This document shows positions 1 through 64,000 of a stretch of DNA of 64,000 bases, piece by piece (the first letter of the stretch is position 1; each line of letters opens with the position of its first letter). Where the stretch lies: the NCBI RefSeq assembly GCF_002924445.1, contig NZ_PIGG01000065.1, positions 1 through 64,000 of the forward strand, given 5' to 3'. The translations under genes and the position numbers were made by a program. The notes below the pieces were generated by a model. The model saw only the letters and a list, made by a program, of their open reading frames with translations, was not told the origin of the DNA and did no database searches. The DNA comes from Minwuia thermotolerans. Its GTDB lineage: Bacteria > Pseudomonadota > Alphaproteobacteria > Minwuiales > Minwuiaceae.

Positions 1-22
1 CGATCGAGGTTGAAGATCCCAT

Positions 23-44
23 GGGGTAGGTCGCGACCCACCCC
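23..44. repeat. near-perfect palindrome upstream of the IS110 transposase
   Basis: An inverted repeat with 11-base arms, one mismatch (A28 opposite C39) and no spacer, centred on TCGCGA. It lies 41 bases before the transposase start. It may be part of the left end of the element or a hairpin in its leader; the true left end could lie before base 1, so the element boundary cannot be set here. Confidence 0.5.
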
Positions 45-84
45 TTCAGAGTGGTGTCGCAACATGACTCTGTAGGGGGCAACC

Positions 85-1251
85 ATGTCATCGATCGAAC
101 ACCTTTCCGAAGAGCGGGCTGCGGTCCGCACTGATCTGAGTGCAGTTTTCGTGTCGCTGGAACTCAGCCGATCAACCTGGCTGATCACGTCGTTGTCGCC
201 CGGCGGCGGGGAGAAGATGTCCAGACACCAGGTACGGAGCGGGGATATCGCAGGCCTACTCGCGAGATTCTCCCAGCTGCAGGCGAAGAGCATGGCGCGT
301 ACCGGACAATCGTACCGCCTGATCGTGATCCATGAGGCTGGCCTGGACGGGTTCTGGATCCATCGCACTCTTCGGAACGCCGGCATCGAGAGCCATGTCG
401 TGGACCCGGCTTCCATAGCCACTTCGCGCCGTCGGCGACGTGCCAAGACGGATGGGATCGACGGCGAGGCTCTCGTCAGAGCCTTGCTCGCCTACAAACG
501 CGGCGAGCCGCGGGTCTGCGCCATAGTGAAGGCGCCCACGCCAGAGGCAGAGGACCGTCGGCAGATTAGCCGTGAGCGCCGGTCCCTGATCGCCGAACGG
601 GTCGAGCACGTCAACCGCATCAAGGGGCTGCTCTTCGCGCAGGGCATCAGGGACTACGAGCCGGTTCGGCAGGACCGGCGTCAACGCCTGGAGGCACTTG
701 GAACTGGCGATAGACGTCCGCTCCCGGCCTGCCTGAAGCAGCGTCTCAGCCGGGAACTAGACCGACTGGAGCTCATTCTGGAACAGATCAGGATGGTGGA
801 GACGCAGCGTGATGCGCTTCTCGCAGCACAGGCCAAGGTATCGCAGTCACCGCCGGCGGTCCTCCAGGCGTTGAGGGGCATCGGTCCGGAATTCGCCATG
901 GTCCTGTGGTCCGAAGGGCTCTTCCGGCACTTCGCCAACCGAAGGCAACTCGCCTCTTACGCCGGGCTGGCTCCAACGCCCTGGCAGAGCGGAACCATTG
1001 CCCGGGAGCAGGGCGTCTCGAAGGCCGGAAACGCGCGACTTCGTACAACAATGATCCAGCTCAGTTGGCTATGGCTGAGGCACCAGCCGAAGTCCGCCTT
1101 GACGTTGTGGTTTCACGAGCGAGCCAAGGCCGTCGGCGGCCGCAACAGACGCGTCATGATCGTGGCTCTGGCGCGCAAGCTGCTCGTCGCGCTGTGGAAG
1201 TTTGTGACTACGGGCGTTGTTCCAGAGGGCGCGATCATGAGCGCAACCTAG
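85..1251 (+). CDS. IS110-family transposase
   Basis: A 388-residue transposase of full family length. IS110 enzymes combine an N-terminal RuvC-like DEDD nuclease domain with a C-terminal Tnp_IS116/IS110/IS902 domain carrying a catalytic serine, and are now known to be guided by a bridge RNA. The N-terminal third contains the arginine-rich stretch SRRRRRAKTDGIDGEALVR with conserved acidic residues. The C-terminal domain begins at LRGIGPEFA (about residue 264) and contains YAGLAPTPWQSG and GVSKAGNARLR, the latter holding the conserved serine. The frame has no internal stop, so the copy may be active. The ATG follows GTAGGGGGCAACC. No flanking duplication or terminal repeat could be set; this family usually lacks long terminal inverted repeats. 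Confidence 0.93.
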   Translation: MSSIEHLSEERAAVRTDLSAVFVSLELSRSTWLITSLSPGGGEKMSRHQVRSGDIAGLLARFSQLQAKSMARTGQSYRLIVIHEAGLDGFWIHRTLRNAGIESHVVDPASIATSRRRRRAKTDGIDGEALVRALLAYKRGEPRVCAIVKAPTPEAEDRRQISRERRSLIAERVEHVNRIKGLLFAQGIRDYEPVRQDRRQRLEALGTGDRRPLPACLKQRLSRELDRLELILEQIRMVETQRDALLAAQAKVSQSPPAVLQALRGIGPEFAMVLWSEGLFRHFANRRQLASYAGLAPTPWQSGTIAREQGVSKAGNARLRTTMIQLSWLWLRHQPKSALTLWFHERAKAVGGRNRRVMIVALARKLLVALWKFVTTGVVPEGAIMSAT

Positions 1252-1507
1252 CAAGCCGCTTTACCCTCTGATCCTGTTCCGCAGGGCCTGATCAGCCTTG
1301 CCGGATCCAGGTGGACGGACCGAACAATCATTTGGCTGAAATAGCCGTGTTGAAGAGTGGCTCCGTCCTCCTGAGCCTCCACCGCAGAAAGCGGGATATT
1401 GGTGCAGCCGGCTCGACCGGCGACCGGATGTGAGTTTGATCGGTCCGGAAACGGGCCGAGTCATTGGAAAGGGCTCGGACCTGGATCCCAACAGCCTGGA
1501 AGGAGTG
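1252..1507 (+). other. non-coding flank of the IS110 gene, candidate bridge-RNA/right-end region
   Basis: About 256 bases without a credible gene between the IS110 stop and the IS6-like remnant. Short stems are visible: GGCT (1334-1337) with AGCC (1343-1346), and GGCTC (1359-1363) with GAGCC (1373-1377). In the IS1111 branch of IS110 the bridge RNA is encoded downstream of the transposase, in other members upstream, so this is one of two possible places for it. The assignment is inference; no target or donor loop pairing was established. Confidence 0.3.
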
Positions 1508-1741
1508 CTATGCACGAAGCAAACTGAACCGTGCCTTGACCAACCATTCCCCATGTGAGGGATTGTGGATAATGATGAGCTTCTGCAGCATGACCGGGCG
1601 CTGGAACAGCCGCACGGAATACGCTCTTCGTCGGAACGGCTGACGGACGCTTTCGGCCCGATTGTTCTGCCGTCGCCTGGTGTCCCGGGGTGTGGTGCTA
1701 TCGAGCTCCGACAGCACCGCTCGGTGGGAAGCCGCCATTAC
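1508..1741 (-). pseudogene. C-terminal remnant of an IS6-like transposase
   Basis: Read on the minus strand this stretch gives SHRAVLSELDSTTPRDTRRR, then QNNRAESVRQPFRRRAYSV, then RLFQRPVMLQKLIIIHN. That follows the usual C-terminus of IS6-family DDE transposases (YRAALRELG...NNRAENSHQPFRRRER...F....LQKF...H), including the NNRAE block that carries the catalytic glutamate. The upstream DDE core is missing: the reading frame continues into the neighbouring cyclase region with unrelated sequence. It is therefore a broken tail fragment of about 75 codons, and it marks an older insertion next to the intact IS110 copy. Confidence 0.6.
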
Positions 1742-1772
1742 GCTGCTTCGGTGACTTTTCTGCCCAGCTCGA

Positions 1773-3575
1773 TCAACACTGATTGAGATGATACATTCCG
1801 AACGAGCCGTAGTTCTTTGCAAGTGGCTGTTGGCCGACATAGTCCGCTCGATATTGGTCGGGATAGGACAGGGCAAGGGCGGCGGCCATCTGTTCGGTCA
1901 CGTAGACGGAGCCTTCGGGTGTAATCGGCTCGATGCGGGCGGCGCGGGTGACGTGGAAGCCGAAACAGTTGTCGTGCTGCAGGATCGGATCGCGCGTCAC
2001 ATAGACCGGCCCGTAATGGCAGCCCAGCCGGAGCCCGAGATCGCCGGGAAGTCCCGCTTTCGAGTAGTCGATGGCGGCCATGGCTTCCTGCAGCGCAAAG
2101 GCGCATGCGGCTGCATTGCCCGGATCCCTGAATACCAGGAAGATGCCATCGCCCCAGGTATTCTGCAGGATCAGCTGGTCGCCCTGTGCTTCGAGAACCT
2201 GCGCGATGGCCCCCAGGACATGTTCCACGAAGGACGGCATCTGGGCGTCCGACAATCTGCTGAAGCCCTTCAAGTCGCCGAAGATCAGGGTATTCCGTGT
2301 GCGCTTCAGCTGACCGGGCTGCTCGCCCGAGCTTTCTGAAGCGGACGCCGGAGCCGGTGCTGCGGAAGTTTCCGGGTGGACACGAATGACATGTTGGGAA
2401 CAGCCGGCCCGGCGGCCGAGCTCGAGGTCGTGATATGTGCCGGCCGCAGACGAACCGCGCTCGCCGTCCCAGATGGCGATCTGATTCAACTCTGCGGACA
2501 GCCATTGCGCACGAAGCCTGGCGAGGCCGAGCGCATATTCGGACGCATATCCGAACAGCTCGTCGTCACCCAGATAGGCATCCCTGGTGACATGGTGGAT
2601 CTTGTGCGCCCGCGCGTAGCAGCGCTCGAACCGCGCCACCCAATGCCGGCCGGCGGGGGCGACGGACAGTTCGACGAACTCGTCCCGGTCGAAAGGCATG
2701 ACCACATCCAGCGCCACACCGGCGTCCAGTGCCGTCTCTGCCGCCAGGATATCGGCGCCAGCGGCGAGGCTGCCGATCGCGTAGCTGCAGGAAAGGGCGG
2801 CGAATGTTTCTCGCAGTGCCTCCCGGACATCACCTTCCTGGTCGGCGGGGAACCGACCGGCGGCGCCGGGAGGGGCGATGATATGGCCACAGAAATGGAT
2901 GACCGGTGGCGGTCGGAGACTTTCCAACAGGGACGCTTGCAACCCCTTGTGGCGGCATATCATCTGCAGTTGCCGCAAGGTTGTCGCGCATTCGGCGTAG
3001 TTGGCGCCTGCCAGCGCCGCGGCCTGCGCCGCCGAGGCCGCCGCCTCCTCGGTCCGGTCGAGCAGCAGAAGCGCTTCGGCGCGCGTGGCCTCGGCGTAGT
3101 AGCCGTCGCGCTCCAGTTTTGCCTCGGCATCGGTCAGCGCCGCAGTGGCCCAGTGGTGGGCCTTCTCCGCATATCCTGCCAGCAACGAGAGCGTCGCGAT
3201 GTTGATCGCGGGATAATAGCCGCGATCGACATTATACCCGCTTTCATAGGCCGCGATGGATTGATCGAGCGCTTCGTGGTCGGGGCGGTCCGGATCGGCC
3301 AATGCCCGATCCTTGTGCAGGCGCGCGTCCAGAGAGAACGACTCCTCGCTCCGGGCTTCGTCCAGGCCATATTCGCCGAACCGTCTTCGAGCCAGATCGA
3401 CCGCTCCGGAACGGGCGAGAGCGAGGACGGCGAGATGTTTCAGGCCCTCATGGTCGGGCCACTGCTCGCGCGCGCGCGCCGCCAGGTCGTGGGCGTGCAG
3501 GTTTTCCCCTCTGGACAGTTCGGCCTTCGCCGCCGCCCAGGCCTGATGGCCTGTAGCGGCCTGGTCCAAATCCAT
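1773..3575 (-). CDS. TPR / SLOG-like / class III adenylate-guanylate cyclase protein
   Basis: A 600-residue, probably cytoplasmic signalling protein. Residues about 1-220 are helical with TPR character. Residues about 225-395 form a Rossmann-like region with IGSLAAGADILAAETALDAG and VVMPFDRDEFVELSV, a pattern seen in SLOG-like nucleotide-sensing domains next to bacterial cyclases. Residues about 425-600 are a class III cyclase domain: FGDLKGFS supplies the first metal-binding Asp, WGDGIFLVF the second, and VTRAARIEP the transition-state Arg. The usual Asn before that Arg is replaced by Thr, so substrate preference (ATP, GTP or a pyrimidine nucleotide) cannot be assigned. It is divergent from the TIR gene, 193 bases apart, and lies next to transposase sequences. 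A Pycsar-like role is possible, but the domain order is not that of known PycC enzymes. Confidence 0.8.
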   Translation of the reverse strand: MDLDQAATGHQAWAAAKAELSRGENLHAHDLAARAREQWPDHEGLKHLAVLALARSGAVDLARRRFGEYGLDEARSEESFSLDARLHKDRALADPDRPDHEALDQSIAAYESGYNVDRGYYPAINIATLSLLAGYAEKAHHWATAALTDAEAKLERDGYYAEATRAEALLLLDRTEEAAASAAQAAALAGANYAECATTLRQLQMICRHKGLQASLLESLRPPPVIHFCGHIIAPPGAAGRFPADQEGDVREALRETFAALSCSYAIGSLAAGADILAAETALDAGVALDVVMPFDRDEFVELSVAPAGRHWVARFERCYARAHKIHHVTRDAYLGDDELFGYASEYALGLARLRAQWLSAELNQIAIWDGERGSSAAGTYHDLELGRRAGCSQHVIRVHPETSAAPAPASASESSGEQPGQLKRTRNTLIFGDLKGFSRLSDAQMPSFVEHVLGAIAQVLEAQGDQLILQNTWGDGIFLVFRDPGNAAACAFALQEAMAAIDYSKAGLPGDLGLRLGCHYGPVYVTRDPILQHDNCFGFHVTRAARIEPITPEGSVYVTEQMAAALALSYPDQYRADYVGQQPLAKNYGSFGMYHLNQC

Positions 3576-3768
3576 CTCGGTCCCTCTGTTTGCGGGCCTT
3601 GCGGCCTCTTGTCATGGCAGTCCGCGTAACCGCTTTCGATGATGTCACGTGGCCCGTCTCAGCGTAAATCGGATTGGCCCTGACCATTGCGGGCGTCGTC
3701 CGGTTCCGGGGAACAGGCAATGGACTGTTGGGCGGTGGCCCGGCAGCCCCTAAGCTTCCATCGGCGCC

Positions 3769-6700
3769 ATGACCGATTCCGTTGCACCCATTGACGAAGA
3801 CCTGCCGTAGGACGAGCCGAAGGTATTCCTGTCCTATTCGCGGAAGGACCGGGAACGGGCACAGGGGATCGCCGATGCGCTGCGCAGCCGGCATTTCGGC
3901 GTCTTTCGCGATACCGAGGACATCTTGCCGACCGAGGAGTGGCGGGAGCGGCTGCAACAGCTGATCGAGGAAGCCGATACGATCGTCTTCCTGATGAGCC
4001 CGCAATCCATAGCTTCCGAGGTCTGTGCCTGGGAGGTCGAGTACGCAACCAGTCTGAACAAGCGGATCGCGCCCATCGTCATCGAGGAGGTGGAGGGGAG
4101 CGCCATTCCGCCGCTGCTTTCGCGGCTGAATTTCATCTTCTGCACCGAACGCGATCCGTTCGAGAATGCCATCGACACCTTGTCATCGGCGCTCAGCACG
4201 GACATCGACTGGGTGCGTGAACATACCCGGCTCTCCGGTCTTGCGCGTCGATGGCAGGACGCAGGCCGCCCGAAACGGTTGTTGCTCCGCGGGCAGGACA
4301 TTGCGGACGCCGAAGCCTGGCGCGACAGCCGGCCGAAGGATTCGCCTGACATCACCGAAGCCCACATCGCCCTGATCCGGGAGAGCCGACGGGCATCACA
4401 GGCGCGGCAAAGGGGCTGGATTGCCGGTTCGATCGCCGTCGCGCTGATAACCGCGGGCCTCTCGGTTTTCGCCTGGCTGCAATCCATCGAAGCCGAAAGC
4501 CAGCGGGTCGAAGCCGATATCCAGCGCGCCGAGGCGGAACGGCAACGCGCCACGGCGGAATCCGAGCGGGACCGCGCGGAAGCCGAACGGCAACGGGCAG
4601 AGGAGCAGAGAGACCTTGCCGAACGGCGCCTTCGGGAAGCCTTGGTCCAACGGACCCGGCGGAACCTTTCAGACGCCACTGCGCTGATCGGCGATGGTGC
4701 GCATACCCGGGCCGCGCCGATGGTGCGCGACGCGCTGGAAACGGCGCAATCCCTGGATGATGCGCCGCTGTTGAAGAATGGCGCGGCTGTCGCCCGCCAG
4801 CTCCTCTTCACAGACCGCTTCCTCGGCTATCTCGAAACCGCGCCTGCGCCTCCCATCGGCTTTGCAGAGACCAGCATGGGTCCCAAGGGTTCGTTCATCG
4901 CAACCCGTCACCTGCTTGACCTGAAGGTCTGGTCGTTCCGGACAGGGGACGTCACGCCGTTGGCGGTACCCGATGTCGAAGCCATCGCCTGGTTGGACAA
5001 CGGCCAACTCGCAGCGGTCCGCAGCAAGCGTCAGCCGGGCGCGTGGGGCAGCCTGACGGTCTTCGATCCCGGTACCGGCGAGGTGGTTGCCGAGACGGAC
5101 TATGACCGGCAGTTCGCAGACGCCGTCATTCATCCGGCACAGGATATCGTCATTGCCAGCGAGTACCGGGATGGTGACCACAGGACGCTGGCGCTTCGCC
5201 TTTCCGACGGTTCGGTGATGTTCGATCTGGCGGCCCCGGCTCAATTCGAGGCCGTAGCGGTTTCCGGGGACGGAGAATTCGTCGCGCTGGCCTATCGAAA
5301 CCCCGACAGAGTGGAACTGCGTGACAGGCGGGGCTCACTGGTTGACGAACACGTGGCCAGGGCCGGTGGGCTGGTGTTCGTGCCCGCCGATAGACAACTG
5401 GCCTTCAAGGCGCAGGATTCCTGGTGGCTCTGGGCGGCCGGCCAGTCACCTGTCCGGATATTCAGCGGCGGCGAGCCGGCCGAAGATATGCTCTTGCTTG
5501 GCGACGGCCGGCTTGTGGCGCGCGCTGATCAGAACAGCGTGAGCCTGACCAGCGCGGCCGATCCGGCTTCCGGGACGCCTCTTTCGGTCTCCACCGTGTT
5601 CGGCCTGGCTGGCGTGGCGAACGGCGGCGAGCGATTCATCCTGCGCCATGAGCAGCAGTTCTCGGTGCTGGATGGGCAGAGCGGCGAGCTTGTTCACAGG
5701 ATCGGCAGGAATGCGCCGCCTGCGGGTGGATTTCATCTTTCCGGCGATGGGCGCTACCTGGCCATCGTGCATCAGGACGGCTTCGTTTCGGTATGGTCGA
5801 CCGGGAACGGGCGCGATGTGCTGGCCGTGAATCCGGACGGCGGCGCAAGCTGGATACAGATACTGGAGCGGCCCGCCGGCCCCGTTCTGGCCGTCCATGA
5901 CGGCAAGGGGCGGTTGGGCCTGTGGCGGATCGAGCCATTTGACCTGACCTTCGGCGGGGGACTCTCTGCCACCGCCGCGCCGCGCGGGGATACGGTCGCG
6001 GTCAATGGCCGCTATGGCGAACCGCTGACTTACTGGGACATGGCCTCTGCCAGTGCAGTGCGCACGATCGACGATGCTGTCCAGCTGAGCGCCGATCCGG
6101 CATCCGGCAGGGAACTGCTTCGGCTCTCCGGGTTTCGTATGGCCGTTCTGTCCAGAGACGGCATTGCACCTGTGCCGCTGGAGGGCGGCGAGCGCTTCGA
6201 AAGCAGCCGGGTCGCCTGGGGGTCTTACGGCCTTCTGGCCCTGGTTTCGAATGACGGTATTGGAATCTTCAGGACGTCGAGCGGCGAGCGGCTGGCAATG
6301 ATCGATGCGGAGTCAGGGGCGGGGGCACGGCATGTCCGCAAGATGTCATTCCTGCCGGAAGGGCGTCTTGCAGTGCTGACCGATGATGCCCGGCTCCTTC
6401 TGGCGAGCATTGAGAAAGGCGGGCTCGATGCGACCCGAACTCTGCCGTCGGAAGCGTCGGACATGTATTTCTCGGGCAGCGGTAAATCGGCTCTTCTGGT
6501 TCACCGGAAGGGTCTGTGGCGGCATGACACGGAGACCGGGACGACTGTGCCCTTCGGCGAACAGGACGGAACGGTCCGCATAGTGGCGGCAGGCCCCCAT
6601 TCGGCTGTGCTGCACAGATTCGGGGACGAGACGCGCACGTCCTGGTTGATCGATCTCGAAACCGGTGAGAAGCGCTTCGACCTCGACTGGGGGGCGGCCT

Positions 6701-7728
6701 ACGCAATGGGTGCGCAGGACCGGATCATCGTCTCCGAAGACGCGCGGGGCGAAGTCGCGGTCCGGAACGCGCAGACCGGTCGGGTTCTCCACCGGATCCC
6801 CGGCGATGGCGGCTCGACGCCAGTTCCCGCACGTCCTTTCCTCGGTGCGGAGGAACACTGGATGATCGGGGTGAACGGCGGCGCCGACATGTTCCGGCTG
6901 ATCGATACTGCAACCGGTGAGGTCCGGGCATCGGTGCCACGGCGTGAAAGTCTCGGCGGTGTGTTCAGACCTTCTGCCGATTTTTCGGCGGTGACGGTAT
7001 CCGATGTCGCCCGGCCGGCAGTGGTCGATCTTTCAGATGCGATGCTTGGTCCGGATGGCCTCCTCACCGCTATCCGGATGCGTTTTCCGGAAGAAGTCGA
7101 AACAAGGGAAGCTGACACCGCCGATGAGTGCGACCGTCTGGCGGCTTTCGTAAACGACCCTGAGGCAAGAACAGACGGGGTCGCCTACGACCGGATCCCG
7201 CCCGAGGCCCTGGTCGTGTGCGGGGAAGCGGCGGGCGCGGCAGACCCGGACCCGGTCACGTTGTTCCAGCTTGCCCGTGCCGCCACGCTGCATGCGCCGC
7301 AACGGGATGGCGAGACGGCAAAGCTGCTCGCCGGCCTCGCCGATCAAGGTTACGCAGCCGCCGGGTACACGCTGGCCGTGCTGATGCTTCAGGGGCGTGC
7401 GCCCGGTGACAAGCAGGCGCTGATCCGGCGTTTGCGGGAAGCGGCCGAGGGCGGGGCCGGTATTGCCTGGATTGTCCTCTCCCGGATGGCAGACGCGGGT
7501 CATCTCGATGAACCTTCGCGCGATCTGCTGCAGAGAGGCGTGGACGCCGGTCTGCCGGCTGTGCTCGAGCATCGGGCCCGGGCGCTTGCACGCGATGGCA
7601 ATGATTTCCGTGCAGCGGCGGCGGTGGCGAGACGCGCGGCAGAGGCTTATCTGTCGCGCCATCAGTCGACCGCCGCCGGAAACCTTCTGGAACGCAGTGC
7701 AGCCTATGCCCGCCGTTCACGGCGCTGA
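3769..7728 (+). CDS. TIR domain-TM-coiled coil-propeller-Sel1-like protein, interrupted by an in-frame TAG
   Basis: The natural ATG at 3769 reads MTDSVAPIDEDLP and then meets TAG at 3808-3810. The same frame continues open to 7728 and starts at once with the first TIR strand (PKVFLSYSRKD). There is no ATG or GTG between the TAG and a TTG at 3925, which lies inside the TIR domain. One C-to-T change from CAG would explain the stop. TIR sequence runs from about 3817 to 4200; SEVCAWEVEYA places the likely NADase glutamate at 4033-4035. A transmembrane helix (4414-4482) and an Ala/Glu/Arg-rich coiled coil (about 4486-4644) follow, then a long beta-propeller-like region and a Sel1-like helical C-terminus (about 7250-7728). 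Otherwise intact over 1300 codons. Either a recent nonsense mutant, a sequencing error, or a suppressed or alternatively started gene. Confidence 0.72.
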
Positions 7729-7767
7729 GGTTCATTCCCATCTGTACACAAGGAATGGAGGCCGGCA

Positions 7768-8784
7768 TTGAATACAAAATCTTCGAGACTCTGCCCGCCC
7801 GATCCGGCGCGCGTGGCTGCGATCGAGAAATTCGGCGGAGAAATCACTCCGCTCGATCCGATAGGCGCGCAGGTTCAGGGCATTGACCTGGCATCCCGGG
7901 AACTGCCGCCAGACCACGTCCTGGACGCGCTTGAAACGGAAATGGCTCATCGCGGATTTCTCGTATTCAGGAACGAGAAGGAACTGGAAGTCGAGGACTT
8001 TCTCCGTGCCAGCTGTTGGTGGGGCGGCAGGCAATTGCACAGCACCCATGGCGTCCACCCCGCCACTCCCGGTGGCAACCGCCATATCTTCCGCCTCTCG
8101 AACGATCAGCGTCACGGGATCCCGGGTGTCGGCCCCCAATGGCACAATGATGGCAGCTTCGTTCCGGACACCTTTTCCCATGCTGGCTACCACATCATCC
8201 GCCCCGCCGAGAAAGGTGGCGGCACGAGTTTCGCCCATCAGGGCGCCGCATATGATGCCCTGCCGGACGAAACGAAGGCGTTCTGGAGCCGGCTTTCGTC
8301 GGTGAATTCCGCTTCAGGCGTTGTCCATCCGCTGGTTCACGTGCACCCCATATCGGAACGAAAATCGATCTGGCTGCATCTGGGGATGACCGGTGCGGTC
8401 ATCGAAAAGGCAGCCGAAGAGGATGGCTTCCGCCTGCTCGGTTCTGCTGAATTGACGCAGCTCTGTCATGAGTACAACCGGATCCTGAACGCCGGACTGG
8501 ATGACGGGTACGCCATTTCCCACGAATACCGGAAAGGGGACTGCGTGTTCGTCGATAATCTGGCGGTCGCGCATCGAGCTTCGCCGGAGGCCCACCTGCC
8601 GGTCGAACAACAGGGGTTGCGGATCCTGCATCGCAGCACCGTCCGCGGCACCGGGAATTTCGCTCCGGACTTCGGACTGCCACTCCAGGTGAATATCCAT
8701 GGACCCAATCCGCTCGGGGAAGGCGTCTGGCAGGGTGGCGGCGTCGGCTTCCGCTGGGATGACGGCGTTCCCATGCAGAATTGA
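7768..8784 (+). CDS. TauD/TfdA-family Fe(II)/2-oxoglutarate dioxygenase
   Basis: A 338-residue member of the TauD/TfdA family, which uses Fe(II), O2 and 2-oxoglutarate to hydroxylate or cleave small substrates such as taurine or aromatic ethers. The facial triad is visible: QWHNDGSF gives the HxD pair, and VAHRASPE the distal His; LRILHRST holds the Arg expected to bind 2-oxoglutarate. The substrate cannot be predicted. The start is TTG, preceded by AGGAATGGAG; the nearby ATG at 7755 is out of frame. The gene follows the TIR gene by 39 bases but shares no obvious function with it, and is followed by a clear terminator. Confidence 0.85.
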   Translation: MNTKSSRLCPPDPARVAAIEKFGGEITPLDPIGAQVQGIDLASRELPPDHVLDALETEMAHRGFLVFRNEKELEVEDFLRASCWWGGRQLHSTHGVHPATPGGNRHIFRLSNDQRHGIPGVGPQWHNDGSFVPDTFSHAGYHIIRPAEKGGGTSFAHQGAAYDALPDETKAFWSRLSSVNSASGVVHPLVHVHPISERKSIWLHLGMTGAVIEKAAEEDGFRLLGSAELTQLCHEYNRILNAGLDDGYAISHEYRKGDCVFVDNLAVAHRASPEAHLPVEQQGLRILHRSTVRGTGNFAPDFGLPLQVNIHGPNPLGEGVWQGGGVGFRWDDGVPMQN

Positions 8785-8918
8785 GCCGCTTCCTGCCGAT
8801 CAGCTCCGCCCGTCGATGAGTGCGCGTTGGAACAGGATTGTGGTCGCGCCGCCAGCAATTCAGACAGATACCGCGACCTTGGGTACGTGGGTGATCCTGC
8901 CCCCGCAACCCGACCAGA

Positions 8919-8950
8919 CGCCGTCGACCCGATGGGTTGGCGGCGTTTTT
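8919..8950 (+). terminator. rho-independent terminator after the dioxygenase gene
   Basis: A 12-base stem, CGCCGTCGACCC with GGGTTGGCGGCG, closed by a GAT loop, where the two non-Watson-Crick positions are G-T wobbles. A run of five T (8946-8950) follows. This is the clearest intrinsic terminator in the window and serves plus-strand transcription; the convergent DUF502 gene ends at 8973. Confidence 0.85.
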
Positions 8951-8972
8951 CGTTTCCGATTGTTCGCTCCCG

Positions 8973-9662
8973 TCACGCCCGCGGCGGCGCGTCTTCCAGA
9001 GCGGCGGCCAGGGTGGTGGTGTTGAGCCGGGACGGGCCGGCCGACCCGGCCGAAATAACGAAGTTCATCGCCTCGTCCAGGGTCCAGTCGGTGGGCGTCA
9101 GGTTCTCGACGGGAACCAGCTCCAGATAGCCCGAGGTCGGGTTCGGCGTGGTCGGCACATAGACCGCGGCGAGCTGGCGACCGGTGCTTTCTTCGGTGAT
9201 GATCTTGGTGACGAAGCCGACCGCCTGCATTTCCGGGGAAGGGAAGTTGATCAGCACCACGCGCTGCGTGCCCTCCGGCTTGGTCTTCAGTGCCGTTATG
9301 GCCTGCTGGATGCTGCCATAGATGGTTTCCACCAGCGGCAGGCGGCGGAGCAGGTTCTCGAACAGGGTGAACAGCCGCCGCCCGATCACCTGGTTGACGA
9401 CCCAGCCGATCAGATAGAGGCCCAGCAGCGTGATCAGAGCCGCCAGCACGTCGTCGATCCAGGACTGCAGTATCCACTCGGCAAGGTCGGGATAGTTTTC
9501 CTCCAGCCGCCGCGCCGTCAGCCTGAGCCCCGGCATGCCGATCCGGGCGAGCTGGCCCAGGATGAAGTCGAAGATGATCCATGTCAGCCACAGCGGCACG
9601 ATGGCGAGGATGCCGCTGAGCAGATAGCGCACGATATGGGGCTGCCGGCGGGGGACCTTCAT
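8973..9662 (-). CDS. DUF502 family membrane protein
   Basis: A 229-residue inner-membrane protein of the DUF502 family, whose biochemical role is unknown. Two strong hydrophobic segments are visible at about residues 11-36 and 70-93, the latter with GLYLIGWVVNQVIG. The C-terminal half holds family-typical text (VVLINFPSPEMQAVGFVTK, YVPTTPNPTSGYLELVP). The length is normal for the family. It is a single gene, convergent with the dioxygenase and divergent from the alpha/beta hydrolase. Confidence 0.85.
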   Translation of the reverse strand: MKVPRRQPHIVRYLLSGILAIVPLWLTWIIFDFILGQLARIGMPGLRLTARRLEENYPDLAEWILQSWIDDVLAALITLLGLYLIGWVVNQVIGRRLFTLFENLLRRLPLVETIYGSIQQAITALKTKPEGTQRVVLINFPSPEMQAVGFVTKIITEESTGRQLAAVYVPTTPNPTSGYLELVPVENLTPTDWTLDEAMNFVISAGSAGPSRLNTTTLAAALEDAPPRA

Positions 9663-9877
9663 GTCCGTTTCCCTCGCCTGTCCCTGCCGGCGGGTCGCCG
9701 CATGCCGTCACCCCTTCGCCCGAGCATTGTTCCTCCTATCAGATAGGATGCCGGTGCGGCTTCCCAAATCCCGGGACCCGGCCTGGCGCGCAAAGCCATC
9801 GCCATCCGGGGGCGGTGGCGTCCATAATGGCGTCGAGCGACGGGAGAAGACCGCGACAATCAGGGGAGGACGGCCCG

Positions 9878-10645
9878 ATGCCGGAACTCGCGCGCGATGG
9901 CGTGAACATCCACTACGAGGTCACCGGCGAGGGGCCGGTGCTGCTGCTGACGCATGGCTTCTGCGCCTCCTCGGCGATGTGGCGGGAGAACGCGCCCGCG
10001 CTGGCCGATGCCGGCTGGAAGGTCGTGACCTGGGACATGCGCGGCCACGGGCGGAGCGATTCGCCCGACGATCCGGCGCTCTACACCGCCGACCTGACGG
10101 TGGCCGACATCGACGCCCTGCTGGACGCCGCGGGCGCGGAGACGGCGGTGGTCGGCGGCATGTCGCTCGGCGGCTACATGTCGCTGGCCTACAACCTGGC
10201 GCATGGCGCCCGGGTGCGGGCGCTTCTGCTGATCGACACGGGCCCGGGCTTCAGGAACGACGAGGCGCGGGAGAAATGGAACGCCTATGCCCGCGGCCGC
10301 GGCGACGAGCTGGCGGCGAAGGGCGAGGCGGCGCTCTCGGCCAGCGCGGAGACGCGGCTGCAGAAGCAGAACTACCAGGGGCTGCGGAATGCGGCCTACG
10401 GCATGTTGACCCAGCGGACCGCGGACGCCATCACTTCGCTGCCGGGCATCGCCGTGCCGACGCTGGTGGTGGTCGGCGACCGCGACGAACCGTTCCTGGC
10501 CGCCAGCGACTACATGGCGGCGAAGATTCCCGGCGCGTCGAAGGCGGTGATCGCCGATGCCGGGCATGCTGCGAACGTGGATCAGCCGGCGGCCTTCAAC
10601 GCCGCCGTGATCGGATTTCTGGACAAGCTGAAGGGGAGCAACTGA
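9878..10645 (+). CDS. alpha/beta hydrolase
   Basis: A 255-residue alpha/beta-fold hydrolase. The nucleophile elbow is GGMSLGGYMS, the acid is in VGDRDEPF and the base in DAGHAANVDQP, so the triad is complete. LTHGFCASSAMW supplies the oxyanion-hole strand. An upstream in-frame ATG at 9815 exists, but the ATG at 9878 has AGGGGAGG at ideal spacing and starts the conserved part, so it is preferred. Its TGA overlaps the ATG of the enoyl-CoA hydratase gene, so the two are translationally coupled; a role in acyl or aromatic-acid degradation is inference. Confidence 0.88.
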   Translation: MPELARDGVNIHYEVTGEGPVLLLTHGFCASSAMWRENAPALADAGWKVVTWDMRGHGRSDSPDDPALYTADLTVADIDALLDAAGAETAVVGGMSLGGYMSLAYNLAHGARVRALLLIDTGPGFRNDEAREKWNAYARGRGDELAAKGEAALSASAETRLQKQNYQGLRNAAYGMLTQRTADAITSLPGIAVPTLVVVGDRDEPFLAASDYMAAKIPGASKAVIADAGHAANVDQPAAFNAAVIGFLDKLKGSN

Positions 10646-11424
10646 TGGCCAGCTATGGCGACTACAAGGACCTGGGGGTCACCCTGGACGATCACGTGGC
10701 GGTGGTGGAGATCCAGCGCCCGCCGCACAATTTCTTCGACTTCGAACTGATCGCAAGTCTCGCCAGCGCCTTCGAGGATCTGGGCCGCGACGACGCCTGC
10801 CGCGCGATCATGCTGTGCGCCCAGGGCAAGGCCTTCTGCGCCGGCGCGAACTTCGGCGGCGGCGGCGAGCAGGAACTCGACCGCAACTCGGGTCATCTCT
10901 ACCAGGAAGCCGTGCGGCTGTTCCGGACGCCGAAGCCGGTCGTCGGCGCCATCCAGGGCGCGGCCATCGGCGGCGGGCTGGGGCTTGCCCTGATGCCGGA
11001 TTTCCGCGTTGCCAGCCCGGAAGCGCGCTTCTCCGCCAATTTCACCCGCCTCGGTTTCCATCCGGGCTTCGGCCTGACCGTGACCCTGCCGGAGGTCATC
11101 GGCAAGAGCCAAGCGGCGCTGATGTTCTACACCTCGCGCCGCATCAAGGGCGAGGAAGCGCACGAGATGGGTCTGGTCGACGTGCTGGCGCCTCAGGACA
11201 AGCTGCGCGAAACGGCCCATGCCCTGGCCGCGGAAATCGCCGAGAACTCGCCGCTGGGCGTGGTCGAGACCCGCGCGACCCTGCGCGGCGACCTGGCCGA
11301 CCGGGTCAAACGGGCGACGGACCACGAACTGGCGATCCAGGACCGCCTGCGTCAGACCGAGGACTTCCAGGAGGGTATCAGGGCGGTCTCGGAACGCCGC
11401 GTTCCGGACTTCAAGGGTCGCTGA
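10645..11424 (+). CDS. enoyl-CoA hydratase/isomerase family protein
   Basis: A 259-residue crotonase-fold protein, coupled to the hydrolase upstream by an ATGA overlap. The oxyanion-hole segments are GKAFCAGANF and GAAIGGGLGLALMPDFRVAS. Members hydrate, isomerise or cleave acyl-CoA thioesters. The position of the usual first catalytic Glu in the second segment is not clear, so hydratase activity should not be assumed. The gene ends nine bases before the convergent hypothetical gene. Confidence 0.88.
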   Translation: MASYGDYKDLGVTLDDHVAVVEIQRPPHNFFDFELIASLASAFEDLGRDDACRAIMLCAQGKAFCAGANFGGGGEQELDRNSGHLYQEAVRLFRTPKPVVGAIQGAAIGGGLGLALMPDFRVASPEARFSANFTRLGFHPGFGLTVTLPEVIGKSQAALMFYTSRRIKGEEAHEMGLVDVLAPQDKLRETAHALAAEIAENSPLGVVETRATLRGDLADRVKRATDHELAIQDRLRQTEDFQEGIRAVSERRVPDFKGR

Positions 11425-11433
11425 CGCAGGCTT

Positions 11434-12597
11434 TCAGTTCAGATAGGTGTCGGGGACCAGCGCGGTGGCGAGCATCACCTCGTTGATCTCGCGATGCGCG
11501 TCCCACGACGCCGCCCGCTGGGCGGCGTCCGAGAGCCAGAAGCCGACGATGTCGTCGGCGAGTTTGCTGTCGCCGTCCAGAACCGGCAACGCATCGCGCT
11601 GGCGCGCCGGGCCGTCTTCGAGCCGGCGCGCGATCAGCGGCAGGGCGCTCAGGCCGATGGCTAGACCCAGTTCGCGGAAGGCGAGGCGATGGGCGGCCGG
11701 CTGTTCCAGCGGACGGCCGGCCCGGTACAGGCGCAGGCCCCTGGCGCAGCCGTCCAGCAATCCGGGCAGCAATTCCGGTTCGAGCGGCGCGCCCCATTCG
11801 GAAAGGTGGGCGGCCCGCGCGGCGTCGCAGAGCAATCCGCCGAGGCCGAGAGGGTCGTCGGTGGTCCAGTCGCGGCCGCGGCAAAGTCGCGCGAGCGCGT
11901 CGGTGCGGTCGCCCAGTGGCGGCGCGGCCGTCATCTCCTGGAATTCGTCGGCGATACGCTGCAGGTCGCTGAAGCTCAGCAGCCCATCCAGGGCGTCGTG
12001 CAGGCCCATGGAAGGAACCTGCGGCCGGGAGAGGTCGGTGTTCATCTTCCAGTAGAGGCCGGCGACCTCCCCGTCGGCATCCCGGCGGGCGAAGCCGTCG
12101 AAGGTCACGGCGGCCAGTTCCATGGCCCAGCGCAGATAGACCGGCTGATCGAGGGCCCGGGCCGCGCGCGCGAGAGCATGCATCCATCTGGTCAGATAGT
12201 GGAAGTACTGCCCGTCCCGTTCCCACTCGAGGCGGTCGTCGAAGGGCTCTTCCGGGCGGCGCTCCGGCAGGGGTTTTCCGATGCGCAGGCCGCCGGCCGT
12301 CGGGCTGCGCTGTCCCTCTGCGTCGTCCAGGCCGCTGATCCAGCCATTGCGCGGGTCATCGGCGCGGAACCGCCCCAGTGTCGCATGCACCTGATCGATC
12401 AGCCGGCAGGACAGGTCCCGATAGCGCCCATTCCCGGTGCGCGCGTGCAGTTCCAGGAAGGCGCAGAGGGCGAAGGCATCGGTCCAGAGATATCGGGTCG
12501 CCGCTTCCGAGCCGTGTCCGAGGCCCGTCCTGTCGGCAAAACCCTCCATGATCCGGGCCGCCGTCGCGGCAGCGGTTTCTTTGGTGCGACGAGGCAA
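11434..12597 (-). CDS. hypothetical helical protein, possible (alpha/alpha)6 fold
   Basis: A 387-residue, probably cytoplasmic protein that I cannot place in a named family. It is rich in Trp, Arg and Ala, without signal peptide or membrane segment. Regularly spaced helical pairs (for example YLWTDAFALCAFLELHARTG, YFHYLTRWMHALARAARALD, YLRWAMELAAVTFDGF) resemble the toroid of six-hairpin glycosidases, such as N-acylglucosamine epimerase-like proteins. That resemblance is only structural inference. It stands alone, convergent with the enoyl-CoA hydratase gene. Confidence 0.7.
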   Translation of the reverse strand: MPRRTKETAAATAARIMEGFADRTGLGHGSEAATRYLWTDAFALCAFLELHARTGNGRYRDLSCRLIDQVHATLGRFRADDPRNGWISGLDDAEGQRSPTAGGLRIGKPLPERRPEEPFDDRLEWERDGQYFHYLTRWMHALARAARALDQPVYLRWAMELAAVTFDGFARRDADGEVAGLYWKMNTDLSRPQVPSMGLHDALDGLLSFSDLQRIADEFQEMTAAPPLGDRTDALARLCRGRDWTTDDPLGLGGLLCDAARAAHLSEWGAPLEPELLPGLLDGCARGLRLYRAGRPLEQPAAHRLAFRELGLAIGLSALPLIARRLEDGPARQRDALPVLDGDSKLADDIVGFWLSDAAQRAASWDAHREINEVMLATALVPDTYLN

Positions 12598-12727
12598 TTA
12601 CAGGGCGCTTTCTGCCCGGTTGGGACGGAATGGCGCCGTCGCCGGGCTTTGTTTCTTTGCCCCGACAGGTGGACTGTTGCGGGCGCGCCGCAACCCCTGG
12701 CATCGGGTTCATTGGTGGGAACAGACG

Positions 12728-12777
12728 CCGGCGGCGGTCTCCGGTGAGGAGGAGAGGGGCGGAGAAGCCGCCGCCGG
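12728..12777 (-). terminator. large GC stem-loop after the acyl-CoA dehydrogenase gene
   Basis: Perfect 10-base arms, CCGGCGGCGG (12728-12737) and CCGCCGCCGG (12768-12777), separated by 30 bases. It lies just past the stop of the minus-strand gene at 12800. No T-run follows, so it may be a 3'-end stabiliser or a Rho-assisted end rather than an intrinsic terminator. Nothing else was seen between 12598 and 12799. Confidence 0.35.
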
Positions 12778-12799
12778 GTCCTGCGCGCCCGACCGCCTC

Positions 12800-13981
12800 T
12801 CAGGCGGGGGCGTTGGGCCGGAAATCCAGCAGATGCCGCGCCATGACGTTGCGGTGGATCTCGCTGGTTCCGGAATAGATCGTGGCCGCGCGCGTGGCGA
12901 GATACCGGACGCCGGCCTCGGCGAAAGGCTGCGCGCCGGCGCTCTCAGGGTCGAGACAGACAAAGGCCGACGGTCCCGCGAGCGCCACGCCAAGCGCGGT
13001 GATCCGCTGATGCAGTTCCGTCGCCGTGAGCTTCATAAGCGAAGCCTCGGCCTCTGGCGCCGGCGCGCCGGGCGCGCGGGAGGCGGCGTGGCGTTCGATC
13101 TGCTCGAGCGCCGTCAGTTCCGCTGCCAGAGCCGCCAGGCGGACTTGTTCTTCGCCGTCGGCGTCCACGGTCTCCGCGATCGCCCGGACCCGCCGGAAGG
13201 TCCGGCGCAGCAGGCCGGTGGTCGTGTTGCTGGCGCGGGCGAAGTTCATCAGGTCCTTGGCCACGCCCCAGCCGCCGTTCTCGGGCCCGACGCGGTCGGC
13301 GGCCGGTACTGCGACGCCATCGAAGGTGACTTCGTTGAACTCGGCCTCGCCGTACATGGTCGGGATCGGACGGACCTCGATCCCGGGCGCGGCCATGTCG
13401 ATCAGCAGGAAGGTGATGCCTTCCTGCGGCTTGCCCTGCCTCGAGGTGCGGACCAGGGCGAACATGCGGTTGGCGTGCTGCGCGCCGGTCGTCCAGACCT
13501 TGCGGCCGGTGACGATGTAGCGGTCGCCGTCGCGGACAGCGCGGGTGTCGAGGGCAGCGAGATCGGAGCCCGCGCCCGGCTCGGAATAGCCCTGGCACCA
13601 GAGGTCGGCGCCGGAGAGGATGCGCGGCAGGTAGCGGCGCCTCTGGTCCGCGTCGCCCCGCGCGATCAGGATCGGGCCGACATTGCGCAGCCCGCCCGCG
13701 AACAGCACCGGCGCGTCGCGCTCGGCGCATTCATGTTCGAAGATCAGTCGCTGGCGCGCCGGCCAGCCCGTGCCACCGTACTCGATGGGCCATGCCGGCG
13801 CGATCCAGCCTCGGCGATGCAGCCGCTGATGCCACGCGCGGCAGGCGCCGATCTCCGAATGTGTCCCGACCGTCGCGCGGCCGGCGGCCTGCAGGTCGGG
13901 GGTCAGGTTCTCGTCCAGAAAGCGGCGCACCGAGGCGGTGAAGGCCCGTTCGCCTTCCGATCTGTCGCCATGGCGCGCCAT
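12800..13981 (-). CDS. acyl-CoA dehydrogenase family protein
   Basis: A 393-residue FAD-dependent acyl-CoA dehydrogenase, which would oxidise an acyl-CoA to the enoyl-CoA and pass electrons to ETF. The FAD/substrate motif WCQGYSEPGAGSDLAAL, the middle beta-domain (VTGRKVWTTGAQHANRMF) and the C-terminal helical domain ending in IYSGTSEIHRNVMARHLL are in the normal order. The ATG at 13981 is preferred over the GTG at 13987 because GGAAGGAG lies at proper distance only from the ATG. The chain-length preference cannot be told. It is directly downstream of the hemerythrin gene (24-base gap), so the two may be co-transcribed. Confidence 0.9.
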   Translation of the reverse strand: MARHGDRSEGERAFTASVRRFLDENLTPDLQAAGRATVGTHSEIGACRAWHQRLHRRGWIAPAWPIEYGGTGWPARQRLIFEHECAERDAPVLFAGGLRNVGPILIARGDADQRRRYLPRILSGADLWCQGYSEPGAGSDLAALDTRAVRDGDRYIVTGRKVWTTGAQHANRMFALVRTSRQGKPQEGITFLLIDMAAPGIEVRPIPTMYGEAEFNEVTFDGVAVPAADRVGPENGGWGVAKDLMNFARASNTTTGLLRRTFRRVRAIAETVDADGEEQVRLAALAAELTALEQIERHAASRAPGAPAPEAEASLMKLTATELHQRITALGVALAGPSAFVCLDPESAGAQPFAEAGVRYLATRAATIYSGTSEIHRNVMARHLLDFRPNAPA

Positions 13982-14005
13982 GTTCACTCTCCTTCCGATG
14001 CTCTC

Positions 14006-14611
14006 TCAGGCGCGGAGCGGTGCAGCTTGGCGCTTCCAGGGGTCGGCGAACCCGTGGGGCTGCGGTACGGCGGCCAGGACATAGGAGTACAGGTCCCTGT
14101 ACTTCCGCTGCCGGCCGGCGCTGAACAGCGGATCCTCGTTGCCGAGGAAGGCGTCCTCCAGCACCGCAAGTTCTTCGGCGGTCAGCCGGCTGGCCGCCTG
14201 GGGCAGGATTTCCGTTTCCTCCAGGCGGATATGCGCCTTCTCGAAGGCGACATAGTCGTCCACGGCCTTGCAGAAGTTCCCGGCCTCCTCGGTGGGCCGG
14301 GTCCTGAGCCGCTCCAGCGCGCGCTCCAGATCGACCAGCCGCCGCTCGCCCTGGTCGTGCTCGTCGCGCAGGGTGTCGAGAACCGGCTTCAGGTCGGGCG
14401 CGCGGGCGTCCAGCGCCCTGAACAGGTAGGTTTCTTCCTTCGGGTGGTGGAAGCGCGCGGGAAAGGCCTCGAGATAGGCGAGAATGGCTTCGAACGGTGC
14501 CAGATCGGGCTGCACCTCCGGGTCCAGCAGCTCGCGCGAGAGCTGCGTCAGGCAGGTCAGCACCGCCCCCATGCGCCTGTGCTCGTCCTGGATTATCGTG
14601 ATCGCGTTCAT
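14006..14611 (-). CDS. hemerythrin HHE domain protein
   Basis: A 201-residue four-helix hemerythrin-like protein expected to bind a di-iron centre. Likely ligands are His11 (DEHRRM), the His-Glu set in FHHPKEETYL, His in LRDEHDQGER and His-Glu in FEKAHIRLEETEI. Such proteins sense or detoxify O2 or NO. The ATG at 14611 begins the conserved text MNAITIIQDEHRRMG. A palindrome ATTTG-N8-CAAAT lies 75 bases upstream, the same kind found before norZ, so NO-dependent expression is likely. Confidence 0.9.
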   Translation of the reverse strand: MNAITIIQDEHRRMGAVLTCLTQLSRELLDPEVQPDLAPFEAILAYLEAFPARFHHPKEETYLFRALDARAPDLKPVLDTLRDEHDQGERRLVDLERALERLRTRPTEEAGNFCKAVDDYVAFEKAHIRLEETEILPQAASRLTAEELAVLEDAFLGNEDPLFSAGRQRKYRDLYSYVLAAVPQPHGFADPWKRQAAPLRA

Positions 14612-14685
14612 GGCCGTCTCCCATGGCTCGAGGCGGACTTGCCGGCCGCCATCGATATCCAGCCTAGCGGCGCCATCCGCAGGCG

Positions 14686-14703
14686 ATTTGAGCCAGAACA
14701 AAT
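14686..14703. promoter_or_regulatory. ATTTG-N8-CAAAT palindrome, candidate NnrR/FNR-family site
   Basis: It reads ATTTG, AGCCAGAA, CAAAT. Two more copies with the same arms and spacer precede norZ and the DUF454 gene. It sits 75 bases upstream of the hemerythrin start and 77 bases before the divergent SDR gene, so it could serve either; the hemerythrin is the better functional match. Confidence 0.6.
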
Positions 14704-14779
14704 TTTCGGATGTTTTCGCGCCGCGCCGCCGGCCAGACTGGCGACCGCACCATCGACGGGGACCGGGGAGGAATACGGG

Positions 14780-15616
14780 ATGGCGGACAGACTGAAGAAC
14801 AAGGTGGCGATCGTGACCGGCGCGACCAGCGGCATGGGACTTCGCACCGCGCAACTCTATGCGGCGGAGGGCGCGACGGTGGTGTTGTCGGGGCGTCGAG
14901 CCGATCTGGGGGAACAGGCGGCGGCGCAGATCGGCCACGGCGCCAGTTTCGTGCGCTGCGACGTCACCGACGAAGCGGACGTCAGGGCGTTGATCGAGGG
15001 CACGGCCGAACGGCACGGCAGGCTGGACGTGTTGTTCAGCAATGCCGGCGGACCCGCCGCACTGGGGCGGGTGCAGGACATCGACCTGGCCGATCTGGAC
15101 GCCGCATACAACGTGCTGCTGCGCAGCGTCTTCGCCTGCACCAAATACGCCGCGCCGATCATGCGGGCGCAGCAGGCGGGTTCGATCATCAACAACGGCT
15201 CGGTCGCCGGCTACCGCGCCGGGTTCAGTTCCTCGATGGTCTACAGCCTGTTCAAGGGCGCGGTGGTGCATTTCACCAAGCTGGCGGCGCTGGAGCTGGG
15301 CGAGGATTTCGTGCGGGTGAACTCGATCTCGCCGGGCCCCATCGCGACCGACATCTTCGCCAAGTTCGCGGGTATGGATGACGCCGCATCCGAAGGGACG
15401 GCGGAGAAGGTCAAGGACCGCCTGGCGAAGGCGACGCCGATCCCCAGGGCCGGCCTTGTCGACGACGTCGCATGGGCTGCGGTCTATCTGGCGTCCGACG
15501 AGTCGGGCTATATCAACGCGCAGGACATCCTGGTCGACGGCGGCATGATCTGGGGGCGGCGGTTCTCCGAATCCGACGCGGGCCGCCAGGCCATGCACGA
15601 ATTCCTGAGAGGCTGA
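14780..15616 (+). CDS. SDR family NAD(P)-dependent oxidoreductase
   Basis: A 278-residue classical short-chain dehydrogenase. The cofactor motif is TGATSGMG near the N-terminus, NAG follows in LFSNAGGP, the catalytic serine in NNGSVAG and YSLFK gives the Tyr-Lys pair. SPGPIATDIF is the usual motif after the active site. Asp in RCDVTDEADV is the adenine-contact position. The substrate is unknown. GGGGAGG precedes the ATG. It runs toward the minus-strand CopD-like gene and ends five bases before it. Confidence 0.92.
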   Translation: MADRLKNKVAIVTGATSGMGLRTAQLYAAEGATVVLSGRRADLGEQAAAQIGHGASFVRCDVTDEADVRALIEGTAERHGRLDVLFSNAGGPAALGRVQDIDLADLDAAYNVLLRSVFACTKYAAPIMRAQQAGSIINNGSVAGYRAGFSSSMVYSLFKGAVVHFTKLAALELGEDFVRVNSISPGPIATDIFAKFAGMDDAASEGTAEKVKDRLAKATPIPRAGLVDDVAWAAVYLASDESGYINAQDILVDGGMIWGRRFSESDAGRQAMHEFLRG

Positions 15617-15621
15617 CCGCT

Positions 15622-16092
15622 TCAGATCGTGCCATGGGCGCCGAGTACGGCGGCGGCCGTGGCGATCAGGCTGACGGTGAGCAGCGTCCAGTGAAATCGC
15701 TGCACCAGCGCCATGGTTGCCTCCGGCGCGGTCCGGGCGCGGCGGCGGAACCAGTCGTGCAGGAACAGCGGCTCCGCCACGAACAGGACAACCGCGAAGA
15801 CCAGCCAGACGGCGAACATGGCGTGCATCCACCAGAAGCCCGCCTCCGCGAAGCGATGCCAGGCGTCCAGCCGCCAGGTCATCCAGAACCCGGAGAGGCC
15901 GGCGAGGGCGACGGAGATCTTCGCCTGCGCCGAGAACCGGCCCTCGACCGCTTCGAACAGTTCCATCCGGCGCGACGGCTCGGCGAAACGGCGCACGGCC
16001 GGCAGGATCACCGCCGTCACCATGAAGACGCCGCCGATCCAGTGGACCACGGCGAGAACGTGGATGGCGCGGGCGATGGTCAGGTCGTCCAT
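15622..16092 (-). CDS. CopD-like integral membrane protein
   Basis: A 156-residue protein with four hydrophobic segments (about residues 8-32, 55-75, 85-108, 130-152). Histidines in IHVLAVVHWIGG, WWMHAMFA and RFHWTLL lie in or near the membrane, as in CopD-like and other heme- or metal-handling membrane proteins. It follows norZ on the same strand by 77 bases, so it is probably expressed with the NO reductase and may assist its maturation; this role is inference. Confidence 0.65.
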   Translation of the reverse strand: MDDLTIARAIHVLAVVHWIGGVFMVTAVILPAVRRFAEPSRRMELFEAVEGRFSAQAKISVALAGLSGFWMTWRLDAWHRFAEAGFWWMHAMFAVWLVFAVVLFVAEPLFLHDWFRRRARTAPEATMALVQRFHWTLLTVSLIATAAAVLGAHGTI

Positions 16093-16169
16093 GTTCGTCT
16101 CTCCTGCAAAATGCGGAACGGCCGGGGCGCGGGCCCCGGCCGAACCGCCGCTGGCGCCTTTCTTCGTCT

Positions 16170-18461
16170 TCAGTCGCCGGGTTCGACTGCGGCGTCAACG
16201 GTCGCCGCAGGCCGGGGCTGTCTCAGCCGGGCGAAGGCGAGCCGTGCGGCAAAGACCGCCAGCACGCCGGCGCCGGCGCTGAAGACGATGTCGCCGGGCA
16301 CCCGCATCCATACCAGGAAGTGGATCAGCGGCTGCTGCAGGAACTCCGCCGAGCGCGCGTACCACAGCCCCTCCGAAACGCTCGCCCAGGCCTGGGCGAT
16401 GCCGACGGGGAACAGGCTCATCAGCACCATCATCGCCAGGCCGCCGTTGAGCAGCCAGAAGGACCAGGCCAGCGGCCGGTCGCTCCAGGCCGTGCGCGGG
16501 AACAGCCCGCGCAGGCAGAACAGCATCAGGCCGATGCCCAGCAGGCCGTAGACCCCGAACAGGGCGGCGTGAGCGTGGGTCGCCGTCAGGTTGAGGCCCT
16601 GTACGTAGTAGAGCGAGATCGGCGGGTTGATGAGGAAGCCGAACAGGCCGGCGCCCACCAGGTTCCAGAAGGCGACCGCGACGAAGAACAGGAGCGGCCA
16701 CTTGTAGGTCTCCACCCAGGGGGCCGACTTCGTCAGCTTCCAGTTCTCGTAGGCCTCGTGGCCGACCAGCGCCAGCGGCACCACTTCCAGGGCGGAGAAC
16801 ACCGCGCCGACGGCGATGACGCCGGTGGTGGTGCCCGAGAAGTAGAGATGGTGCAGGGTGCCGAGCACGCCGCCGGTGAGGAAGATCACCGTGGCGAACA
16901 GCACCGCGCCGTTGGCCGTCCGGGCCCGGACCAGGCCGAGCTTGACGGTCAGCAGGGCGATGGCGGCGGTGGCGAAGACCTCGAAGAAGCCCTCGACCCA
17001 CAGGTGCACCACCCACCAGCGCCAGTACTCGATCATCGACAGATGGGTGTGCTTGCCCCAGGTCAGGCCGGCCCCGTAGAACAGGCCGATCGCGACCGTC
17101 GACAGGAACAGGATGACAATCAGCGGCTGCGCTTCGCCCTTGTGGCTGAGCGCCGGCCAGAGCGCCCGGCCCACCAGCGCCAGCCAGAGCATCAGGCCCG
17201 TGAACAGTCCGATCTGCCAGAAGCGGCCGAGATCGACATATTCCCAGCCCTGATGGCCGAACCAGAAGTTGGTGTCGAGATCGAGGACCTGCTGCACGCC
17301 CAGCCATTCACCGGCCATCGATCCGACGACGACCAGCACCAGCGCCACGTAGAGCAGATCGACGCCGAGCTTCTGGAAACGCGGCTCGCGTCCGCCCAGC
17401 GCAGGGGCCAGGTAGAGGCCTGTGGCCAACCAGGCCGTGGCGATCCAGAACACGGCGAGCTGCGTGTGCCAGGTTCGGGTCACGGCGTAGGGCAGGATCT
17501 CGGACAACGGGTAGCCGTAGAAATCATGGCCTTCCACCGCGTAGTGCGCGGTGATCGCGCCGAGCGCGATCTGGGCGCAGAACAGGGCGATCACGGTCCA
17601 GAAATACTTCGCCGTCGCCCGCATGGAGGGCGTCGGGTTCAGCAGTCCGAGCGGATCCTCGGTCGGAGGTACGGGCGCGGGCTCGTGCTTGCGCGCAGCG
17701 TGCCACCAGGAGAGTGCGCCGATGCCGGCCACCAGCAGGATGATGCTGGCGATCGACCAGACGATGTTCGGCGTCGATGGCGCGTTCCCGACCAACGGCT
17801 CGTGCGGCCAGTTGGCCGTGTAGGTGACGTCGCTGTCCGGCCGTTCGGTCGTGGTGGCCCAGGCCGCCCACTGGAAGAAGGCCGCCAGCTTCTGGCGCCG
17901 CTCCAGGTCCGGAATCGCGCCGTTGGGGATGGCGTAGTCCTCCCTGAGCGCCTCCAGCGCCGCTGCGTCGCCGAACAGGCCGACGTAATGCGCCGCGACG
18001 GTCCGGATGGCCGCTGCACGGTCCTCGGATACGTAGATCGATGCGGTTTCCGGATCGTAGGTGTTGGCCCTGAGTTCCTGCTTCAGGCGTTCCTTGAGCG
18101 CACCCTGCTGATAGGCGTCGAGCGCATCGAAACCGGCCTTGCCGTATTCACGCGCCGCCCACATGTCGAGCAGCGTCACCGCCTCCCGGTGCAGCCAGTC
18201 GGCCGACCAGTCGGGGGCGAGATAGCCGCCATGGCCCCAGATCGAGCCGACCTGCTGGCCGCCCATCGACTGGTAGACCTGACGGCCGGTCTGGATGTCT
18301 TCCCTGGTGTATATCGTGGCGCCGTCCAGGCTGAGAACGGCTTCGGGGATGGGCGGCGCCTCCCGGTGGATCTCCCGTCCGAGCAGCAGCAGCGTGCTGA
18401 ACGAGGCCACCAGTATGAGCGCGAGGGCCACCCAGAGACGCGTGAGCGAACGGGTCGGCAT
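16170..18461 (-). CDS. norZ: quinol-dependent nitric oxide reductase (fused type)
   Basis: A 763-residue heme-copper-oxidase relative that reduces 2 NO to N2O with electrons from quinol in the inner membrane. The long N-terminal extension (about 220 residues) containing GRQVYQSMGGQQVGSIWGHG, followed by the catalytic 12-helix part, is diagnostic of the fused quinol type, and the length fits. Conserved His are seen in RTWHTQLAVFW and GLTWGKHTHLSMIEYW, with VHLWVEGFFEVF and LTATHAHAALFGVYG following. The ATG at 18461 has AAGGAGG eight bases upstream; an ATG 20 codons earlier lacks such a site. No NirK or NirS is nearby, so NO detoxification is as likely as denitrification. Confidence 0.95.
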   Translation of the reverse strand: MPTRSLTRLWVALALILVASFSTLLLLGREIHREAPPIPEAVLSLDGATIYTREDIQTGRQVYQSMGGQQVGSIWGHGGYLAPDWSADWLHREAVTLLDMWAAREYGKAGFDALDAYQQGALKERLKQELRANTYDPETASIYVSEDRAAAIRTVAAHYVGLFGDAAALEALREDYAIPNGAIPDLERRQKLAAFFQWAAWATTTERPDSDVTYTANWPHEPLVGNAPSTPNIVWSIASIILLVAGIGALSWWHAARKHEPAPVPPTEDPLGLLNPTPSMRATAKYFWTVIALFCAQIALGAITAHYAVEGHDFYGYPLSEILPYAVTRTWHTQLAVFWIATAWLATGLYLAPALGGREPRFQKLGVDLLYVALVLVVVGSMAGEWLGVQQVLDLDTNFWFGHQGWEYVDLGRFWQIGLFTGLMLWLALVGRALWPALSHKGEAQPLIVILFLSTVAIGLFYGAGLTWGKHTHLSMIEYWRWWVVHLWVEGFFEVFATAAIALLTVKLGLVRARTANGAVLFATVIFLTGGVLGTLHHLYFSGTTTGVIAVGAVFSALEVVPLALVGHEAYENWKLTKSAPWVETYKWPLLFFVAVAFWNLVGAGLFGFLINPPISLYYVQGLNLTATHAHAALFGVYGLLGIGLMLFCLRGLFPRTAWSDRPLAWSFWLLNGGLAMMVLMSLFPVGIAQAWASVSEGLWYARSAEFLQQPLIHFLVWMRVPGDIVFSAGAGVLAVFAARLAFARLRQPRPAATVDAAVEPGD

Positions 18462-18537
18462 GGCTTCGAACCTCCTTGACCAGGCGGCCGCATTGCCGCC
18501 TTCACCGGAACAGGCTTTCACGCAAGGGGGCGAGGCG

Positions 18538-18555
18538 ATTTGCGCGGGCGCAAAT
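18538..18555. promoter_or_regulatory. NnrR-type site upstream of norZ
   Basis: It reads ATTTGCGCGGGCGCAAAT, with 8-base perfect arms. The core TTGCG-N4-CGCAA is the form I recall for NnrR-type (CRP/FNR superfamily) sites of alphaproteobacterial NO-reductase genes. It lies 77 bases upstream of the norZ start, a distance that fits activation. Confidence 0.7.
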
Positions 18556-18603
18556 GCGGTGGAGCTCGACGCCGGTGCCCGTGCCTGCCGGTTTCCGCGG
18601 GCG

Positions 18604-18621
18604 ATTTGCCGCTGGACAAAT
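18604..18621. promoter_or_regulatory. second ATTTG-N8-CAAAT palindrome in the norZ/DUF454 intergenic region
   Basis: It reads ATTTG, CCGCTGGA, CAAAT. The arms match the first site, but the inner positions (TTGCC-N4-GACAA) are less symmetrical. It starts 66 bases from the first site and ends 83 bases before the DUF454 start, so it may drive that divergent gene or act as a weaker norZ site. Confidence 0.55.
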
Positions 18622-18704
18622 GCCGTGGCCAGTCACCAGTTATGGAATCGGACGGTGGCGCGGCCCCTGGCGGGGCCGCCCGTTTCCGGATCTGAAGGTC
18701 GGCG

Positions 18705-19076
18705 ATGCGCGTGTTCTATCTCGGACTGGGGTTCTTCTCGCTCGGCGGCGGCATCGCCGGCATCGTCCTGCCGCTGGTGCCGACGACGCCCTTCCTGCTG
18801 CTCGCCGCCTTCGCCTTCGCGCGGTCCAGCCCGCGTCTGCACGACTGGCTGACCGGGCATCCCAGGCTGGGCCCGCCAATCGCGCACTGGCGCGAGGGCG
18901 GCTGCATCGCGCCCCGGATCAAGGTCATCGCGGTCGCCGCCATGCTGGCTGTGCTCGCCGGAGGCTGGGCGGCCGGGCTTTCGGGCACGGTGATCGCGAT
19001 CCAGGCCGCTGTGCTCGGCCTGGTGGCGCTGTTCATCCTGACGCGGCCGCACCCGGCCGGGCAGACCGACGCCTAG
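18705..19076 (+). CDS. DUF454 (YbaN) family membrane protein
   Basis: A 123-residue inner-membrane protein of the YbaN/DUF454 family, whose function is unknown. It has an N-terminal hydrophobic hairpin (LGLGFFSLGGGIAGIVLPLV, PTTPFLLLAAFAFARSS) with the family's PLVPTTPF motif, a short loop, and two more segments near the C-terminus. It is divergent from norZ and shares the intergenic region with two NnrR-like sites. DUF454 genes are often found with nitrogen-oxide and haem genes, which fits. It ends at the stop of the convergent DUF336 gene. Confidence 0.88.
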   Translation: MRVFYLGLGFFSLGGGIAGIVLPLVPTTPFLLLAAFAFARSSPRLHDWLTGHPRLGPPIAHWREGGCIAPRIKVIAVAAMLAVLAGGWAAGLSGTVIAIQAAVLGLVALFILTRPHPAGQTDA

Positions 19077-19585
19077 AAGGCCAGATCGTCCATCACGGCT
19101 TCGATCCCGGCGCGGGCGCAGGCGTCGTCAAGCGCACCGCCAGGCGCGCCGGAGACGCCGACCCCTCCCACGATGCTGCCGGCGGCCTCGACCGGAACGC
19201 CGCCGCCCAGCATCAGGGCGTCTTCGATGAAGTTGGCGCCATAGGCCTCGCCGCCGGGCTTCGCCACCTCGGCGAGCGCCAGCGTGTCGTTGCGGAAGCT
19301 GACCGCCGTCCAGGCCTTGCGCCGCGCGGTCTCGGGCGTGTGGGCGCCAGCGTAGCGGTCCCGCAGCACGACCTGGAGGACGCCGAAGCGGTCGACCACG
19401 GCGACGGCGATCTGGGCACCCTCGTCGCGGCATCGCTCCAGCGCGCCCTGCGCAAGGCGCAACGCCACATCCGGCTTCATCACCTCGAAGCTCACCAGCG
19501 CTCCGTCGTCCTGGGCGCGGGCGGGCGCGGTTGCGGCGGCCGCGAGCAGCGCCGCAGCGGCAAGTGTGGCGGCAAGAGTTTTCAT
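19073..19585 (-). CDS. DUF336 (GlcG/HbpS) family heme-binding protein, exported
   Basis: A 170-residue protein with a clear signal peptide (MKTLAATLAAAALLAAAATA, cleavage near APARA-QDD), so it acts in the periplasm. The mature part is a GlcG/HbpS domain with VAVVDRFGVLQVVLRD, ANFIEDALMLGGGVPVE and GGVGVSGAPGG. HbpS-like members bind heme or act as stress accessories. The ATG at 19585 is chosen because it begins the signal peptide. It is the last gene of the minus-strand soxS-soxR-permease unit, 17 bases after the permease. Confidence 0.85.
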   Translation of the reverse strand: MKTLAATLAAAALLAAAATAPARAQDDGALVSFEVMKPDVALRLAQGALERCRDEGAQIAVAVVDRFGVLQVVLRDRYAGAHTPETARRKAWTAVSFRNDTLALAEVAKPGGEAYGANFIEDALMLGGGVPVEAAGSIVGGVGVSGAPGGALDDACARAGIEAVMDDLAF

Positions 19586-19602
19586 GGGGGTTTCCCTTCC
19601 CT

Positions 19603-20709
19603 TCAGTTGCGCCGGCGGGCTCGGCCGGCGATAGGCTCCGCAGTGAACGGCAGTGCTCGCCATGGCGAACCTTCGAGCAGATAGGCGAGGCCGAGGCGCG
19701 CGCCGATGATGATCGAGGCCATGGTCACCGGCGCCGACAGCGTCAGCAGCGACGCAGCGCTCATCCCCTGGCCAATGGTGCAGCCGAGGGCCAGAACGCC
19801 GCCGACGCCCATGAGCGCGCCCCCCATAAGGTGGCGGCCGAGTTCGCGGGCGTCGTCGCAGGCTTCCCAGCGGACGTCGTGGCGGCGCCAGGCGACCAGC
19901 GCGGCGCCGAGCACTACGCCCACGACGAGACCTACGCCGTAGTCCGGCAACACGCCGGTGAAGGCGATGACATGGAGGATCGTGTCGCCGAGCGGGGCGA
20001 CGAAGGAGGCCGACTCGATCTGTACCGGCGCCATTGCGCTTTCCGACACGGTCGCCGTGATCGCCCAGCCGACCGTGATGCCGAGGCCGACCAGCGCCGC
20101 AGTGAGGATATGTCCGGTCCGGCGGCGGTAGCCGGGATCGGCGAAGACCCAGCCGAACAGCAGCGCCGCAGCGGCGACGGCGACTGGAAGGCGGAGATCC
20201 GCGCCCGCTGCGGCCGAGGCGATGGCGCCCAGGGACTGGTCGCCGGCGAAGCCGAGATCGATGGCCAGGTCGTCGACGGCATGTATCCGCACGATGGCCA
20301 GCATGCCGCGCTGTGCCGCCAGCGCCGACAGGCCGAGTGCCACGAGAACGATGAGCGAGCGCAGGCTGCCGCCGCCGAGGCGGACCAGCGCGCCGAAACC
20401 GCAGGTGCCGACAAGGGCCATGCCGAAGCCGAAGGCGAGGCCGCCGAGGATCGCGCCGGTCCAGCCGAACTCCGTCGTCAGGTAGAAGGAGCCGGAGAGA
20501 TCGATGACGCCGCCCAGCACCAGCGCCTGCGTGGCCACGATCGCGAACGCCGCGGCGAGAACCCAGGTTCTGACGCCGGTGCTGTCGGCCGCATACCAGT
20601 GCCGCTCCAGCGCCGCCAGGGTGCAGAAGCGGTCATGGCGCGCCGCCGCACCGATGATCGCGCCGACGGCGACGCCCCCGACAGGCAGCCACCATTCCGA
20701 ATCCAGCAT
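19603..20709 (-). CDS. YeeE/YedE-family (SoxT-like) sulfur compound permease
   Basis: A 368-residue inner-membrane protein with about ten hydrophobic segments and two copies of the YeeE/YedE (DUF395) unit. Each has its conserved cysteine: GTCGFGALVRLGGGS in the first half and ALGCTIGQGMSA in the second. TsuA, a member, imports thiosulfate using these cysteines; members inside sox clusters have been called SoxT. The start at 20709 (MLDSEWW) has GGGGAGGCGAG just upstream. Being co-directional with soxS and soxR, it probably moves thiosulfate or a sulfane-sulfur species. Confidence 0.88.
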   Translation of the reverse strand: MLDSEWWLPVGGVAVGAIIGAAARHDRFCTLAALERHWYAADSTGVRTWVLAAAFAIVATQALVLGGVIDLSGSFYLTTEFGWTGAILGGLAFGFGMALVGTCGFGALVRLGGGSLRSLIVLVALGLSALAAQRGMLAIVRIHAVDDLAIDLGFAGDQSLGAIASAAAGADLRLPVAVAAAALLFGWVFADPGYRRRTGHILTAALVGLGITVGWAITATVSESAMAPVQIESASFVAPLGDTILHVIAFTGVLPDYGVGLVVGVVLGAALVAWRRHDVRWEACDDARELGRHLMGGALMGVGGVLALGCTIGQGMSAASLLTLSAPVTMASIIIGARLGLAYLLEGSPWRALPFTAEPIAGRARRRN

Positions 20710-20775
20710 TCTCGCCTCCCCGTGGGGCAGCATGCCGACACGACGCAACTCTTTGCGCGGCGGCCGTCCCGATTG

Positions 20776-21150
20776 TCATTGCCGGCGCCGGTCCGGATAT
20801 CCCTCTCGGCGCATCCGCTCTCTGGCCGGCTTGCAGAAGAACTCGTAGAGCATCCCCACGAGCTGTTCGACTTCATCGTCGGCCAGCGAATAATAGATCG
20901 TGCGCCCCTCGCGCCGCGTTGACACAAGTCTATCGAAGCGCAGGCGCGCCAGTTGCTGGGAAACCGCGGCCTGGGGCATTTCAAGCAGATCCTCGAGTTC
21001 GGAAACGGAGCGTTCGCCGTCAGCAAGGATACAAAGGATGATCAGGCGGCTCTCGTGCGACAGCGCCTTGAGCAGATCGCTGGCGTGCCGCGCCGTCTGC
21101 ATCAGCGTCGCCATATCCTCTGTGTCGGGCGGGGTCGAGTGTTCGTCCAT
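20776..21150 (-). CDS. soxR: ArsR-family regulator SoxR (SqrR/BigR type, persulfide-sensing)
   Basis: A 124-residue winged-helix repressor. Helix-turn-helix text SELEDLLEMPQAAVSQQLAR is followed by the wing STRREGRTIYYSL. Exactly two cysteines occur, Cys40 (RLIILCILADGE) and Cys106 (YEFFCKPAR). This pairing matches the two cysteines that form a tetrasulfide bridge in SqrR and relatives when sulfane sulfur appears, which releases DNA. Family knowledge and its place beside soxS indicate that it represses the sox genes until thiosulfate or sulfide is present. Confidence 0.9.
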   Translation of the reverse strand: MDEHSTPPDTEDMATLMQTARHASDLLKALSHESRLIILCILADGERSVSELEDLLEMPQAAVSQQLARLRFDRLVSTRREGRTIYYSLADDEVEQLVGMLYEFFCKPARERMRREGYPDRRRQ

Positions 21151-21174
21151 GCTGCTGTCCCGTCGGTGTCTGTC

Positions 21175-21573
21175 TCAGTCCTTCCTGACGCCGCCGCCGG
21201 GAGACGGGTCAGGCAGCCGGGATAGCATTTCGCCCAGCAGAAACCAGAAGAATTCGTCGCCGGGATAGCCGCGCAGACGGTCCACTTCGACCCCTTCGTG
21301 GACCAGGACGAAGGTCGGTGTGAACCGTTCGCGGCGGACCCCGGCCAGGTCCCCGGGCCAGGAGCCGGTGACGTCGACGCGCCGGAGTGGCGCGCGGGCG
21401 CCCTCCGCCGTCAGGGGATAGGCCGGCGCGATCTCCGCGTCGAAACGCCTGCACCAGGCGCAGCCGGGCCGCTCCAGCATGACCAGTTCGAGCGCCCCGG
21501 CAGCCGCTGGCCATGCGAGCGACGCCCAGACAAGCAGGCCGGCAATCACGCCGGATATCAACGATCTCCGCAT
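21175..21573 (-). CDS. soxS: periplasmic thioredoxin-like protein SoxS
   Basis: A thioredoxin-fold protein of about 132 residues with a signal peptide (RRSLISGVIAGLLVWASLAW) and a CAWC active site in LERPGCAWCRRFDAEI. The cis-Pro loop is FTPTFVLV. In Paracoccus, SoxS keeps the SoxY cysteine in a usable redox state. An in-frame ATG at 21588 adds five residues; neither start has a strong ribosome site. It is the first gene of the minus-strand unit soxS-soxR-permease-DUF336 and divergent from soxV. Confidence 0.88.
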   Translation of the reverse strand: MRRSLISGVIAGLLVWASLAWPAAAGALELVMLERPGCAWCRRFDAEIAPAYPLTAEGARAPLRRVDVTGSWPGDLAGVRRERFTPTFVLVHEGVEVDRLRGYPGDEFFWFLLGEMLSRLPDPSPGGGVRKD

Positions 21574-21593
21574 GGGCCCATTGCGCATTTCAT

Positions 21594-21629
21594 ATATTCA
21601 AACTCTAATATATATTGGATATTGAATAT
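21594..21629. promoter_or_regulatory. AT-rich inverted repeat between soxS and soxV, candidate SoxR operator
   Basis: Perfect 8-base arms ATATTCAA (21594-21601) and TTGAATAT (21622-21629) flank an AT-rich centre. Inside it two half-matching ATTC-N8-GAAT-like elements, ATTC-N8-ATAT and ATAT-N8-GAAT, are placed symmetrically. The surrounding DNA is GC-rich, so this patch stands out. An ArsR-type dimer pair controlling both divergent arms is the natural reading. Confidence 0.7.
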
Positions 21630-21695
21630 GACAAGGGCTAGGCCGCCGCGAGCGTGGGTGGACCCGGCTGAATCTGGGGCAGGAATCGGATCGAA

Positions 21696-22430
21696 ATGCT
21701 GGATGCCACCATCGGCGGCGCGCTGCTGGCCGGACTGCTGTCCTTCGTGACCCCCTGTGTCCTGCCGATCGTGCCGCCCTATCTCGCCTATCTTGCCGGT
21801 CTGAGCTTCGAGGAGTTCCGGGGCGATGCGCGGACCTCGGCCGCTTCCCGTCAGATCATCGCCGCGGCCATCGCCTTCGTCCTGGGGTTCACCACCGTCT
21901 TCGTCGCCCTTGGGGCCACTGCCAGTCTGATCGGGCAGAGCCTCGCGCGCTATTTCGACGTTCTCTCCATCGCCGCCGGAGCCATCATCATTGTCATGGG
22001 GCTTCACTTCCTTGGGATCTTCCGGATCGGTCTGCTGTTCCGGGAGGCGCGGATGGATGTGGTGCGCAAGCCGGCCGGCATGCTGGGCGCCTACGTGATG
22101 GGGCTGGCCTTTGCCTTTGGCTGGACCCCCTGCGTCGGCCCCGTGCTGGCGGCTATCCTGTTCGTCGCCGGTACCGAGGATACCGCGCTGCGCGGCGCCG
22201 GACTGCTCACGGCGTATTCCATCGGTATCGGTATCCCCTTCGTGCTGGCCGCGGTCTTCGCCAGCCGTTTCGTCGCCTGGGTGACGCGCTTCCGCCGCCA
22301 CATGCACCGCGTCGAGCAGGTCATGGGCGCCGTGCTGATCGTCACGGGCGTGCTGTTCATGACCGGCCAGATGGCGGCGATCGCCACCTGGCTGCTGGAA
22401 ACCTTCCCCGCTTTCGGAGAACTCGGATGA
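21696..22430 (+). CDS. soxV: CcdA-like thiol electron carrier SoxV
   Basis: A 244-residue inner-membrane protein of the CcdA/DsbD-beta family with six hydrophobic segments. The two redox cysteines are in FVTPCVLPIVPPY (about residue 21) and GWTPCVGPVLAA (about 140). It carries reducing equivalents from cytoplasmic thioredoxin across the membrane to SoxW and SoxS, which service the SoxYZ carrier. First gene of the plus-strand sox operon; its stop overlaps the soxW start. Confidence 0.93.
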   Translation: MLDATIGGALLAGLLSFVTPCVLPIVPPYLAYLAGLSFEEFRGDARTSAASRQIIAAAIAFVLGFTTVFVALGATASLIGQSLARYFDVLSIAAGAIIIVMGLHFLGIFRIGLLFREARMDVVRKPAGMLGAYVMGLAFAFGWTPCVGPVLAAILFVAGTEDTALRGAGLLTAYSIGIGIPFVLAAVFASRFVAWVTRFRRHMHRVEQVMGAVLIVTGVLFMTGQMAAIATWLLETFPAFGELG

Positions 22431-23026
22431 GAAGACGATCCATGTTGACGCGACTTTTTCTCGCATTCGCTCTGGTCCTGCCGGCGGCAGGCGCGCATGC
22501 GGCCAAGCTGGGCGAGGACGGCCTGCACAAGGAGGACTGGTTCGCCATTACCTTCCGCGACATCCGCGAGGACATGGCGGACGCCGCCGCGCAGGGCAAG
22601 CGGCTGGCGCTGATCTTCGAGCAGCGCGGCTGCATCTACTGCAAGAAGGTGCACGAGGAGGTGCTCAGCGATCCGCAGGTCCGCGACTACATCAAGGCCA
22701 ACTACCTGGTGGTCCAGTACAACCTGTACGGCGACGAGGAAGTCGTCGATCTCGACGGCGAGACGCTGACCGAGAAGACCGCCGGCCGGAAGTGGGGGAT
22801 CGTCTTCACCCCGACGATCCTGTTCATGCCGGAGACGGCCGGAGAGGAACTCAGCGCCAGCCAGGCGGCGGTGGCGGCGATGCCCGGCGCCTTCCGCAAG
22901 GGCACCTTCCTCGACATGTTCACCTGGGTCCGCGAGAAACGATACCAAACCGACGAGGATTTCCAACGCTTCCACGCGCGGCGAATCCGCGAGCGCGAGG
23001 CCGCTGGTGTGCAGAACACGGACTGA
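22427..23026 (+). CDS. soxW: periplasmic thioredoxin SoxW
   Basis: A 199-residue exported thioredoxin-like protein with signal sequence LTRLFLAFALVLPAAGAHA and a CIYC active site in FEQRGCIYCKKVHEEV. FTPTILFMPE carries the cis-proline. SoxW receives electrons from SoxV. The ATG overlaps the soxV stop (ATGA), showing translational coupling. The C-terminal extension after about residue 155 is rich in charged residues. Confidence 0.92.
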   Translation: MRRRSMLTRLFLAFALVLPAAGAHAAKLGEDGLHKEDWFAITFRDIREDMADAAAQGKRLALIFEQRGCIYCKKVHEEVLSDPQVRDYIKANYLVVQYNLYGDEEVVDLDGETLTEKTAGRKWGIVFTPTILFMPETAGEELSASQAAVAAMPGAFRKGTFLDMFTWVREKRYQTDEDFQRFHARRIREREAAGVQNTD

Positions 23027-23032
23027 TCCGTC

Positions 23033-23065
23033 ACAATATATGCAAGAATTACAATTTATGCATTG
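23033..23065. promoter_or_regulatory. AT-rich patch between soxW and soxX, candidate second SoxR site and promoter
   Basis: A 33-base AT-rich island inside GC-rich DNA, containing TATGCA twice (23039-23044 and 23057-23062) and CAAT-N8-GAAT. In Paracoccus pantotrophus SoxR also binds the soxW-soxX intergenic region, and this is the equivalent position, 92 bases upstream of soxX. No clean palindrome was found, so the site is tentative. Confidence 0.45.
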
Positions 23066-23156
23066 ATGGCCTTGGGGCGGCCCGTTACGCTTGTGGAAGA
23101 ACGAAAGAGAACGGCCCGGAACGGGCTGCACCTGCAGCGAGAGGAAACGACCTGAA

Positions 23157-23615
23157 ATGATTTCGGTAAGGACCATGCTGGCCGCGGCGAGTCTCTGCGT
23201 CGCCGCGTCCGTAGCCGCCGCGGGCGATGTGGCGCCCGGCGCCGTGAAGTTCGTCGACGGGGAAGTCGCCGGTTCGCTGACCAGCGCGGCGGGCGACCCG
23301 GCCGCAGGACGGAAGTATTTCGCCGACCGCAAGCTGGGCAACTGCCTGGCCTGCCATGTCAACGGCGACATGAGCGAACAGCTCTTCCATGGCGAGGTCG
23401 GCCCGCCGCTGGACGGCGTCGCCGAGCGCTGGACCCCGGAGCAGCTCAGGGCGATCGTGGCCAATTCCAAGGCCGTGTTCGGTCCGGACACGGTAATGCC
23501 CGGCTTCTACTCGCTGGAAGTCGGCGAGAACGTGCGCAAGGACCTCGTCGGCAAGACCATCCTCACTGCCGAGCAGGTCGAAAGCATCGTCGCCTATCTG
23601 GCCACGCTGAAGTGA
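23157..23615 (+). CDS. soxX: monoheme cytochrome c SoxX
   Basis: A 152-residue periplasmic c-type cytochrome, the small subunit of SoxAX, which couples thiosulfate oxidatively to the SoxY cysteine. It has a signal peptide (MISVRTMLAAASLCVAASVA), one heme motif CLACH in LGNCLACHVNGD, and a probable axial methionine in DTVMPGFYS. The start at 23157 was chosen for the signal peptide and the upstream GAGAGGAAACG. Confidence 0.93.
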   Translation: MISVRTMLAAASLCVAASVAAAGDVAPGAVKFVDGEVAGSLTSAAGDPAAGRKYFADRKLGNCLACHVNGDMSEQLFHGEVGPPLDGVAERWTPEQLRAIVANSKAVFGPDTVMPGFYSLEVGENVRKDLVGKTILTAEQVESIVAYLATLK

Positions 23616-23641
23616 CCGCCCATTCCATCAGGAGACATCGA

Positions 23642-24097
23642 ATGGAACTGACACGACGTCAGGCGCTCGCGCTATCCGCCGGCGCCGTCGCCTTCGCCGG
23701 ACTGGGATTCGTCCCCGGCCCGGCCTCCGCCGACGCGGCGGCGGCCGAGAAGCGGCTCATGGATTTCACCGGCGGCAAGGCGCCCCAGGAAGGGCGAATC
23801 ACTCTCACCGCGCCGGAAATCGCCGAGAACGGCAATACGGTTCCGATCTCGGTCTCGGTCGACAGCGAAATGACGCCCGACTCCTATGTCGAAGCGGTCA
23901 TGCTGGTGGCCGACGGCAACCCCAATCCGGCGGTGGCGACCTTCAACTTCACGCCGTCGAGCGGCGTGGCCGCGGCGACCACGCGGATGCGCCTGGCGCA
24001 GACCCAGAACGTGATCGCCGTTGCGCGGATGAACGACGGCTCCGCCTACATCGACCGCAAGCAGGTCAAGGTGACCATCGGCGGCTGCGGCGGCTGA
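23642..24097 (+). CDS. soxY: thiosulfate carrier subunit SoxY
   Basis: A 151-residue exported protein with a Tat-like signal (LTRRQALALSAGAVAFAG). The C-terminus ends in IGGCGG, the GGCGG swinging arm whose cysteine carries the sulfur substrate covalently through the Sox cycle. The ATG at 23642 has CAGGAG at good spacing; an in-frame codon at 23612 would spoil the signal peptide. Confidence 0.95.
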   Translation: MELTRRQALALSAGAVAFAGLGFVPGPASADAAAAEKRLMDFTGGKAPQEGRITLTAPEIAENGNTVPISVSVDSEMTPDSYVEAVMLVADGNPNPAVATFNFTPSSGVAAATTRMRLAQTQNVIAVARMNDGSAYIDRKQVKVTIGGCGG

Positions 24098-24118
24098 CCG
24101 GCAGACAAGGAAACAGAC

Positions 24119-24445
24119 ATGGCCAACTCCAAACCCCGCGTGAAGGTGCCCAAGTCGGCCGAAGCCGGCGAAGTCATCACCATCAAGACCTTGATCAACC
24201 ACACGATGGAATCGGGCCAGCGCAAGGACAAGCAGGGCAACCCGATCCCGCGCTCGATCATCAACAGCTTCAGCTGCGAGTTCAACGGCCAGCCGGTGTT
24301 CTCCTGCGATATCGAGCCGGCGATTTCGGCGAACCCCTATTTCGAGTTCAACGCCAAGGTCGTGGAAAGCGGCACCTTCAAGTTCACCTGGGTGGACGAC
24401 GATGGCTCCGTCTACACGCACGAGGCGCCGATCACGGTCAAGTAA
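24119..24445 (+). CDS. soxZ: sulfur oxidation subunit SoxZ
   Basis: A 108-residue immunoglobulin-like protein, the partner that forms the SoxYZ heterodimer. It has no signal peptide of its own and is expected to travel with Tat-exported SoxY. Family text is clear: KVPKSAEAGEVITIKTLINH, MESGQRKD and KFTWVDDDGSVYTHE. It lies 21 bases after soxY. Confidence 0.95.
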   Translation: MANSKPRVKVPKSAEAGEVITIKTLINHTMESGQRKDKQGNPIPRSIINSFSCEFNGQPVFSCDIEPAISANPYFEFNAKVVESGTFKFTWVDDDGSVYTHEAPITVK

Positions 24446-24491
24446 GGCGCGGGGTCACATCGCGCCCGGGACAACTCAGGAGGAAACCAAG

Positions 24492-25355
24492 GTGCTGAAG
24501 ACGAAGCTCATCTGGGCGGCCGTGGCGGCAATCACCGCCGCCGGCTGGCTGGCGGCGCCGGCGGGCGCAGAGCCTGTGAATGACGATCTGGTCATCGACG
24601 GCGAGATTCACATGACCACTCGGACGAAGGCGGCCGAGGGCATGCCTTTCGACGAGGTGCTTTCCGGCTGGCTCTTCCGAACCGACGAGACCCGCATGCT
24701 GGAGGCGGACTCATTCCAGAACCCCGGCATGCTCTATGTCGAGCGCGGCGAGGAACTCTGGAACAAGGTGGAGGGGGAGGCCGGGAAGTCCTGCGCCTCT
24801 TGCCATGGCGACGCGTCCAAGAGCATGAAGGGCGTCGGCGCCAGCTACCCGAAATGGGATGCGGAGGCAGGCCGCCCGATCAATGTCGAGTTGCAGATCA
24901 ACAACTGCCGCGAGAAGAACATGAAGGCCGAGCCCTACAAGTTCGACGCGGCCGAGCAGAAGGCGCTGACCACTTTCATCAAGCATCAATCCCTGGGCGA
25001 CCCGCTCGGCATCGACCTCGCCGCTGGCGACATGCAGGGCTGGTGGGAGAAGGGCAAGGATCTCTACTACAAGCGGACCGGCCAGCTGAACCTCGCCTGC
25101 GCATCCTGCCACGAACAATACAACGGCAAATACATCCGCGCCGACCATCTGAGCCAGGGCAACGTCAATGGCTTCCCGACCTATCGTCTGAAGCAGGCCA
25201 ACATGGTGTCGCTGCACAACCGGTTCCGCGGCTGCATCCGGGATACCCGCGCGGAATTCCCGGCGGCCTTCTCCGACGAACTGATGGCGCTGGAAGTCTA
25301 TGTCACCTGGCGTGGCACCGGGCTTTCGGTCGAGACGCCGGCGGTTCGCCAGTAG
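24492..25355 (+). CDS. soxA: diheme cytochrome c SoxA
   Basis: A 287-residue periplasmic SoxA, catalytic partner of SoxX. Two CASCH heme motifs are present (GKSCASCHGDAS and LACASCHEQYNG), the diheme type. The active-site cysteine, a persulfide heme ligand in SoxAX, is in RFRGCIRDTR. A signal peptide (WAAVAAITAAGWLAAPAGA) follows the GTG start, which has AGGAGGAAACC upstream. No ATG gives a better signal peptide. Confidence 0.94.
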   Translation: MLKTKLIWAAVAAITAAGWLAAPAGAEPVNDDLVIDGEIHMTTRTKAAEGMPFDEVLSGWLFRTDETRMLEADSFQNPGMLYVERGEELWNKVEGEAGKSCASCHGDASKSMKGVGASYPKWDAEAGRPINVELQINNCREKNMKAEPYKFDAAEQKALTTFIKHQSLGDPLGIDLAAGDMQGWWEKGKDLYYKRTGQLNLACASCHEQYNGKYIRADHLSQGNVNGFPTYRLKQANMVSLHNRFRGCIRDTRAEFPAAFSDELMALEVYVTWRGTGLSVETPAVRQ

Positions 25356-25457
25356 CACGCGGCGGCGCGCCGGCGGCTCCCTGGACCGCCGGCACGCCGC
25401 CGGTTCCAGGCAAGTGTTCGGCGGGCCGCGTCCGGGGAGGGACGATGCGGCCGGCAA

Positions 25458-27164
25458 ATGGGGAAAGAAATGGTTTCGAGACGCGAATTCCTGCTGGCCT
25501 CCGTGGCGCTTGGCGCCATCGCGGGCTCGGGGATCACCGGCGGGTGGACCAGGGCCGCCGCGCAGCAGTCCCTGTCCGAAGACGACCTGCTCGCCATGGA
25601 CGATTTCGGCAATGTGACGCTGCTTCACGTGACCGACATCCATGCGCAGCTCAAGCCGCTCTACTTCCGCGAACCTTCGGTCAATATCGGCGTGGGCGAG
25701 GTCGCGGGCCTTCCCCCCCACATCACCGGCAAGGCCTTTCTCGAGGCCTACGGGATCGCGCCCGGCAGCGCGAACGCCTATGCTCTGACGTCGGTCGATT
25801 TCGCCGCGCTGGCCCGGACATACGGGCGCATGGGCGGGCTCGACAGGGTGGCGACGATCGTCAACCGGCTCCGGGCCGAGCGCGAAGGCAAGGTGCTGTT
25901 TCTCGACGGCGGCGACACCTGGCAGGGCAGCTACACCGCGAACGCGACCCGCGGCGCGGACATGGTGGAGGCGATGAACGCGCTTTCGCCGGACGCGATG
26001 ACGGGCCACTGGGAGTTCACCTACGGCACCGACCGGGTAAACGAACTCATCGAGCAGCTCGACTTCCCGCTGCTGGCCGGCAACATCTACGACGCGGAAT
26101 GGAACGAGCCGGCCTTCGAGGCCTATCGCATCTTCGAGCGCGGCGGCGCGCGTGTCGCTGTCCTGGGGCAGGCGTTTCCCTATACACCCATCGCCAATCC
26201 GCGCTGGATGATTCCCAACTGGAGCTTCGGTATTCGCGAGGAGGAAGTCGCGCGCAATGTCGAGGCCGCGCGGGCGGAGGGCGCCGACGTCGTCGTCCTG
26301 CTGTCCCACAACGGCTTCGACGTCGACCGCAAGCTGGCGCAGCGGGTCAAGGGCATCGACGTAGTCCTCAGCGGTCACACCCATGACGCCCTGCCGGAGG
26401 CGGTGCACGTGGGCGAGAGCACGCTGCTCATCGCATCCGGTTCCAACGGCAAGTTCGTCTCCCGTCTCGACCTCGACATCGCCGACGGGGCGGTGAAGGA
26501 CTTCCGCTATCGGCTCATCCCGGTCTTTTCCGACATCATCGGGGCCGACCCGGACATGGCGGCGCTGATTGACCGGCTGCGGGCCCCGTACGAGGCCGAA
26601 CTGAAACGCGAACTCGCGCACACCGAAACGCTGCTCTACCGGCGCGGCAACTTCAACGGCACCTTCGACGACCTGATCTGCCGTGCGCTGATCGAGGAGC
26701 GCGACGCCGAAATCGCCCTCTCGCCGGGCTTCCGCTGGGGCACGTCGCTGCTGCCCGGTCAGCCGATCACGGTGGAGGATGTCCACAACGCCTGCGCCAT
26801 GACCTATCCGGAAGCCTACCGCTCCAAGATGAGCGGCCAGCTGGTCAAGGACATCCTCGAGGACGTGGCCGACAATCTCTTCAATCCGGATCCCTACTAC
26901 CAGCAGGGCGGTGACATGGTCCGCGTCGGCGGTATGGGCTACCGGATCGATCCCTCGAAGCCCGTCGGCTCGCGCATTTCCGAGATGACAATGCTGGCCA
27001 CCGGCGAGCCGGTCGACCCTTCCCGCGACTACGTCGTCGCAGGCTGGGCATCGGTCAACGAGGGCACGGAGGGGCCGCCCGTATGGGACGTCATCGAGGC
27101 GCACCTGAAGCGGCACCCCACGGTCGACATCCCGGAGAACCGCTCGGTGAAGGTGGCCGGATAG
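25458..27164 (+). CDS. soxB: thiosulfohydrolase SoxB
   Basis: A 568-residue dimanganese enzyme of the 5'-nucleotidase family that hydrolyses the sulfonate from SoxY-bound S-thiocysteine sulfonate. A Tat signal (VSRREFLLASVALGA) opens it. Metal-binding motifs are in order: HVTDIHAQL, LDGGDTWQGS, MTGHWEFTYG, LLSHNGFD and LSGHTHDALP. The in-frame ATG at 25470 has GGGGAAAG upstream and still gives the complete Tat motif, so it may be the real start. A GC-rich imperfect stem lies in the 102 bases between soxA and soxB. Confidence 0.95.
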   Translation: MGKEMVSRREFLLASVALGAIAGSGITGGWTRAAAQQSLSEDDLLAMDDFGNVTLLHVTDIHAQLKPLYFREPSVNIGVGEVAGLPPHITGKAFLEAYGIAPGSANAYALTSVDFAALARTYGRMGGLDRVATIVNRLRAEREGKVLFLDGGDTWQGSYTANATRGADMVEAMNALSPDAMTGHWEFTYGTDRVNELIEQLDFPLLAGNIYDAEWNEPAFEAYRIFERGGARVAVLGQAFPYTPIANPRWMIPNWSFGIREEEVARNVEAARAEGADVVVLLSHNGFDVDRKLAQRVKGIDVVLSGHTHDALPEAVHVGESTLLIASGSNGKFVSRLDLDIADGAVKDFRYRLIPVFSDIIGADPDMAALIDRLRAPYEAELKRELAHTETLLYRRGNFNGTFDDLICRALIEERDAEIALSPGFRWGTSLLPGQPITVEDVHNACAMTYPEAYRSKMSGQLVKDILEDVADNLFNPDPYYQQGGDMVRVGGMGYRIDPSKPVGSRISEMTMLATGEPVDPSRDYVVAGWASVNEGTEGPPVWDVIEAHLKRHPTVDIPENRSVKVAG

Positions 27165-27186
27165 GCGGCCGCTCCGGAGACGAGAC

Positions 27187-28515
27187 ATGACACGGCGACA
27201 GGAAGACGGAGTGACGCGTATGTCGAAAGGGTCCGGCGTGAAGGGGACCGATGAAACGGGTCCGTCCAGGCGGCAATTGCTGATGGGTGGCCTGGCGGCG
27301 GGGGCCGGCCTGGCCGCGGGCGGTCTTGCCGCGCGGTCGGCGGCGGCCGGTGGCGAGAAGTTGATCACTGAGATCCAGGACTGGAACCGCTATCTGGGCC
27401 CGGGGGTGGACGAGCAGCCCTACGGCGCGCCTTCGGCCCACGAGTCCCACGTGGTCCGCCGCAACGTGGCCTGGTTGACTGCCGACCCGAAGTCTTCCGT
27501 CAACTTCACGCCTCTGCACGAACTGGACGGCATCATCACGCCCAACGGCCTCTGTTTCGAGCGCCACCACGGCGGCATCGCCGAGATCGCCCCGGCCGAT
27601 CACCGGCTGATGATTCACGGGCTGGTGGAGACGCCACTGGTCTTCACCATGGAAGACCTCAGGCGTTTCCCGCGCGAGAACCACGTCTATTTTCTGGAAT
27701 GCGCGGCCAATTCCGGCATGGAATGGCGCGGCGCGCAGCTCAACGGGTGCCAGTACACCCACGGCATGGTTCACTGCGTGATGTACACCGGCGTCCGTCT
27801 GCAGCACCTGCTCGAAGAGGCGGGGCTCAGGACCAATGCCCGCTGGCTGCTGGCGGAAGGCGCCGACGCCTCCGCCATGACGCGCTCGATCCCGCTGGAG
27901 AAGGCGCTGGACGACTGTCTCGTTGCCTTCAGCATGAACGGCGAGGCGCTGCGCCCCGAACAGGGCTATCCGCTGCGGCTCGTCGTGCCGGGCTGGGAAG
28001 GCAACATGTGGCTGAAATGGCTGCGGCGCCTGGAAGTCGGCGACCAGCCCTGGCATCAGCGCGAGGAGACCTCCAAGTACACCGACCTGCTGGCCGACGG
28101 CACCGCGCGGCGTTTCACCTGGCAGATGGACGTGAAGTCGGTCATCACCAGCCCAAGCCCGCAGAAGCCGGTCACGCACGGTCGCGGGCCGCTGGTCGTG
28201 TCCGGTCTCGCCTGGTCGGGCGGCGGCCGGATCGCCCGTGTCGACGTGAGCATCGATGGCGGCCGCAACTGGCGGACAGCGCGTCTCGACGGGCCAAGCT
28301 TCACCAAGGCCCTGCACCGCTTCTATCTCGATCTCGACTGGGACGGCTCGGAACTGCTGCTGCAGTCGCGGGCCATCGACGAGCACGGCTTCGTCCAGCC
28401 GACCAAGAACGAGCTTCGCGCCGTCCGCGGCGAGAACTCCATCTACCACAACAACGGCATCCAGACCTGGCATGTCAAAGCCGACGGGACGAGCGAGAAT
28501 GTCGAAGTTTCCTGA
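27187..28515 (+). CDS. soxC: sulfane dehydrogenase molybdenum subunit SoxC
   Basis: A 442-residue sulfite-oxidase-fold molybdoenzyme that, with SoxD, oxidises the sulfane sulfur left on SoxY, giving full conversion of thiosulfate to sulfate. A Tat signal PSRRQLLMGGLAAGAGLAAG is preceded by an unusually long charged N-region of about 26 residues, so a later start (M at 27220) is possible. The molybdenum-binding cysteine is in YFLECAANSG, with HGMVHCVMYTGV and VPGWEGNMWLKW following. Its end overlaps soxD by 17 bases. Confidence 0.94.
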   Translation: MTRRQEDGVTRMSKGSGVKGTDETGPSRRQLLMGGLAAGAGLAAGGLAARSAAAGGEKLITEIQDWNRYLGPGVDEQPYGAPSAHESHVVRRNVAWLTADPKSSVNFTPLHELDGIITPNGLCFERHHGGIAEIAPADHRLMIHGLVETPLVFTMEDLRRFPRENHVYFLECAANSGMEWRGAQLNGCQYTHGMVHCVMYTGVRLQHLLEEAGLRTNARWLLAEGADASAMTRSIPLEKALDDCLVAFSMNGEALRPEQGYPLRLVVPGWEGNMWLKWLRRLEVGDQPWHQREETSKYTDLLADGTARRFTWQMDVKSVITSPSPQKPVTHGRGPLVVSGLAWSGGGRIARVDVSIDGGRNWRTARLDGPSFTKALHRFYLDLDWDGSELLLQSRAIDEHGFVQPTKNELRAVRGENSIYHNNGIQTWHVKADGTSENVEVS

Positions 28516-29596
28516 GTTCATGACCGCTGCGGCGCTCGGTGTCGCCCTGCTGGCGGGACCGGCGCTGGCGGATGGTGACCCGGCGAAGGGCGAGAAGCTT
28601 TTCAAGCGCTGCGCCGCCTGCCACGCGGTGGGAGAGGGAGCGAAGAACAAGCTGGGTCCGCATCTGAACGGGGTCGTCGGGCGCGAGGCCGGCGCCGTCG
28701 AGGGCTACCGCTACTCGCCCGCGATGCAGAAGGCCGACGTTACCTGGACGGTCGAGAACCTCGAAGCCTATCTGACGAAACCGCGTGACTTCATCAAGGG
28801 CAACCGCATGGCGTTTCCGGGCCTGCCCAAGGCCGCCGACCGTGCCGACGTCATCGCCTATCTGGCCGCTTTCGAGGCCGAGGGGCAGGTGGCCGGGCAG
28901 GATGCCGCCGCCGAGCCTGAACCCGCGAGGCAGGCCGCACCGGCCGACAAGGCGCCTTGGCCGCTGGCGCGAGACACGGCCCTGCCCGAGCATGGAACCT
29001 TCCATCTGGGCCGGCGGGCGACCGCGGAGGAGATCGCCGCGTGGGATATCGATGTCCGCCCGGACGGGACCGGCCTGCCGGAAGGCCGCGGCACGGTGGC
29101 GGATGGCGAGCCGATTTTCACCGAGCGCTGCGCCTCGTGCCATGGCGACTTCGGTGAGGGGCGCGGCCGCTGGCCGGTGCTGGCCGGCGGTTTCGACACG
29201 CTGACGGCCGAGCGGCCGGTGAAGACCGTCGGTTCCTACTGGCCCTATCTCTCGACGGTCTACGACTACATCCATCGCGCCATGCCCTTCGGGGACGCGC
29301 AGTCGCTGACTGATGACGAAGTCTACGCACTGACGGCCTATATCCTCTATCTGAACGACGTCGTCACCGACGAGGATTTCGAACTCTCCAGGGAGAACTT
29401 CGCCTCGGTCAGCCTGCCCAACGAGCCCAACTTCATCGCTGACGAAAGGGCTGCGGAGGCGCATTATGCGGCGAAGGCGGAACCCTGCATGACGAACTGC
29501 AAGCCGGAACCCGCCAAGGTAGTCATGCGGGCTCGTGTTCTCGACGTGACGCCGGATGGAGATGAGACGAATGACGGTGCGGGCGCAGTCGACTAG
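28499..29596 (+). CDS. soxD: diheme cytochrome c SoxD
   Basis: A 365-residue periplasmic cytochrome, electron acceptor of SoxC. Two heme motifs, RCAACHAVG near residue 36 and RCASCHGDFG near residue 215, are joined by an Ala/Pro/Glu-rich linker. GNRMAFPG and RAMPFGDAQ contain probable axial methionines. The ATG at 28499 lies inside the end of soxC, showing translational coupling. A C-terminal tail has a CMTNC pair of unknown role. Presence of soxCD predicts that no free sulfur globules accumulate. Confidence 0.94.
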   Translation: MSKFPEFMTAAALGVALLAGPALADGDPAKGEKLFKRCAACHAVGEGAKNKLGPHLNGVVGREAGAVEGYRYSPAMQKADVTWTVENLEAYLTKPRDFIKGNRMAFPGLPKAADRADVIAYLAAFEAEGQVAGQDAAAEPEPARQAAPADKAPWPLARDTALPEHGTFHLGRRATAEEIAAWDIDVRPDGTGLPEGRGTVADGEPIFTERCASCHGDFGEGRGRWPVLAGGFDTLTAERPVKTVGSYWPYLSTVYDYIHRAMPFGDAQSLTDDEVYALTAYILYLNDVVTDEDFELSRENFASVSLPNEPNFIADERAAEAHYAAKAEPCMTNCKPEPAKVVMRARVLDVTPDGDETNDGAGAVD

Positions 29597-30050
29597 AGCC
29601 CTCGCGGCGCTTTGCCAGGCGATCCTGCTGATCGCGGCCCTGGCTGCGCTGGGTCTTGCCAGGCCGGCCGCGGCGGAGGAGGGCGTGCACCTTCTGGCGC
29701 TGCAGCTCAGCGACCGGGATCCGGCGAAGATGACCACGGTCCTGAATGTCGCCGCCAACGTCTCCCGGCACTACAGCGCGCTCGGCGAACTGGTCGACAT
29801 CGAGATCGTGGCCTTCGGCCCGGGGGTTCACATGTTCCGCCCCGATACCTCGCCGGTCCGGGAGCGCCTGGAAAACTTCATGCAGTCCATGGTCAATGTC
29901 CGGTTCGTCGCCTGCGGCAATACGCTGGACACCATGGCGCGGGCGGAAGGCGCCCGCCCTTCCCTTCTCGATGGCGTCGACGTGGTCCAGACCGGTGTCG
30001 CGCACCTGCTGGAACTGAGCGAGACGGGCTGGACCCTGGTACGGCCCTGA
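29571..30050 (+). CDS. DsrE-like exported sulfur-relay protein
   Basis: About 159 residues with a signal peptide (LCQAILLIAALAALGLARPA) and a DsrE/DsrF-like fold. The motif VRFVACGNTLDTMA carries the single conserved cysteine at the position used for persulfide transfer in DsrE-type proteins. It overlaps the end of soxD by 26 bases, so it is the last gene of the sox operon. GGAG precedes the ATG at 29571 by nine bases; ATG codons at 29556 and 29562 are alternatives. A periplasmic sulfane carrier role is inferred. Confidence 0.8.
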   Translation: MTVRAQSTRALAALCQAILLIAALAALGLARPAAAEEGVHLLALQLSDRDPAKMTTVLNVAANVSRHYSALGELVDIEIVAFGPGVHMFRPDTSPVRERLENFMQSMVNVRFVACGNTLDTMARAEGARPSLLDGVDVVQTGVAHLLELSETGWTLVRP

Positions 30051-30059
30051 TCGGTCTGC

Positions 30060-30107
30060 GATCGCCGGGAAAATCACCGCCGGCCCCGGAAGGGGAGGCC
30101 GGCGATC
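30060..30107. terminator. nested stem-loop between the sox operon and hsp20
   Basis: Outer arms GATCGCCGG (30060-30068) and CCGGCGATC (30099-30107) are perfect; an inner CCCC-GGAA-GGGG stem sits at 30084-30095. It lies between two converging genes, so it could end transcripts from both sides. There is no T-run, hence the moderate confidence. Confidence 0.45.
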
Positions 30108-30136
30108 CCCTCCGGATCGCCAGCCGCCCGGATCGG

Positions 30137-30676
30137 TCATTTGGACTTCGACTTCACCTTGATCTTCCTGGTGTTGTTCTGGACCTCGGCGGTCTTCGGC
30201 AGCGTCAGCTTGAGCACGCCGTCGATGTTCTCGGCCTCGATCTTCTCGGCGTCGACGCCCTCGGGCAGCTGGAAGGAACGGGTGAAGGCCCCGTAACGGC
30301 GCTCGGAGACGAAGTAGTCCTTCTCGCGCTCTTCCTTCTCTTCCTTCTTCTCGCCCTTGATGGTCAGTCGCCCGCCGGCGACCTTGACGTCGATGTCGTC
30401 AGCCTTGACGCCCGGCAGTTCCACCGTGATCTCGAAGGCCTTGTCCTTCTCGCTGATATCGACTGCCGGGGCGATGCCCCAGGCTTCCTTGCGAAAGGCG
30501 GGAAGTTCGATATCGAAGTAGCGGCTGCCGAAGGGGAAGCGCCAGTCGCCGCGGCCGAAGCTCTCGAACACGCGGTCGATCTCCTTGCGCAGGTTCTCGA
30601 AGGTCGTCGGCGCAGCGGCGGGGGTCTTCTTCTCGGCTCCGGCCTCGACCGGGATCTTGCTCGCAGTATCGTTCAT
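30137..30676 (-). CDS. Hsp20/alpha-crystallin small heat shock protein
   Basis: A 179-residue cytoplasmic holdase. An N-terminal region with FENLRKEIDRVFESF is followed by the alpha-crystallin domain (about residues 70-165: AVDISEKDKAFEITVELPGV, GRLTIKGEKKEEKEE, GAFTRSFQLPEGVDAEKI) and a Lys-rich tail with an I-x-V motif (KIKVKSKSK). The start at 30676 is the ATG of MNDTASK; the frame continues upstream without conserved sequence. An FNR-type box lies about 160 bases upstream, in the shared region before the DUF5132 gene. Confidence 0.93.
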   Translation of the reverse strand: MNDTASKIPVEAGAEKKTPAAAPTTFENLRKEIDRVFESFGRGDWRFPFGSRYFDIELPAFRKEAWGIAPAVDISEKDKAFEITVELPGVKADDIDVKVAGGRLTIKGEKKEEKEEREKDYFVSERRYGAFTRSFQLPEGVDAEKIEAENIDGVLKLTLPKTAEVQNNTRKIKVKSKSK

Positions 30677-30836
30677 GGCACTCGTCCTTCGGATGCATGT
30701 TTCACATACGGGCCGCTTCCGTCCGGGTGGTTCCTTGCGTTCCGCCAGGACCTCGGCCTCCTCTCGCGGGGCGGGTCCTCCGCTTCGGGACGCCACCGCG
30801 AGAGTTCTATTGAAGCCCCGATGGCGTGCGCTGGCC

Positions 30837-30850
30837 TTGACCTGAATCAA
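30837..30850. promoter_or_regulatory. FNR-type box
   Basis: It reads TTGAC-CTGA-ATCAA, close to the FNR/Anr consensus TTGAT-N4-ATCAA. It lies 161 bases before hsp20 and 234 bases before the DUF5132 gene. Together with the box at 30948 it occupies the 407-base gene-free region 30677-31083, where no other gene or RNA was seen. Confidence 0.6.
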
Positions 30851-30947
30851 CCGCCGATCCCGTGGGCGAGAATTTCGGCCGATCTCTCAAATCCCTTCGT
30901 GGGACGTCTCTCTGCAGGAACGGAATTTCCGTGAAGACCTGTCATCC

Positions 30948-30961
30948 TTGAGATGGATCAA
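30948..30961. promoter_or_regulatory. FNR-type box upstream of the DUF5132 gene
   Basis: It reads TTGAG-ATGG-ATCAA, one mismatch from the FNR consensus halves. It ends 122 bases before the ATG of the DUF5132 gene, a distance that fits class II activation with a leader of about 85 bases. Confidence 0.55.
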
Positions 30962-31083
30962 CCCCGGACCTCGCGGACCGGGTTATGCGAAACAGGGGCA
31001 GTTCCCGCTGGCGCCGTCTTCGATTACGCTCCGCATCCTGAGCGGACGCGCCGCAACGGGCCGAATTGCAACGGAGGTTTACC

Positions 31084-31386
31084 ATGAACTCGCATTTCCT
31101 GCGCGGACTGGCGTTCGGCATCGGCGTCGGCATCGTGGCGCCGCTGGTTCTGCCCGGCCTCGCGCGTTCGGCCCGGCCGGCTCTGCGCGCCGCGATGAAG
31201 GCCGGGATCAAGTCCTACGCCCGCAGCCGAGAGGCGATGGCCGAACTCCGCGAGACGGCGGAGGACGCCTATTTCGAAGCGGCCTCGGAACTGCAGCAGG
31301 AAATGGCGGCCGAAAGCTCCGCCGCCCAAGCGGGCGGTCCGGCGGCGGCGCCCGGCGCGGAGCAGGGACGTGACGGGGCACGCTGA
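31084..31386 (+). CDS. DUF5132-like small protein
   Basis: A 100-residue protein with an N-terminal hydrophobic segment (FLRGLAFGIGVGIVAPLVLP) followed by an Arg/Ala-rich amphipathic region and an acidic coiled-coil-like stretch. The order GxxxG...APLVLPGLARSARPALRAAMKAG fits DUF5132 proteins, whose role is unknown. GGAGG lies at ideal spacing before this ATG. It overlaps the HMA-like gene, and belongs to the block of Hsp20, HMA-like, MetK-like and P-type ATPase genes. Confidence 0.7.
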   Translation: MNSHFLRGLAFGIGVGIVAPLVLPGLARSARPALRAAMKAGIKSYARSREAMAELRETAEDAYFEAASELQQEMAAESSAAQAGGPAAAPGAEQGRDGAR

Positions 31387-31387
31387 A

Positions 31388-31864
31388 ATGCCGGACGCCG
31401 TCCTGGCGCATAGCTTCGGCGTCCGCGCGCGGCTGAGATTTCCCGGCCGGGCGGGCGATGCCGCCTTCCTGAAGGAACTCGCGGCGCGCGCCGGCGCGCT
31501 GGAGGATGTCGTCCATGTCGAACCGCGTCCCGAAAGCGCCAGCCTGGTGGTGATCCATGTCGGCGATTTCGGCGCGCTCGCCGCCGCCGCCGAAGTTGCC
31601 GGCGTCTTTCGTATCGCGGCGCCGGTCGCCGAAAGGCCGGAGATCCCGCTGCACTTCCTGGCTCAGGGGCTGGTCGGACGGCTCGACCGGGTGATCGAGC
31701 GGCATTCGGAAGGCGTCATCGATCTGCGCGACGCATCCTCCCTGGCGCTCGTCGCTATGGCCTTGCTGCAACTCGCGCGCGGCAACGTCGCCACCCCGGC
31801 GACGACGGCGCTCTGGTACGGCCTGTCGCTGCTGCTTTCCGATCGCCGGACGCCCCGGCGCTGA
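31388..31864 (+). CDS. HMA-like domain protein without the CxxC motif
   Basis: A protein of about 158 residues. The N-terminal 80 residues look like a ferredoxin-fold HMA domain (FGVRARLRFPGRAGDAAFLK, VVHVEPRPESASLVVIHVGD) without cysteines, so it should not bind soft metals in the usual way. The C-terminal part has a hydrophobic stretch (SSLALVAMALLQLARG). A GTG at 31370 is an alternative start overlapping the previous gene. The same cysteine-less fold seems to occur at the N-terminus of the P-type ATPase nearby, so the two may interact. Function unknown. Confidence 0.7.
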   Translation: MPDAVLAHSFGVRARLRFPGRAGDAAFLKELAARAGALEDVVHVEPRPESASLVVIHVGDFGALAAAAEVAGVFRIAAPVAERPEIPLHFLAQGLVGRLDRVIERHSEGVIDLRDASSLALVAMALLQLARGNVATPATTALWYGLSLLLSDRRTPRR

Positions 31865-31870
31865 GGCGGT

Positions 31871-33019
31871 TCAGGCGAGATCTTCGAGTTCGCCGGCCCG
31901 ATCCGTGCGCTCCCACGGCAGGTCGAGGTCCAGCCGGCCCATATGCCCGAAGGCCGTGAGGTCGGAGAAGAAGCGGCCCCCGCGCTGGCGCGGCAGGGCG
32001 CTGAGCCCGAAGGCCGCATCGATACCGCGGGGGGTGAAGTCGAACATTTCCAGCAGCCGATCGGCGAGCGCGTCGTCGCCCGACCGTCCCGTGCCGAACG
32101 TATCGACGGCAAGGCTGACCGGCCAGTCCAGGCCGATACGGTAGCTCAGCTGCACCTCGCACTCCTCGGCGATGCCGGCGGCGACCACCGTCTTCGCGAC
32201 ATGGCGCGCCATGTAGGCGCCGCTGCGGTCAACGCGGCCGGGGTCCTTGCCGCTCAGCGCCGCGCCGCTCTGGCGCACATAGCCGCCATAGGTATCGATA
32301 TCGGCCTTCCGGCCCGTCAGGCCGGCGTGGCGCGTCGGGCCGCCGACGAGAAATGCCCCTGGCGGATTGATCGAGATCGTAGCGCCGACGGCTTCGGGCA
32401 GACCGTCCGCCTCCAGCTCCGGCCGGAGAACCGTCGCTTCGAGCAGCCTCTCGACCTCCAGCCTTTCCGGCGCCTGCCAGGTCAGGGCCGTCGCCAGGGC
32501 CACGCCGTCGACCCGTTCGGCGCGCCGCTCGCGGTAGCGGATGGCGACCTGCACCTGGCCGTCCGGATAGAGGAAGGGCAGCGCCCCTTCGCGCCGCGCG
32601 TCGCTCAGGCGCCGGGCGAGGCGGTGGGCCAGGGCAATGGGCAAGGGCAGGAATTCCGGGGTCTGGCGGCAGGCGAAACCGAACACCGTGGCATTGACGT
32701 CGGATCGCCGCTCGGCGACCGAGGCGGGAAGACGGTTGGTGCTGGTGATAACGCTCAGATTGGCCGGATTGAAGGTCGGGTCGTCGTAGCCCACGCTGCC
32801 CACGACCTCCCGGACCAGTTCCGGCAGATCGATCCCCAGAGCCCTGTCGCCATAGGTGGAGATGAAGACGAGGCCGTTGGCGATGGCGCATTCGGACATG
32901 ATCCTGGCGTCCGGCGCGCGTGTGAGCGCTCGGTCGACGACGGCGTCGCTGATCCGGTCGCAGAGCTTGTCGGGGTGGCCGTCGGTGACCGAAGTGGAGG
33001 TGAGGACGAAGTTTCTCAT
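31871..33019 (-). CDS. divergent methionine adenosyltransferase (MetK paralogue)
   Basis: A 382-residue MetK-family protein. Conserved parts include GHPDK (residues 14-18), VGGPTRHAGLTGRKADIDTY, LSGKDPGRVDRSGAY and the C-terminal AFGHMGR. Key departures from housekeeping MetK are TSTSV instead of TSESV near the N-terminus, and RRSDVN in place of the GAGDQG gating loop, keeping only its Asp (residue 107). The acidic and basic residues that bind ATP and magnesium mostly remain, so activity is possible but altered. It overlaps the P-type ATPase gene by four bases and lies in a low-oxygen-type cluster rather than with methionine genes. Confidence 0.85.
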   Translation of the reverse strand: MRNFVLTSTSVTDGHPDKLCDRISDAVVDRALTRAPDARIMSECAIANGLVFISTYGDRALGIDLPELVREVVGSVGYDDPTFNPANLSVITSTNRLPASVAERRSDVNATVFGFACRQTPEFLPLPIALAHRLARRLSDARREGALPFLYPDGQVQVAIRYRERRAERVDGVALATALTWQAPERLEVERLLEATVLRPELEADGLPEAVGATISINPPGAFLVGGPTRHAGLTGRKADIDTYGGYVRQSGAALSGKDPGRVDRSGAYMARHVAKTVVAAGIAEECEVQLSYRIGLDWPVSLAVDTFGTGRSGDDALADRLLEMFDFTPRGIDAAFGLSALPRQRGGRFFSDLTAFGHMGRLDLDLPWERTDRAGELEDLA

Positions 33020-36000
33020 TGCATGCCGATGCCTCTCTGTCCCGGCAGGCGTGCCGCCCAGCCGGTGTCGCCGCGCCGGCTCCAGGTGGCCAGCAGCGTT
33101 TCGTTGACGAGGAACGCGCCCGCGCCGGCGAGGGCGGCGATGGCGAAGTCCATCGGCCGGGCCGGCGCGATACCGAGCAGGCGGCGCACGGGCGGGAAGA
33201 ACAGCGGCAGCGTCTGCAGGGCGAACGAAGCGCCGACCGCCCTGTTCAGCGTCCGGTTGCCGAACAGCGCCCGTCCTCCCAGCGGCACGAAGCGGTCGAA
33301 GCGGCAGGCGAAAGCGTGCAGCAACTGGGCGGTGACGAGGCTGGTCAAGGTCAGTGTGCGCGTGTGCGGCCCGGGGCCATAGCGCGACAGGCCATAGAAG
33401 TGTGCCAGCATGGTGCCGCCACTCAGGACGAACGATTCCAGGCCGGCATGGCGCAACTCCCGCATGGTCAGGATCGGCTCCTTCGGATCCCGCGGCGGCA
33501 GCGACATGACCTCGCGCTCCGGCGGTTCCAGCGCCAGGCCGAGGCCCGGCAGCACGTCGGTTACCAGGTTGAGCCAGAACATCTCCATCGGCGATTCGAG
33601 TTGGTCGCCGGGATTGAGCGTCTCCGCCAGCACGACCAGGATCTCGCTGAGATTGGTCGAGATCATGAAGTGCACCGCCTTGCGGATGTTGGAGGCGATG
33701 GTCCGGCCCTGTTCGACGCCCTCGACGATGCCGCGCAGATCGCCGTTCTCGATGATGGCGTCCGCGACGTCGCGGGCCGCCGTCGCGCCGCCGCCGCCCA
33801 CGGCGATGGCGATGTCCGCCGCCTTCAGGGCCGGCGCGTCGTTGAAGCCGTCCCCGGTCATGCCGACCACCAGGCCCGAGCGCTGCAGGGCGCGGACGAT
33901 GTCGAGCTTGCGCGAGGGCGGTACGCGGGCGAAGACGTGCGTGCGCCGGGCCAGGCCGACCAGAACCTCGGCATCCATCCGGTCGATGGCGCGCGCGTCC
34001 AGCACGTTGAGCGGTTCGTTGCCGGAGAGGCCGATCTCATGGGCCACGGCCTCCGCCGTGGCGGCCTGGTCCCCGGTGATCATCAGCGGCCGCACGCCCG
34101 CGCGATGGAGCGCGGCGATGACCTCGCGCGCTTCCGGCCGAACCGGATCCTTCAGGCCGATGCAGCCGAGCCAGTCGAAACGGTCCCCGTCGCCGTCGGC
34201 GAAGCCGAGAACCCGGAAACCGCGGCCGGACATGGCGTCGATTTCGGCGGCGATGCGTCCGCGCGCGGCCTCGTCGAGCGGTTCCGATCCCGCAGGCAGG
34301 GCAAGACTGGCGCAGAGCTCCAGCACCTGTCGCGGGTCGCCCTTCATGGCCGTCCGGGGAACCCCGCTGTCGCCCTCATGGCGGGTGACCATGTAGCGGT
34401 GCGTCTCGTCCCGGTAGCGGACATCTCGCGTCGGCCAACAGTGCCGCAGGGCCGTCACGTCGAGGCCGGCCGCGAGCGCCGCCTCGAGCAGCGCACATTC
34501 GGTCGCCGAGCCGCGCGGACCGCCGCCCGCGCCGGGTGGCTCCGCCTCCGAACAGAGCGCCGCGGCCTCCAGCAGCCGCCGGCCTGGCGCCGTGGCGTCC
34601 ATTTCCCGCGCGTCCGGCTGATGCTCGCTGGCCGCCTCCCCGCCGACCGCGAAGGCGGCAGCCTGCATACGGTTCTCCGTGATGGTCCCCGTCTTGTCGA
34701 GGCAGAGCACCTGCATCGCGCCCAGGCCTTCCACCGCCTGCAGCCGCCGGATGGCGACGCCGTGGCCGCGCATCTGTCTGAGCCCGATCGCCAGCGTCGT
34801 GGTGGCGATCGTGGGCAGGCCCTCCGGCACCGCCGCCACGGCCAGGGCCACCGAGCTCTTCAGCATCTGCAACAGGCCATGGCCACGCAGGAACCCCGCG
34901 ACGAAGACCACGCCGCATACCGTGAGCGAAAGCAGCACGAGTTGGCGCCCCAGCCGGCCGAGATCGCGCGACAGCGGCGTTTCCGGCGTGGCTGCGGTCG
35001 AGGCCATCGCTTCGATCCGGCCCAGCTCGGTAGCCTGGCCGGTCGCCGTCACCGCGGCGCTCCCGCGACCGGTGACGATGAAGGAGCCGTGGTGGACCAT
35101 GTTGTCGTGGTCGGCGAGCGGCAGTCGGGGGTCCGCGAGCGCCGCCGCGCTCTTGGGCTGGGCCTCGCTTTCGCCGGTCAGGAGGGCTTCGTTCGCGGTC
35201 AGCCTGTCCGCCGTCAGTATCCGGGCGTCGGCGGCCACCAGAACGTCGGGCCGCAGACTCAGGAGGTCGCCAGGCACGACCTCCAGGGAATCGATCTCGA
35301 TCTCGGCGCCGCCGCGGCGCACCGGTACCCGGTAGGGTCGCCGCGCGGTCATCCGGGCTATGGCCTCCTCGGCGCCCGATTCGGTGACGAAGCCCAGTCC
35401 GGCATTGGCGAGCACGACCGCCAGCGTCACCGCGGCGTCAAGCACGCCGCCCGTGGCCAGCGATACCACCGCGGAGCCCGCCAGCAGGCCGGTGGGCAGA
35501 TTGGCGAACTGCCGACCCGCAATGGCCAACCGGGAGGCGCGCCGTGGCTCGGCCAGCCGGTTCTGGCCATGGCGTTGAAGGCGGGATCGCGCTTCCTCGG
35601 GCGTCAGCCCGCTGGCGCCGTCGGTGCCGAGCGCGGCGACGACATCGGCGACGGACAGCGTATGCCAGGTGCGGGCGTCCTCGTTCGCCGGGGCGTGCGG
35701 CGCATCCGCCGAATCTTCAGCCGCGGCGGCGGCGCCGAGACTCCGCGGCGGGGGATCAAGCGTTTCGCGCCAGGCGGCCGATATCCGGCGCTGCAACGCG
35801 TCTGCCGGGAGGCCGGGCGGGCAGCGAAGCGTCACCGAGCCCGTCAGGGCGGATACGCTGGATTCCCGGACGTCCGGCAGGGCCTGAAGACGCCGCGCGA
35901 GCGCCGCCGCCCGATCCGGCCGGCGGCGCAGACCGCCCACCCGGAATCGCAGGCGACCCGGTATGGCGTGGATGAGACCGATCTCGTCGGACGCTTGTTC

Positions 36001-36030
36001 CGCGACGGCGTCGATGGGGAGGCCCTCCAT
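33016..36030 (-). CDS. cation-translocating P-type ATPase (PMR1/PMA1-like) with N-terminal HMA-like domain
   Basis: A 1004-residue inner-membrane pump. Residues about 14-90 (HAIPGRLRFRVGG...VTLRCPPG) form an HMA-like domain without CxxC. A cation-ATPase N-terminal region follows (SGLTPEEARSRLQRHGQNRL), then the actuator TGES, the phosphorylation motif LDKTGTITENRM (about residue 445), GDGFNDAPALKAADIAIAVG and a C-terminal transmembrane block with FWLNLVTDVLPGLGLALEPP. This is the type II (Ca2+/Mn2+ or H+-like) layout. Anr-regulated pumps of this kind exist in Pseudomonas, and an FNR box lies 53 bases upstream here. Its stop overlaps the MetK-like start, so both form one operon. Confidence 0.92.
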   Translation of the reverse strand: MEGLPIDAVAEQASDEIGLIHAIPGRLRFRVGGLRRRPDRAAALARRLQALPDVRESSVSALTGSVTLRCPPGLPADALQRRISAAWRETLDPPPRSLGAAAAAEDSADAPHAPANEDARTWHTLSVADVVAALGTDGASGLTPEEARSRLQRHGQNRLAEPRRASRLAIAGRQFANLPTGLLAGSAVVSLATGGVLDAAVTLAVVLANAGLGFVTESGAEEAIARMTARRPYRVPVRRGGAEIEIDSLEVVPGDLLSLRPDVLVAADARILTADRLTANEALLTGESEAQPKSAAALADPRLPLADHDNMVHHGSFIVTGRGSAAVTATGQATELGRIEAMASTAATPETPLSRDLGRLGRQLVLLSLTVCGVVFVAGFLRGHGLLQMLKSSVALAVAAVPEGLPTIATTTLAIGLRQMRGHGVAIRRLQAVEGLGAMQVLCLDKTGTITENRMQAAAFAVGGEAASEHQPDAREMDATAPGRRLLEAAALCSEAEPPGAGGGPRGSATECALLEAALAAGLDVTALRHCWPTRDVRYRDETHRYMVTRHEGDSGVPRTAMKGDPRQVLELCASLALPAGSEPLDEAARGRIAAEIDAMSGRGFRVLGFADGDGDRFDWLGCIGLKDPVRPEAREVIAALHRAGVRPLMITGDQAATAEAVAHEIGLSGNEPLNVLDARAIDRMDAEVLVGLARRTHVFARVPPSRKLDIVRALQRSGLVVGMTGDGFNDAPALKAADIAIAVGGGGATAARDVADAIIENGDLRGIVEGVEQGRTIASNIRKAVHFMISTNLSEILVVLAETLNPGDQLESPMEMFWLNLVTDVLPGLGLALEPPEREVMSLPPRDPKEPILTMRELRHAGLESFVLSGGTMLAHFYGLSRYGPGPHTRTLTLTSLVTAQLLHAFACRFDRFVPLGGRALFGNRTLNRAVGASFALQTLPLFFPPVRRLLGIAPARPMDFAIAALAGAGAFLVNETLLATWSRRGDTGWAARLPGQRGIGMQ

Positions 36031-36082
36031 GCCGCAATTCGCCTCGTTGCGCGCATTTCAAAAGCGATTGGTGCGCCTCGCA

Positions 36083-36096
36083 TTGATCTCGGTCAA
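36083..36096. promoter_or_regulatory. FNR-type box upstream of the P-type ATPase
   Basis: It reads TTGAT-CTCG-GTCAA, a nearly perfect match to TTGAT-N4-ATCAA, 53 bases before the ATPase ATG on the minus strand. This is the strongest of the boxes in this block. Confidence 0.65.
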
Positions 36097-36199
36097 CAGG
36101 ACCGGGCGATCTCCGCCGTCCCCGGATGAAGGCATGCAAGGATATTGACAGTTCCGACATCAGAAGCTGCGTTTCACACAATAGATGCTTCTTTGAAAT

Positions 36200-36399
36200 G
36201 GCGCCACGCACGCGGCGGTTCTTCTCGCCATCTTCCTGCTCACCGTCTTCGGCGATCTCACCGAAGCGATCATCGTCGGCCTCGTCCTGTGCTCGGCGCT
36301 GTTCGTCCACCGCATGTCGCGGAAGAGGGCGCTGGAATCGCGGACGGCACCGCCGCGGTCGTCGCGGAGCTCCGGAACGGGATCGCGACCGCCGGCTAG
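36200..36399 (+). pseudogene. SulP-family anion transporter remnant
   Basis: In the frame passing through 36212 the plus strand reads AAVLLAIFLLTVFGDLTEAI, then IVGLVLCSALFVHRMSRKRA. This is the last membrane helices of a SulP sulfate-permease-like transporter (FLLTVxxDLTxAIxVGxVLxxLLFxxRM). Past that, the expected acidic linker appears in another frame (DGTAAVVAELRNGIATAG, ending at 36399), so a frameshift is likely. The rest of the transporter and a start codon are missing. It is a small decayed fragment, convergent with livM. Confidence 0.55.
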
Positions 36400-37454
36400 C
36401 GCGCCTGGCGCAGGCGGCCCACGATACCCATCGGGAAGAAATAGACGCTGAGGATGAACAGCACGCCCAACCAGAGCAACCAACGGTCCGGCTGCAGGAG
36501 TTCCGGCAGCAGCGGCAGCCCGCTGGTCAGGTCGGAGGCTGCGCCCATCAGCCCCTGCAGGTAGTTGCGCGCCAGCACGAGAATGGTCGCCCCGATCACC
36601 GCGCCGTACATCGTCCCCATCCCGCCGATCACGACCATCAGAAGGATGTCGATCATGATGTCGAGGGAGAGCGTCGTCTGCGGGCCGGTATAGCGCAGCC
36701 AGAGCGCCATCAGCACGCCCGCCAGCGCCGCCATGGCGGCCGAGAGGCAGGTCGCCGCGGTGCGGTAGTGGACGGTGCGGTAGCCCACCGCCTCGGCGCG
36801 GAAGGCGTTCTCGCGGATCGCCTGAAGCACCCTGCCGAAGGGCGAGTTGACGAAGCGCAGCATCAGCAGGAACGCCGCCAGTGAGACCGTCAGTACAAGG
36901 TAGTAGGAGATCAACCGGCCGTCGAGCCGGACCCCGAAGGGCCGCGCGTCCGCCCATTTGAAGCCCGGCGTCAGTTCGCGCGGGACGGCGTAGCTGAGGC
37001 CGTCCTCGCCGCCGGTGAGCTGGTAGGTCTGGGACACCAGAATGGCGAAGGCGCTGGCCACGGCGAGGGTGACCATGGCGAAGAAGATCGCTTTCACCCT
37101 GAGCGAGAAGAGCCCGATGACGAAGGCGAGGGCCACTGCCAGCAGGATTCCCGCGGCCGCGCCGACGCCCACCGCGCCCCAGCCAGGTCCCGAATTCGTG
37201 AGCGAGAGCGCGACGCCGTAGGCGCCGATGCCGAAGAACATGGTGTGGGCGAAGGAGACGATGCCCGTATAGCCCAGCAGCAGGTCGTAGCTGCCGACCA
37301 GCACGATGAAGATGGCGATGCGCGCGGCGGTGTCGAGCGAACGCGTGCCGGGGAAGAGGAACGGCGCCAGGACGAGTCCGGCCAGGATCGCAAGCAGGAC
37401 GGCGGTCAGGGCGGTGCTGCGCGGCAGGTCGCCGGAGAGGAGTCGTGTCAGCAT
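36396..37454 (-). CDS. livM: branched-chain amino acid-type ABC transporter permease LivM
   Basis: A 352-residue inner-membrane permease with about nine or ten hydrophobic segments and the family signature DLLLGYTGIVSFAHTMFFGI near residue 58. TYQLTGGEDGL is also typical. It is the last gene of the minus-strand operon livK-livG-livF-livH-livM, 10 bases after livH. The imported substrate could be an amino acid, amide or another small acid; the family alone does not decide. Confidence 0.93.
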   Translation of the reverse strand: MLTRLLSGDLPRSTALTAVLLAILAGLVLAPFLFPGTRSLDTAARIAIFIVLVGSYDLLLGYTGIVSFAHTMFFGIGAYGVALSLTNSGPGWGAVGVGAAAGILLAVALAFVIGLFSLRVKAIFFAMVTLAVASAFAILVSQTYQLTGGEDGLSYAVPRELTPGFKWADARPFGVRLDGRLISYYLVLTVSLAAFLLMLRFVNSPFGRVLQAIRENAFRAEAVGYRTVHYRTAATCLSAAMAALAGVLMALWLRYTGPQTTLSLDIMIDILLMVVIGGMGTMYGAVIGATILVLARNYLQGLMGAASDLTSGLPLLPELLQPDRWLLWLGVLFILSVYFFPMGIVGRLRQAR

Positions 37455-37464
37455 CTCTGGTTCC

Positions 37465-38496
37465 TCACTGGCTGCCGGCGACGGGATAGAGGCCCTGCGG
37501 CCGCCACATCAGGATCACCACCATCAGCAGGATGTTGGAACCCAGCGCGACTGTCGGCGCCAGGTAGCCGGTGTAGTTGGCGACCAGGCCGACCAGCAGG
37601 GCGCCGATGAAGCAGCCCTCGACCGAGCCCAGCCCGCCAATGATGACGACGATGAAAACCAGAATCATGTTGTCCATGCCCATCCGGGCGAAGACGAGCT
37701 GGTCGTAGAGCCCCCACATCACGCCGCCCAGGCCGGCGAGCGCCGAGCCGGCCACGAAGACGGCGACGAAGACCAGTGTGACGCGGTAGCCCAGCGCCTC
37801 CACCATCTCCCGGTTCTCGACGCCCGCACGGATGATCAGGCCGATCTTGGTGCGTTTCAGCACCGCGCGCAGACCGAGAAAGATTCCGATGCCAAGCAGT
37901 GCGGCGAAGAGGCGATACTTCTCGAAGCCGAACTCGCCCATGGTGAAGGAGCCGCGCAACGTCGCCGGCTGTTCGATCGGAATCTCGTTCGGGCCCCAGA
38001 CCACGTGGATGAGCTGCTCGACCACGATCAGGCCGCCCATGGTGATCAGGATCTGCTTCAGGTGGTGGCCGTAGACGGGCATCACGATCACCCGCTCGAA
38101 GACCCAGCCCAGCGCCCCGGTGACGAGGGCCGCGGCGACGATCGCCGCCACCATCGCGATCAGGTTGAGTGCCACCGAATCCGCGCCGAGATACTCCGGA
38201 AAGACAGTTCGCAGCACAGTGACGCCGACGAAGGCGCCGAGTGCGATGAAGGCCCCGTGGCCGAAGTTCAGAACATCCATCAGCCCGAAGACCAGCGTCA
38301 GGCCGGAGGCCATGACGAAGATCATCATGCCCATGGCCAGGCCGGCCAGGGTCAGCGTCAGCCAGGTCGGCAGGGAGCCGATGGCCATGAACGCGGCGAG
38401 CGCGAGGATGATGGGCGCCAGCACCGGCAGCGCCTCGCCGGTCAGACGGTCCATCAGCGGCGTGCGCGGCGCCGCCTCGTCATTGCGGTTGATCAT
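37465..38496 (-). CDS. livH: branched-chain amino acid-type ABC transporter permease LivH
   Basis: A 343-residue permease, partner of LivM. Family motifs GLTLVFGLMDVLNFGHGAF and IIGGLGSVEGCFIGALLVG are clear. The start at 38496 (MINRNDEAAPRT) lies inside the end of the livF gene, overlapping by two bases' stop context. The N-terminal cytoplasmic tail of about 25 residues is somewhat longer than usual. Confidence 0.93.
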   Translation of the reverse strand: MINRNDEAAPRTPLMDRLTGEALPVLAPIILALAAFMAIGSLPTWLTLTLAGLAMGMMIFVMASGLTLVFGLMDVLNFGHGAFIALGAFVGVTVLRTVFPEYLGADSVALNLIAMVAAIVAAALVTGALGWVFERVIVMPVYGHHLKQILITMGGLIVVEQLIHVVWGPNEIPIEQPATLRGSFTMGEFGFEKYRLFAALLGIGIFLGLRAVLKRTKIGLIIRAGVENREMVEALGYRVTLVFVAVFVAGSALAGLGGVMWGLYDQLVFARMGMDNMILVFIVVIIGGLGSVEGCFIGALLVGLVANYTGYLAPTVALGSNILLMVVILMWRPQGLYPVAGSQ

Positions 38497-38498
38497 GT

Positions 38499-39224
38499 TC
38501 AAAGCGCGCCCTCCAGCGAAAGGCCCAGAAGCCGTCCCTGCAGTTCCGTATCGGAAGCGAGCTCGGCCATGCTCCCGGCATGGACGATGTGACCGTCGTC
38601 CATCACCGCGACGCTGTCGCCGATCCGCTCGGCCATGTGGAAACTCTGTTCGACCATCAGGATCGTCGTCTCCTGCTTCAGTTCGCCGAAGGCGTCGATC
38701 AGAGCGCCGACGATGGCCGGGGCGAGACCCTTGGTGGGTTCGTCGACCAGCAGCAGCCGGCAGGGCTCGATCACCGCGCGCGCGACCGCCAGCATCTGCT
38801 TCTGGCCGCCTGAGAGATTGCCTGCCGGCCAGTCCCAGAACTTCTTCAGCGCTGGAAACACACCCCAGATCCAGTCCAGACGGTCCGAGTCCATCGGGCC
38901 GGAGCGGGCGGCGAGGCTCATGTTCTCGCGCACGGTTAGCCCGGCGAAGATGCCCATGTTCTCCGGTACGTAGGCGATGCCCAGCCGAGCGATCGCCGGC
39001 GTCGGCAGGGAATGGATGGGCTGGCCGTCGAAGACCACTTCGCCGGCGGAGGCGCGCCACAGACCCATGATCGTGCGCATGGTGGTCGTCTTGCCGGCGC
39101 CGTTGCGGCCCAGCAGCATCGATACGCCGCCCCGGGGAACCTGGAGATCCACGCCCTGCAGGATGTGGTACTGGCCGATGTGGGTGTGGACGCCGGAGAG
39201 ACGGAGGATGGCATCGTCAGACAC
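38499..39224 (-). CDS. livF: ABC transporter ATP-binding protein LivF
   Basis: A 241-residue ATPase of the LivF type. Walker A GRNGAGKTT, signature LSGGQKQMLAVARA, Walker B LLLVDEPTKGLAPAIV and the H-loop region VEQSFHMAERIGD are all present. It overlaps livG by eight bases. Confidence 0.94.
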   Translation of the reverse strand: MSDDAILRLSGVHTHIGQYHILQGVDLQVPRGGVSMLLGRNGAGKTTTMRTIMGLWRASAGEVVFDGQPIHSLPTPAIARLGIAYVPENMGIFAGLTVRENMSLAARSGPMDSDRLDWIWGVFPALKKFWDWPAGNLSGGQKQMLAVARAVIEPCRLLLVDEPTKGLAPAIVGALIDAFGELKQETTILMVEQSFHMAERIGDSVAVMDDGHIVHAGSMAELASDTELQGRLLGLSLEGAL

Positions 39225-39993
39225 GGTCGGCCACCCCCGTGCCCAGATAGGCCTCTTGCACGATCGGCGAATTCATCACCTCGGCGGGATCGCCATCGGC
39301 GACCAGGTAGCCGTGATGCAGCACGACGATGCGGTCGGCCAGTGTGCGGATCACGTCCATCTTGTGCTCCACCAGAAGGATGGTGCGGGATGCGTCGACC
39401 TTCATCTGCTGGATCAGATCCAGGATGACCGGCACCTCGTCCATGCTCATGCCCGCTGTGGGTTCGTCGAACATCAGCACCTGGCGGTCGAGCGCGATCA
39501 GGATGGCAACCTCCAGCTTGCGCTGGTCGCCGTGGGGCAGGGAAGCGGCAGCGGCGTCGGCGCGCGCCAGCAGGCCGACGCGCTCGAGCACCTGTTCGGC
39601 CTCGTCGGTCAGTTCCGTGTGGCGCGCGGCCATGGACAGCAGGTCGAAGCCCAGACCTTTCCGCGCCTGAACCGCCAGCCGCACGTTCTCCCTGACGGAC
39701 AGGTTCGGGAACAGGTTGGTGAGCTGGAACGCGCGGCCCATGCCGCGTCGGGTCCGCGCCGGGGCGGGCAGGCGGGTGACGTCCTCGCCGTTCAGCAGCA
39801 CCTGGCCTGCATGGGCCCGCAGCTGTCCGGAAATCAGGTTGAAGTAGGTGGTCTTGCCGGCCCCGTTGGGTCCGACGATCGCCGTCAGCGTGCCCTGCCC
39901 GAAGGCGCAGCTCACGTTGTTGACCGCGATGTGGCCGCCGAAGCGGATGGTCAGGCCGCGGGTCTCTACAACCGGCTTCTGGTCATTCGCCAT
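39217..39993 (-). CDS. livG: ABC transporter ATP-binding protein LivG
   Basis: A 258-residue ATPase of the LivG type with Walker A GPNGAGKTTYFNLISG, Walker B VLMFDEPTAGMSMDEVP and H-loop VEHKMDV. The signature region reads SLPHGDQRKLEVAI, where LSxGxQ is replaced by LPHGDQ, a form common in this subfamily. It is preceded by a strong hairpin that separates it from livK. Confidence 0.94.
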   Translation of the reverse strand: MANDQKPVVETRGLTIRFGGHIAVNNVSCAFGQGTLTAIVGPNGAGKTTYFNLISGQLRAHAGQVLLNGEDVTRLPAPARTRRGMGRAFQLTNLFPNLSVRENVRLAVQARKGLGFDLLSMAARHTELTDEAEQVLERVGLLARADAAAASLPHGDQRKLEVAILIALDRQVLMFDEPTAGMSMDEVPVILDLIQQMKVDASRTILLVEHKMDVIRTLADRIVVLHHGYLVADGDPAEVMNSPIVQEAYLGTGVADRV

Positions 39994-40016
39994 GGCGTGG
40001 CGTCTCTCCCCCTTGC

Positions 40017-40062
40017 GGGACCGGCCACCCCGGGCGCAGCCGCGCCCGGGGTGGCCGGTCCC
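40017..40062 (-). terminator. 21-base perfect hairpin between livK and livG
   Basis: A perfect 21-base GC-rich stem (40017-40037 with 40042-40062) with the four-base loop AGCC, located between the livK stop (40074) and the livG start (39993). No T-run follows. Such intercistronic hairpins protect the upstream message and reduce read-through, giving more binding protein than ATPase and permease. Confidence 0.75.
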
Positions 40063-40073
40063 CCGGCGCGATC

Positions 40074-41255
40074 CTAGTTCCGGACCGGGACGTCCATCTC
40101 GTCAATCTCGATGACGTCGACGAGCTTGGGCACGGCCCACTCCACGCCGTCCTCGATTGCGATCTTGAAGTGATACATCTCCTGCAGGGCCTGATGGTCC
40201 TTGGCGCGGAAGATCATCTTGCCCTTGGGCGTCTGGAACTCCATGCCCTCCATGGCCTTGATCAGCGCCTCGGTCTCGGTCGAGCCGGCCTTGCGGATGG
40301 CCTCGACGATGGCGATGCCGGCCGCCATACCTCCCGCGGTGAAGAAGTCCGGCGGGCTGTCGAAGCGCTCCTGGTGGGTCTTCACCAGCCAGTCGTTGAC
40401 CGGGTTCTGCGGGATCTCGTAGTAGTAATAGGTGGCGCCTTCCATGCCGGGCACGACCCTGTAGGCCACCAGGGCGGGCAGGATATTGCCGCCGGTGGCC
40501 AGCTCGATGCCGAAACGGCTGGGCTCCATCGCCGCCAGCTTGCCCAGCGGGTTGCCCTTGCCGGCCCAGATCATCCAGATGATCTTGCGGCCTTCCTCGT
40601 CCTTCAGCGCGTCGAAGATGCGCTGTGCATGAGAGGTGAAGTCCGTGGTGTCCTGGGGCGCGTACTCCTCGTGCACCAGCTCGGCCCCGGAACCGGCCAG
40701 CGCTTCCTTGAAGGCGGCGACGCCGTCGCGGCCGAAGGCGTAGTCCTGCGCCAGGGTGGCGATCTTCACGCCCGGCTTGCCGATGGCGACCGCATTTGCG
40801 ATGGCGTCCTGCGAAGAATTGCGGCCAGTCCGGAAGATATAACGGTTCCAGGCACTGCCGGTGATGCTGTCGGCCACAGCCGGCTCGACCAGCAGGATCT
40901 TCTGGTACTCCTGCGCGACCGGCAGCATGGCCAGCGCCACCCCCGAACTCACGGGGCCGATGGCGATGTCCGCCTCTTCGTCGCCATAGGCTTCGGCCAG
41001 CAGCGCACGGCCCTGGTCGGGCTTCAGCTGGGTGTCCTTCTCTATCACCTCGATCTTCTGGCCCAGGACCTCCATGGTCCCCTCGGTGGCGTACTCGAGG
41101 CCCAGCATCAGTCCCCGGTGCGACTGCTGGGCGTAGGCTTCCAGCGGACCGGTCTTGCCGTAGATGTGGGCGATCTTGACGGTGTCGTCGGCCAGCGACA
41201 TGCCGGCCCCAACCATTGTGGCGGCCATCGCGGCGGCGCCAAGCAAGCGTCTCAT
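40074..41255 (-). CDS. livK: periplasmic substrate-binding protein of the Liv-type transporter
   Basis: A 393-residue type I periplasmic binding protein with a signal peptide (RRLLGAAAMAATMVGAGMSL-A). The mature N-terminus reads TVKIAHIYGKTGPLEAYAQQ, and DIAIGPVSSGVALAMLPVAQ follows the Leu/Ile/Val-binding-like pattern. The ligand is not predictable. The ATG at 41255 has GGAGGAAACCC upstream. First gene of the operon; a sigma-54 promoter lies about 50-75 bases upstream. Confidence 0.9.
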   Translation of the reverse strand: MRRLLGAAAMAATMVGAGMSLADDTVKIAHIYGKTGPLEAYAQQSHRGLMLGLEYATEGTMEVLGQKIEVIEKDTQLKPDQGRALLAEAYGDEEADIAIGPVSSGVALAMLPVAQEYQKILLVEPAVADSITGSAWNRYIFRTGRNSSQDAIANAVAIGKPGVKIATLAQDYAFGRDGVAAFKEALAGSGAELVHEEYAPQDTTDFTSHAQRIFDALKDEEGRKIIWMIWAGKGNPLGKLAAMEPSRFGIELATGGNILPALVAYRVVPGMEGATYYYYEIPQNPVNDWLVKTHQERFDSPPDFFTAGGMAAGIAIVEAIRKAGSTETEALIKAMEGMEFQTPKGKMIFRAKDHQALQEMYHFKIAIEDGVEWAVPKLVDVIEIDEMDVPVRN

Positions 41256-41317
41256 TGGGTTTCCTCCACTTGTCTCCCTCGGCCGCACGCGCATGGCGTG
41301 GGGCTGGACAACAGTTG

Positions 41318-41332
41318 GCAAGCCGCGTGCCA
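41318..41332 (-). promoter_or_regulatory. sigma-54 (-24/-12) promoter of the liv operon
   Basis: On the minus strand it reads TGGCACG-CGGC-TTGC, identical to the consensus TGGCACG-N4-TTGC. The transcription start would be near 41306, leaving a leader of about 50 bases before the livK ATG. An enhancer-binding activator gene lies immediately upstream, and palindromes fitting an upstream activating sequence lie 80-200 bases upstream. Confidence 0.85.
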
Positions 41333-41397
41333 TGACATTGATGCCAATCTTTTCAATGACTTGGTCCGCCATTGCCCGGTGAAGTCGATAGGGCGGA

Positions 41398-41415
41398 TGT
41401 CCGTTCTGCCAGACG
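41398..41415. promoter_or_regulatory. activator-site copy A (TGTCCG-N6-CAGACG)
   Basis: One of five palindromes of the form YGTCYG-N6-CRGACR. It is about 100 bases upstream of the predicted sigma-54 start of the liv operon, a usual enhancer distance. The right half differs from the best copy at its last base. Confidence 0.55.
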
Positions 41416-41469
41416 GATGCAAGAAATGCGGCGAAATCATTTAATGGAATCAAGGTAGTGGCTGCCGAT

Positions 41470-41487
41470 TGTCTGGCGGATCAGACA
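41470..41487. promoter_or_regulatory. activator-site copy B (TGTCTG-N6-CAGACA)
   Basis: Perfect 6-base arms with a 6-base spacer. It spans the stop codon (41481-41483) of the activator gene and lies about 170 bases upstream of the liv sigma-54 start. Confidence 0.65.
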
Positions 41488-42926
41488 GTTTTCCATCTGT
41501 CCGGTGTTTCGGACATGATGCTGTGGCTGGCGAGCTTGGCGTAGAACTGGGCCCGCGATATGCCGAGGCGCCGGGCCGCTTCGACCTTGACGCCGTTGGT
41601 CTGTTCCAGCGCGTGACGGATAGCGGCGGCCTCCGCTTCTGCCAGCACCTCGCGTAACGGGCGAATTTCCCCCGCCGGTTTTGCCGAGACTTGCCGAGCG
41701 GCCGATCGGGGCCGGGGCAGCAGGCCGTCGAAATCGTCGGGGCCGAGAACATCCGTGTCGACGGCGGCCGCGGCCTGTTCCAGGACATTGCGGAGTTCCC
41801 TGACATTGCCCGGCCAGTCATAGGCGGCCAGGCGGGGGAACGCGTCGGCGGCGACCTCGCGCGGCGCGCCGCCGGCCCGGTGCGCCATGTCCTCCAGCAG
41901 CGCCTCGCAGAGCAGCGGCAGGTCGTCCGGCCGTTCCCGCAGCGGCGGCACGGTGATCGGCAGCACGTTGAGGCGATAGTAGAGGTCGGCGCGGAACTCA
42001 CCCTTGTCGACCATGGCCTTCAGATCCCGGCTGGTGGCGCTGATGATGCGCACGTCCACGGCGACCACCCGATTGGCGCCCAGCGGTTCGATCTCCTGTT
42101 CCTGCAGGACGCGCAGCAGCTTTGCCTGCAGCGGCGGTGGCATGTCGCCGATCTCGTCGAGAAAGAGCGTGCCGCCGTCGGCGAGCTGGATCTTGCCCTC
42201 GCGGCCGTGGCGGCCGACGCCGGTATAGGCACCGGGGGCGGCGCCGAACAGCTCCGCTTCCAGAAGGGTTTCCGGAATGGCCGCGACATTGACGCGGACC
42301 ATGGGCTTCTGCGCCCGTGGCGAAGCGGCGTGGATGGCGTGGGCGAGCAGTTCCTTGCCGGTGCCGGTTTCGCCATAGAGCAGCACCGCCGCGTCGCGCT
42401 CTGCCGCCCGGCGGGCGTGCCGCTTCAACTGGCGTACGGCCTCCGTCGCGCCGACGAAACTGCCGAAGCGGTACTTGGCGCGCCGGCTCTCCGCCAGTTC
42501 ACGTCGCGTGATTTCCAGTTCGCTCTGCAACTGCTGGAAGCGCGTCACCAGCGGCTTCAGGGATTGCAGCCGGTCGAACAGGATCACGCCCATGGCCCCC
42601 AGAAGGCGGCCGTCCTCGCCCCTGAGCGGAATGCGCGAGACGGTGAGCTGCCGGTTGCCGAGGTCGATGATGTCGAGAAGGTCGGCCCGTCCTGAATCCA
42701 GGACGCGGCGCATTTCCGAATGGGGGATGACGTCCTCGACCGGCTTGCCTTCCACCAGGTCGACGCCGTTCCAGCCCAGCAGCGCCTTGAACTTGTCGTT
42801 CATCCATGAAATGCGGGCGCGGGTGTCGACCGCGAAGGCGCCTTCGTACATGGAATCGAACAGGTCAATCATCGCCTGCGCCGCCTGGCGGCGGATCTCG
42901 GCCTCTCCGATCGCCTTGAACGCCAT
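41481..42926 (-). CDS. PAS domain sigma-54-dependent transcriptional activator
   Basis: A 481-residue enhancer-binding protein. Residues about 15-130 form a PAS domain (YEGAFAVDTRARISWMNDKF), a helical linker follows, then the AAA+ domain with Walker A GETGTGKELLAHA, Walker B GGTLFLDEIGDMPP and the R-finger region DLYYRLNVLPI, and a Fis-type helix-turn-helix (VKVEAARRLGISRAQFYAKL). The sigma-54 contact loop reads GAYTGV rather than GAFTGA. The ATG at 42926 is followed by the conserved start of the PAS region; AGGAAG lies upstream. It probably activates the liv operon directly downstream, in response to a small ligand sensed by PAS. Two palindromes precede its own gene. Confidence 0.92.
   Translation of the reverse strand: MAFKAIGEAEIRRQAAQAMIDLFDSMYEGAFAVDTRARISWMNDKFKALLGWNGVDLVEGKPVEDVIPHSEMRRVLDSGRADLLDIIDLGNRQLTVSRIPLRGEDGRLLGAMGVILFDRLQSLKPLVTRFQQLQSELEITRRELAESRRAKYRFGSFVGATEAVRQLKRHARRAAERDAAVLLYGETGTGKELLAHAIHAASPRAQKPMVRVNVAAIPETLLEAELFGAAPGAYTGVGRHGREGKIQLADGGTLFLDEIGDMPPPLQAKLLRVLQEQEIEPLGANRVVAVDVRIISATSRDLKAMVDKGEFRADLYYRLNVLPITVPPLRERPDDLPLLCEALLEDMAHRAGGAPREVAADAFPRLAAYDWPGNVRELRNVLEQAAAAVDTDVLGPDDFDGLLPRPRSAARQVSAKPAGEIRPLREVLAEAEAAAIRHALEQTNGVKVEAARRLGISRAQFYAKLASHSIMSETPDRWKTV
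41498..41515. promoter_or_regulatory. activator-site copy C (TGTCCG-N6-CGGACA)
   Basis: The most symmetrical copy, with perfect 6-base arms. It lies inside the last codons of the activator gene, 28 bases from copy B, so the two could be bound on nearly the same helix face by neighbouring dimers. Confidence 0.65.
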
Positions 42927-42942
42927 CGCTTCCTCCCCCGGC

Positions 42943-42960
42943 CGTCCGGCCTGCCGGACG
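42943..42960. promoter_or_regulatory. activator-site copy D (CGTCCG-N6-CGGACG)
   Basis: Perfect arms, 17 bases upstream of the activator's own ATG. Binding here would cover the region of the ribosome site and promoter, so autorepression is the simplest reading. Confidence 0.6.
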
Positions 42961-42968
42961 TCAACATG

Positions 42969-42986
42969 CGTCCGGATATCCGGACA
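42969..42986. promoter_or_regulatory. activator-site copy E (CGTCCG-N6-CGGACA)
   Basis: Its core GTCCGGATATCCGGAC is a perfect 16-base palindrome. It starts 26 bases from copy D, close to the 28-base spacing of copies B and C. Confidence 0.65.
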
Positions 42987-43050
42987 TATACGCCGACGGC
43001 GCATCCGGCGGCAAGGCGGCGGGCCTACGCCTGGGCGCCGAGACGCCGGC

Positions 43051-43064
43051 TTGACACAGGTCAA
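43051..43064. promoter_or_regulatory. FNR-type box upstream of the beta-helix membrane protein
   Basis: It reads TTGAC-ACAG-GTCAA, a fully symmetrical FNR/CRP-superfamily site (TTGAC-N4-GTCAA), 75 bases before the ATG at 43140. Confidence 0.65.
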
Positions 43065-43139
43065 GGCCGTGGTGGCGCGACAGCGGTATCAGGAAGCGAC
43101 GATCCGGTTCCTGCGGCGCCACTCTTGAAGGAGAGTCCC

Positions 43140-44318
43140 ATGTCCCCGCTAAGTCGTTCCCTCCCGGTCATCCCCCTCGCCGGCCTCGTGCTGACCGTCC
43201 TCTTCCTTGCCCTCGCTGCGCCGTCCGCCGCCGAGCCGGATCGCGACCGGGAGGTTGTCGAACTCTCCGGCGAGCACGGCGACATGCAGTTTCTCGTCGG
43301 CGGGCGGGTGAAGGTCAGCGCCACGGTGACCGACGATGTCTTCGCCGCCGGCCGTTATGTCAGTTTCACGCGGGCCGATATCCGCAACGTGATCGCCGCC
43401 GGCTATGAGGTCACCCTGGACGGCGGCGTGGTCGCGGACATGATCGCTGCAGGTTCCACCGTGCGCGTCGCCGGTCGGGTCGTCGACGATCTCGTGGCCG
43501 CCGGCGGTACGGTCCGGATCGCCCCTGAAGGGGCGGTCGAGAGCGACGTGCGGGCTGTCGGCGAGACGATCGAGGTCGAGGGCGTGGTCGGCGGCAGCCT
43601 CCGTGCGGCTGCACGATCCATCCGGATCGAGGGAAGCGTCGGCGGCAAGGCTGATCTCAGCGCCGAGCGGATCGTCATCGGCCCGGCGGCCCGCATTGGC
43701 GGGGACCTGATCTACCGCAGCCACCAGCCGCCGGAGATCGCCGCAGGCGCCGTGATCGAAGGCGACGTGAGGCACATCGAAATGGACCTGCCGGACATCG
43801 AGCGGATTGGCCTGACCATATTCGGCATCGGCCTCGTCATCGGCGTCGCCTGGGCCGTAGCCGTCCTGCTGCTGGTGGTGGTGATCCAGGCCGCCTTTCC
43901 CTCGCTGGTCGGTGAAGCCGCCGCCGCAGCGCGCGCGCGGCCCTGGAACAGTCTTGGCCGCGGCGTGGCGACCCTGATGATCGCCCTGGCGGCGTCCGGG
44001 CTGCTGTTCGCTTCCGTTCTCGGCGTCCCGCTTGGCGCGGCGCTGTTCTTCACTACGGCCCTGCTCGCCCTTGTCGGACTCACCGTGGCCGCCCAGTGGG
44101 CCGGCTTCGCCATCCGGCGCTGGCGGCGCCGGAGCGACCCGGTCTCGGCGCGGAGCCGCATGGGCTGGACGGTCCTCGGGCTCGTGGCGCTGGCGCTGGT
44201 TTCCCTGATTCCGTTCCTCGGATGGATCGTGGTCGGCCTGATCGTGGCCGCCGGCGTCGGCGCGGCCGCGTCCCGTATCTGGCAGCGAGGACAGCCGGCC
44301 TATGAAGAGGCCGGCTGA
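43140..44318 (+). CDS. exported beta-helix (polymer-forming-like) protein with C-terminal membrane domain
   Basis: A 392-residue protein. A signal peptide or first helix (PVIPLAGLVLTVLFLALAAP) leads to about 170 residues of short repeats of the type VxxDVxAAGxxVxxxG (DDVFAAG, DMIAAGSTVRVAGRV, DDLVAAGGTVRI), as in right-handed beta-helices of bactofilin-like proteins. About four transmembrane helices follow from residue 222. The layout suggests a periplasmic beta-helix anchored by a membrane domain; function unknown. GAAGGAG lies before the ATG. The FNR-type box upstream ties it to low oxygen. Confidence 0.75.
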   Translation: MSPLSRSLPVIPLAGLVLTVLFLALAAPSAAEPDRDREVVELSGEHGDMQFLVGGRVKVSATVTDDVFAAGRYVSFTRADIRNVIAAGYEVTLDGGVVADMIAAGSTVRVAGRVVDDLVAAGGTVRIAPEGAVESDVRAVGETIEVEGVVGGSLRAAARSIRIEGSVGGKADLSAERIVIGPAARIGGDLIYRSHQPPEIAAGAVIEGDVRHIEMDLPDIERIGLTIFGIGLVIGVAWAVAVLLLVVVIQAAFPSLVGEAAAAARARPWNSLGRGVATLMIALAASGLLFASVLGVPLGAALFFTTALLALVGLTVAAQWAGFAIRRWRRRSDPVSARSRMGWTVLGLVALALVSLIPFLGWIVVGLIVAAGVGAAASRIWQRGQPAYEEAG

Positions 44319-44331
44319 CGTCCGCTGGCGT

Positions 44332-45759
44332 TCAGATTGAGAAGCCGCCCAGCTTCGTCTCCAGGTACTCGGCGATGCCTTCGCGGGCGCCCTCGCGGCC
44401 CAGGCCCGAGTCCTTCATGCCGCCGAAAGGCGCGGCCGCGGCGCTCGGGTTGATGTCGTTGATCCCGATGATGCCGAAGTCCAGCCCTTCGAACATGCGG
44501 AAGGCGCGGCCGATATCGCGGGTGTAGACATAGGCGGCGAGGCCGTAATGGGTGTCGTTGGCGAGGCTCAGCGCCTCTTCCTCGTCATCGAAGGGGATGA
44601 TCGGCGCGACGGGGCCGAAGGTCTCCTCGCGGTAGATCTCCATCGTATCGTTGACGCCGTGCAGGATCGTGGGCGCATAGAAGAAACCGCCGCCAAGCGC
44701 GCCCTCGGTCAGACGGTGGCCGCCCAGGACCACGTCCGCGCCCTTGGCCTTCGCATCGTCGACCTGACGGGCCACCTTGTCGACGGCGGCGGCATTGACC
44801 AGCGGGCCGATGGCGACGCTCTCGTCGAAGCCGGAGCCCGCCTTCATCTTGCCTACGCGACCCGCCAGCGTCTCGGTGAAGGCGTCGGCCTGGGAGCTGT
44901 GGACGTAGAGCCGGTTGGGGCTGATGCAGGCCTGACCGGTGTTGAGGAACTTCACCAGCTGCGCCCCCTTGGCGGCGTGAACCGGGTCCGCGTCCTTGAA
45001 GACGATGAACGGCGCATGGCCGCCCAGTTCGCAGGAGACGCGCTTCATGTTCGCCGCGGCCTGGCCTGCCAGCATGCGGCCAACCGCGGTGGAGCCAGTG
45101 AAGGTCAGCTTCCGCACCTTCGGATTGGTCGTGAATTCCTCGCCGATGGGCTTCGGATCCAGGGCCGTGACCAGGTTGATCACGCCGTCCGGCACGCCGG
45201 CCTCGGTCAGGATCCTGAAGACCTCGATGGCGCAGAGCGGCGTCGCCTCCGCCGGTTTCAGCACGACCGTGCACCCGGCGGCCAGCGCGGGCCCGACCTT
45301 CCGCGTGATCATGGAGACGGGGTAGTTCCACGGCGTGATCGCGGCCACGACGCCGACCGGCTGGTGCAGGACGATGAATCGCTGGTCGGCCCGCGGCGAG
45401 GGGATGGTCTCGCCGTAGTTGCGCTTGGCTTCCTCGGAGAACCAGAGCAGGAAGTCGGCGCCGTACTGGACCTCGGTGCGCGCCGCGCGGAGCGGCTTGC
45501 CCTGCTCCTCGGTCATGGTGCGGGCCAGGTGCTCCTTGCGCTCGATCATCAGGTCGTAGGCCCGGCGCAGGACTTCGGCGCGGTGATAGGCCGTGGTCCC
45601 GGCCCAGTCGCGGAAGGCGCCGTGGGCGGCGTCGATGGCGCGCTTCGCCGCCTCGCGGTCGCCGTCCGGCACCTCCTTGATGGTCTCGCCCGTCGCCGGG
45701 TTGATGACGGAGAAGGTCTTGCCCGAGGCCGCCTCGGTCCATGCGCCCTGAATGAACAT
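44332..45759 (-). CDS. gabD: NAD(P)-dependent succinate-semialdehyde dehydrogenase
   Basis: A 475-residue aldehyde dehydrogenase. Catalytic Glu is in VSCELGGHAPFIVF, the nucleophile Cys in NTGQACISPNRLYV, and FTGSTAVGR is the cofactor motif. The C-terminal part EREGAREGIAEYLETK and FGGMKDSGLGREG match GabD, which oxidises succinate semialdehyde to succinate; related semialdehydes are possible. It is a single gene, 13 bases from the convergent beta-helix gene. Confidence 0.9.
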   Translation of the reverse strand: MFIQGAWTEAASGKTFSVINPATGETIKEVPDGDREAAKRAIDAAHGAFRDWAGTTAYHRAEVLRRAYDLMIERKEHLARTMTEEQGKPLRAARTEVQYGADFLLWFSEEAKRNYGETIPSPRADQRFIVLHQPVGVVAAITPWNYPVSMITRKVGPALAAGCTVVLKPAEATPLCAIEVFRILTEAGVPDGVINLVTALDPKPIGEEFTTNPKVRKLTFTGSTAVGRMLAGQAAANMKRVSCELGGHAPFIVFKDADPVHAAKGAQLVKFLNTGQACISPNRLYVHSSQADAFTETLAGRVGKMKAGSGFDESVAIGPLVNAAAVDKVARQVDDAKAKGADVVLGGHRLTEGALGGGFFYAPTILHGVNDTMEIYREETFGPVAPIIPFDDEEEALSLANDTHYGLAAYVYTRDIGRAFRMFEGLDFGIIGINDINPSAAAAPFGGMKDSGLGREGAREGIAEYLETKLGGFSI

Positions 45760-45826
45760 CTCTTTCGCTCCCCTTGGTCCGGAATGTCCGCTGTCTAGCC
45801 GAAGCCGCGCCGGCGCGACAGTCCCG

Positions 45827-46786
45827 TCAGTCGCCCAGCGCGCGCTTCAGTGCGTCCAGCCGCGCCGCCCAGATCCGCCGGCTGAGCTTCGCCCCGGGCG
45901 CGAATGTCTCGGAGGCGTGGAAGGCGCCGGGCCAGACGTGGAACTCCGTCGGCACGCCGGCCTGCAGCAGGCGCTGGGCGAAGGCGATGTTCTCGTCGCG
46001 GAAGAGGTCCATGTCGCCGACGTCCATGTATGTCGGCGGCAGGCCGGAGAGATTCTCCATCCGGGCCGGCGCGGCGTAGCCGTCAGCCGGCCTGCCGCCC
46101 AGATACCATTCCCAGGCCTCGAGATTTCCCGACCGGTCCCAGACGCCCAGGTCGACGATCTCGTGGCTGGACGGGGTCTCGTTGCGGTCGTCGATCATCG
46201 GATAGAACGGCATCATGAAGCAGAGTGCCGGACCGCCGCGGTCGCGGGCCATCAGCGCCGTCGCGATGGTCAGTCCGCCGCCGGCGCTGCCGCCGTTGAT
46301 CGCGAGGCGGTCGCGCCGGATGCCGAGTTCGTCGGCGTTGCCCGCCATCCATTTCAGCGCGGCGTAGCAGTCCTCGACCGCCGCCGGGTAGGGATCCTCC
46401 GGCGCCAGCCGGTAATCGACCGAGACGAAGACGGCCTGGCTGACCTCGCACATGCGGATAGCGGAGAGTTCGCCCATCTGGAGGTCGCCCATGATCATGC
46501 CGCCGCCATGGATGTAACAGACGGCGGGCAGAGGCCCCTCGGCCCCGACGGGCCGGTAGATGCGCACCGCGACGTCCGGCGCGCCCTGGGGCCCGGGGAT
46601 GGTGCGGTCCTCGATCGAGACGTTCGGGTTCGGCTCGATGTGGGCGGTCATCTCCCGCATCGTGTCGCTCAGCTTCCGCCGCCGTGCGCCGATCTCGGCA
46701 ATGCCGTTCAGTCCGCCGGGCATCGCCTCCAGCAGGACCTTCAGGCCCTCCCGCGATTCCGGATCGATCCGGTCCAGTGCCGACAT
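45827..46786 (-). CDS. alpha/beta hydrolase of the hormone-sensitive-lipase type
   Basis: A 319-residue esterase-like protein. YIHGGGMIMGDL is the HGGG oxyanion motif, INGGSAGGGLTIA holds the nucleophilic Ser, and DMDLFRDEN with FHVWPGAFHASETF provide the Asp and His. Family IV enzymes hydrolyse short acyl esters. Substrate unknown; no operon partner is evident. Confidence 0.9.
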   Translation of the reverse strand: MSALDRIDPESREGLKVLLEAMPGGLNGIAEIGARRRKLSDTMREMTAHIEPNPNVSIEDRTIPGPQGAPDVAVRIYRPVGAEGPLPAVCYIHGGGMIMGDLQMGELSAIRMCEVSQAVFVSVDYRLAPEDPYPAAVEDCYAALKWMAGNADELGIRRDRLAINGGSAGGGLTIATALMARDRGGPALCFMMPFYPMIDDRNETPSSHEIVDLGVWDRSGNLEAWEWYLGGRPADGYAAPARMENLSGLPPTYMDVGDMDLFRDENIAFAQRLLQAGVPTEFHVWPGAFHASETFAPGAKLSRRIWAARLDALKRALGD

Positions 46787-46893
46787 GCTTCTTCTCCCCT
46801 TGAAGCCGGTTTCTCCCCGCAGGCGAGGCTAGCGCAGGCCGGGGGTCCCGCAAACCGGTCAGGACGGGGAGGGCCCGCGCGGGAGACGCAGAC

Positions 46894-47853
46894 CTATGTC
46901 TGGATCACGACCAGGCCGATATAGGCCATGTAGCCGGCCAGCAGCGCGCCGCCCTCGAAGCGGTTCACCCGGAGTCCGGTAACCGCCATGACCATCATCG
47001 CCACGGTCGCAGCGAGCATTACCCAGATGTCGAACGCCGCGATCACCTCGGGCACGGCGATGGGCTGCAGGATCGCGGTGACGCCCAGGATGCCGAAGAT
47101 GTTGTAGATGTTGCTGCCCAGGATGTTGCCGAGTGCGACGTCGCCCTGACGCCGGATGGCCGCGACGACGGAGGTCACCAGCTCGGGCAGCGAGGTGCCG
47201 ATCGCCACGACGGTGAGCCCGATCGTCGCCTCCGAGACGCCTGCCAGCTGCGCCAGGTCGATGGCGGCGGCCACCAGCATCTTCGCGCCGAAGACCGTCA
47301 GCGCCAGACCGCCCAGGAAGAGCGGCCCGGCTACCCATAACCGCTCCGATCGGAGCGGCGCCGGCGCCGGCAGGTCCATCTCGGCGGCAAGGCCGGGCAC
47401 GGTGCGCTCGGCGCGATAGGCGACGATCAGATAGACGATGAGGCCGGCGATCAGACCGACGCCGACCAGTCGGCTCATTTCCCCGTACAGCACCACGGCG
47501 GCGCAGGCGATGGCGGCGATGGTCATGACCACGCCATCGCGGCGCAGCGAGTTCAGGCTGGCCTGGACGGGCCGGATCAGCGCGGCGAGACCCAGGATCA
47601 GCAGGATGTTGGCGATGTTGCTGCCGACGACATTGCCGACGGCGATACCAGGCGAGCCGACCAGGGCGGCCTCCACGCTGGTGACGAGTTCCGGCATGGA
47701 GGTGCCGAAACCGACAAGGGTGAGGCCGATCAGCAGGGGCGAGACGCCGAGCCGGCGGGCGAGGCCGACGGCGCCGCGGACAAGCATGTCGCCGCCCAGA
47801 ACGAGAAGAACGAGGCCGGCGGCGAGTTCGAGGAAGCTCATGAAGGGGACCAT
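46894..47853 (-). CDS. calcium/sodium antiporter (CaCA family, YrbG-like)
   Basis: A 319-residue inner-membrane protein with about ten segments in two inverted halves. The alpha repeats are GFGTSMPELVTSVEAAL with AVGNVVGSNIANI, and IGTSLPELVTSVVAAI with ALGNILGSNIYNI. This is the full CaCA signature for exchange of Ca2+ against Na+ or H+. Single gene. Confidence 0.93.
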   Translation of the reverse strand: MVPFMSFLELAAGLVLLVLGGDMLVRGAVGLARRLGVSPLLIGLTLVGFGTSMPELVTSVEAALVGSPGIAVGNVVGSNIANILLILGLAALIRPVQASLNSLRRDGVVMTIAAIACAAVVLYGEMSRLVGVGLIAGLIVYLIVAYRAERTVPGLAAEMDLPAPAPLRSERLWVAGPLFLGGLALTVFGAKMLVAAAIDLAQLAGVSEATIGLTVVAIGTSLPELVTSVVAAIRRQGDVALGNILGSNIYNIFGILGVTAILQPIAVPEVIAAFDIWVMLAATVAMMVMAVTGLRVNRFEGGALLAGYMAYIGLVVIQT

Positions 47854-47956
47854 TCGAAGAAGGCGCGGCCCGGCGGGCGCGCTGTGGTGAACGCGGCGCG
47901 AGACATGGTGGTTCGCCGGGCGGAGTGCAATCGGGCGCGTCGGGCGACCGAGGAAA

Positions 47957-48814
47957 TCAGTCGCCCGGCACGCGATAGCCCCGCGGCGGCGGCCGGTATT
48001 TCTCGACCTCGAAGTTCACGGCGATCATCCAGTCGGCGTAGTCGGGATCTATGCGCTTCGCCATCTGCAGCAGTTCCTGGCGAAACGGGCCTTCCAGAGG
48101 TCCGCCGCGGCCCGGCCAGATGCGGAACTTGATGCGGACGAAACTGCGGCCCGTGCGTGTCGTCTGGCGCGCCATGATTTCCGGCTGGGCCCGGAAGATG
48201 CCGGGATAGAGCTCGAGCGCCGTGTCGGCCAGCAGCGACGCCTCCTGCGCCAGTTGTTCCCCCTTCTCGGCGTCTTCGGGCAGGGTGACGTCGATGAAGC
48301 AGCGGACATAGCCCCTGGGGTAGGTGGTGACGTTCAGGATGCTGCGGTTGGGCACGAAGACCTCGGCCCCCATCGGGTTGCGCAGCACCGTGAAGCGCAT
48401 CCCGAAGCGCTCTACGATGCCCACTTGGCCGCTGACCTCGATGACGTCGCCGATGTCGAACAGGTCGGTGAAGACGATGGTGACGCCGCTGACCACGTCC
48501 TGGACCATGCCCTGGGAGCCGAAGGCCACGGCCAGGCCGATGATCGAGGCGCTGGCCAGGTAGGTCGAGAGCGGCACGCCGATTTCGTTCAGGACGAAAC
48601 CGAAGGCGGTGAAGTAGAGGGCGAAGACCGCGCTGCTGGTGATCAGGCTGATCAGGGTCCGCGTCTTGGTGGAGCGTCGGGCCACGCCGCTGGTCATGGC
48701 GCGTGCGCTGAGCATGCGGACGGCACGGACGAAGATGTGCGCCGCCACCGCCAGGGCGAGCGCGACGGCGATCCGTTCCCAGCCCGAGAGCCCGTTCAGG
48801 AACTCAGCCACCAA
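47957..48814 (-). CDS. mechanosensitive channel of the MscS family
   Basis: A 285-residue small-conductance mechanosensitive channel. Membrane helices occupy about residues 12-32, 55-75 and 80-105; the pore-lining helix reads ASASIIGLAVAFGSQGMVQD. The beta domain (DVIEVSGQVGIVERFGMRFT) and C-terminal alpha/beta domain (GYVRCFIDVTLPEDAEK) follow. It opens under osmotic downshock. It starts 15 bases after the SHOCT protein gene on the same strand. Confidence 0.92.
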   Translation of the reverse strand: MVAEFLNGLSGWERIAVALALAVAAHIFVRAVRMLSARAMTSGVARRSTKTRTLISLITSSAVFALYFTAFGFVLNEIGVPLSTYLASASIIGLAVAFGSQGMVQDVVSGVTIVFTDLFDIGDVIEVSGQVGIVERFGMRFTVLRNPMGAEVFVPNRSILNVTTYPRGYVRCFIDVTLPEDAEKGEQLAQEASLLADTALELYPGIFRAQPEIMARQTTRTGRSFVRIKFRIWPGRGGPLEGPFRQELLQMAKRIDPDYADWMIAVNFEVEKYRPPPRGYRVPGD

Positions 48815-48829
48815 ATTTTCCGCCTCAGC

Positions 48830-49159
48830 CTACTGGTCGAGCGCCCGGCGGCGTTCCTCGTACTCCTCGCGGTCGATCTCGCCCCGGGCGAAGCGTTCGT
48901 CCAGAATATGGCGCGCGCTCGAACGCTGACCGTTTCCGCCGGCAAACGACTGGCCATGGCTGGAGCCGAGCCAGCGAACCAGAAGGATGATCAGCGCGAT
49001 CACGCCGCCCCAGAATAACACCATCATGATTCCGCCGAAGAGCATGTGGCCCCAGCCCCAGTCGCCATGGCCGTGGGTGTACCCCTGGGCCATGGCGGAA
49101 CTGGTCCAGGCCAATGTCACGGCTATCGTTGCGGCTGAGAAGCCGAATCTTCGCTTCAT
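48830..49159 (-). CDS. SHOCT domain membrane protein
   Basis: A 109-residue protein: signal or first helix (FGFSAATIAVTLAWTSSAMA), His/Gly/Trp-rich stretch (YTHGHGDWGWGHM), one membrane helix (IMMVLFWGGVIALIILLVRW) and a C-terminal SHOCT motif (ARHILDERFARGEIDREEYE). The helix pair is typical of small SHOCT proteins of unknown function. It is upstream of the MscS gene and probably in the same operon. Confidence 0.85.
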   Translation of the reverse strand: MKRRFGFSAATIAVTLAWTSSAMAQGYTHGHGDWGWGHMLFGGIMMVLFWGGVIALIILLVRWLGSSHGQSFAGGNGQRSSARHILDERFARGEIDREEYEERRRALDQ

Positions 49160-49219
49160 CAGGCTGCCTCCTCTATCGATGGATTGATTCTCGCATGTCC
49201 CGCGGAGGCGGGGAATTCG

Positions 49220-50020
49220 TCAAGGAGTCGCGCTACCTTCACCGGTCTTCCGCAGGCCGACGAAATCCGGCTCCCGGCCCTCGCCGAAGGCGGCGATGGC
49301 TTCCAGGTTGGCCGGCCCGCCGATCAGCTGGCAGAACGCCGCCTCCTCGCGCCGGCGCGCATTGCGGACCGCGTCGAGCCGGGCGTCCAGCATCAGCTTC
49401 TTGGTGGCGATCAGGGACTCGACGGGCATGCGGGCGATGCGCGCGGCCAGTTCGCGCGCCGCGTCCATCAGTTCGTGATCGGGCAGCGCGCGCAGGGCGA
49501 GGCCGCTTGCCACGGCCTCCCGCGCGTCCATCCAGCCGCCGGTGAACAGAAGGGCCGCCGCCCGGTTCCAGCCCAGCCGTTCCGGCAGCAACAGGCTGCT
49601 CGCGGCTTCGGCGGTGACGCCCAGATTGACGAAGGGCGCGCGCAGCTTCGCGCTTTCCGCCATCAGCACGATGTCGCAATGGGGCAGGACGGTCAGGCCG
49701 ATTCCGACGCCGACGCCGTTGACCGCGGCGACCAGCGGTTTCGGGAAGGACTCGACCGTCGATATGAAGGGACGGAACCCGGCATTCATGCGGCTCTCGT
49801 GGTCGCGGTCGTCGGCCAGTTCGGCCAGATCCTGGCCGGCGGAGAAGGCGCGGCCCGCGCCGGTGAGCAGGACGCAGGCGATCGAACCGTCTTCGGCGGC
49901 GGCGGCGAGCGCGGCGGCGGCGGCGTTGTAGAGCTCGTCATTGAACGCATTGAGCTGTTCGGGCCGGTTCAGGCGCAATTCCAGCACGCCGTCCCGGCGG
50001 GTCTCCTCGATCACCGCCAT
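49220..50020 (-). CDS. enoyl-CoA hydratase/isomerase family protein
   Basis: A 266-residue crotonase-fold protein. Oxyanion-hole segments are GAGRAFSAGQDLAELADD and AAVNGVGVGIGLTVLPHCDI. SAGQDL is the form seen in PaaG-like ring-isomerases, but the enzyme could also act in fatty-acid or aromatic-acid breakdown. It starts 21 bases downstream of the modC stop, on the same strand, and so could be read through from modABC. Confidence 0.88.
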   Translation of the reverse strand: MAVIEETRRDGVLELRLNRPEQLNAFNDELYNAAAAALAAAAEDGSIACVLLTGAGRAFSAGQDLAELADDRDHESRMNAGFRPFISTVESFPKPLVAAVNGVGVGIGLTVLPHCDIVLMAESAKLRAPFVNLGVTAEAASSLLLPERLGWNRAAALLFTGGWMDAREAVASGLALRALPDHELMDAARELAARIARMPVESLIATKKLMLDARLDAVRNARRREEAAFCQLIGGPANLEAIAAFGEGREPDFVGLRKTGEGSATP

Positions 50021-50041
50021 GTTTGCCTCTCTCGTAAACGC

Positions 50042-51139
50042 TCAGCCGGACATGGGCGTCCAGACGTCCCCGCGCGCGACGGCGACGGATTTCAGGATGG
50101 CATAGCACGGGGCGCCGGGTGCAAGTTCAAGCGCCTCGGCCGAACGCCGCGTCAGCCGCGCCAGCAGACGCTCTCCGCCGCAGTCGAGCTGCACCATCAC
50201 CCCGGGACCTTCGCCCCGGCGGACCGCGGCGACGCGGCCGGCGAGGATGTTGAGCGCCGACAGGCCTTCGGGCCGCGTCCGAGACAGGATCACATCCTGG
50301 GCGTGGATGCGGACGGCGATGCGCCGCCCCGGCTCGGCCTCGATGCGCGGCAGCAGCAGCCGCCCGCCGGCCGCCTCGAACTCGGTCAGCCCATCGGCGT
50401 GATGGACGACGACGGTCGCGGGGATGATCGCGCCCGCCTCCCGCACACCGAGGTCGGGGATGCTGTCGGGGTCGGAGAGCACTTTGGCCGCGGGCCCTGC
50501 GGCGGCGACCCGGCCGTCGCGCAGGGTGACCACCGTCGTCGCCAGCCGAGCCACCTCCGGCACCGAATGGCTCACATAGAGAACGGGAACCTCGGTGCGG
50601 TCCCGCAGGCGTTCCAGATAGGGCAGGATTTCGGCCTTGCGCGCCTCGTCGAGGGAGGCCAGAGGCTCGTCCATCAGCAGCAGACGCGGCGCGGCCAGCA
50701 GCGCCCTTCCGATCGCCACCCGTTGCTTCTCGCCCCCCGAAAGGGCGCCCGGCCGCCGCGCCAGCAGCGGCTCGATCCCCAGCATGTCGACGATATCGTC
50801 AAACCTGTCGTCTTCTGCGCGTCTGCCCGTGAACCAGCGGCCGTAGCGCAGGTTCCGCGCCACGCTGAGATGAGGGAACAGCCGCCCGTCCTGGAAGACA
50901 TAGCCGACACGGCGGCGGTGCGGCGGCAGCCAGTGGCCGCTTTCGGTGTCGAACAGCTCCCAGCCATTGACGGCGACCCTTCCCGCCTGTGGCCTGAGCA
51001 GGCCGGCGACGGCGTTGACCACGGTGGTCTTGCCGGCGCCGGAGCGTCCGAACAGGGCCGTCACGCCCGCCGGCGCCTCGAAGGCGACGTCGAGATCGAA
51101 GCCCGGGAAGCGGTGGCGGAGAGCGACCGAGAGGCTCAT
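50042..51139 (-). CDS. modC: molybdate ABC transporter ATP-binding protein ModC
   Basis: A 365-residue ATPase. Walker A GRSGAGKTTVVNAVAG, signature LSGGEKQRVAIGRA and Walker B LLLMDEPLASLDEARK are followed by a C-terminal MOP-type molybdate-binding domain (from about residue 295: LSALNILAGRVAAVRRGEG). The start at 51139 overlaps the modB stop (ATGA). The pump supplies molybdenum for enzymes such as SoxC in this window. Confidence 0.94.
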   Translation of the reverse strand: MSLSVALRHRFPGFDLDVAFEAPAGVTALFGRSGAGKTTVVNAVAGLLRPQAGRVAVNGWELFDTESGHWLPPHRRRVGYVFQDGRLFPHLSVARNLRYGRWFTGRRAEDDRFDDIVDMLGIEPLLARRPGALSGGEKQRVAIGRALLAAPRLLLMDEPLASLDEARKAEILPYLERLRDRTEVPVLYVSHSVPEVARLATTVVTLRDGRVAAAGPAAKVLSDPDSIPDLGVREAGAIIPATVVVHHADGLTEFEAAGGRLLLPRIEAEPGRRIAVRIHAQDVILSRTRPEGLSALNILAGRVAAVRRGEGPGVMVQLDCGGERLLARLTRRSAEALELAPGAPCYAILKSVAVARGDVWTPMSG

Positions 51140-51831
51140 CGGCCCTTCACCCGCCGCGTGGCGCGCTGCGCCAGCGTCTCGGAGACCAGCAGTGCGCCCA
51201 TGGAGATGACGATGGAGACGACGACCAGCCGGAGCGCCGCCGGCTCCCCGCCCGGCACCTGCAGGAAGGTGTAGACGGCCGAGGCGATGGTCTGCGTCTC
51301 GCCGGGGATGCTGGAAACGAAGGTGATGGTCGCGCCGAACTCGCCCATCGCCTTGGCGAAGGTGAGCAGCGCGCCGGCGATGACGCCGGGCAGGATCATG
51401 GGCAGGGTCACGGTGAGGAAGACCCAGCAGCGGTTGGCGCCCAGCGTACCGGCCGCCTGCTCCAGACCCGGGTCCACCGCCTCCACCGCGATGCGGATTG
51501 CCCGCACCATCAGAGGGAAGCCCATGACGGCGGCGGCCAGGGCTGCGCCGGTCCAGCGGAAGGCGAAGACGATGTCGAAGTGCTCGGCCAGGAACGAGCC
51601 GACCGCACCCCTTCGGCCGAAGGTCAGCAACAGCAGATAGCCCGTCACCACGGGCGGCATGACCAGCGGCAGATGGACGATGACGTTCAATATCTGGCGG
51701 CCGGGAAACCGGCCCCGCGCCAGCAGCAGCGCCGTCGCAACCGCGAGCGGTAGGCTCGCCAGCGTCGCCCAGAAGGCGACCCTGATCGAAAGCGCCACCG
51801 CCTGCCAGGCGTCGGGTCCAAGCCAGTCCAT
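51136..51831 (-). CDS. modB: molybdate ABC transporter permease ModB
   Basis: A 231-residue inner-membrane permease with five hydrophobic segments. The EAA-type loop is EAVDPGLEQAAGTLGANRCW. MPPVVTGYLLLLTFGRRGA and ARAMGEFGATITF-like text (KAMGEFGATITFVSSIPG) are typical of ModB. It starts nine bases after the modA stop. Confidence 0.94.
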   Translation of the reverse strand: MDWLGPDAWQAVALSIRVAFWATLASLPLAVATALLLARGRFPGRQILNVIVHLPLVMPPVVTGYLLLLTFGRRGAVGSFLAEHFDIVFAFRWTGAALAAAVMGFPLMVRAIRIAVEAVDPGLEQAAGTLGANRCWVFLTVTLPMILPGVIAGALLTFAKAMGEFGATITFVSSIPGETQTIASAVYTFLQVPGGEPAALRLVVVSIVISMGALLVSETLAQRATRRVKGR

Positions 51832-51840
51832 GGCTTCCTT

Positions 51841-52623
51841 CTACCTGATCACGCCGAAACCGTGTCGCTCGAAAATCGCGCGTGCCGCCGGGCCCTTGAG
51901 GAACGCGAGGAAGGCTGCGGCGTGGCGATTGCCGCTCTCCGCCGTCACGGCCGCCGGATAGACGATGGGCGGGTGGGTCCCGGCGGCGAAGGTTCCGACG
52001 ACCGAGACGTTGTCGCTGGCGGCTGCATCGGTGCGGTAGACGATGCCGTATGGCGCTTCGCCGGTGGCGACCAGTGCAAGGGCGGCGCGGACGTTCGGCG
52101 CCTGGACGACACGGGCCTCGACCTTGTCCCACAAGCCGAGATTTTCCAGCGCAGCGCGGCCGTAGATGCCTGCGGGCACCGCCTCGACCAGCGCCATTGC
52201 CAGCCGTCTGTCGCCGAGCAGTGCGGGGAGATCGAGCGATGGTCCCACGTCGACCGATTCCGCCTGCCGTCCATGCGCCACCAGGACAATGGCGTTGGTC
52301 AGCAGATCGACACGTGTTCCGGCGCGGAGCAGGCCATCCTGTTCCAGAACGTCCATCCAGTCTGGATTGGCCGAGACGAAAATGTCGGCCGGGGCGCCCT
52401 GCTGTATCTGCCGGGCGAGAGCGGAACTGCCGGCATAGGCGGCGATCGCCGGCTGCCCGGTGTCTGCTCGCCAGGCCGCTATCGCCGCGTCCATCGCGTT
52501 CCGCAGGCTGGCTGCGGCGAAAACCGTGACCGGTTCCGCAGCGCGAACCGTGGTCACGAAACCCAGCCCCAGCAGGCATGCGGCCAGTGCACGCGCGATC
52601 CCGCGTCCGGAGAACGGGCGCAT
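51841..52623 (-). CDS. modA: molybdate ABC transporter substrate-binding protein ModA
   Basis: A 260-residue periplasmic binding protein with signal peptide (ALAACLLGLGFVTTVRA-AEP). VFAAASLRNAMDAAIAAW and AYAGSSALARQIQQGAPADI carry the serine and backbone contacts for molybdate/tungstate, and APYGIVYRTDAAAS is the C-terminal motif. First gene of modABC; no molybdenum riboswitch or ModE site was seen upstream. Confidence 0.94.
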   Translation of the reverse strand: MRPFSGRGIARALAACLLGLGFVTTVRAAEPVTVFAAASLRNAMDAAIAAWRADTGQPAIAAYAGSSALARQIQQGAPADIFVSANPDWMDVLEQDGLLRAGTRVDLLTNAIVLVAHGRQAESVDVGPSLDLPALLGDRRLAMALVEAVPAGIYGRAALENLGLWDKVEARVVQAPNVRAALALVATGEAPYGIVYRTDAAASDNVSVVGTFAAGTHPPIVYPAAVTAESGNRHAAAFLAFLKGPAARAIFERHGFGVIR

Positions 52624-52765
52624 GAATGGCCTCCCGAATTTTCAGCCCAGTGCAGCAGGAACTATCGAGGGCTGTGTGACGGGCTGTCAAACGCGGCGGC
52701 GGGGGCGGGTCCTGATTTCCCGGCACTGGTGAAATTCTGGCCAGAAGGGGGCCGGGTTCTGCGCA

Positions 52766-52779
52766 GATTGTATGCAATC
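52766..52779. promoter_or_regulatory. GATTG-TATG-CAATC palindrome, candidate operator
   Basis: A perfect 5-base inverted repeat with a 4-base spacer; the core ATTGTATGCAAT resembles sites of GntR-family (FCD) regulators. It lies 134 bases upstream of the BMP-protein gene, inside the gene-free stretch 52624-52912, where no other gene or convincing riboswitch was seen. Confidence 0.45.
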
Positions 52780-52912
52780 CGGCCTTCCTTTTGCTGGAGT
52801 TCTCGAAAAACGGCTTGTTTTCAATGTGTTGATATCCGGCGTGCGTCTTGCTCCTGCGTTGCCGTACCGCCCGGCGCCAGGCGCGCCCGAGGGCCTGAGA
52901 GGGAGCTATCAG

Positions 52913-53878
52913 ATGAATTTCACCCGACGCATGTTCATGGCGGCGGCGGCGGCCGCGATGCTGTCCGCGGGACCGGCGCTCGCCGATGAGGCGAAGAAGG
53001 TCGGAATCCTCATTCCGGGCTCGAAGTCGGACAAGGGCTGGATGGAGTCCGGCTATGACGGTCTCGCCGCCGCACAGGAAAAGTACGGCGACAGGCTGGA
53101 AGTCCAGATGATCGAGAACATCAACTACGCCGACATGGAGCAGGCCATCACCCAGCTCGCCATCGGCAACGAACTGGTGATCGGCGTCGGCGGCCAGACC
53201 CAGGCGGCGATCTACAAGATCGCGCCGCGTTTCCCCGACACGAGTTTCTCCATCGTCGGCGGCAACGAGGGCGAGGCCCCGGCCAACATCGCCAGCTACG
53301 ACGTCAAGCAGGCCGAGATCGCCTTCGTCGCCGGCGCCGCCGCGGCGATGCTCTCGACGAACGGCGCAGTCAGCTATGTCGGCGGTCTGGAGATCCCCTC
53401 CATCGTCAACGCCGGCGCCGAGTTCGGCAACGGCGCGCGCTACATCAACCCCGATATCAAGTACTTCGAGAACTACACCGGCGACTTTGACGATGTGGCC
53501 AAGTCGAAGGAGGCGACGCTCGCCGCCATCGCCCAAGGCGCCGACGTGCACTATCACATCCTCAATCTCGGTCTGCGCGGCATGGAGCAGGCGGCCCGGG
53601 AGAAGAGCACCCACATCATCGGCAGCTACACCGACCGCTGCGGCTCCGATCCCCTTTACGTCGCCTACTCGATCACCGGCGTCGGCTTCCAGGTGAGCTA
53701 CGCCATCGACGAGCTGATGGCCGGCTCCTGGGCGCCCGGCTACAAGCCCTTCGGCCTCGCCATGGGTCCGGAAGCCTCCGATATCGCGGTCTGCGAGAGC
53801 TCGGCGGAGATGATGGAGAAGCTTGAGCAGATCAAGGCGGACATCCAGACCGGCAGGATCAAGGTTCTGGAAGGGTGA
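52913..53878 (+). CDS. BMP family ABC transporter substrate-binding protein
   Basis: A 321-residue periplasmic basic-membrane-protein family receptor; relatives (BmpA, PnrA, YufN) bind purine or other nucleosides and bases. A signal peptide with twin Arg (FTRRMFMAAAAAAMLSAGPA) precedes KKVGILIPGSKSDKGWMESG. GDFDDVAKSKEATLAAIAQG and RCGSDPLYVAYSITG are family text. AGAGGGAGC lies upstream of the ATG. First gene of the four-gene transporter operon; its stop overlaps the ATPase start. Confidence 0.9.
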   Translation: MNFTRRMFMAAAAAAMLSAGPALADEAKKVGILIPGSKSDKGWMESGYDGLAAAQEKYGDRLEVQMIENINYADMEQAITQLAIGNELVIGVGGQTQAAIYKIAPRFPDTSFSIVGGNEGEAPANIASYDVKQAEIAFVAGAAAAMLSTNGAVSYVGGLEIPSIVNAGAEFGNGARYINPDIKYFENYTGDFDDVAKSKEATLAAIAQGADVHYHILNLGLRGMEQAAREKSTHIIGSYTDRCGSDPLYVAYSITGVGFQVSYAIDELMAGSWAPGYKPFGLAMGPEASDIAVCESSAEMMEKLEQIKADIQTGRIKVLEG

Positions 53879-55485
53879 CACCCGACGCGGGAACCGTGAC
53901 GGCGTCTCCGGCGGCGGCCCCTGTGGCCGTGGCCGGGGACGCGCGGTTCGCGATGCGCGGCGTCGGCAAACGCTTCGGCGGTTTCGATGCGCTGACCGAT
54001 ATCCACATCGATTTCCGCGCGGGCGAGATCCACTGCCTGCTGGGCGAAAACGGCGCCGGCAAGTCGACGCTCTGCAATCTGATCTTCGGCGTCCATCAGC
54101 CGACGTCAGGAGAGATGCGTTTCGAAGGCGCGCCCTATGCGCCGGCCGGACCGCGCGAGGCGCTGGAGAACGGCATCGCCATGGTTCATCAGCATTTCAG
54201 CCTGGTGAACGAGCTGTCGGTGGTGGACAATCTGCTGCTGGGCCGGGGGCTGGGCCGGGTCGACCGCGCCGCCTATGCCGCGCGGCTGGCGGAGCTCTCG
54301 GCGCTCTACGGTCTTGGTCTCGAGCCTTTCCGCATCGTCGGCGACCTGTCGATCGGCGAGCGCCAGCGCGTCGAGATCGTGAAATGCCTGATGCGCGAGC
54401 CCCGGCTGCTGATCCTGGACGAGCCGACCGCCGTCCTGCTGCCCGACGAGATCGCCGCCCTGATCGAAACCTGCCGCCGGGTCGCCGCCGAAGGCACGGC
54501 GGTCGTTCTGGTTACCCACAAGCTGGCCGAGATCAAGCAGGTGGCCAGCCGCGTCTCCGTGCTGCGCGCGGGCCGCATCGCAACAACTTCCGACAACCCG
54601 GCCGGCGAGATCGACCGTCTGGTCAGGGCGATGATCCGCCGCGACGCGGACAGCCTGGACGCCTCGATGATGTCGACCCTGGGGATGGGCGGCGATACGG
54701 CCTCGCCCAGGGTCCGCCGCAGGTTGTCGGACGGCGGCGGCCTCGCCCTGCAGGTCGATGGCGTCTCCTTCAGGGACGCGGGCGGCGCGCAACGGCTCGA
54801 CAATGTGACGCTGACCGTGCGGCCGGGCGAGATCGTCGGCATCGCCGGCGTCGAGGGCAATGGCCAGAGCGAACTGGGCAATATCCTGGCCGGTCTGGCG
54901 CAGCCGGGCGCGGGGCGCTGGTTCGCCGGCGACAGTGAGCTGACAAGAGCCACGCCGGCCCGGATCACGGCCGCCGGCGTCGGCATCGTGCCCGAGGACC
55001 GCCACCTGGTCGCCGCCGCGGACGACATGAGCCTCGCCGAGACCATGCTGAACAACAGGATGGGCGCGCATACGCGCTTCGGGCTGATCGACCGGCGTTC
55101 GGTCCGGGCGGAAGCCGCCGACCTGATCGAGCGTTTCGACGTGCGCGCCGCCGGGCCCGACGTCCGCTTCGGCAGCCTCTCGGGCGGTAATCAGCAGAAG
55201 GCGGTGCTGGCGCGGGAACTGACCATGCCGGGGCTGAAATTCATGCTGGCCGCGCAGCCGACCCGCGGCCTCGACGTCGGCGCGGTGGAGGCGGTCTACG
55301 GCCTGATCCGCGCCGCCTGCGAGAAGGGCGCGGGCGTGCTGCTGATCTCCTCGGAACTGGACGAGATCCTGGCCGTGGCCGACCGGGTGCTGGTGATGTA
55401 CCGCGGCCGTATCGTCAACGAGCGCCCCGCCGACCCGTCCGAGAAAGACGCCATCGGCGCCATGATGGCGGGACAGGGCGCATGA
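53875..55485 (+). CDS. ABC transporter ATP-binding protein, tandem domains (nucleoside-type, YufO-like)
   Basis: A 536-residue protein with two ABC domains. The first has Walker A GENGAGKSTLCNLIFG, signature LSIGERQRVEIVK and Walker [12 protein letters not shown]. The second has a degenerate Walker A (GVEGNGQSELGNIL) but a full signature LSGGNQQKAVLARELT, as is usual in this sugar/nucleoside importer class. The GTG start overlaps the binding-protein stop (GTGA). Confidence 0.92.
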   Translation: MTPDAGTVTASPAAAPVAVAGDARFAMRGVGKRFGGFDALTDIHIDFRAGEIHCLLGENGAGKSTLCNLIFGVHQPTSGEMRFEGAPYAPAGPREALENGIAMVHQHFSLVNELSVVDNLLLGRGLGRVDRAAYAARLAELSALYGLGLEPFRIVGDLSIGERQRVEIVKCLMREPRLLILDEPTAVLLPDEIAALIETCRRVAAEGTAVVLVTHKLAEIKQVASRVSVLRAGRIATTSDNPAGEIDRLVRAMIRRDADSLDASMMSTLGMGGDTASPRVRRRLSDGGGLALQVDGVSFRDAGGAQRLDNVTLTVRPGEIVGIAGVEGNGQSELGNILAGLAQPGAGRWFAGDSELTRATPARITAAGVGIVPEDRHLVAAADDMSLAETMLNNRMGAHTRFGLIDRRSVRAEAADLIERFDVRAAGPDVRFGSLSGGNQQKAVLARELTMPGLKFMLAAQPTRGLDVGAVEAVYGLIRAACEKGAGVLLISSELDEILAVADRVLVMYRGRIVNERPADPSEKDAIGAMMAGQGA

Positions 55486-56555
55486 GCGCCGCGCTGGCCG
55501 TCTCGGGCCGGATCCTGGCTGCGCCGGCGGCGATCCCCGTGCTGGCGGTTCTCGCCGCTTTCGCCGTGGGGCTCCTGCTGATCGTCGCCACGGGGGCGTC
55601 GCTGGGTCAGGCGATCTCCGCCTTCAGCCAGGGCGCCTTCGGTTCGGCCTACGCCATCTCGGTGTCGCTGAACCGGGCCACCGTCTATGCCCTGGTCGGC
55701 ATCGGTTTCGTCATCGCAGCGCGCGCGGGGCTCACCAATGTCGGCGGCGAGGGACAGATCGCCATGGGCGGCATCATGGCGACGGCGGTCGCGGTGCATG
55801 GCGGGGTCGCGGGCCTGCCGCTGGGTCTCGCGGTGATCCTGCCCGTGCTGGCCGCTTCGCTGGCCGGCGGCCTCTGGGGCGGGCTGGCGGGCGTGCTGAA
55901 GGTCAGGGCCGGCACCAACGAGGTCATCTCGACCCTGCTGCTCTCCTTCATCGCCATCTGGATCGTCTACTGGTGCGTCCAGTCGACGGACCTGCTGCGT
56001 CAGCCCATGACCAGCGCCGCGACCCTGCCGGAATCGGCGACGGTGCCGGCATCGACCATGGTGCCGCTGCTGACAGGCTCCTACGCCGCGCCGGTCACCG
56101 TCGGCGTGGTGATCGCCCTGATCCTCGCCGTCGTCGCGGCCGTCCTGCTGGCGCGCTCCGTATTCGGTTTTCGTCTCCGTTTCGTCGGCCTCAACCCGAT
56201 CGCCGCCGCCCGCGCGGGCATTCCGGTCGAGCGCATGACCGTCCTGGCCCTGTTCATCGCAGGCGCGCTGGGCGGACTGGCCGGCGCGATCATGCTGCTG
56301 GGCGAACAGCACTCGCTGAAGACGGGCTTCTCGTCGGGCTACGGATTCGACGGCCTCGTCGTCGGCCTGCTGGCCCGGGGCCGCATTTCCGGCGTCATTG
56401 CCGGCGCGCTGCTGTTCGGCTTCCTGCGCTCGGGCGGCATCACCATGGAAATGGCGGCGGGCGTGCCGACGGCGCTGGTGCAGATCGTACAGGGCCTGAT
56501 CGTGATCTCGATCGCCGGCGCGGCCTACTGGATGGACAGGAGAGCGAGCCGATGA
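55482..56555 (+). CDS. ABC transporter permease (nucleoside-type, YufP-like)
   Basis: A 357-residue inner-membrane permease with about ten hydrophobic segments and the motifs GIGFVIAARAGLTNVGGEGQ and GTNEVISTLLLSFIAIW, typical of BMP-type importers. It overlaps both neighbours by four bases. Confidence 0.92.
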   Translation: MSAALAVSGRILAAPAAIPVLAVLAAFAVGLLLIVATGASLGQAISAFSQGAFGSAYAISVSLNRATVYALVGIGFVIAARAGLTNVGGEGQIAMGGIMATAVAVHGGVAGLPLGLAVILPVLAASLAGGLWGGLAGVLKVRAGTNEVISTLLLSFIAIWIVYWCVQSTDLLRQPMTSAATLPESATVPASTMVPLLTGSYAAPVTVGVVIALILAVVAAVLLARSVFGFRLRFVGLNPIAAARAGIPVERMTVLALFIAGALGGLAGAIMLLGEQHSLKTGFSSGYGFDGLVVGLLARGRISGVIAGALLFGFLRSGGITMEMAAGVPTALVQIVQGLIVISIAGAAYWMDRRASR

Positions 56556-57469
56556 ACGAGGAACTGCTGGCGGTCTTCGTGGCCTCGACCATCCGGCTCG
56601 CCACGCCGCTGCTGCTGGCCGCGATCGGCGAACTGCTGAGCGAGAAGGCCGGCGTCCTCAACATGTCGGTCGAGGGCATGATGCTGACCGGCGCCTTCGC
56701 CGCCGCTGCGGGCGCGTCGCTCTCGGGCAGCCCTGTCATGGGGCTGGTCTGCGGGCTGGTCGCTGTCATTCCGCTGTCGCTGCTGCAGGCGTTCCTGACC
56801 AACACGCTGCGCGCCAACCAGATCGTCACCGGCCTGGGCATCAACATCTTCGTGCTGGGCGCGACGACGCTCGGCTACCGCGAGCTGTTCGGCGCGCGCT
56901 CGCGGGAGGTCATTCCCGGCTTCGACAAGTGGAACCCGCCGATTCTGGGCGACATCCCGGTGATCGGGCAGACGATCTTCGAACAGGTCTGGCTGGTCTA
57001 TCTGGTGATTCCGGTCGCCATCGCGGTATGGTATCTGCTCGCCCGCACGGGGCTGGGCGTCGCCATCAAGGCGGCCGGCGCGGCGCCGCGGACGGTCGCT
57101 CATTCGGGGCTGTCGGTCACGCTGATCCGCTATGGCGTCATCATGGCGACCGGCCTGCTTGCGGCGCTGGGGGGCATCTTCCTCTCCATCGGCGACATTC
57201 ACACCTTCACCGAGGGGATGACGCGCGGCGCGGGCTATCTCGCCATCGCGGCGGTGATCTTCGGCAACTGGAAGCTGGGCCAGACCATCGTGGCGTGCCT
57301 GGTCTTCGGCGCGGCGACGGCGCTGCAGTTCCAGCTGCCGGCGCTGGGCATCGACGCGCCCAACGCGCTGCTGATCATGATGCCCTACCTGCTGGCCTTC
57401 ATCGCCGTCTCCGGCCTGGTCGGCCGCCAGAGCGCGCCCCGGACCCTGGCCCAGCCCTACTGGAAGTAG
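56552..57469 (+). CDS. ABC transporter permease (nucleoside-type, YufQ-like)
   Basis: A 305-residue second permease, with EKAGVLNMSVEGMMLTGAFA, LRANQIVTGLGINIF and AGGHLP-equivalent GLLAALGGIFLSIGDIHTFTE. The ATG at 56552 overlaps the YufP-like stop. It ends five bases before the convergent amidase gene. The order receptor, ATPase, two permeases is the standard layout of nucleoside or base importers. Confidence 0.92.
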   Translation: MNEELLAVFVASTIRLATPLLLAAIGELLSEKAGVLNMSVEGMMLTGAFAAAAGASLSGSPVMGLVCGLVAVIPLSLLQAFLTNTLRANQIVTGLGINIFVLGATTLGYRELFGARSREVIPGFDKWNPPILGDIPVIGQTIFEQVWLVYLVIPVAIAVWYLLARTGLGVAIKAAGAAPRTVAHSGLSVTLIRYGVIMATGLLAALGGIFLSIGDIHTFTEGMTRGAGYLAIAAVIFGNWKLGQTIVACLVFGAATALQFQLPALGIDAPNALLIMMPYLLAFIAVSGLVGRQSAPRTLAQPYWK

Positions 57470-57473
57470 CCGT

Positions 57474-58865
57474 TCAGAGTTTCGGCGTGCGGGCGGCGGC
57501 GGCGGCCTCGCGTTCCAGATGACGCGCGGCCCTGAGCGCCAGATCCTCGCGCCAGGGCGGCGCGATCAGTTGAACGCCGACGGGCATCGCGGCGCCACAT
57601 TCGATGGGCACAGCGGCGACCGGCAGTCCGATGCAGGACACCGGCTGGGTGAATAGCCCCAGATTGGGCCGGACCGCCAGCTCCTCGCCGCGCAGATTCA
57701 TCGTCTTCTGTCCGATCAGGGGCGCGCTGAACGGCGTCGAGGGCGCGATCAGCAGGTCGACTTCGCGGAACAGCGCCATGACCTGCTCCAGATACCAGCG
57801 CCGCACCTGCTGCGCCCGCACCAGCCAGCCGGTCGGCAGCATCGCGCCGGCGAGGAAGCGGTCGCGCGTGTCGGGGTCGAAATCGTCGGGGCGTTGGCGC
57901 AGCCGGTTCAGGTGAAGGGCCGCGCTCTCCGCGTTGGTGATGATGAAGGCGGCGGCCCGGCCCGCTTCGGCGCCGGGCACGTCGACCATCCGGTCCGCAC
58001 CGAGAGCTTTCGCCGCCGTTTCCACCGCCGCCGCGGCGTCGGGCAGGCCGCCGGTGCCGAACCAGCCGCCGGCGATGGCGATACGCAGGCCCTCGATGCT
58101 TTTGTCCAGATCGGCCGTGATCGGCTCGGCCGGCCTGCCGGCGACGACCGGATCGCGCGGGTCCGGGCCCTGCATGGCGTCGTAGGCGAGGGCGAGATCG
58201 CCCACCGAGCGGGCGAACGGCCCCACATGGTCGAGACTGTCGACGAAGGGGAAGGTGCCGTGCCGCGTCAGCCGCCCGTAGGTCGGCTTCAGTCCGAAGA
58301 TGCCGCAGAGGGACGCGGGCACGCGGATCGAGCCGTTGGTGTCGGAGCCGAGGCTGATCGGCGCCAGCCCGGCCGCCGTCGCCGCGCCGCTGCCCGAGCT
58401 GGAGCCGCCGGACATGCGGTTTGTGTCGTGCGGATTGCGGCAGGCGCCGTCATGAGCGTTCTCGCCGGTGAAGTCGTAGGCGTATTCGCCCATGTTGAGC
58501 GCGCCCAGCAGCACGGCCCCTGCGGCCTCGAGACGGCGGACGAGTTCCGCGTCGGCGCGGGCCGGCGGGTTCTCACGGTTGATCTTCGAACCCGCGCGCG
58601 TGGTCAGACCCTCGATGTCGAACAGGTTCTTGACCGCAAAGGGCACGCCGGCGAGCGGACCGACGGCCTGGCCGGCCGAACGCCTGCGGTCGATCTCCGC
58701 GGCCCGGCTCAGCGCCCGGCGGGCGGTGATATCGGTATAGGCATTCAGCAGCGGGTTGAGCCGTTCGATCCGCTCCAGGTGCCCGCGCACGACCTCGACG
58801 GCGCTCATCTCGCCTGCGGCGACACGGCCGGCGATGGCCGCCGCGGTCATGTAGGGCGGCAGCAT
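57474..58865 (-). CDS. amidase (AtzE-like)
   Basis: A 463-residue amidase-signature enzyme. The catalytic Lys is in VPFAVKNLFDIEG, the bridging Ser in GGSSSGSGAATAAG and the nucleophile in GSDTNGSIRVPAS. Its start codon overlaps the stop of an AtzG-like DUF4089 gene; in Pseudomonas AtzE, the 1-carboxybiuret hydrolase, works as a complex with such a small subunit. The most likely substrate is therefore an N-carboxylated or N-carbamoyl urea compound, though other amides are possible. Last gene of the minus-strand operon. Confidence 0.88.
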   Translation of the reverse strand: MLPPYMTAAAIAGRVAAGEMSAVEVVRGHLERIERLNPLLNAYTDITARRALSRAAEIDRRRSAGQAVGPLAGVPFAVKNLFDIEGLTTRAGSKINRENPPARADAELVRRLEAAGAVLLGALNMGEYAYDFTGENAHDGACRNPHDTNRMSGGSSSGSGAATAAGLAPISLGSDTNGSIRVPASLCGIFGLKPTYGRLTRHGTFPFVDSLDHVGPFARSVGDLALAYDAMQGPDPRDPVVAGRPAEPITADLDKSIEGLRIAIAGGWFGTGGLPDAAAAVETAAKALGADRMVDVPGAEAGRAAAFIITNAESAALHLNRLRQRPDDFDPDTRDRFLAGAMLPTGWLVRAQQVRRWYLEQVMALFREVDLLIAPSTPFSAPLIGQKTMNLRGEELAVRPNLGLFTQPVSCIGLPVAAVPIECGAAMPVGVQLIAPPWREDLALRAARHLEREAAAAARTPKL

Positions 58866-59068
58866 CAGGCGTCCCGTTCCGGCGGGGTGAATACCGGCGC
58901 AAGTTCCAGGCTGTCGGCAGGCACGGGCGCGGCTTCCAGCAACGTGTTCATCCGCGCGGCGAGTTCCAGAAACTGCCGGACGCCGGCTTCCTGAGCGGGC
59001 GTTATCCCGAGGTCCAGCGCCGCCGCCATGGCGCGCATGTGGGTTTCGGCGTCGAACGCTTTGGCCAT
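58865..59068 (-). CDS. atzG: AtzG-like DUF4089 small subunit
   Basis: A 67-residue helical protein (MRAMAAALDLGITPAQEAGV, FLELAARMNTLLEAA), with the length and pattern of DUF4089/AtzG. AtzG stabilises AtzE as a heterotetramer. One base overlaps each neighbour's codon on both sides, so it is translated with the cysteine hydrolase before it and the amidase after it. Confidence 0.82.
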   Translation of the reverse strand: MAKAFDAETHMRAMAAALDLGITPAQEAGVRQFLELAARMNTLLEAAPVPADSLELAPVFTPPERDA

Positions 59069-59751
59069 CAGTCGGTCTCCACCGCCTCGAGCGCCCGAAC
59101 CACCGCGGCGGCGTCGGTGACCCAGCCGAAGATGCCGCCCTGCGCGGCGATCATTCTGAGCCCCGCCTCGTGGAACTCCGGGAAGTAGGAGCCGCAGGCG
59201 TCGCCGACGACGATACAGCGGAATCCCCGATCATTGGCTTCGCGTACGGTGGTGTGGACACAGACCTCGGTCGTCACACCGCAGACCAGCAGAGCCTCGA
59301 TACCCCGGTTGTGCAGCATCAGCTCCAGATCGGTCTGGTAGAAGGCGCCCTTGCCGGGCTTGTCGACCACCGGCTCTCCCGGTGCGGGCGCAAGCGCGGG
59401 TATGATCTCATGACCGGGCTCGCCGCGCACCAGGATACGGCCCATGGGGCCGAGGTCGCCGATCCGCATGGCGGGCGCGCCGCGCTCGATCTTGGCCGGC
59501 GGCGCATCGCTGAGATCGGGGCGGTGTCCTTCCCGGGTGTGGATGACCGCCAGGCCGGCCCGCCGCGCCGCCTCCAGCACGCGCCCGCACGGACCGATGG
59601 CGGCCGCCAGCAGGCCGACGTCATTGCCCAGCGTTTCGCCGAAGCCACCGGGCTCCAGGAAGTCCCGCTGCATGTCGATGATGATCAGCGCCGTGCGCGC
59701 CGGGTCGATTTCGATGGCGCCCGGCCGGGCTTCAATCAGCGGTTTCGGCAA
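59068..59751 (-). CDS. isochorismatase-like cysteine hydrolase (biuret/triuret hydrolase-like)
   Basis: A 227-residue amidohydrolase. The triad is Asp in [10 protein letters not shown], Lys in [19 protein letters not shown] and Cys in [31 protein letters not shown] and [17 protein letters not shown] are close to the biuret hydrolase (BiuH) and triuret hydrolase group. Sitting between allophanate hydrolase and AtzEG genes, it most likely cuts biuret, triuret or a similar compound. It overlaps atzF by 20 bases. Confidence 0.85.
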
Positions 59752-61570
59752 GTTCGGCGCTCCCTTTGTGCCGCGCGTCGAGATAGCGCCGCCAGCTTCC
59801 GAAAGCGGTGATGTCGCGGGCGTCTCCGGTGGCCGCGGCCTCGCAGAGAAAGCCCTTCACCGTTCCGCCGTCGGCGAGGGCGATGGACCCCAGGCCGAGG
59901 GGGGCGGGGATCGCCGCCAGCAGGGCGCCGACCGCGCACGCGGGCAGACGCCAGATTTCCACTTCCACCGCGCCGCCGCCTTGCGGGACGCGGACCAGTC
60001 CGGGTCGGGCCGGCTCGGGGCCGGCGAGGGCATAGAAACGATAATTCCCTGCGGTCCTGGCCGGACGGACCAGCGTTCCCCCCAGGTCCCTCAACTCGCC
60101 GTTGAGCGACAGGCCGGACATGTGCGCGCCGCAGACGGCGATCTCGAGGACGTCCGTTTCGCTGCCGTGTTTCGGAGGCGCCGCGGCGAGCGGGGACCGC
60201 GCAGCGCCGATGAGGGGGGAGGTCTCCTCATGCAGCGCGCCGGCCAGCGCCAGCAGGCGGCGGTCATGGAAGGCCGGCGCCGCCAGAGTCACCCCGAAGG
60301 GCATGCCGTCGGGCCGGAACCCGGCCGGTACGGCCACCCCTGCGAGATCGAGCAGGTTCATGAAATTGGTATAGCGTCCGAGATTGCTGTTGAGACGGAT
60401 CGGGTCGGCCTCGACTTCGGCGATGCGGTAGATGGTGCCCGCGGTCGGCAGCAGCATCAGATCGAGCCCGGCGAGGATGTCGCCGGCGGCGCGGCGCAGT
60501 TCGGCAAGGCGATACTCCGCGCGGAACAGATCGGTCGCCTTCGGGTCACGGCCGCCGAGCGTGATCTCCCGCGTGACCGGGTGCAGCGCCTCCGGGTCGC
60601 GCTCGATCAACTCCTGGACCGAGATATAGCGTTCGGCGACCCACGGCCCTTCGTAGAGCAGCCGCGCCGCGTCGAGGAAGGGCGTGATGTCGATTTCGAC
60701 CGGCTCGCCACCGAGCCGTTCCGCGGCGGCGACGGTCTCGTGGAACAGCTTTTCGCAATCGCCGTCGCCGAAAAAGTCGAGATTGGCCGCCAGGGGCACG
60801 CCGAGGCGGGCGCCGCGCCAGTCGGACGGGCCCGTGACGTCCTTCGGCATGGCGCGGGAGAATGGATCGGCCGCATCGAAGCCGGCGACGATGTCGGCGA
60901 CGGCTGCGGCGTCGGCCGCTGTCAGCGCGAAGACGGAAATGCAGTCAAGCGAGCGGCAGGCCGGCACCAGTCCCGTGGTCGAAAGCAGGCCCTTGCTCGG
61001 CTTCCAGCCCACGAGGTTGTTGAAGGCCGCCGGGACGCGGCCCGAACCCGCCGTGTCCGTGCCCAGCGAGAAGGCGCAGAGACCCTTCGCCACGGCCACC
61101 GCGGAACCGGAACTGGAGCCGCCGGGGACGAAGGCCGGATCGAAGCTGTTGCCGGGCACGCCATAGGGTGAGCGCACGCCGACGAGGCCCGTGGCGAACT
61201 GGTCCAGATTGGTCTTGCCGACGATCAGCGCGCCCGCCTCGCGCAGCCGCCGAACGACCTCCGCGTCACGTTCCGGCGCATATTCGAAGGCCGGGCAACC
61301 GGCCGTGGTCGGCAGGCCGGCCACGTCGATATTGTCCTTCACCGCGAACGGGATGCCGAGCAGGGGGTGCGTCGCGGGGTCGAGCCCGTCGAGGCGGCGC
61401 CCCTCCGCAATGAGGGCGTCCGCCGACATGCGGTTGATCCAGATGGCCGGGTCGGCGGCGTCGCAGCGGCGCGCGACTTCAGCGGCGATCTCGCTGGGCC
61501 GGATATCGCCCGCCAGCAGGGCGCGGCGCAGCGCCTCGATGGTCAGCATTTCATCGTCCAGCACGCTCAA
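59732..61570 (-). CDS. atzF: allophanate hydrolase AtzF
   Basis: A 612-residue enzyme that converts allophanate to ammonia and CO2 (or carbamate) in the last step of biuret and s-triazine use. The N-terminal amidase domain shows Lys in [31 protein letters not shown] and the nucleophile region [16 protein letters not shown]. The C-terminal domain (from about residue 465: [20 protein letters not shown] to [20 protein letters not shown]) is the allophanate hydrolase-specific part. The full two-domain length fits. Its start overlaps the transporter ATPase stop (ATGA). Confidence 0.94.
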
Positions 61571-63315
61571 GAGACTTCCTCCGCCAGCCGGGCCTTCGCC
61601 GCGGCGCTGTCCATCTCCAGGTGCGGCACGGCCTCGATCAGGGCGCGGGTGTAGTCATCCTTCGGACTGGACAGGATTTCGTCCGCCGGACCCTGCTCAA
61701 CGATCCGGCCGGCGTTCATGACGATCACCCGGTCGCAGAGCAGGCGCACGACGTTCAGATCGTGGCTGACGAACAGATAGCTCATGCCCAGGCGGCGCTT
61801 CAGGTCCGCCAGCAATTTGAGCACGATCGCCTGCACCGACACGTCGAGCGCCGAAGTCGGTTCGTCCAGAATCAGCAGCTTCGGCGCGACCGCGATGGCG
61901 CGGGCGATGCCGACGCGGGCCTTCTGGCCGCCCGAGAGCTGGTGCGGGAAGCGCCCGAGCAGATCTTCGGGCAGGCCCACCATGCCGGCCAGTTCGACGA
62001 TGCGCGCCCCGCGCTCGGCGGCGTTGCGCATGCCGTCGAGACGCATCAGCGGATCGGCGATGCAGCGGCGCGCGCTGAACCGCGGGTTGAGGCTCTCCGT
62101 GGGATCCTGAAAGACCATCTGGATCAGCCGCCGTTCCGGTCTGAGCGCGAAGTCCGCCGCCGGGATCGCCGCCAGGTCGTGGCCTTCGAACAGGATGCGG
62201 CCGGCGGTCGGGTCCATCAGGCGCGTGATCATGTTTGAGGTCGTGGACTTGCCGCAGCCGGATTCGCCGACCAGGCCGACGCTTTCGCCGGCGCGGAGGT
62301 GGAAGCTGACGTCGTCGACGGCACGGAAGGGCGGCGTTTCGTCCGCCTCCCGGCCGGTCAGCCGCCGCCACCAGCCGCTGCCGGACGCGGCGCTGAATTC
62401 CTTGACCAGGTTTTCCACGGCCAGCAGCGGCGGCCCGTCGGCGGCGGGTGGTGCGGCGACCGGACTCGGACGGCTGGCGGGCGGCTCATCCGAAAGATCC
62501 TCGAGGCGGCTGTCGAGGCGCGGCGTCGCCTTGATGAGTTTCCGCGTATAGGGATGCTGCGGATTGGCGAACAGCTCCAGCGTGGCGGCCGCTTCCACGA
62601 CCTCGCCGGATTTCATCACCACCAGCCGCTGGCAGTACTGGCTCGCCAGTCCCAGATCGTGGGTGATCAGCACGGTGGCCAGATTGCGCTCCCGTCCCAG
62701 GTCGCGGATCAGGTCCATGATCGTCTTCTGGGTGGTGACGTCCAGGCCGGTGGTCGGCTCGTCCGCGATCAGCAGTTGCGGGTCGCAGGCCAGCGCCAGG
62801 GCGATCATGACGCGCTGGCACATGCCGCCCGACAACTCGAAGGGATAGGCCGAGTAACGCAGCTCCGGATTGCGGATGCGCACGGCATCCAGTGCGTCGA
62901 TGGCCTTCTTCTTCAGGTCGCGGGAATGGATCGTCGTGTGTCGGCGCAGCACGTCCTCGATCTGGTCGCCGACGGTGCGGATGGGGTTCAGCGCGACGCG
63001 CGGATTCTGGAAGATCATGGAGGCCTCGCGGCCCCTGATCTCGCGCAGCGCCCGCTCCGACGCGGTGGTCAGGTCCAGGCCGCGGAAGCGGACATGCCCC
63101 GCCGCCACCCGGCCAGAAGCCTCCAGGATGCCCATGATGTTGAAGGCGGTGACGGACTTGCCGGAACCGCTTTCGCCGACGACGCCCAGGGTCTCGCCGC
63201 GGTACAATTCGAAGTCGACGCCGCGCACGGCGTGGACGACGCCGCCCCGGGTCCTGAAGTCGACGCTCAGACCCTCCACTGAGAGGATGGGAACGGGATC
63301 CTTCGGTTCGGTCAT
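61567..63315 (-). CDS. dipeptide-type ABC transporter, fused DppD-DppF ATPase
   Basis: A 582-residue protein with two complete ATPase domains. First: [46 protein letters not shown]. Second: [43 protein letters not shown]. This is the fused form of the peptide/opine/nickel class. Overlap with atzF by four bases shows that it belongs to the urea-compound operon, so its cargo is probably that operon's substrate rather than dipeptides. Confidence 0.93.
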
Positions 63316-63325
63316 GGCCGCCTCC

Positions 63326-64000
63326 TCAGGTGCGCCGGCGCGGGTCGATCAGGTCGCGCAGACCGTCGCCCAGCAGGTTGAAGCAGAACACGGCGATCAT
63401 CAGCGCCGCGCCGGGGAACAGCGCCAGCCACCACTCGCCGGAGACGATGTAGCCGGCGCCCTCGGCCACCATGATTCCCCATTCCGGGGTCGGCGGGCGG
63501 ACGCCGAGGCCGATGAAGGAAAGGCCGGCGGCATTGAGGATCGCCCAGCCCATGTTGAGCGAGACCTGCACCATCATCGGCGGCAGCACATTAGGGTAGA
63601 TCTGCGTCGCCAGCAGGCGGATGTCGGAATTGCCCGCCAGCCGGGCCGCCAGGACGAAGCCCGCTTCCCGGCGGACGTTGACCTCGGCGCGGGCGACGCG
63701 GGCGTAGAAGGGAAAATTGATGATCGCGGTGGCGTAGATGATGTTCTCGACGCTGTTGCCCAGCGCCGCGACGATGCCCATGGCCAGCACGAACAGGGGA
63801 AAGGCCATGATGGTGTCGGTCAGGCGCCCGACGACCCGGTCGATCCAGCCGCCGTAATAGCCGGCTGCCGAGCCCAGCACGCTGCCCGCCATGAAGGAGA
63901 GCGCGACCGCCACCACGGCGATGGTCAGGTCCAGCCTCGTGGCGACGATGACCCGGCTGAGCACGTCGCGGCCCAGCTGGTCGGTGCCGAACCAGTGCCG
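63326..64000 (-). CDS. dipeptide-type ABC transporter permease DppC, partial
   Basis: The 3' part of a permease gene whose start lies beyond base 64000. The minus strand at the edge reads RHWFGTDQLGRDVLSR, the usual beginning of the DppC domain, so only about 40-100 N-terminal residues are missing. The EAA loop (REAGFVLAARLAGNSDIRLL) and SFIGLGVRPPTPEWGIM are present, with about five hydrophobic segments. The stop is 10 bases before the fused ATPase gene. Confidence 0.92.
   Translation of the reverse strand, partial: RHWFGTDQLGRDVLSRVIVATRLDLTIAVVAVALSFMAGSVLGSAAGYYGGWIDRVVGRLTDTIMAFPLFVLAMGIVAALGNSVENIIYATAIINFPFYARVARAEVNVRREAGFVLAARLAGNSDIRLLATQIYPNVLPPMMVQVSLNMGWAILNAAGLSFIGLGVRPPTPEWGIMVAEGAGYIVSGEWWLALFPGAALMIAVFCFNLLGDGLRDLIDPRRRT

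Follow-up and report, generated by a model that had tools for sequence, protein, structure and literature searches.

Among alphaproteobacteria, CRP/FNR-family regulators of the NnrR type lack the FNR cysteine cluster (PMC1274295, section 8) and are assigned the consensus ctTTGcgnnnncgCAAag, and boxes of the form TTTGCG-N4-CGCAAA precede the nor, nir, and nos genes of the regulon (PMC1274295). In Bradyrhizobium diazoefficiens, a DUF1858 gene and nirK both depend on NnrR, their boxes lying at -62 and -74, and the nitric oxide (NO) reductase genes are norCBQD (PMC6710368). Hemerythrin-fold proteins of the RIC/YtfE/NorA kind also occur in NO regulons, but there under NorR or NsrR (PMC9045102 on NorA; PMC1274295 on dnrN), and NorA and RIC proteins are thought to bind NO or O2 or to shield iron centers (PMC9045102). 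Hemerythrin-like genes under CRP/FNR-type regulators are already known, both from HcpR regulons (PMC1274295) and from Pseudomonas aeruginosa, in which Anr controls mhr; Anr, however, responds to low oxygen, and Mhr binds O2 (PMC12403760). The word "hemerythrin" occurs 0 times in the text of PMC6710368, and a survey conducted mostly at the depth of titles and listings met no published case of a hemerythrin gene controlled by NnrR.

The window, by which we mean the whole 64-kb stretch of Minwuia thermotolerans DNA that was analyzed, departs from the described NnrR regulon in two respects: the NO reductase is of the quinol type (norZ), and a hemerythrin gene carries a box. We consider it likely that the palindromes before norZ and the hemerythrin gene are binding sites of an NnrR-type CRP/FNR activator encoded beside nirK on another contig of the same genome (C47). 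This assignment names a likely regulator gene, adds a hemerythrin to the putative NnrR-type regulon of a little-studied alphaproteobacterial genus, and makes an NO-handling role of that protein directly testable. The features of the window on which the argument turns are as follows.

14006..14611, minus strand: hemerythrin-domain protein, 201 aa (PF01814, E 1.1e-15)
14661..14666, minus strand: -10-like hexamer TAGGCT of the hemerythrin gene, starting 19 bases beyond the site edge
14686..14703, no strand: predicted NnrR-type site of the hemerythrin gene, with the SDR gene 76 bases away on the other side (exact pattern; matrix ranks; conservation)
14780..15616, plus strand: SDR oxidoreductase, divergent neighbor (PF13561, E 3e-57)
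15622..16092, minus strand: 156-aa gene following norZ after 77 bases (unmatched in Pfam and NCBIfam)
16170..18461, minus strand: norZ, quinol-type nitric oxide reductase, 763 aa (PF22085 and PF00115; no NCBIfam match)
18538..18555, no strand: NnrR-type site of norZ, TTTGCG-N4-CGCAAA (exact pattern; 0/18 changes versus the sister genome G001)
18604..18621, no strand: DUF454-side palindrome, doubtful (outer arms match exactly; inner bases differ from those of NnrR boxes)
18705..19076, plus strand: DUF454 (YbaN-like) protein, 123 aa (PF04304, E 6e-34)

Palindromes in the window and the genome

The initial annotation had drawn attention to three ATTTG-N8-CAAAT palindromes, and exact copies were indeed present at 14686-14703, 18538-18555, and 18604-18621 and nowhere else in the window, compared with a mean of 0.02 copies in 100 shuffled windows, none of which held three. 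Among first-order Markov copies (40,000 for each stretch), an exact site arose in 4 for the hemerythrin-SDR stretch and in 15 for the norZ-DUF454 stretch. The entire 4.9-Mb genome contained five exact sites, three of them clustered within these 3.9 kb, versus none for a reversed control; with up to one mismatch allowed the counts were 24 versus 2, and the shorter TTTG-N8-CAAA gave only 13 versus 8. The three palindromes had been described as identical in arms and spacer; this holds for the outer arms, but the inner bases differ, with TTGAG..GAACAA at the hemerythrin site, TTGCG..CGCAA at the norZ site (the TTGCG-N4-CGCAA core reported for that copy is present), and TTGCC..GGACAA at the DUF454 site. 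Distances previously given as 75 and 77 bases were corrected on recounting from site edge to ATG to 74 for the hemerythrin gene (ATG at 14611, minus strand) and 76 for norZ (ATG at 18461, minus strand), with 83 for the DUF454 gene (ATG at 18705, plus strand). The site at 14686 also lies 76 bases from the ATG (14780) of the divergent SDR gene, and position alone therefore cannot tell which gene it serves.

The norZ palindrome is, by its letters, a textbook NnrR-type box: it conforms to the consensus, precedes a nor gene, and is unchanged at all 18 positions in the sister genome, in which the flanks differ at 3/76 and 8/149 positions. Comparison of 80 norZ loci, the best of 236, revealed a TTG-N8-CAA box 77 to 89 bases before norZ in all seven of the nearest relatives (78 to 84% identity); of the remaining 73 loci, 17 had such a box within 300 bases, 15 of these being of the TTGA..TCAA kind. 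Taken together, 24 of these 80 best loci carried TTG-N8-CAA within 300 bases, against 4.8 expected from shuffles, and 4 carried TTTG-N8-CAAA, against 0.34 expected.

Scanning the genome for sites upstream of nitrogen-oxide genes, a check suggested with the initial annotation, gave results in its favor. A fourth exact site is located 62 bases before nosR on contig C73, with nosZ behind it; nosR was identified by NF046105 at 819.5 bits, below the cut-off of 1000, and nosZ by TIGR04244, above its cut-off. This site showed no change at 18 positions in the sister genome between flanks altered at 32/62 and 25/96. On contig C47, a DUF1858 gene (PF08984 and TIGR03980, both above their cut-offs) has a one-mismatch site 58 bases ahead of it, and an 18-mer with the core TTGTTGCAGCGCAA lies 67 bases before nirK (TIGR02376). 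The box given for nirK in B. diazoefficiens, where the nnrR mutant shows down-regulation of that gene, matches this 14-base core letter for letter (PMC6710368). The fifth exact site (G000:C31:361828-361845; L006 7829) is FNR-like inside and has no clear target. In the sister genome all four exact sites precede genes, namely, nosR, norZ, the hemerythrin gene, and napE, and the exact sites examined in genomes G003 and G006, both of which are without a close ortholog of the C47 regulator, lie inside open reading frames; the site of G002 (L096) and the second site of G003 (L101) were outside this comparison.

Several further features of these contigs were observed, mostly by eye. The frames that follow nosZ on C73 look like nosDFYL. 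The same contig bears a nirK remnant (L007 9104-9252) in which the start and approximately 20 codons are kept before a stop. An NnrR-type site (AATTGCTGCAGCGCAAAT) precedes this remnant, and a second copy of pseudoazurin follows it. A rubrerythrin/ferritin-like gene (L007 8022-8936; PF02915) is divergent from nosR, with the nosR site between the two, and a gene annotated as a ferritin family protein is likewise divergent from nosR on Mesorhizobium pB2-1-8 (L171 24551). The frame next to the DUF1858 gene resembles nnrS, an FNR/NnrR-like ATTTGAGATAGGTCAAAA is situated 63 bases before a hemN-looking frame (G000:C64:69024-69041; L136), and the C31 site is found about 100 bases past the 3' end of an open reading frame of 404 aa.

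A candidate regulator on contig C47

The regulator had been described as not encoded here, which holds for the contig of the window, where a profile search gave no PF13545 match, but not for the genome: the search for an nnrR gene led to a 232-aa CRP/FNR protein encoded on C47 between the DUF1858 gene and nirK, with a pseudoazurin gene also adjoining. The protein has CRP/FNR architecture (PF00027, 71.1 bits; PF13545, 62.6 bits), its sequence is free of an FNR-type N-terminal cysteine run, and its gene stands beside denitrification genes. NCBIfam yielded no NnrR model and no match over cut-off for this protein, and the relatives found among solved structures were general members of the CRP/FNR family. 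From its architecture, neighborhood, motif, and recognition helix, we class it as a putative NnrR-type regulator.

Orthologs of the C47 protein (59 to 68% identity) were found near norZ at five of the seven nearest norZ loci (L012-L015 and L017; norZ identity, 78 to 84%); of the other two, L016 is on a contig that stops 1.1 kb short of norZ, and no regulator ortholog is present within 6 kb in L018. More distant relatives on plasmids (40 to 56%) were near nos, nap, nar, nirK, nnrS, or hmp genes in all eight cases examined, from 721 matching records. The recognition helix stretch TTLHTVSR is identical in the C47 protein and its five orthologs, and the three other CRP/FNR-type proteins compared from the genome, a set that leaves out its fifth PF13545 protein (L005), have Glu where the C47 protein has His. 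This contrast agrees with the residue-base correlation of Rodionov et al., who link this position (E181 of CRP) to motif base 6 (PMC1274295). In the sister genome we observed two nearly identical regulator copies (C1:593200 and 2607833), the second of which, matched over residues 35 to 232, is approximately 2.5 kb from the nosR site.

Within the genus, norZ, the close regulator ortholog, the hemerythrin gene, and the DUF454 gene all occur in the same two of seven genomes (G000 and G001) and are absent from the other five, in which the best regulator match is 24% at most; since norZ, the DUF454 gene, and the hemerythrin gene are neighbors, this does not represent four independent events. At the level of family and of order alike the comparison covered nine genomes, too few to extend this co-occurrence pattern.

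We infer the following course of events as the most likely one. NO made by NirK would activate the NnrR-type dimer. Bound to TTTG-N8-CAAA, about 41 bases upstream of the transcription start, the dimer would recruit RNA polymerase at norZ, nosR, nirK, the DUF1858 gene, and the hemerythrin gene. With NO present and oxygen low, the reduction of NO (norZ), nitrite (nirK), and N2O (nosR-nosZ) would thus be switched on, together with the DUF1858 gene, its downstream neighbor, and, in this lineage, the di-iron hemerythrin. The last could bind either NO or O2 or else shield iron centers.

The hemerythrin gene and its predicted site

By eye, the window hemerythrin has histidines and HxxxE pairs of the two-iron-holding kind, which we take to be a di-iron ligand set. 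RIC proteins have curated models of their own beyond the general hemerythrin domain; the window protein, unlike them, was matched by Pfam PF01814 alone, with no RIC-type or other NCBIfam model at an E value of 0.001, and a search of solved structures returned no usable hemerythrin relative. A link between this protein and NO through its 36% relatives was considered and rejected, as they are located on two Azospirillum plasmids, not near NO genes. One further genome of the family (G008) has a hemerythrin relative (40%), with an FNR-like ACTTGATCTGGGTCAAGT approximately 60 bases before the matched start; a close ortholog of the C47 regulator was not found in it.

Three Azospirillum plasmids, which are near relatives of one another, carry another hemerythrin-domain gene near the regulator and nos genes, its start preceded at a distance of exactly 76 bases by a box of the TTGCG or TTGTG type; its product could not be aligned with the window hemerythrin (BLASTP E value, 5.4), and the regulator region examined in A. 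lipoferum had no hemerythrin gene. One may tentatively speculate that NnrR-type regulons have repeatedly recruited non-RIC/YtfE hemerythrins, these two nonalignable proteins among them, as NO-handling di-iron proteins, and that DUF454 has recently become a membrane partner of norZ, with a promoter site still in flux, a conjecture that we hold to be improbable as it stands.

That the palindrome at 14686 is a predicted NnrR-type site of the hemerythrin gene is strongly supported. A matrix built from 12 sites, with the hemerythrin and DUF454 sites withheld, scored it at 24.0, fourth of the 136,061 positions scanned (the window plus six genomic stretches), and left-out training sites scored 16.2 to 29.9; with matrices from five own-genome sites and from seven Bradyrhizobium boxes it ranked fifth and sixth of about 136,000. 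In each scan the positions that outranked it were boxes of nosR, norZ, the DUF1858 gene, nirK, or the nirK remnant. For the first two matrices these boxes had served as training sites, which share their arms partly by selection and lie in the scanned sequence, so that they must rank high. The site fits the NnrR motif without a TTGCG half-site and is unchanged at its 18 positions in the sister genome. The -10-like hexamer of the hemerythrin gene has counterparts at offset 20 before nirK (TAGGTT) and the DUF1858 gene (TATTCT), a distance that presumably represents class II CRP/FNR activator spacing; such hexamers at offset 19 to 20 were found in three of the seven promoters examined, and none was found at the SDR, norZ, DUF454, and nosR promoters.

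The site might instead serve the divergent SDR gene, alone or jointly with the hemerythrin gene, since it lies at the same kind of distance from both, and an SDR gene is present in the regulator cluster of Azospirillum lipoferum. Against the sister genome, however, the SDR side has changed at 17 of 76 columns and the hemerythrin side at only 2 of 74, and the SDR side is the one without a -10-like hexamer; the SDR gene is probably not a target, and we rate even its joint control as unlikely.

Competing explanations and the DUF454 gene

Assignment of the norZ and hemerythrin sites to a common NnrR-type regulon of the alphaproteobacterial kind is well supported by sequence comparison, and to this extent the earlier proposal of one regulator over three genes stands; its extension to DUF454 is weak. 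The caveats to the favored explanation are the missing TTGCG half-site at the hemerythrin gene, the linkage that confounds its co-occurrence with norZ, the -10-like hexamers absent from norZ and nosR themselves, the one exact genome site in five without a clear target, the FNR-like box of the G008 relative with no close regulator ortholog found there, and the Azospirillum relatives encoded away from NO genes. Some of these observations would suit another, oxygen-responsive CRP/FNR protein (FNR- or FixK-like) acting at the sites in place of the NnrR-type protein or alongside it: the G008 box is FNR-like, boxes of the form TTGAT-N4-ATCAA occur in the genome, a CRP/FNR protein encoded on C45 has an FNR-like cysteine run by eye, and the FixK2 and NnrR boxes of B. 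diazoefficiens are alike (PMC6710368). The norZ, nosR, and DUF1858 boxes, however, have C and not A at the base tied to the helix Glu/His, and orthologs of the C47 protein travel with norZ, which makes such a user of the sites a rather poor candidate. Chance matches with no regulatory role are very improbable, for while the C31 site and those inside open reading frames in G003 and G006 seemingly do not serve NO genes, the rarity, clustering, neighboring genes, and conservation of the sites all speak against chance.

The status of DUF454 is a separate matter. If all three sites worked, as the initial annotation proposed, the palindrome would give the gene a function, and some observations are compatible with membership: the outer arms are exact, such arms arose in only the 15 of 40,000 Markov copies noted above, one of its half-sites, TTGTC, is also seen in the boxes that NnrR-dependent genes of B. 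diazoefficiens carry (PMC6710368), the gene is confined to the same two of seven genus genomes as norZ, and a weak TATGGA at offset 19, outside the hexamer pattern used, was seen by eye. On the other hand, the site scored only 10.8 with the 12-site matrix built without it, close to background, given that Markov copies held 2.5 positions per 64 kb at a threshold of 10 and 1.6 at a threshold of 11, and it ranked 8 and 16 with the matrices from own-genome sites and Bradyrhizobium boxes. Its core G is T in the sister genome (1/18 changed, versus 8/142 and 2/83 in the flanks), which, as one base in one genome, is modest evidence; TTG-N8-CAA is absent from 3.3 kb around the family-level DUF454 relative in G008; and co-occurrence with norZ is confounded by adjacency. 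A more general linkage of DUF454 to norZ was rejected: with the window protein as the query, a homolog was present at only 1 of the 80 norZ loci (best of 236), about 5.3 kb beyond norZ at L083, and of three plasmid relatives examined from 19 matching records, two were not near NO genes, and the region of the third was unannotated. No text pairing "DUF454" with "nitric oxide" was found in a literature search. True membership thus seems doubtful and is unproven, and with so little support for the box no function can be assigned to DUF454 from it. Most likely the palindrome on the DUF454 side is degenerate or auxiliary and does not make the gene a regulon member; it may be in decay or newly arisen, or it may assist norZ from upstream, being separated from the norZ box by 66 bases center to center. 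The lesson of this case is that matching palindrome arms alone should not assign gene function.

Two observations concern the surroundings of norZ. The 156-aa gene behind norZ is on the same strand and probably cotranscribed with it; by eye its product has the look of a membrane protein, and homologs of 50 to 52% identity occur at three sphingomonad loci (L022-L024), approximately 3.3 kb from norZ and on the opposite strand. Nearby, positions 20776-27164 of the window contain frames that by eye resemble a sox thiosulfate-oxidation cluster (SoxX, Y, Z, A, and B), and within this stretch is a gene for an ArsR-type regulator (20776-21150) that matched the BigR model below its cut-off.
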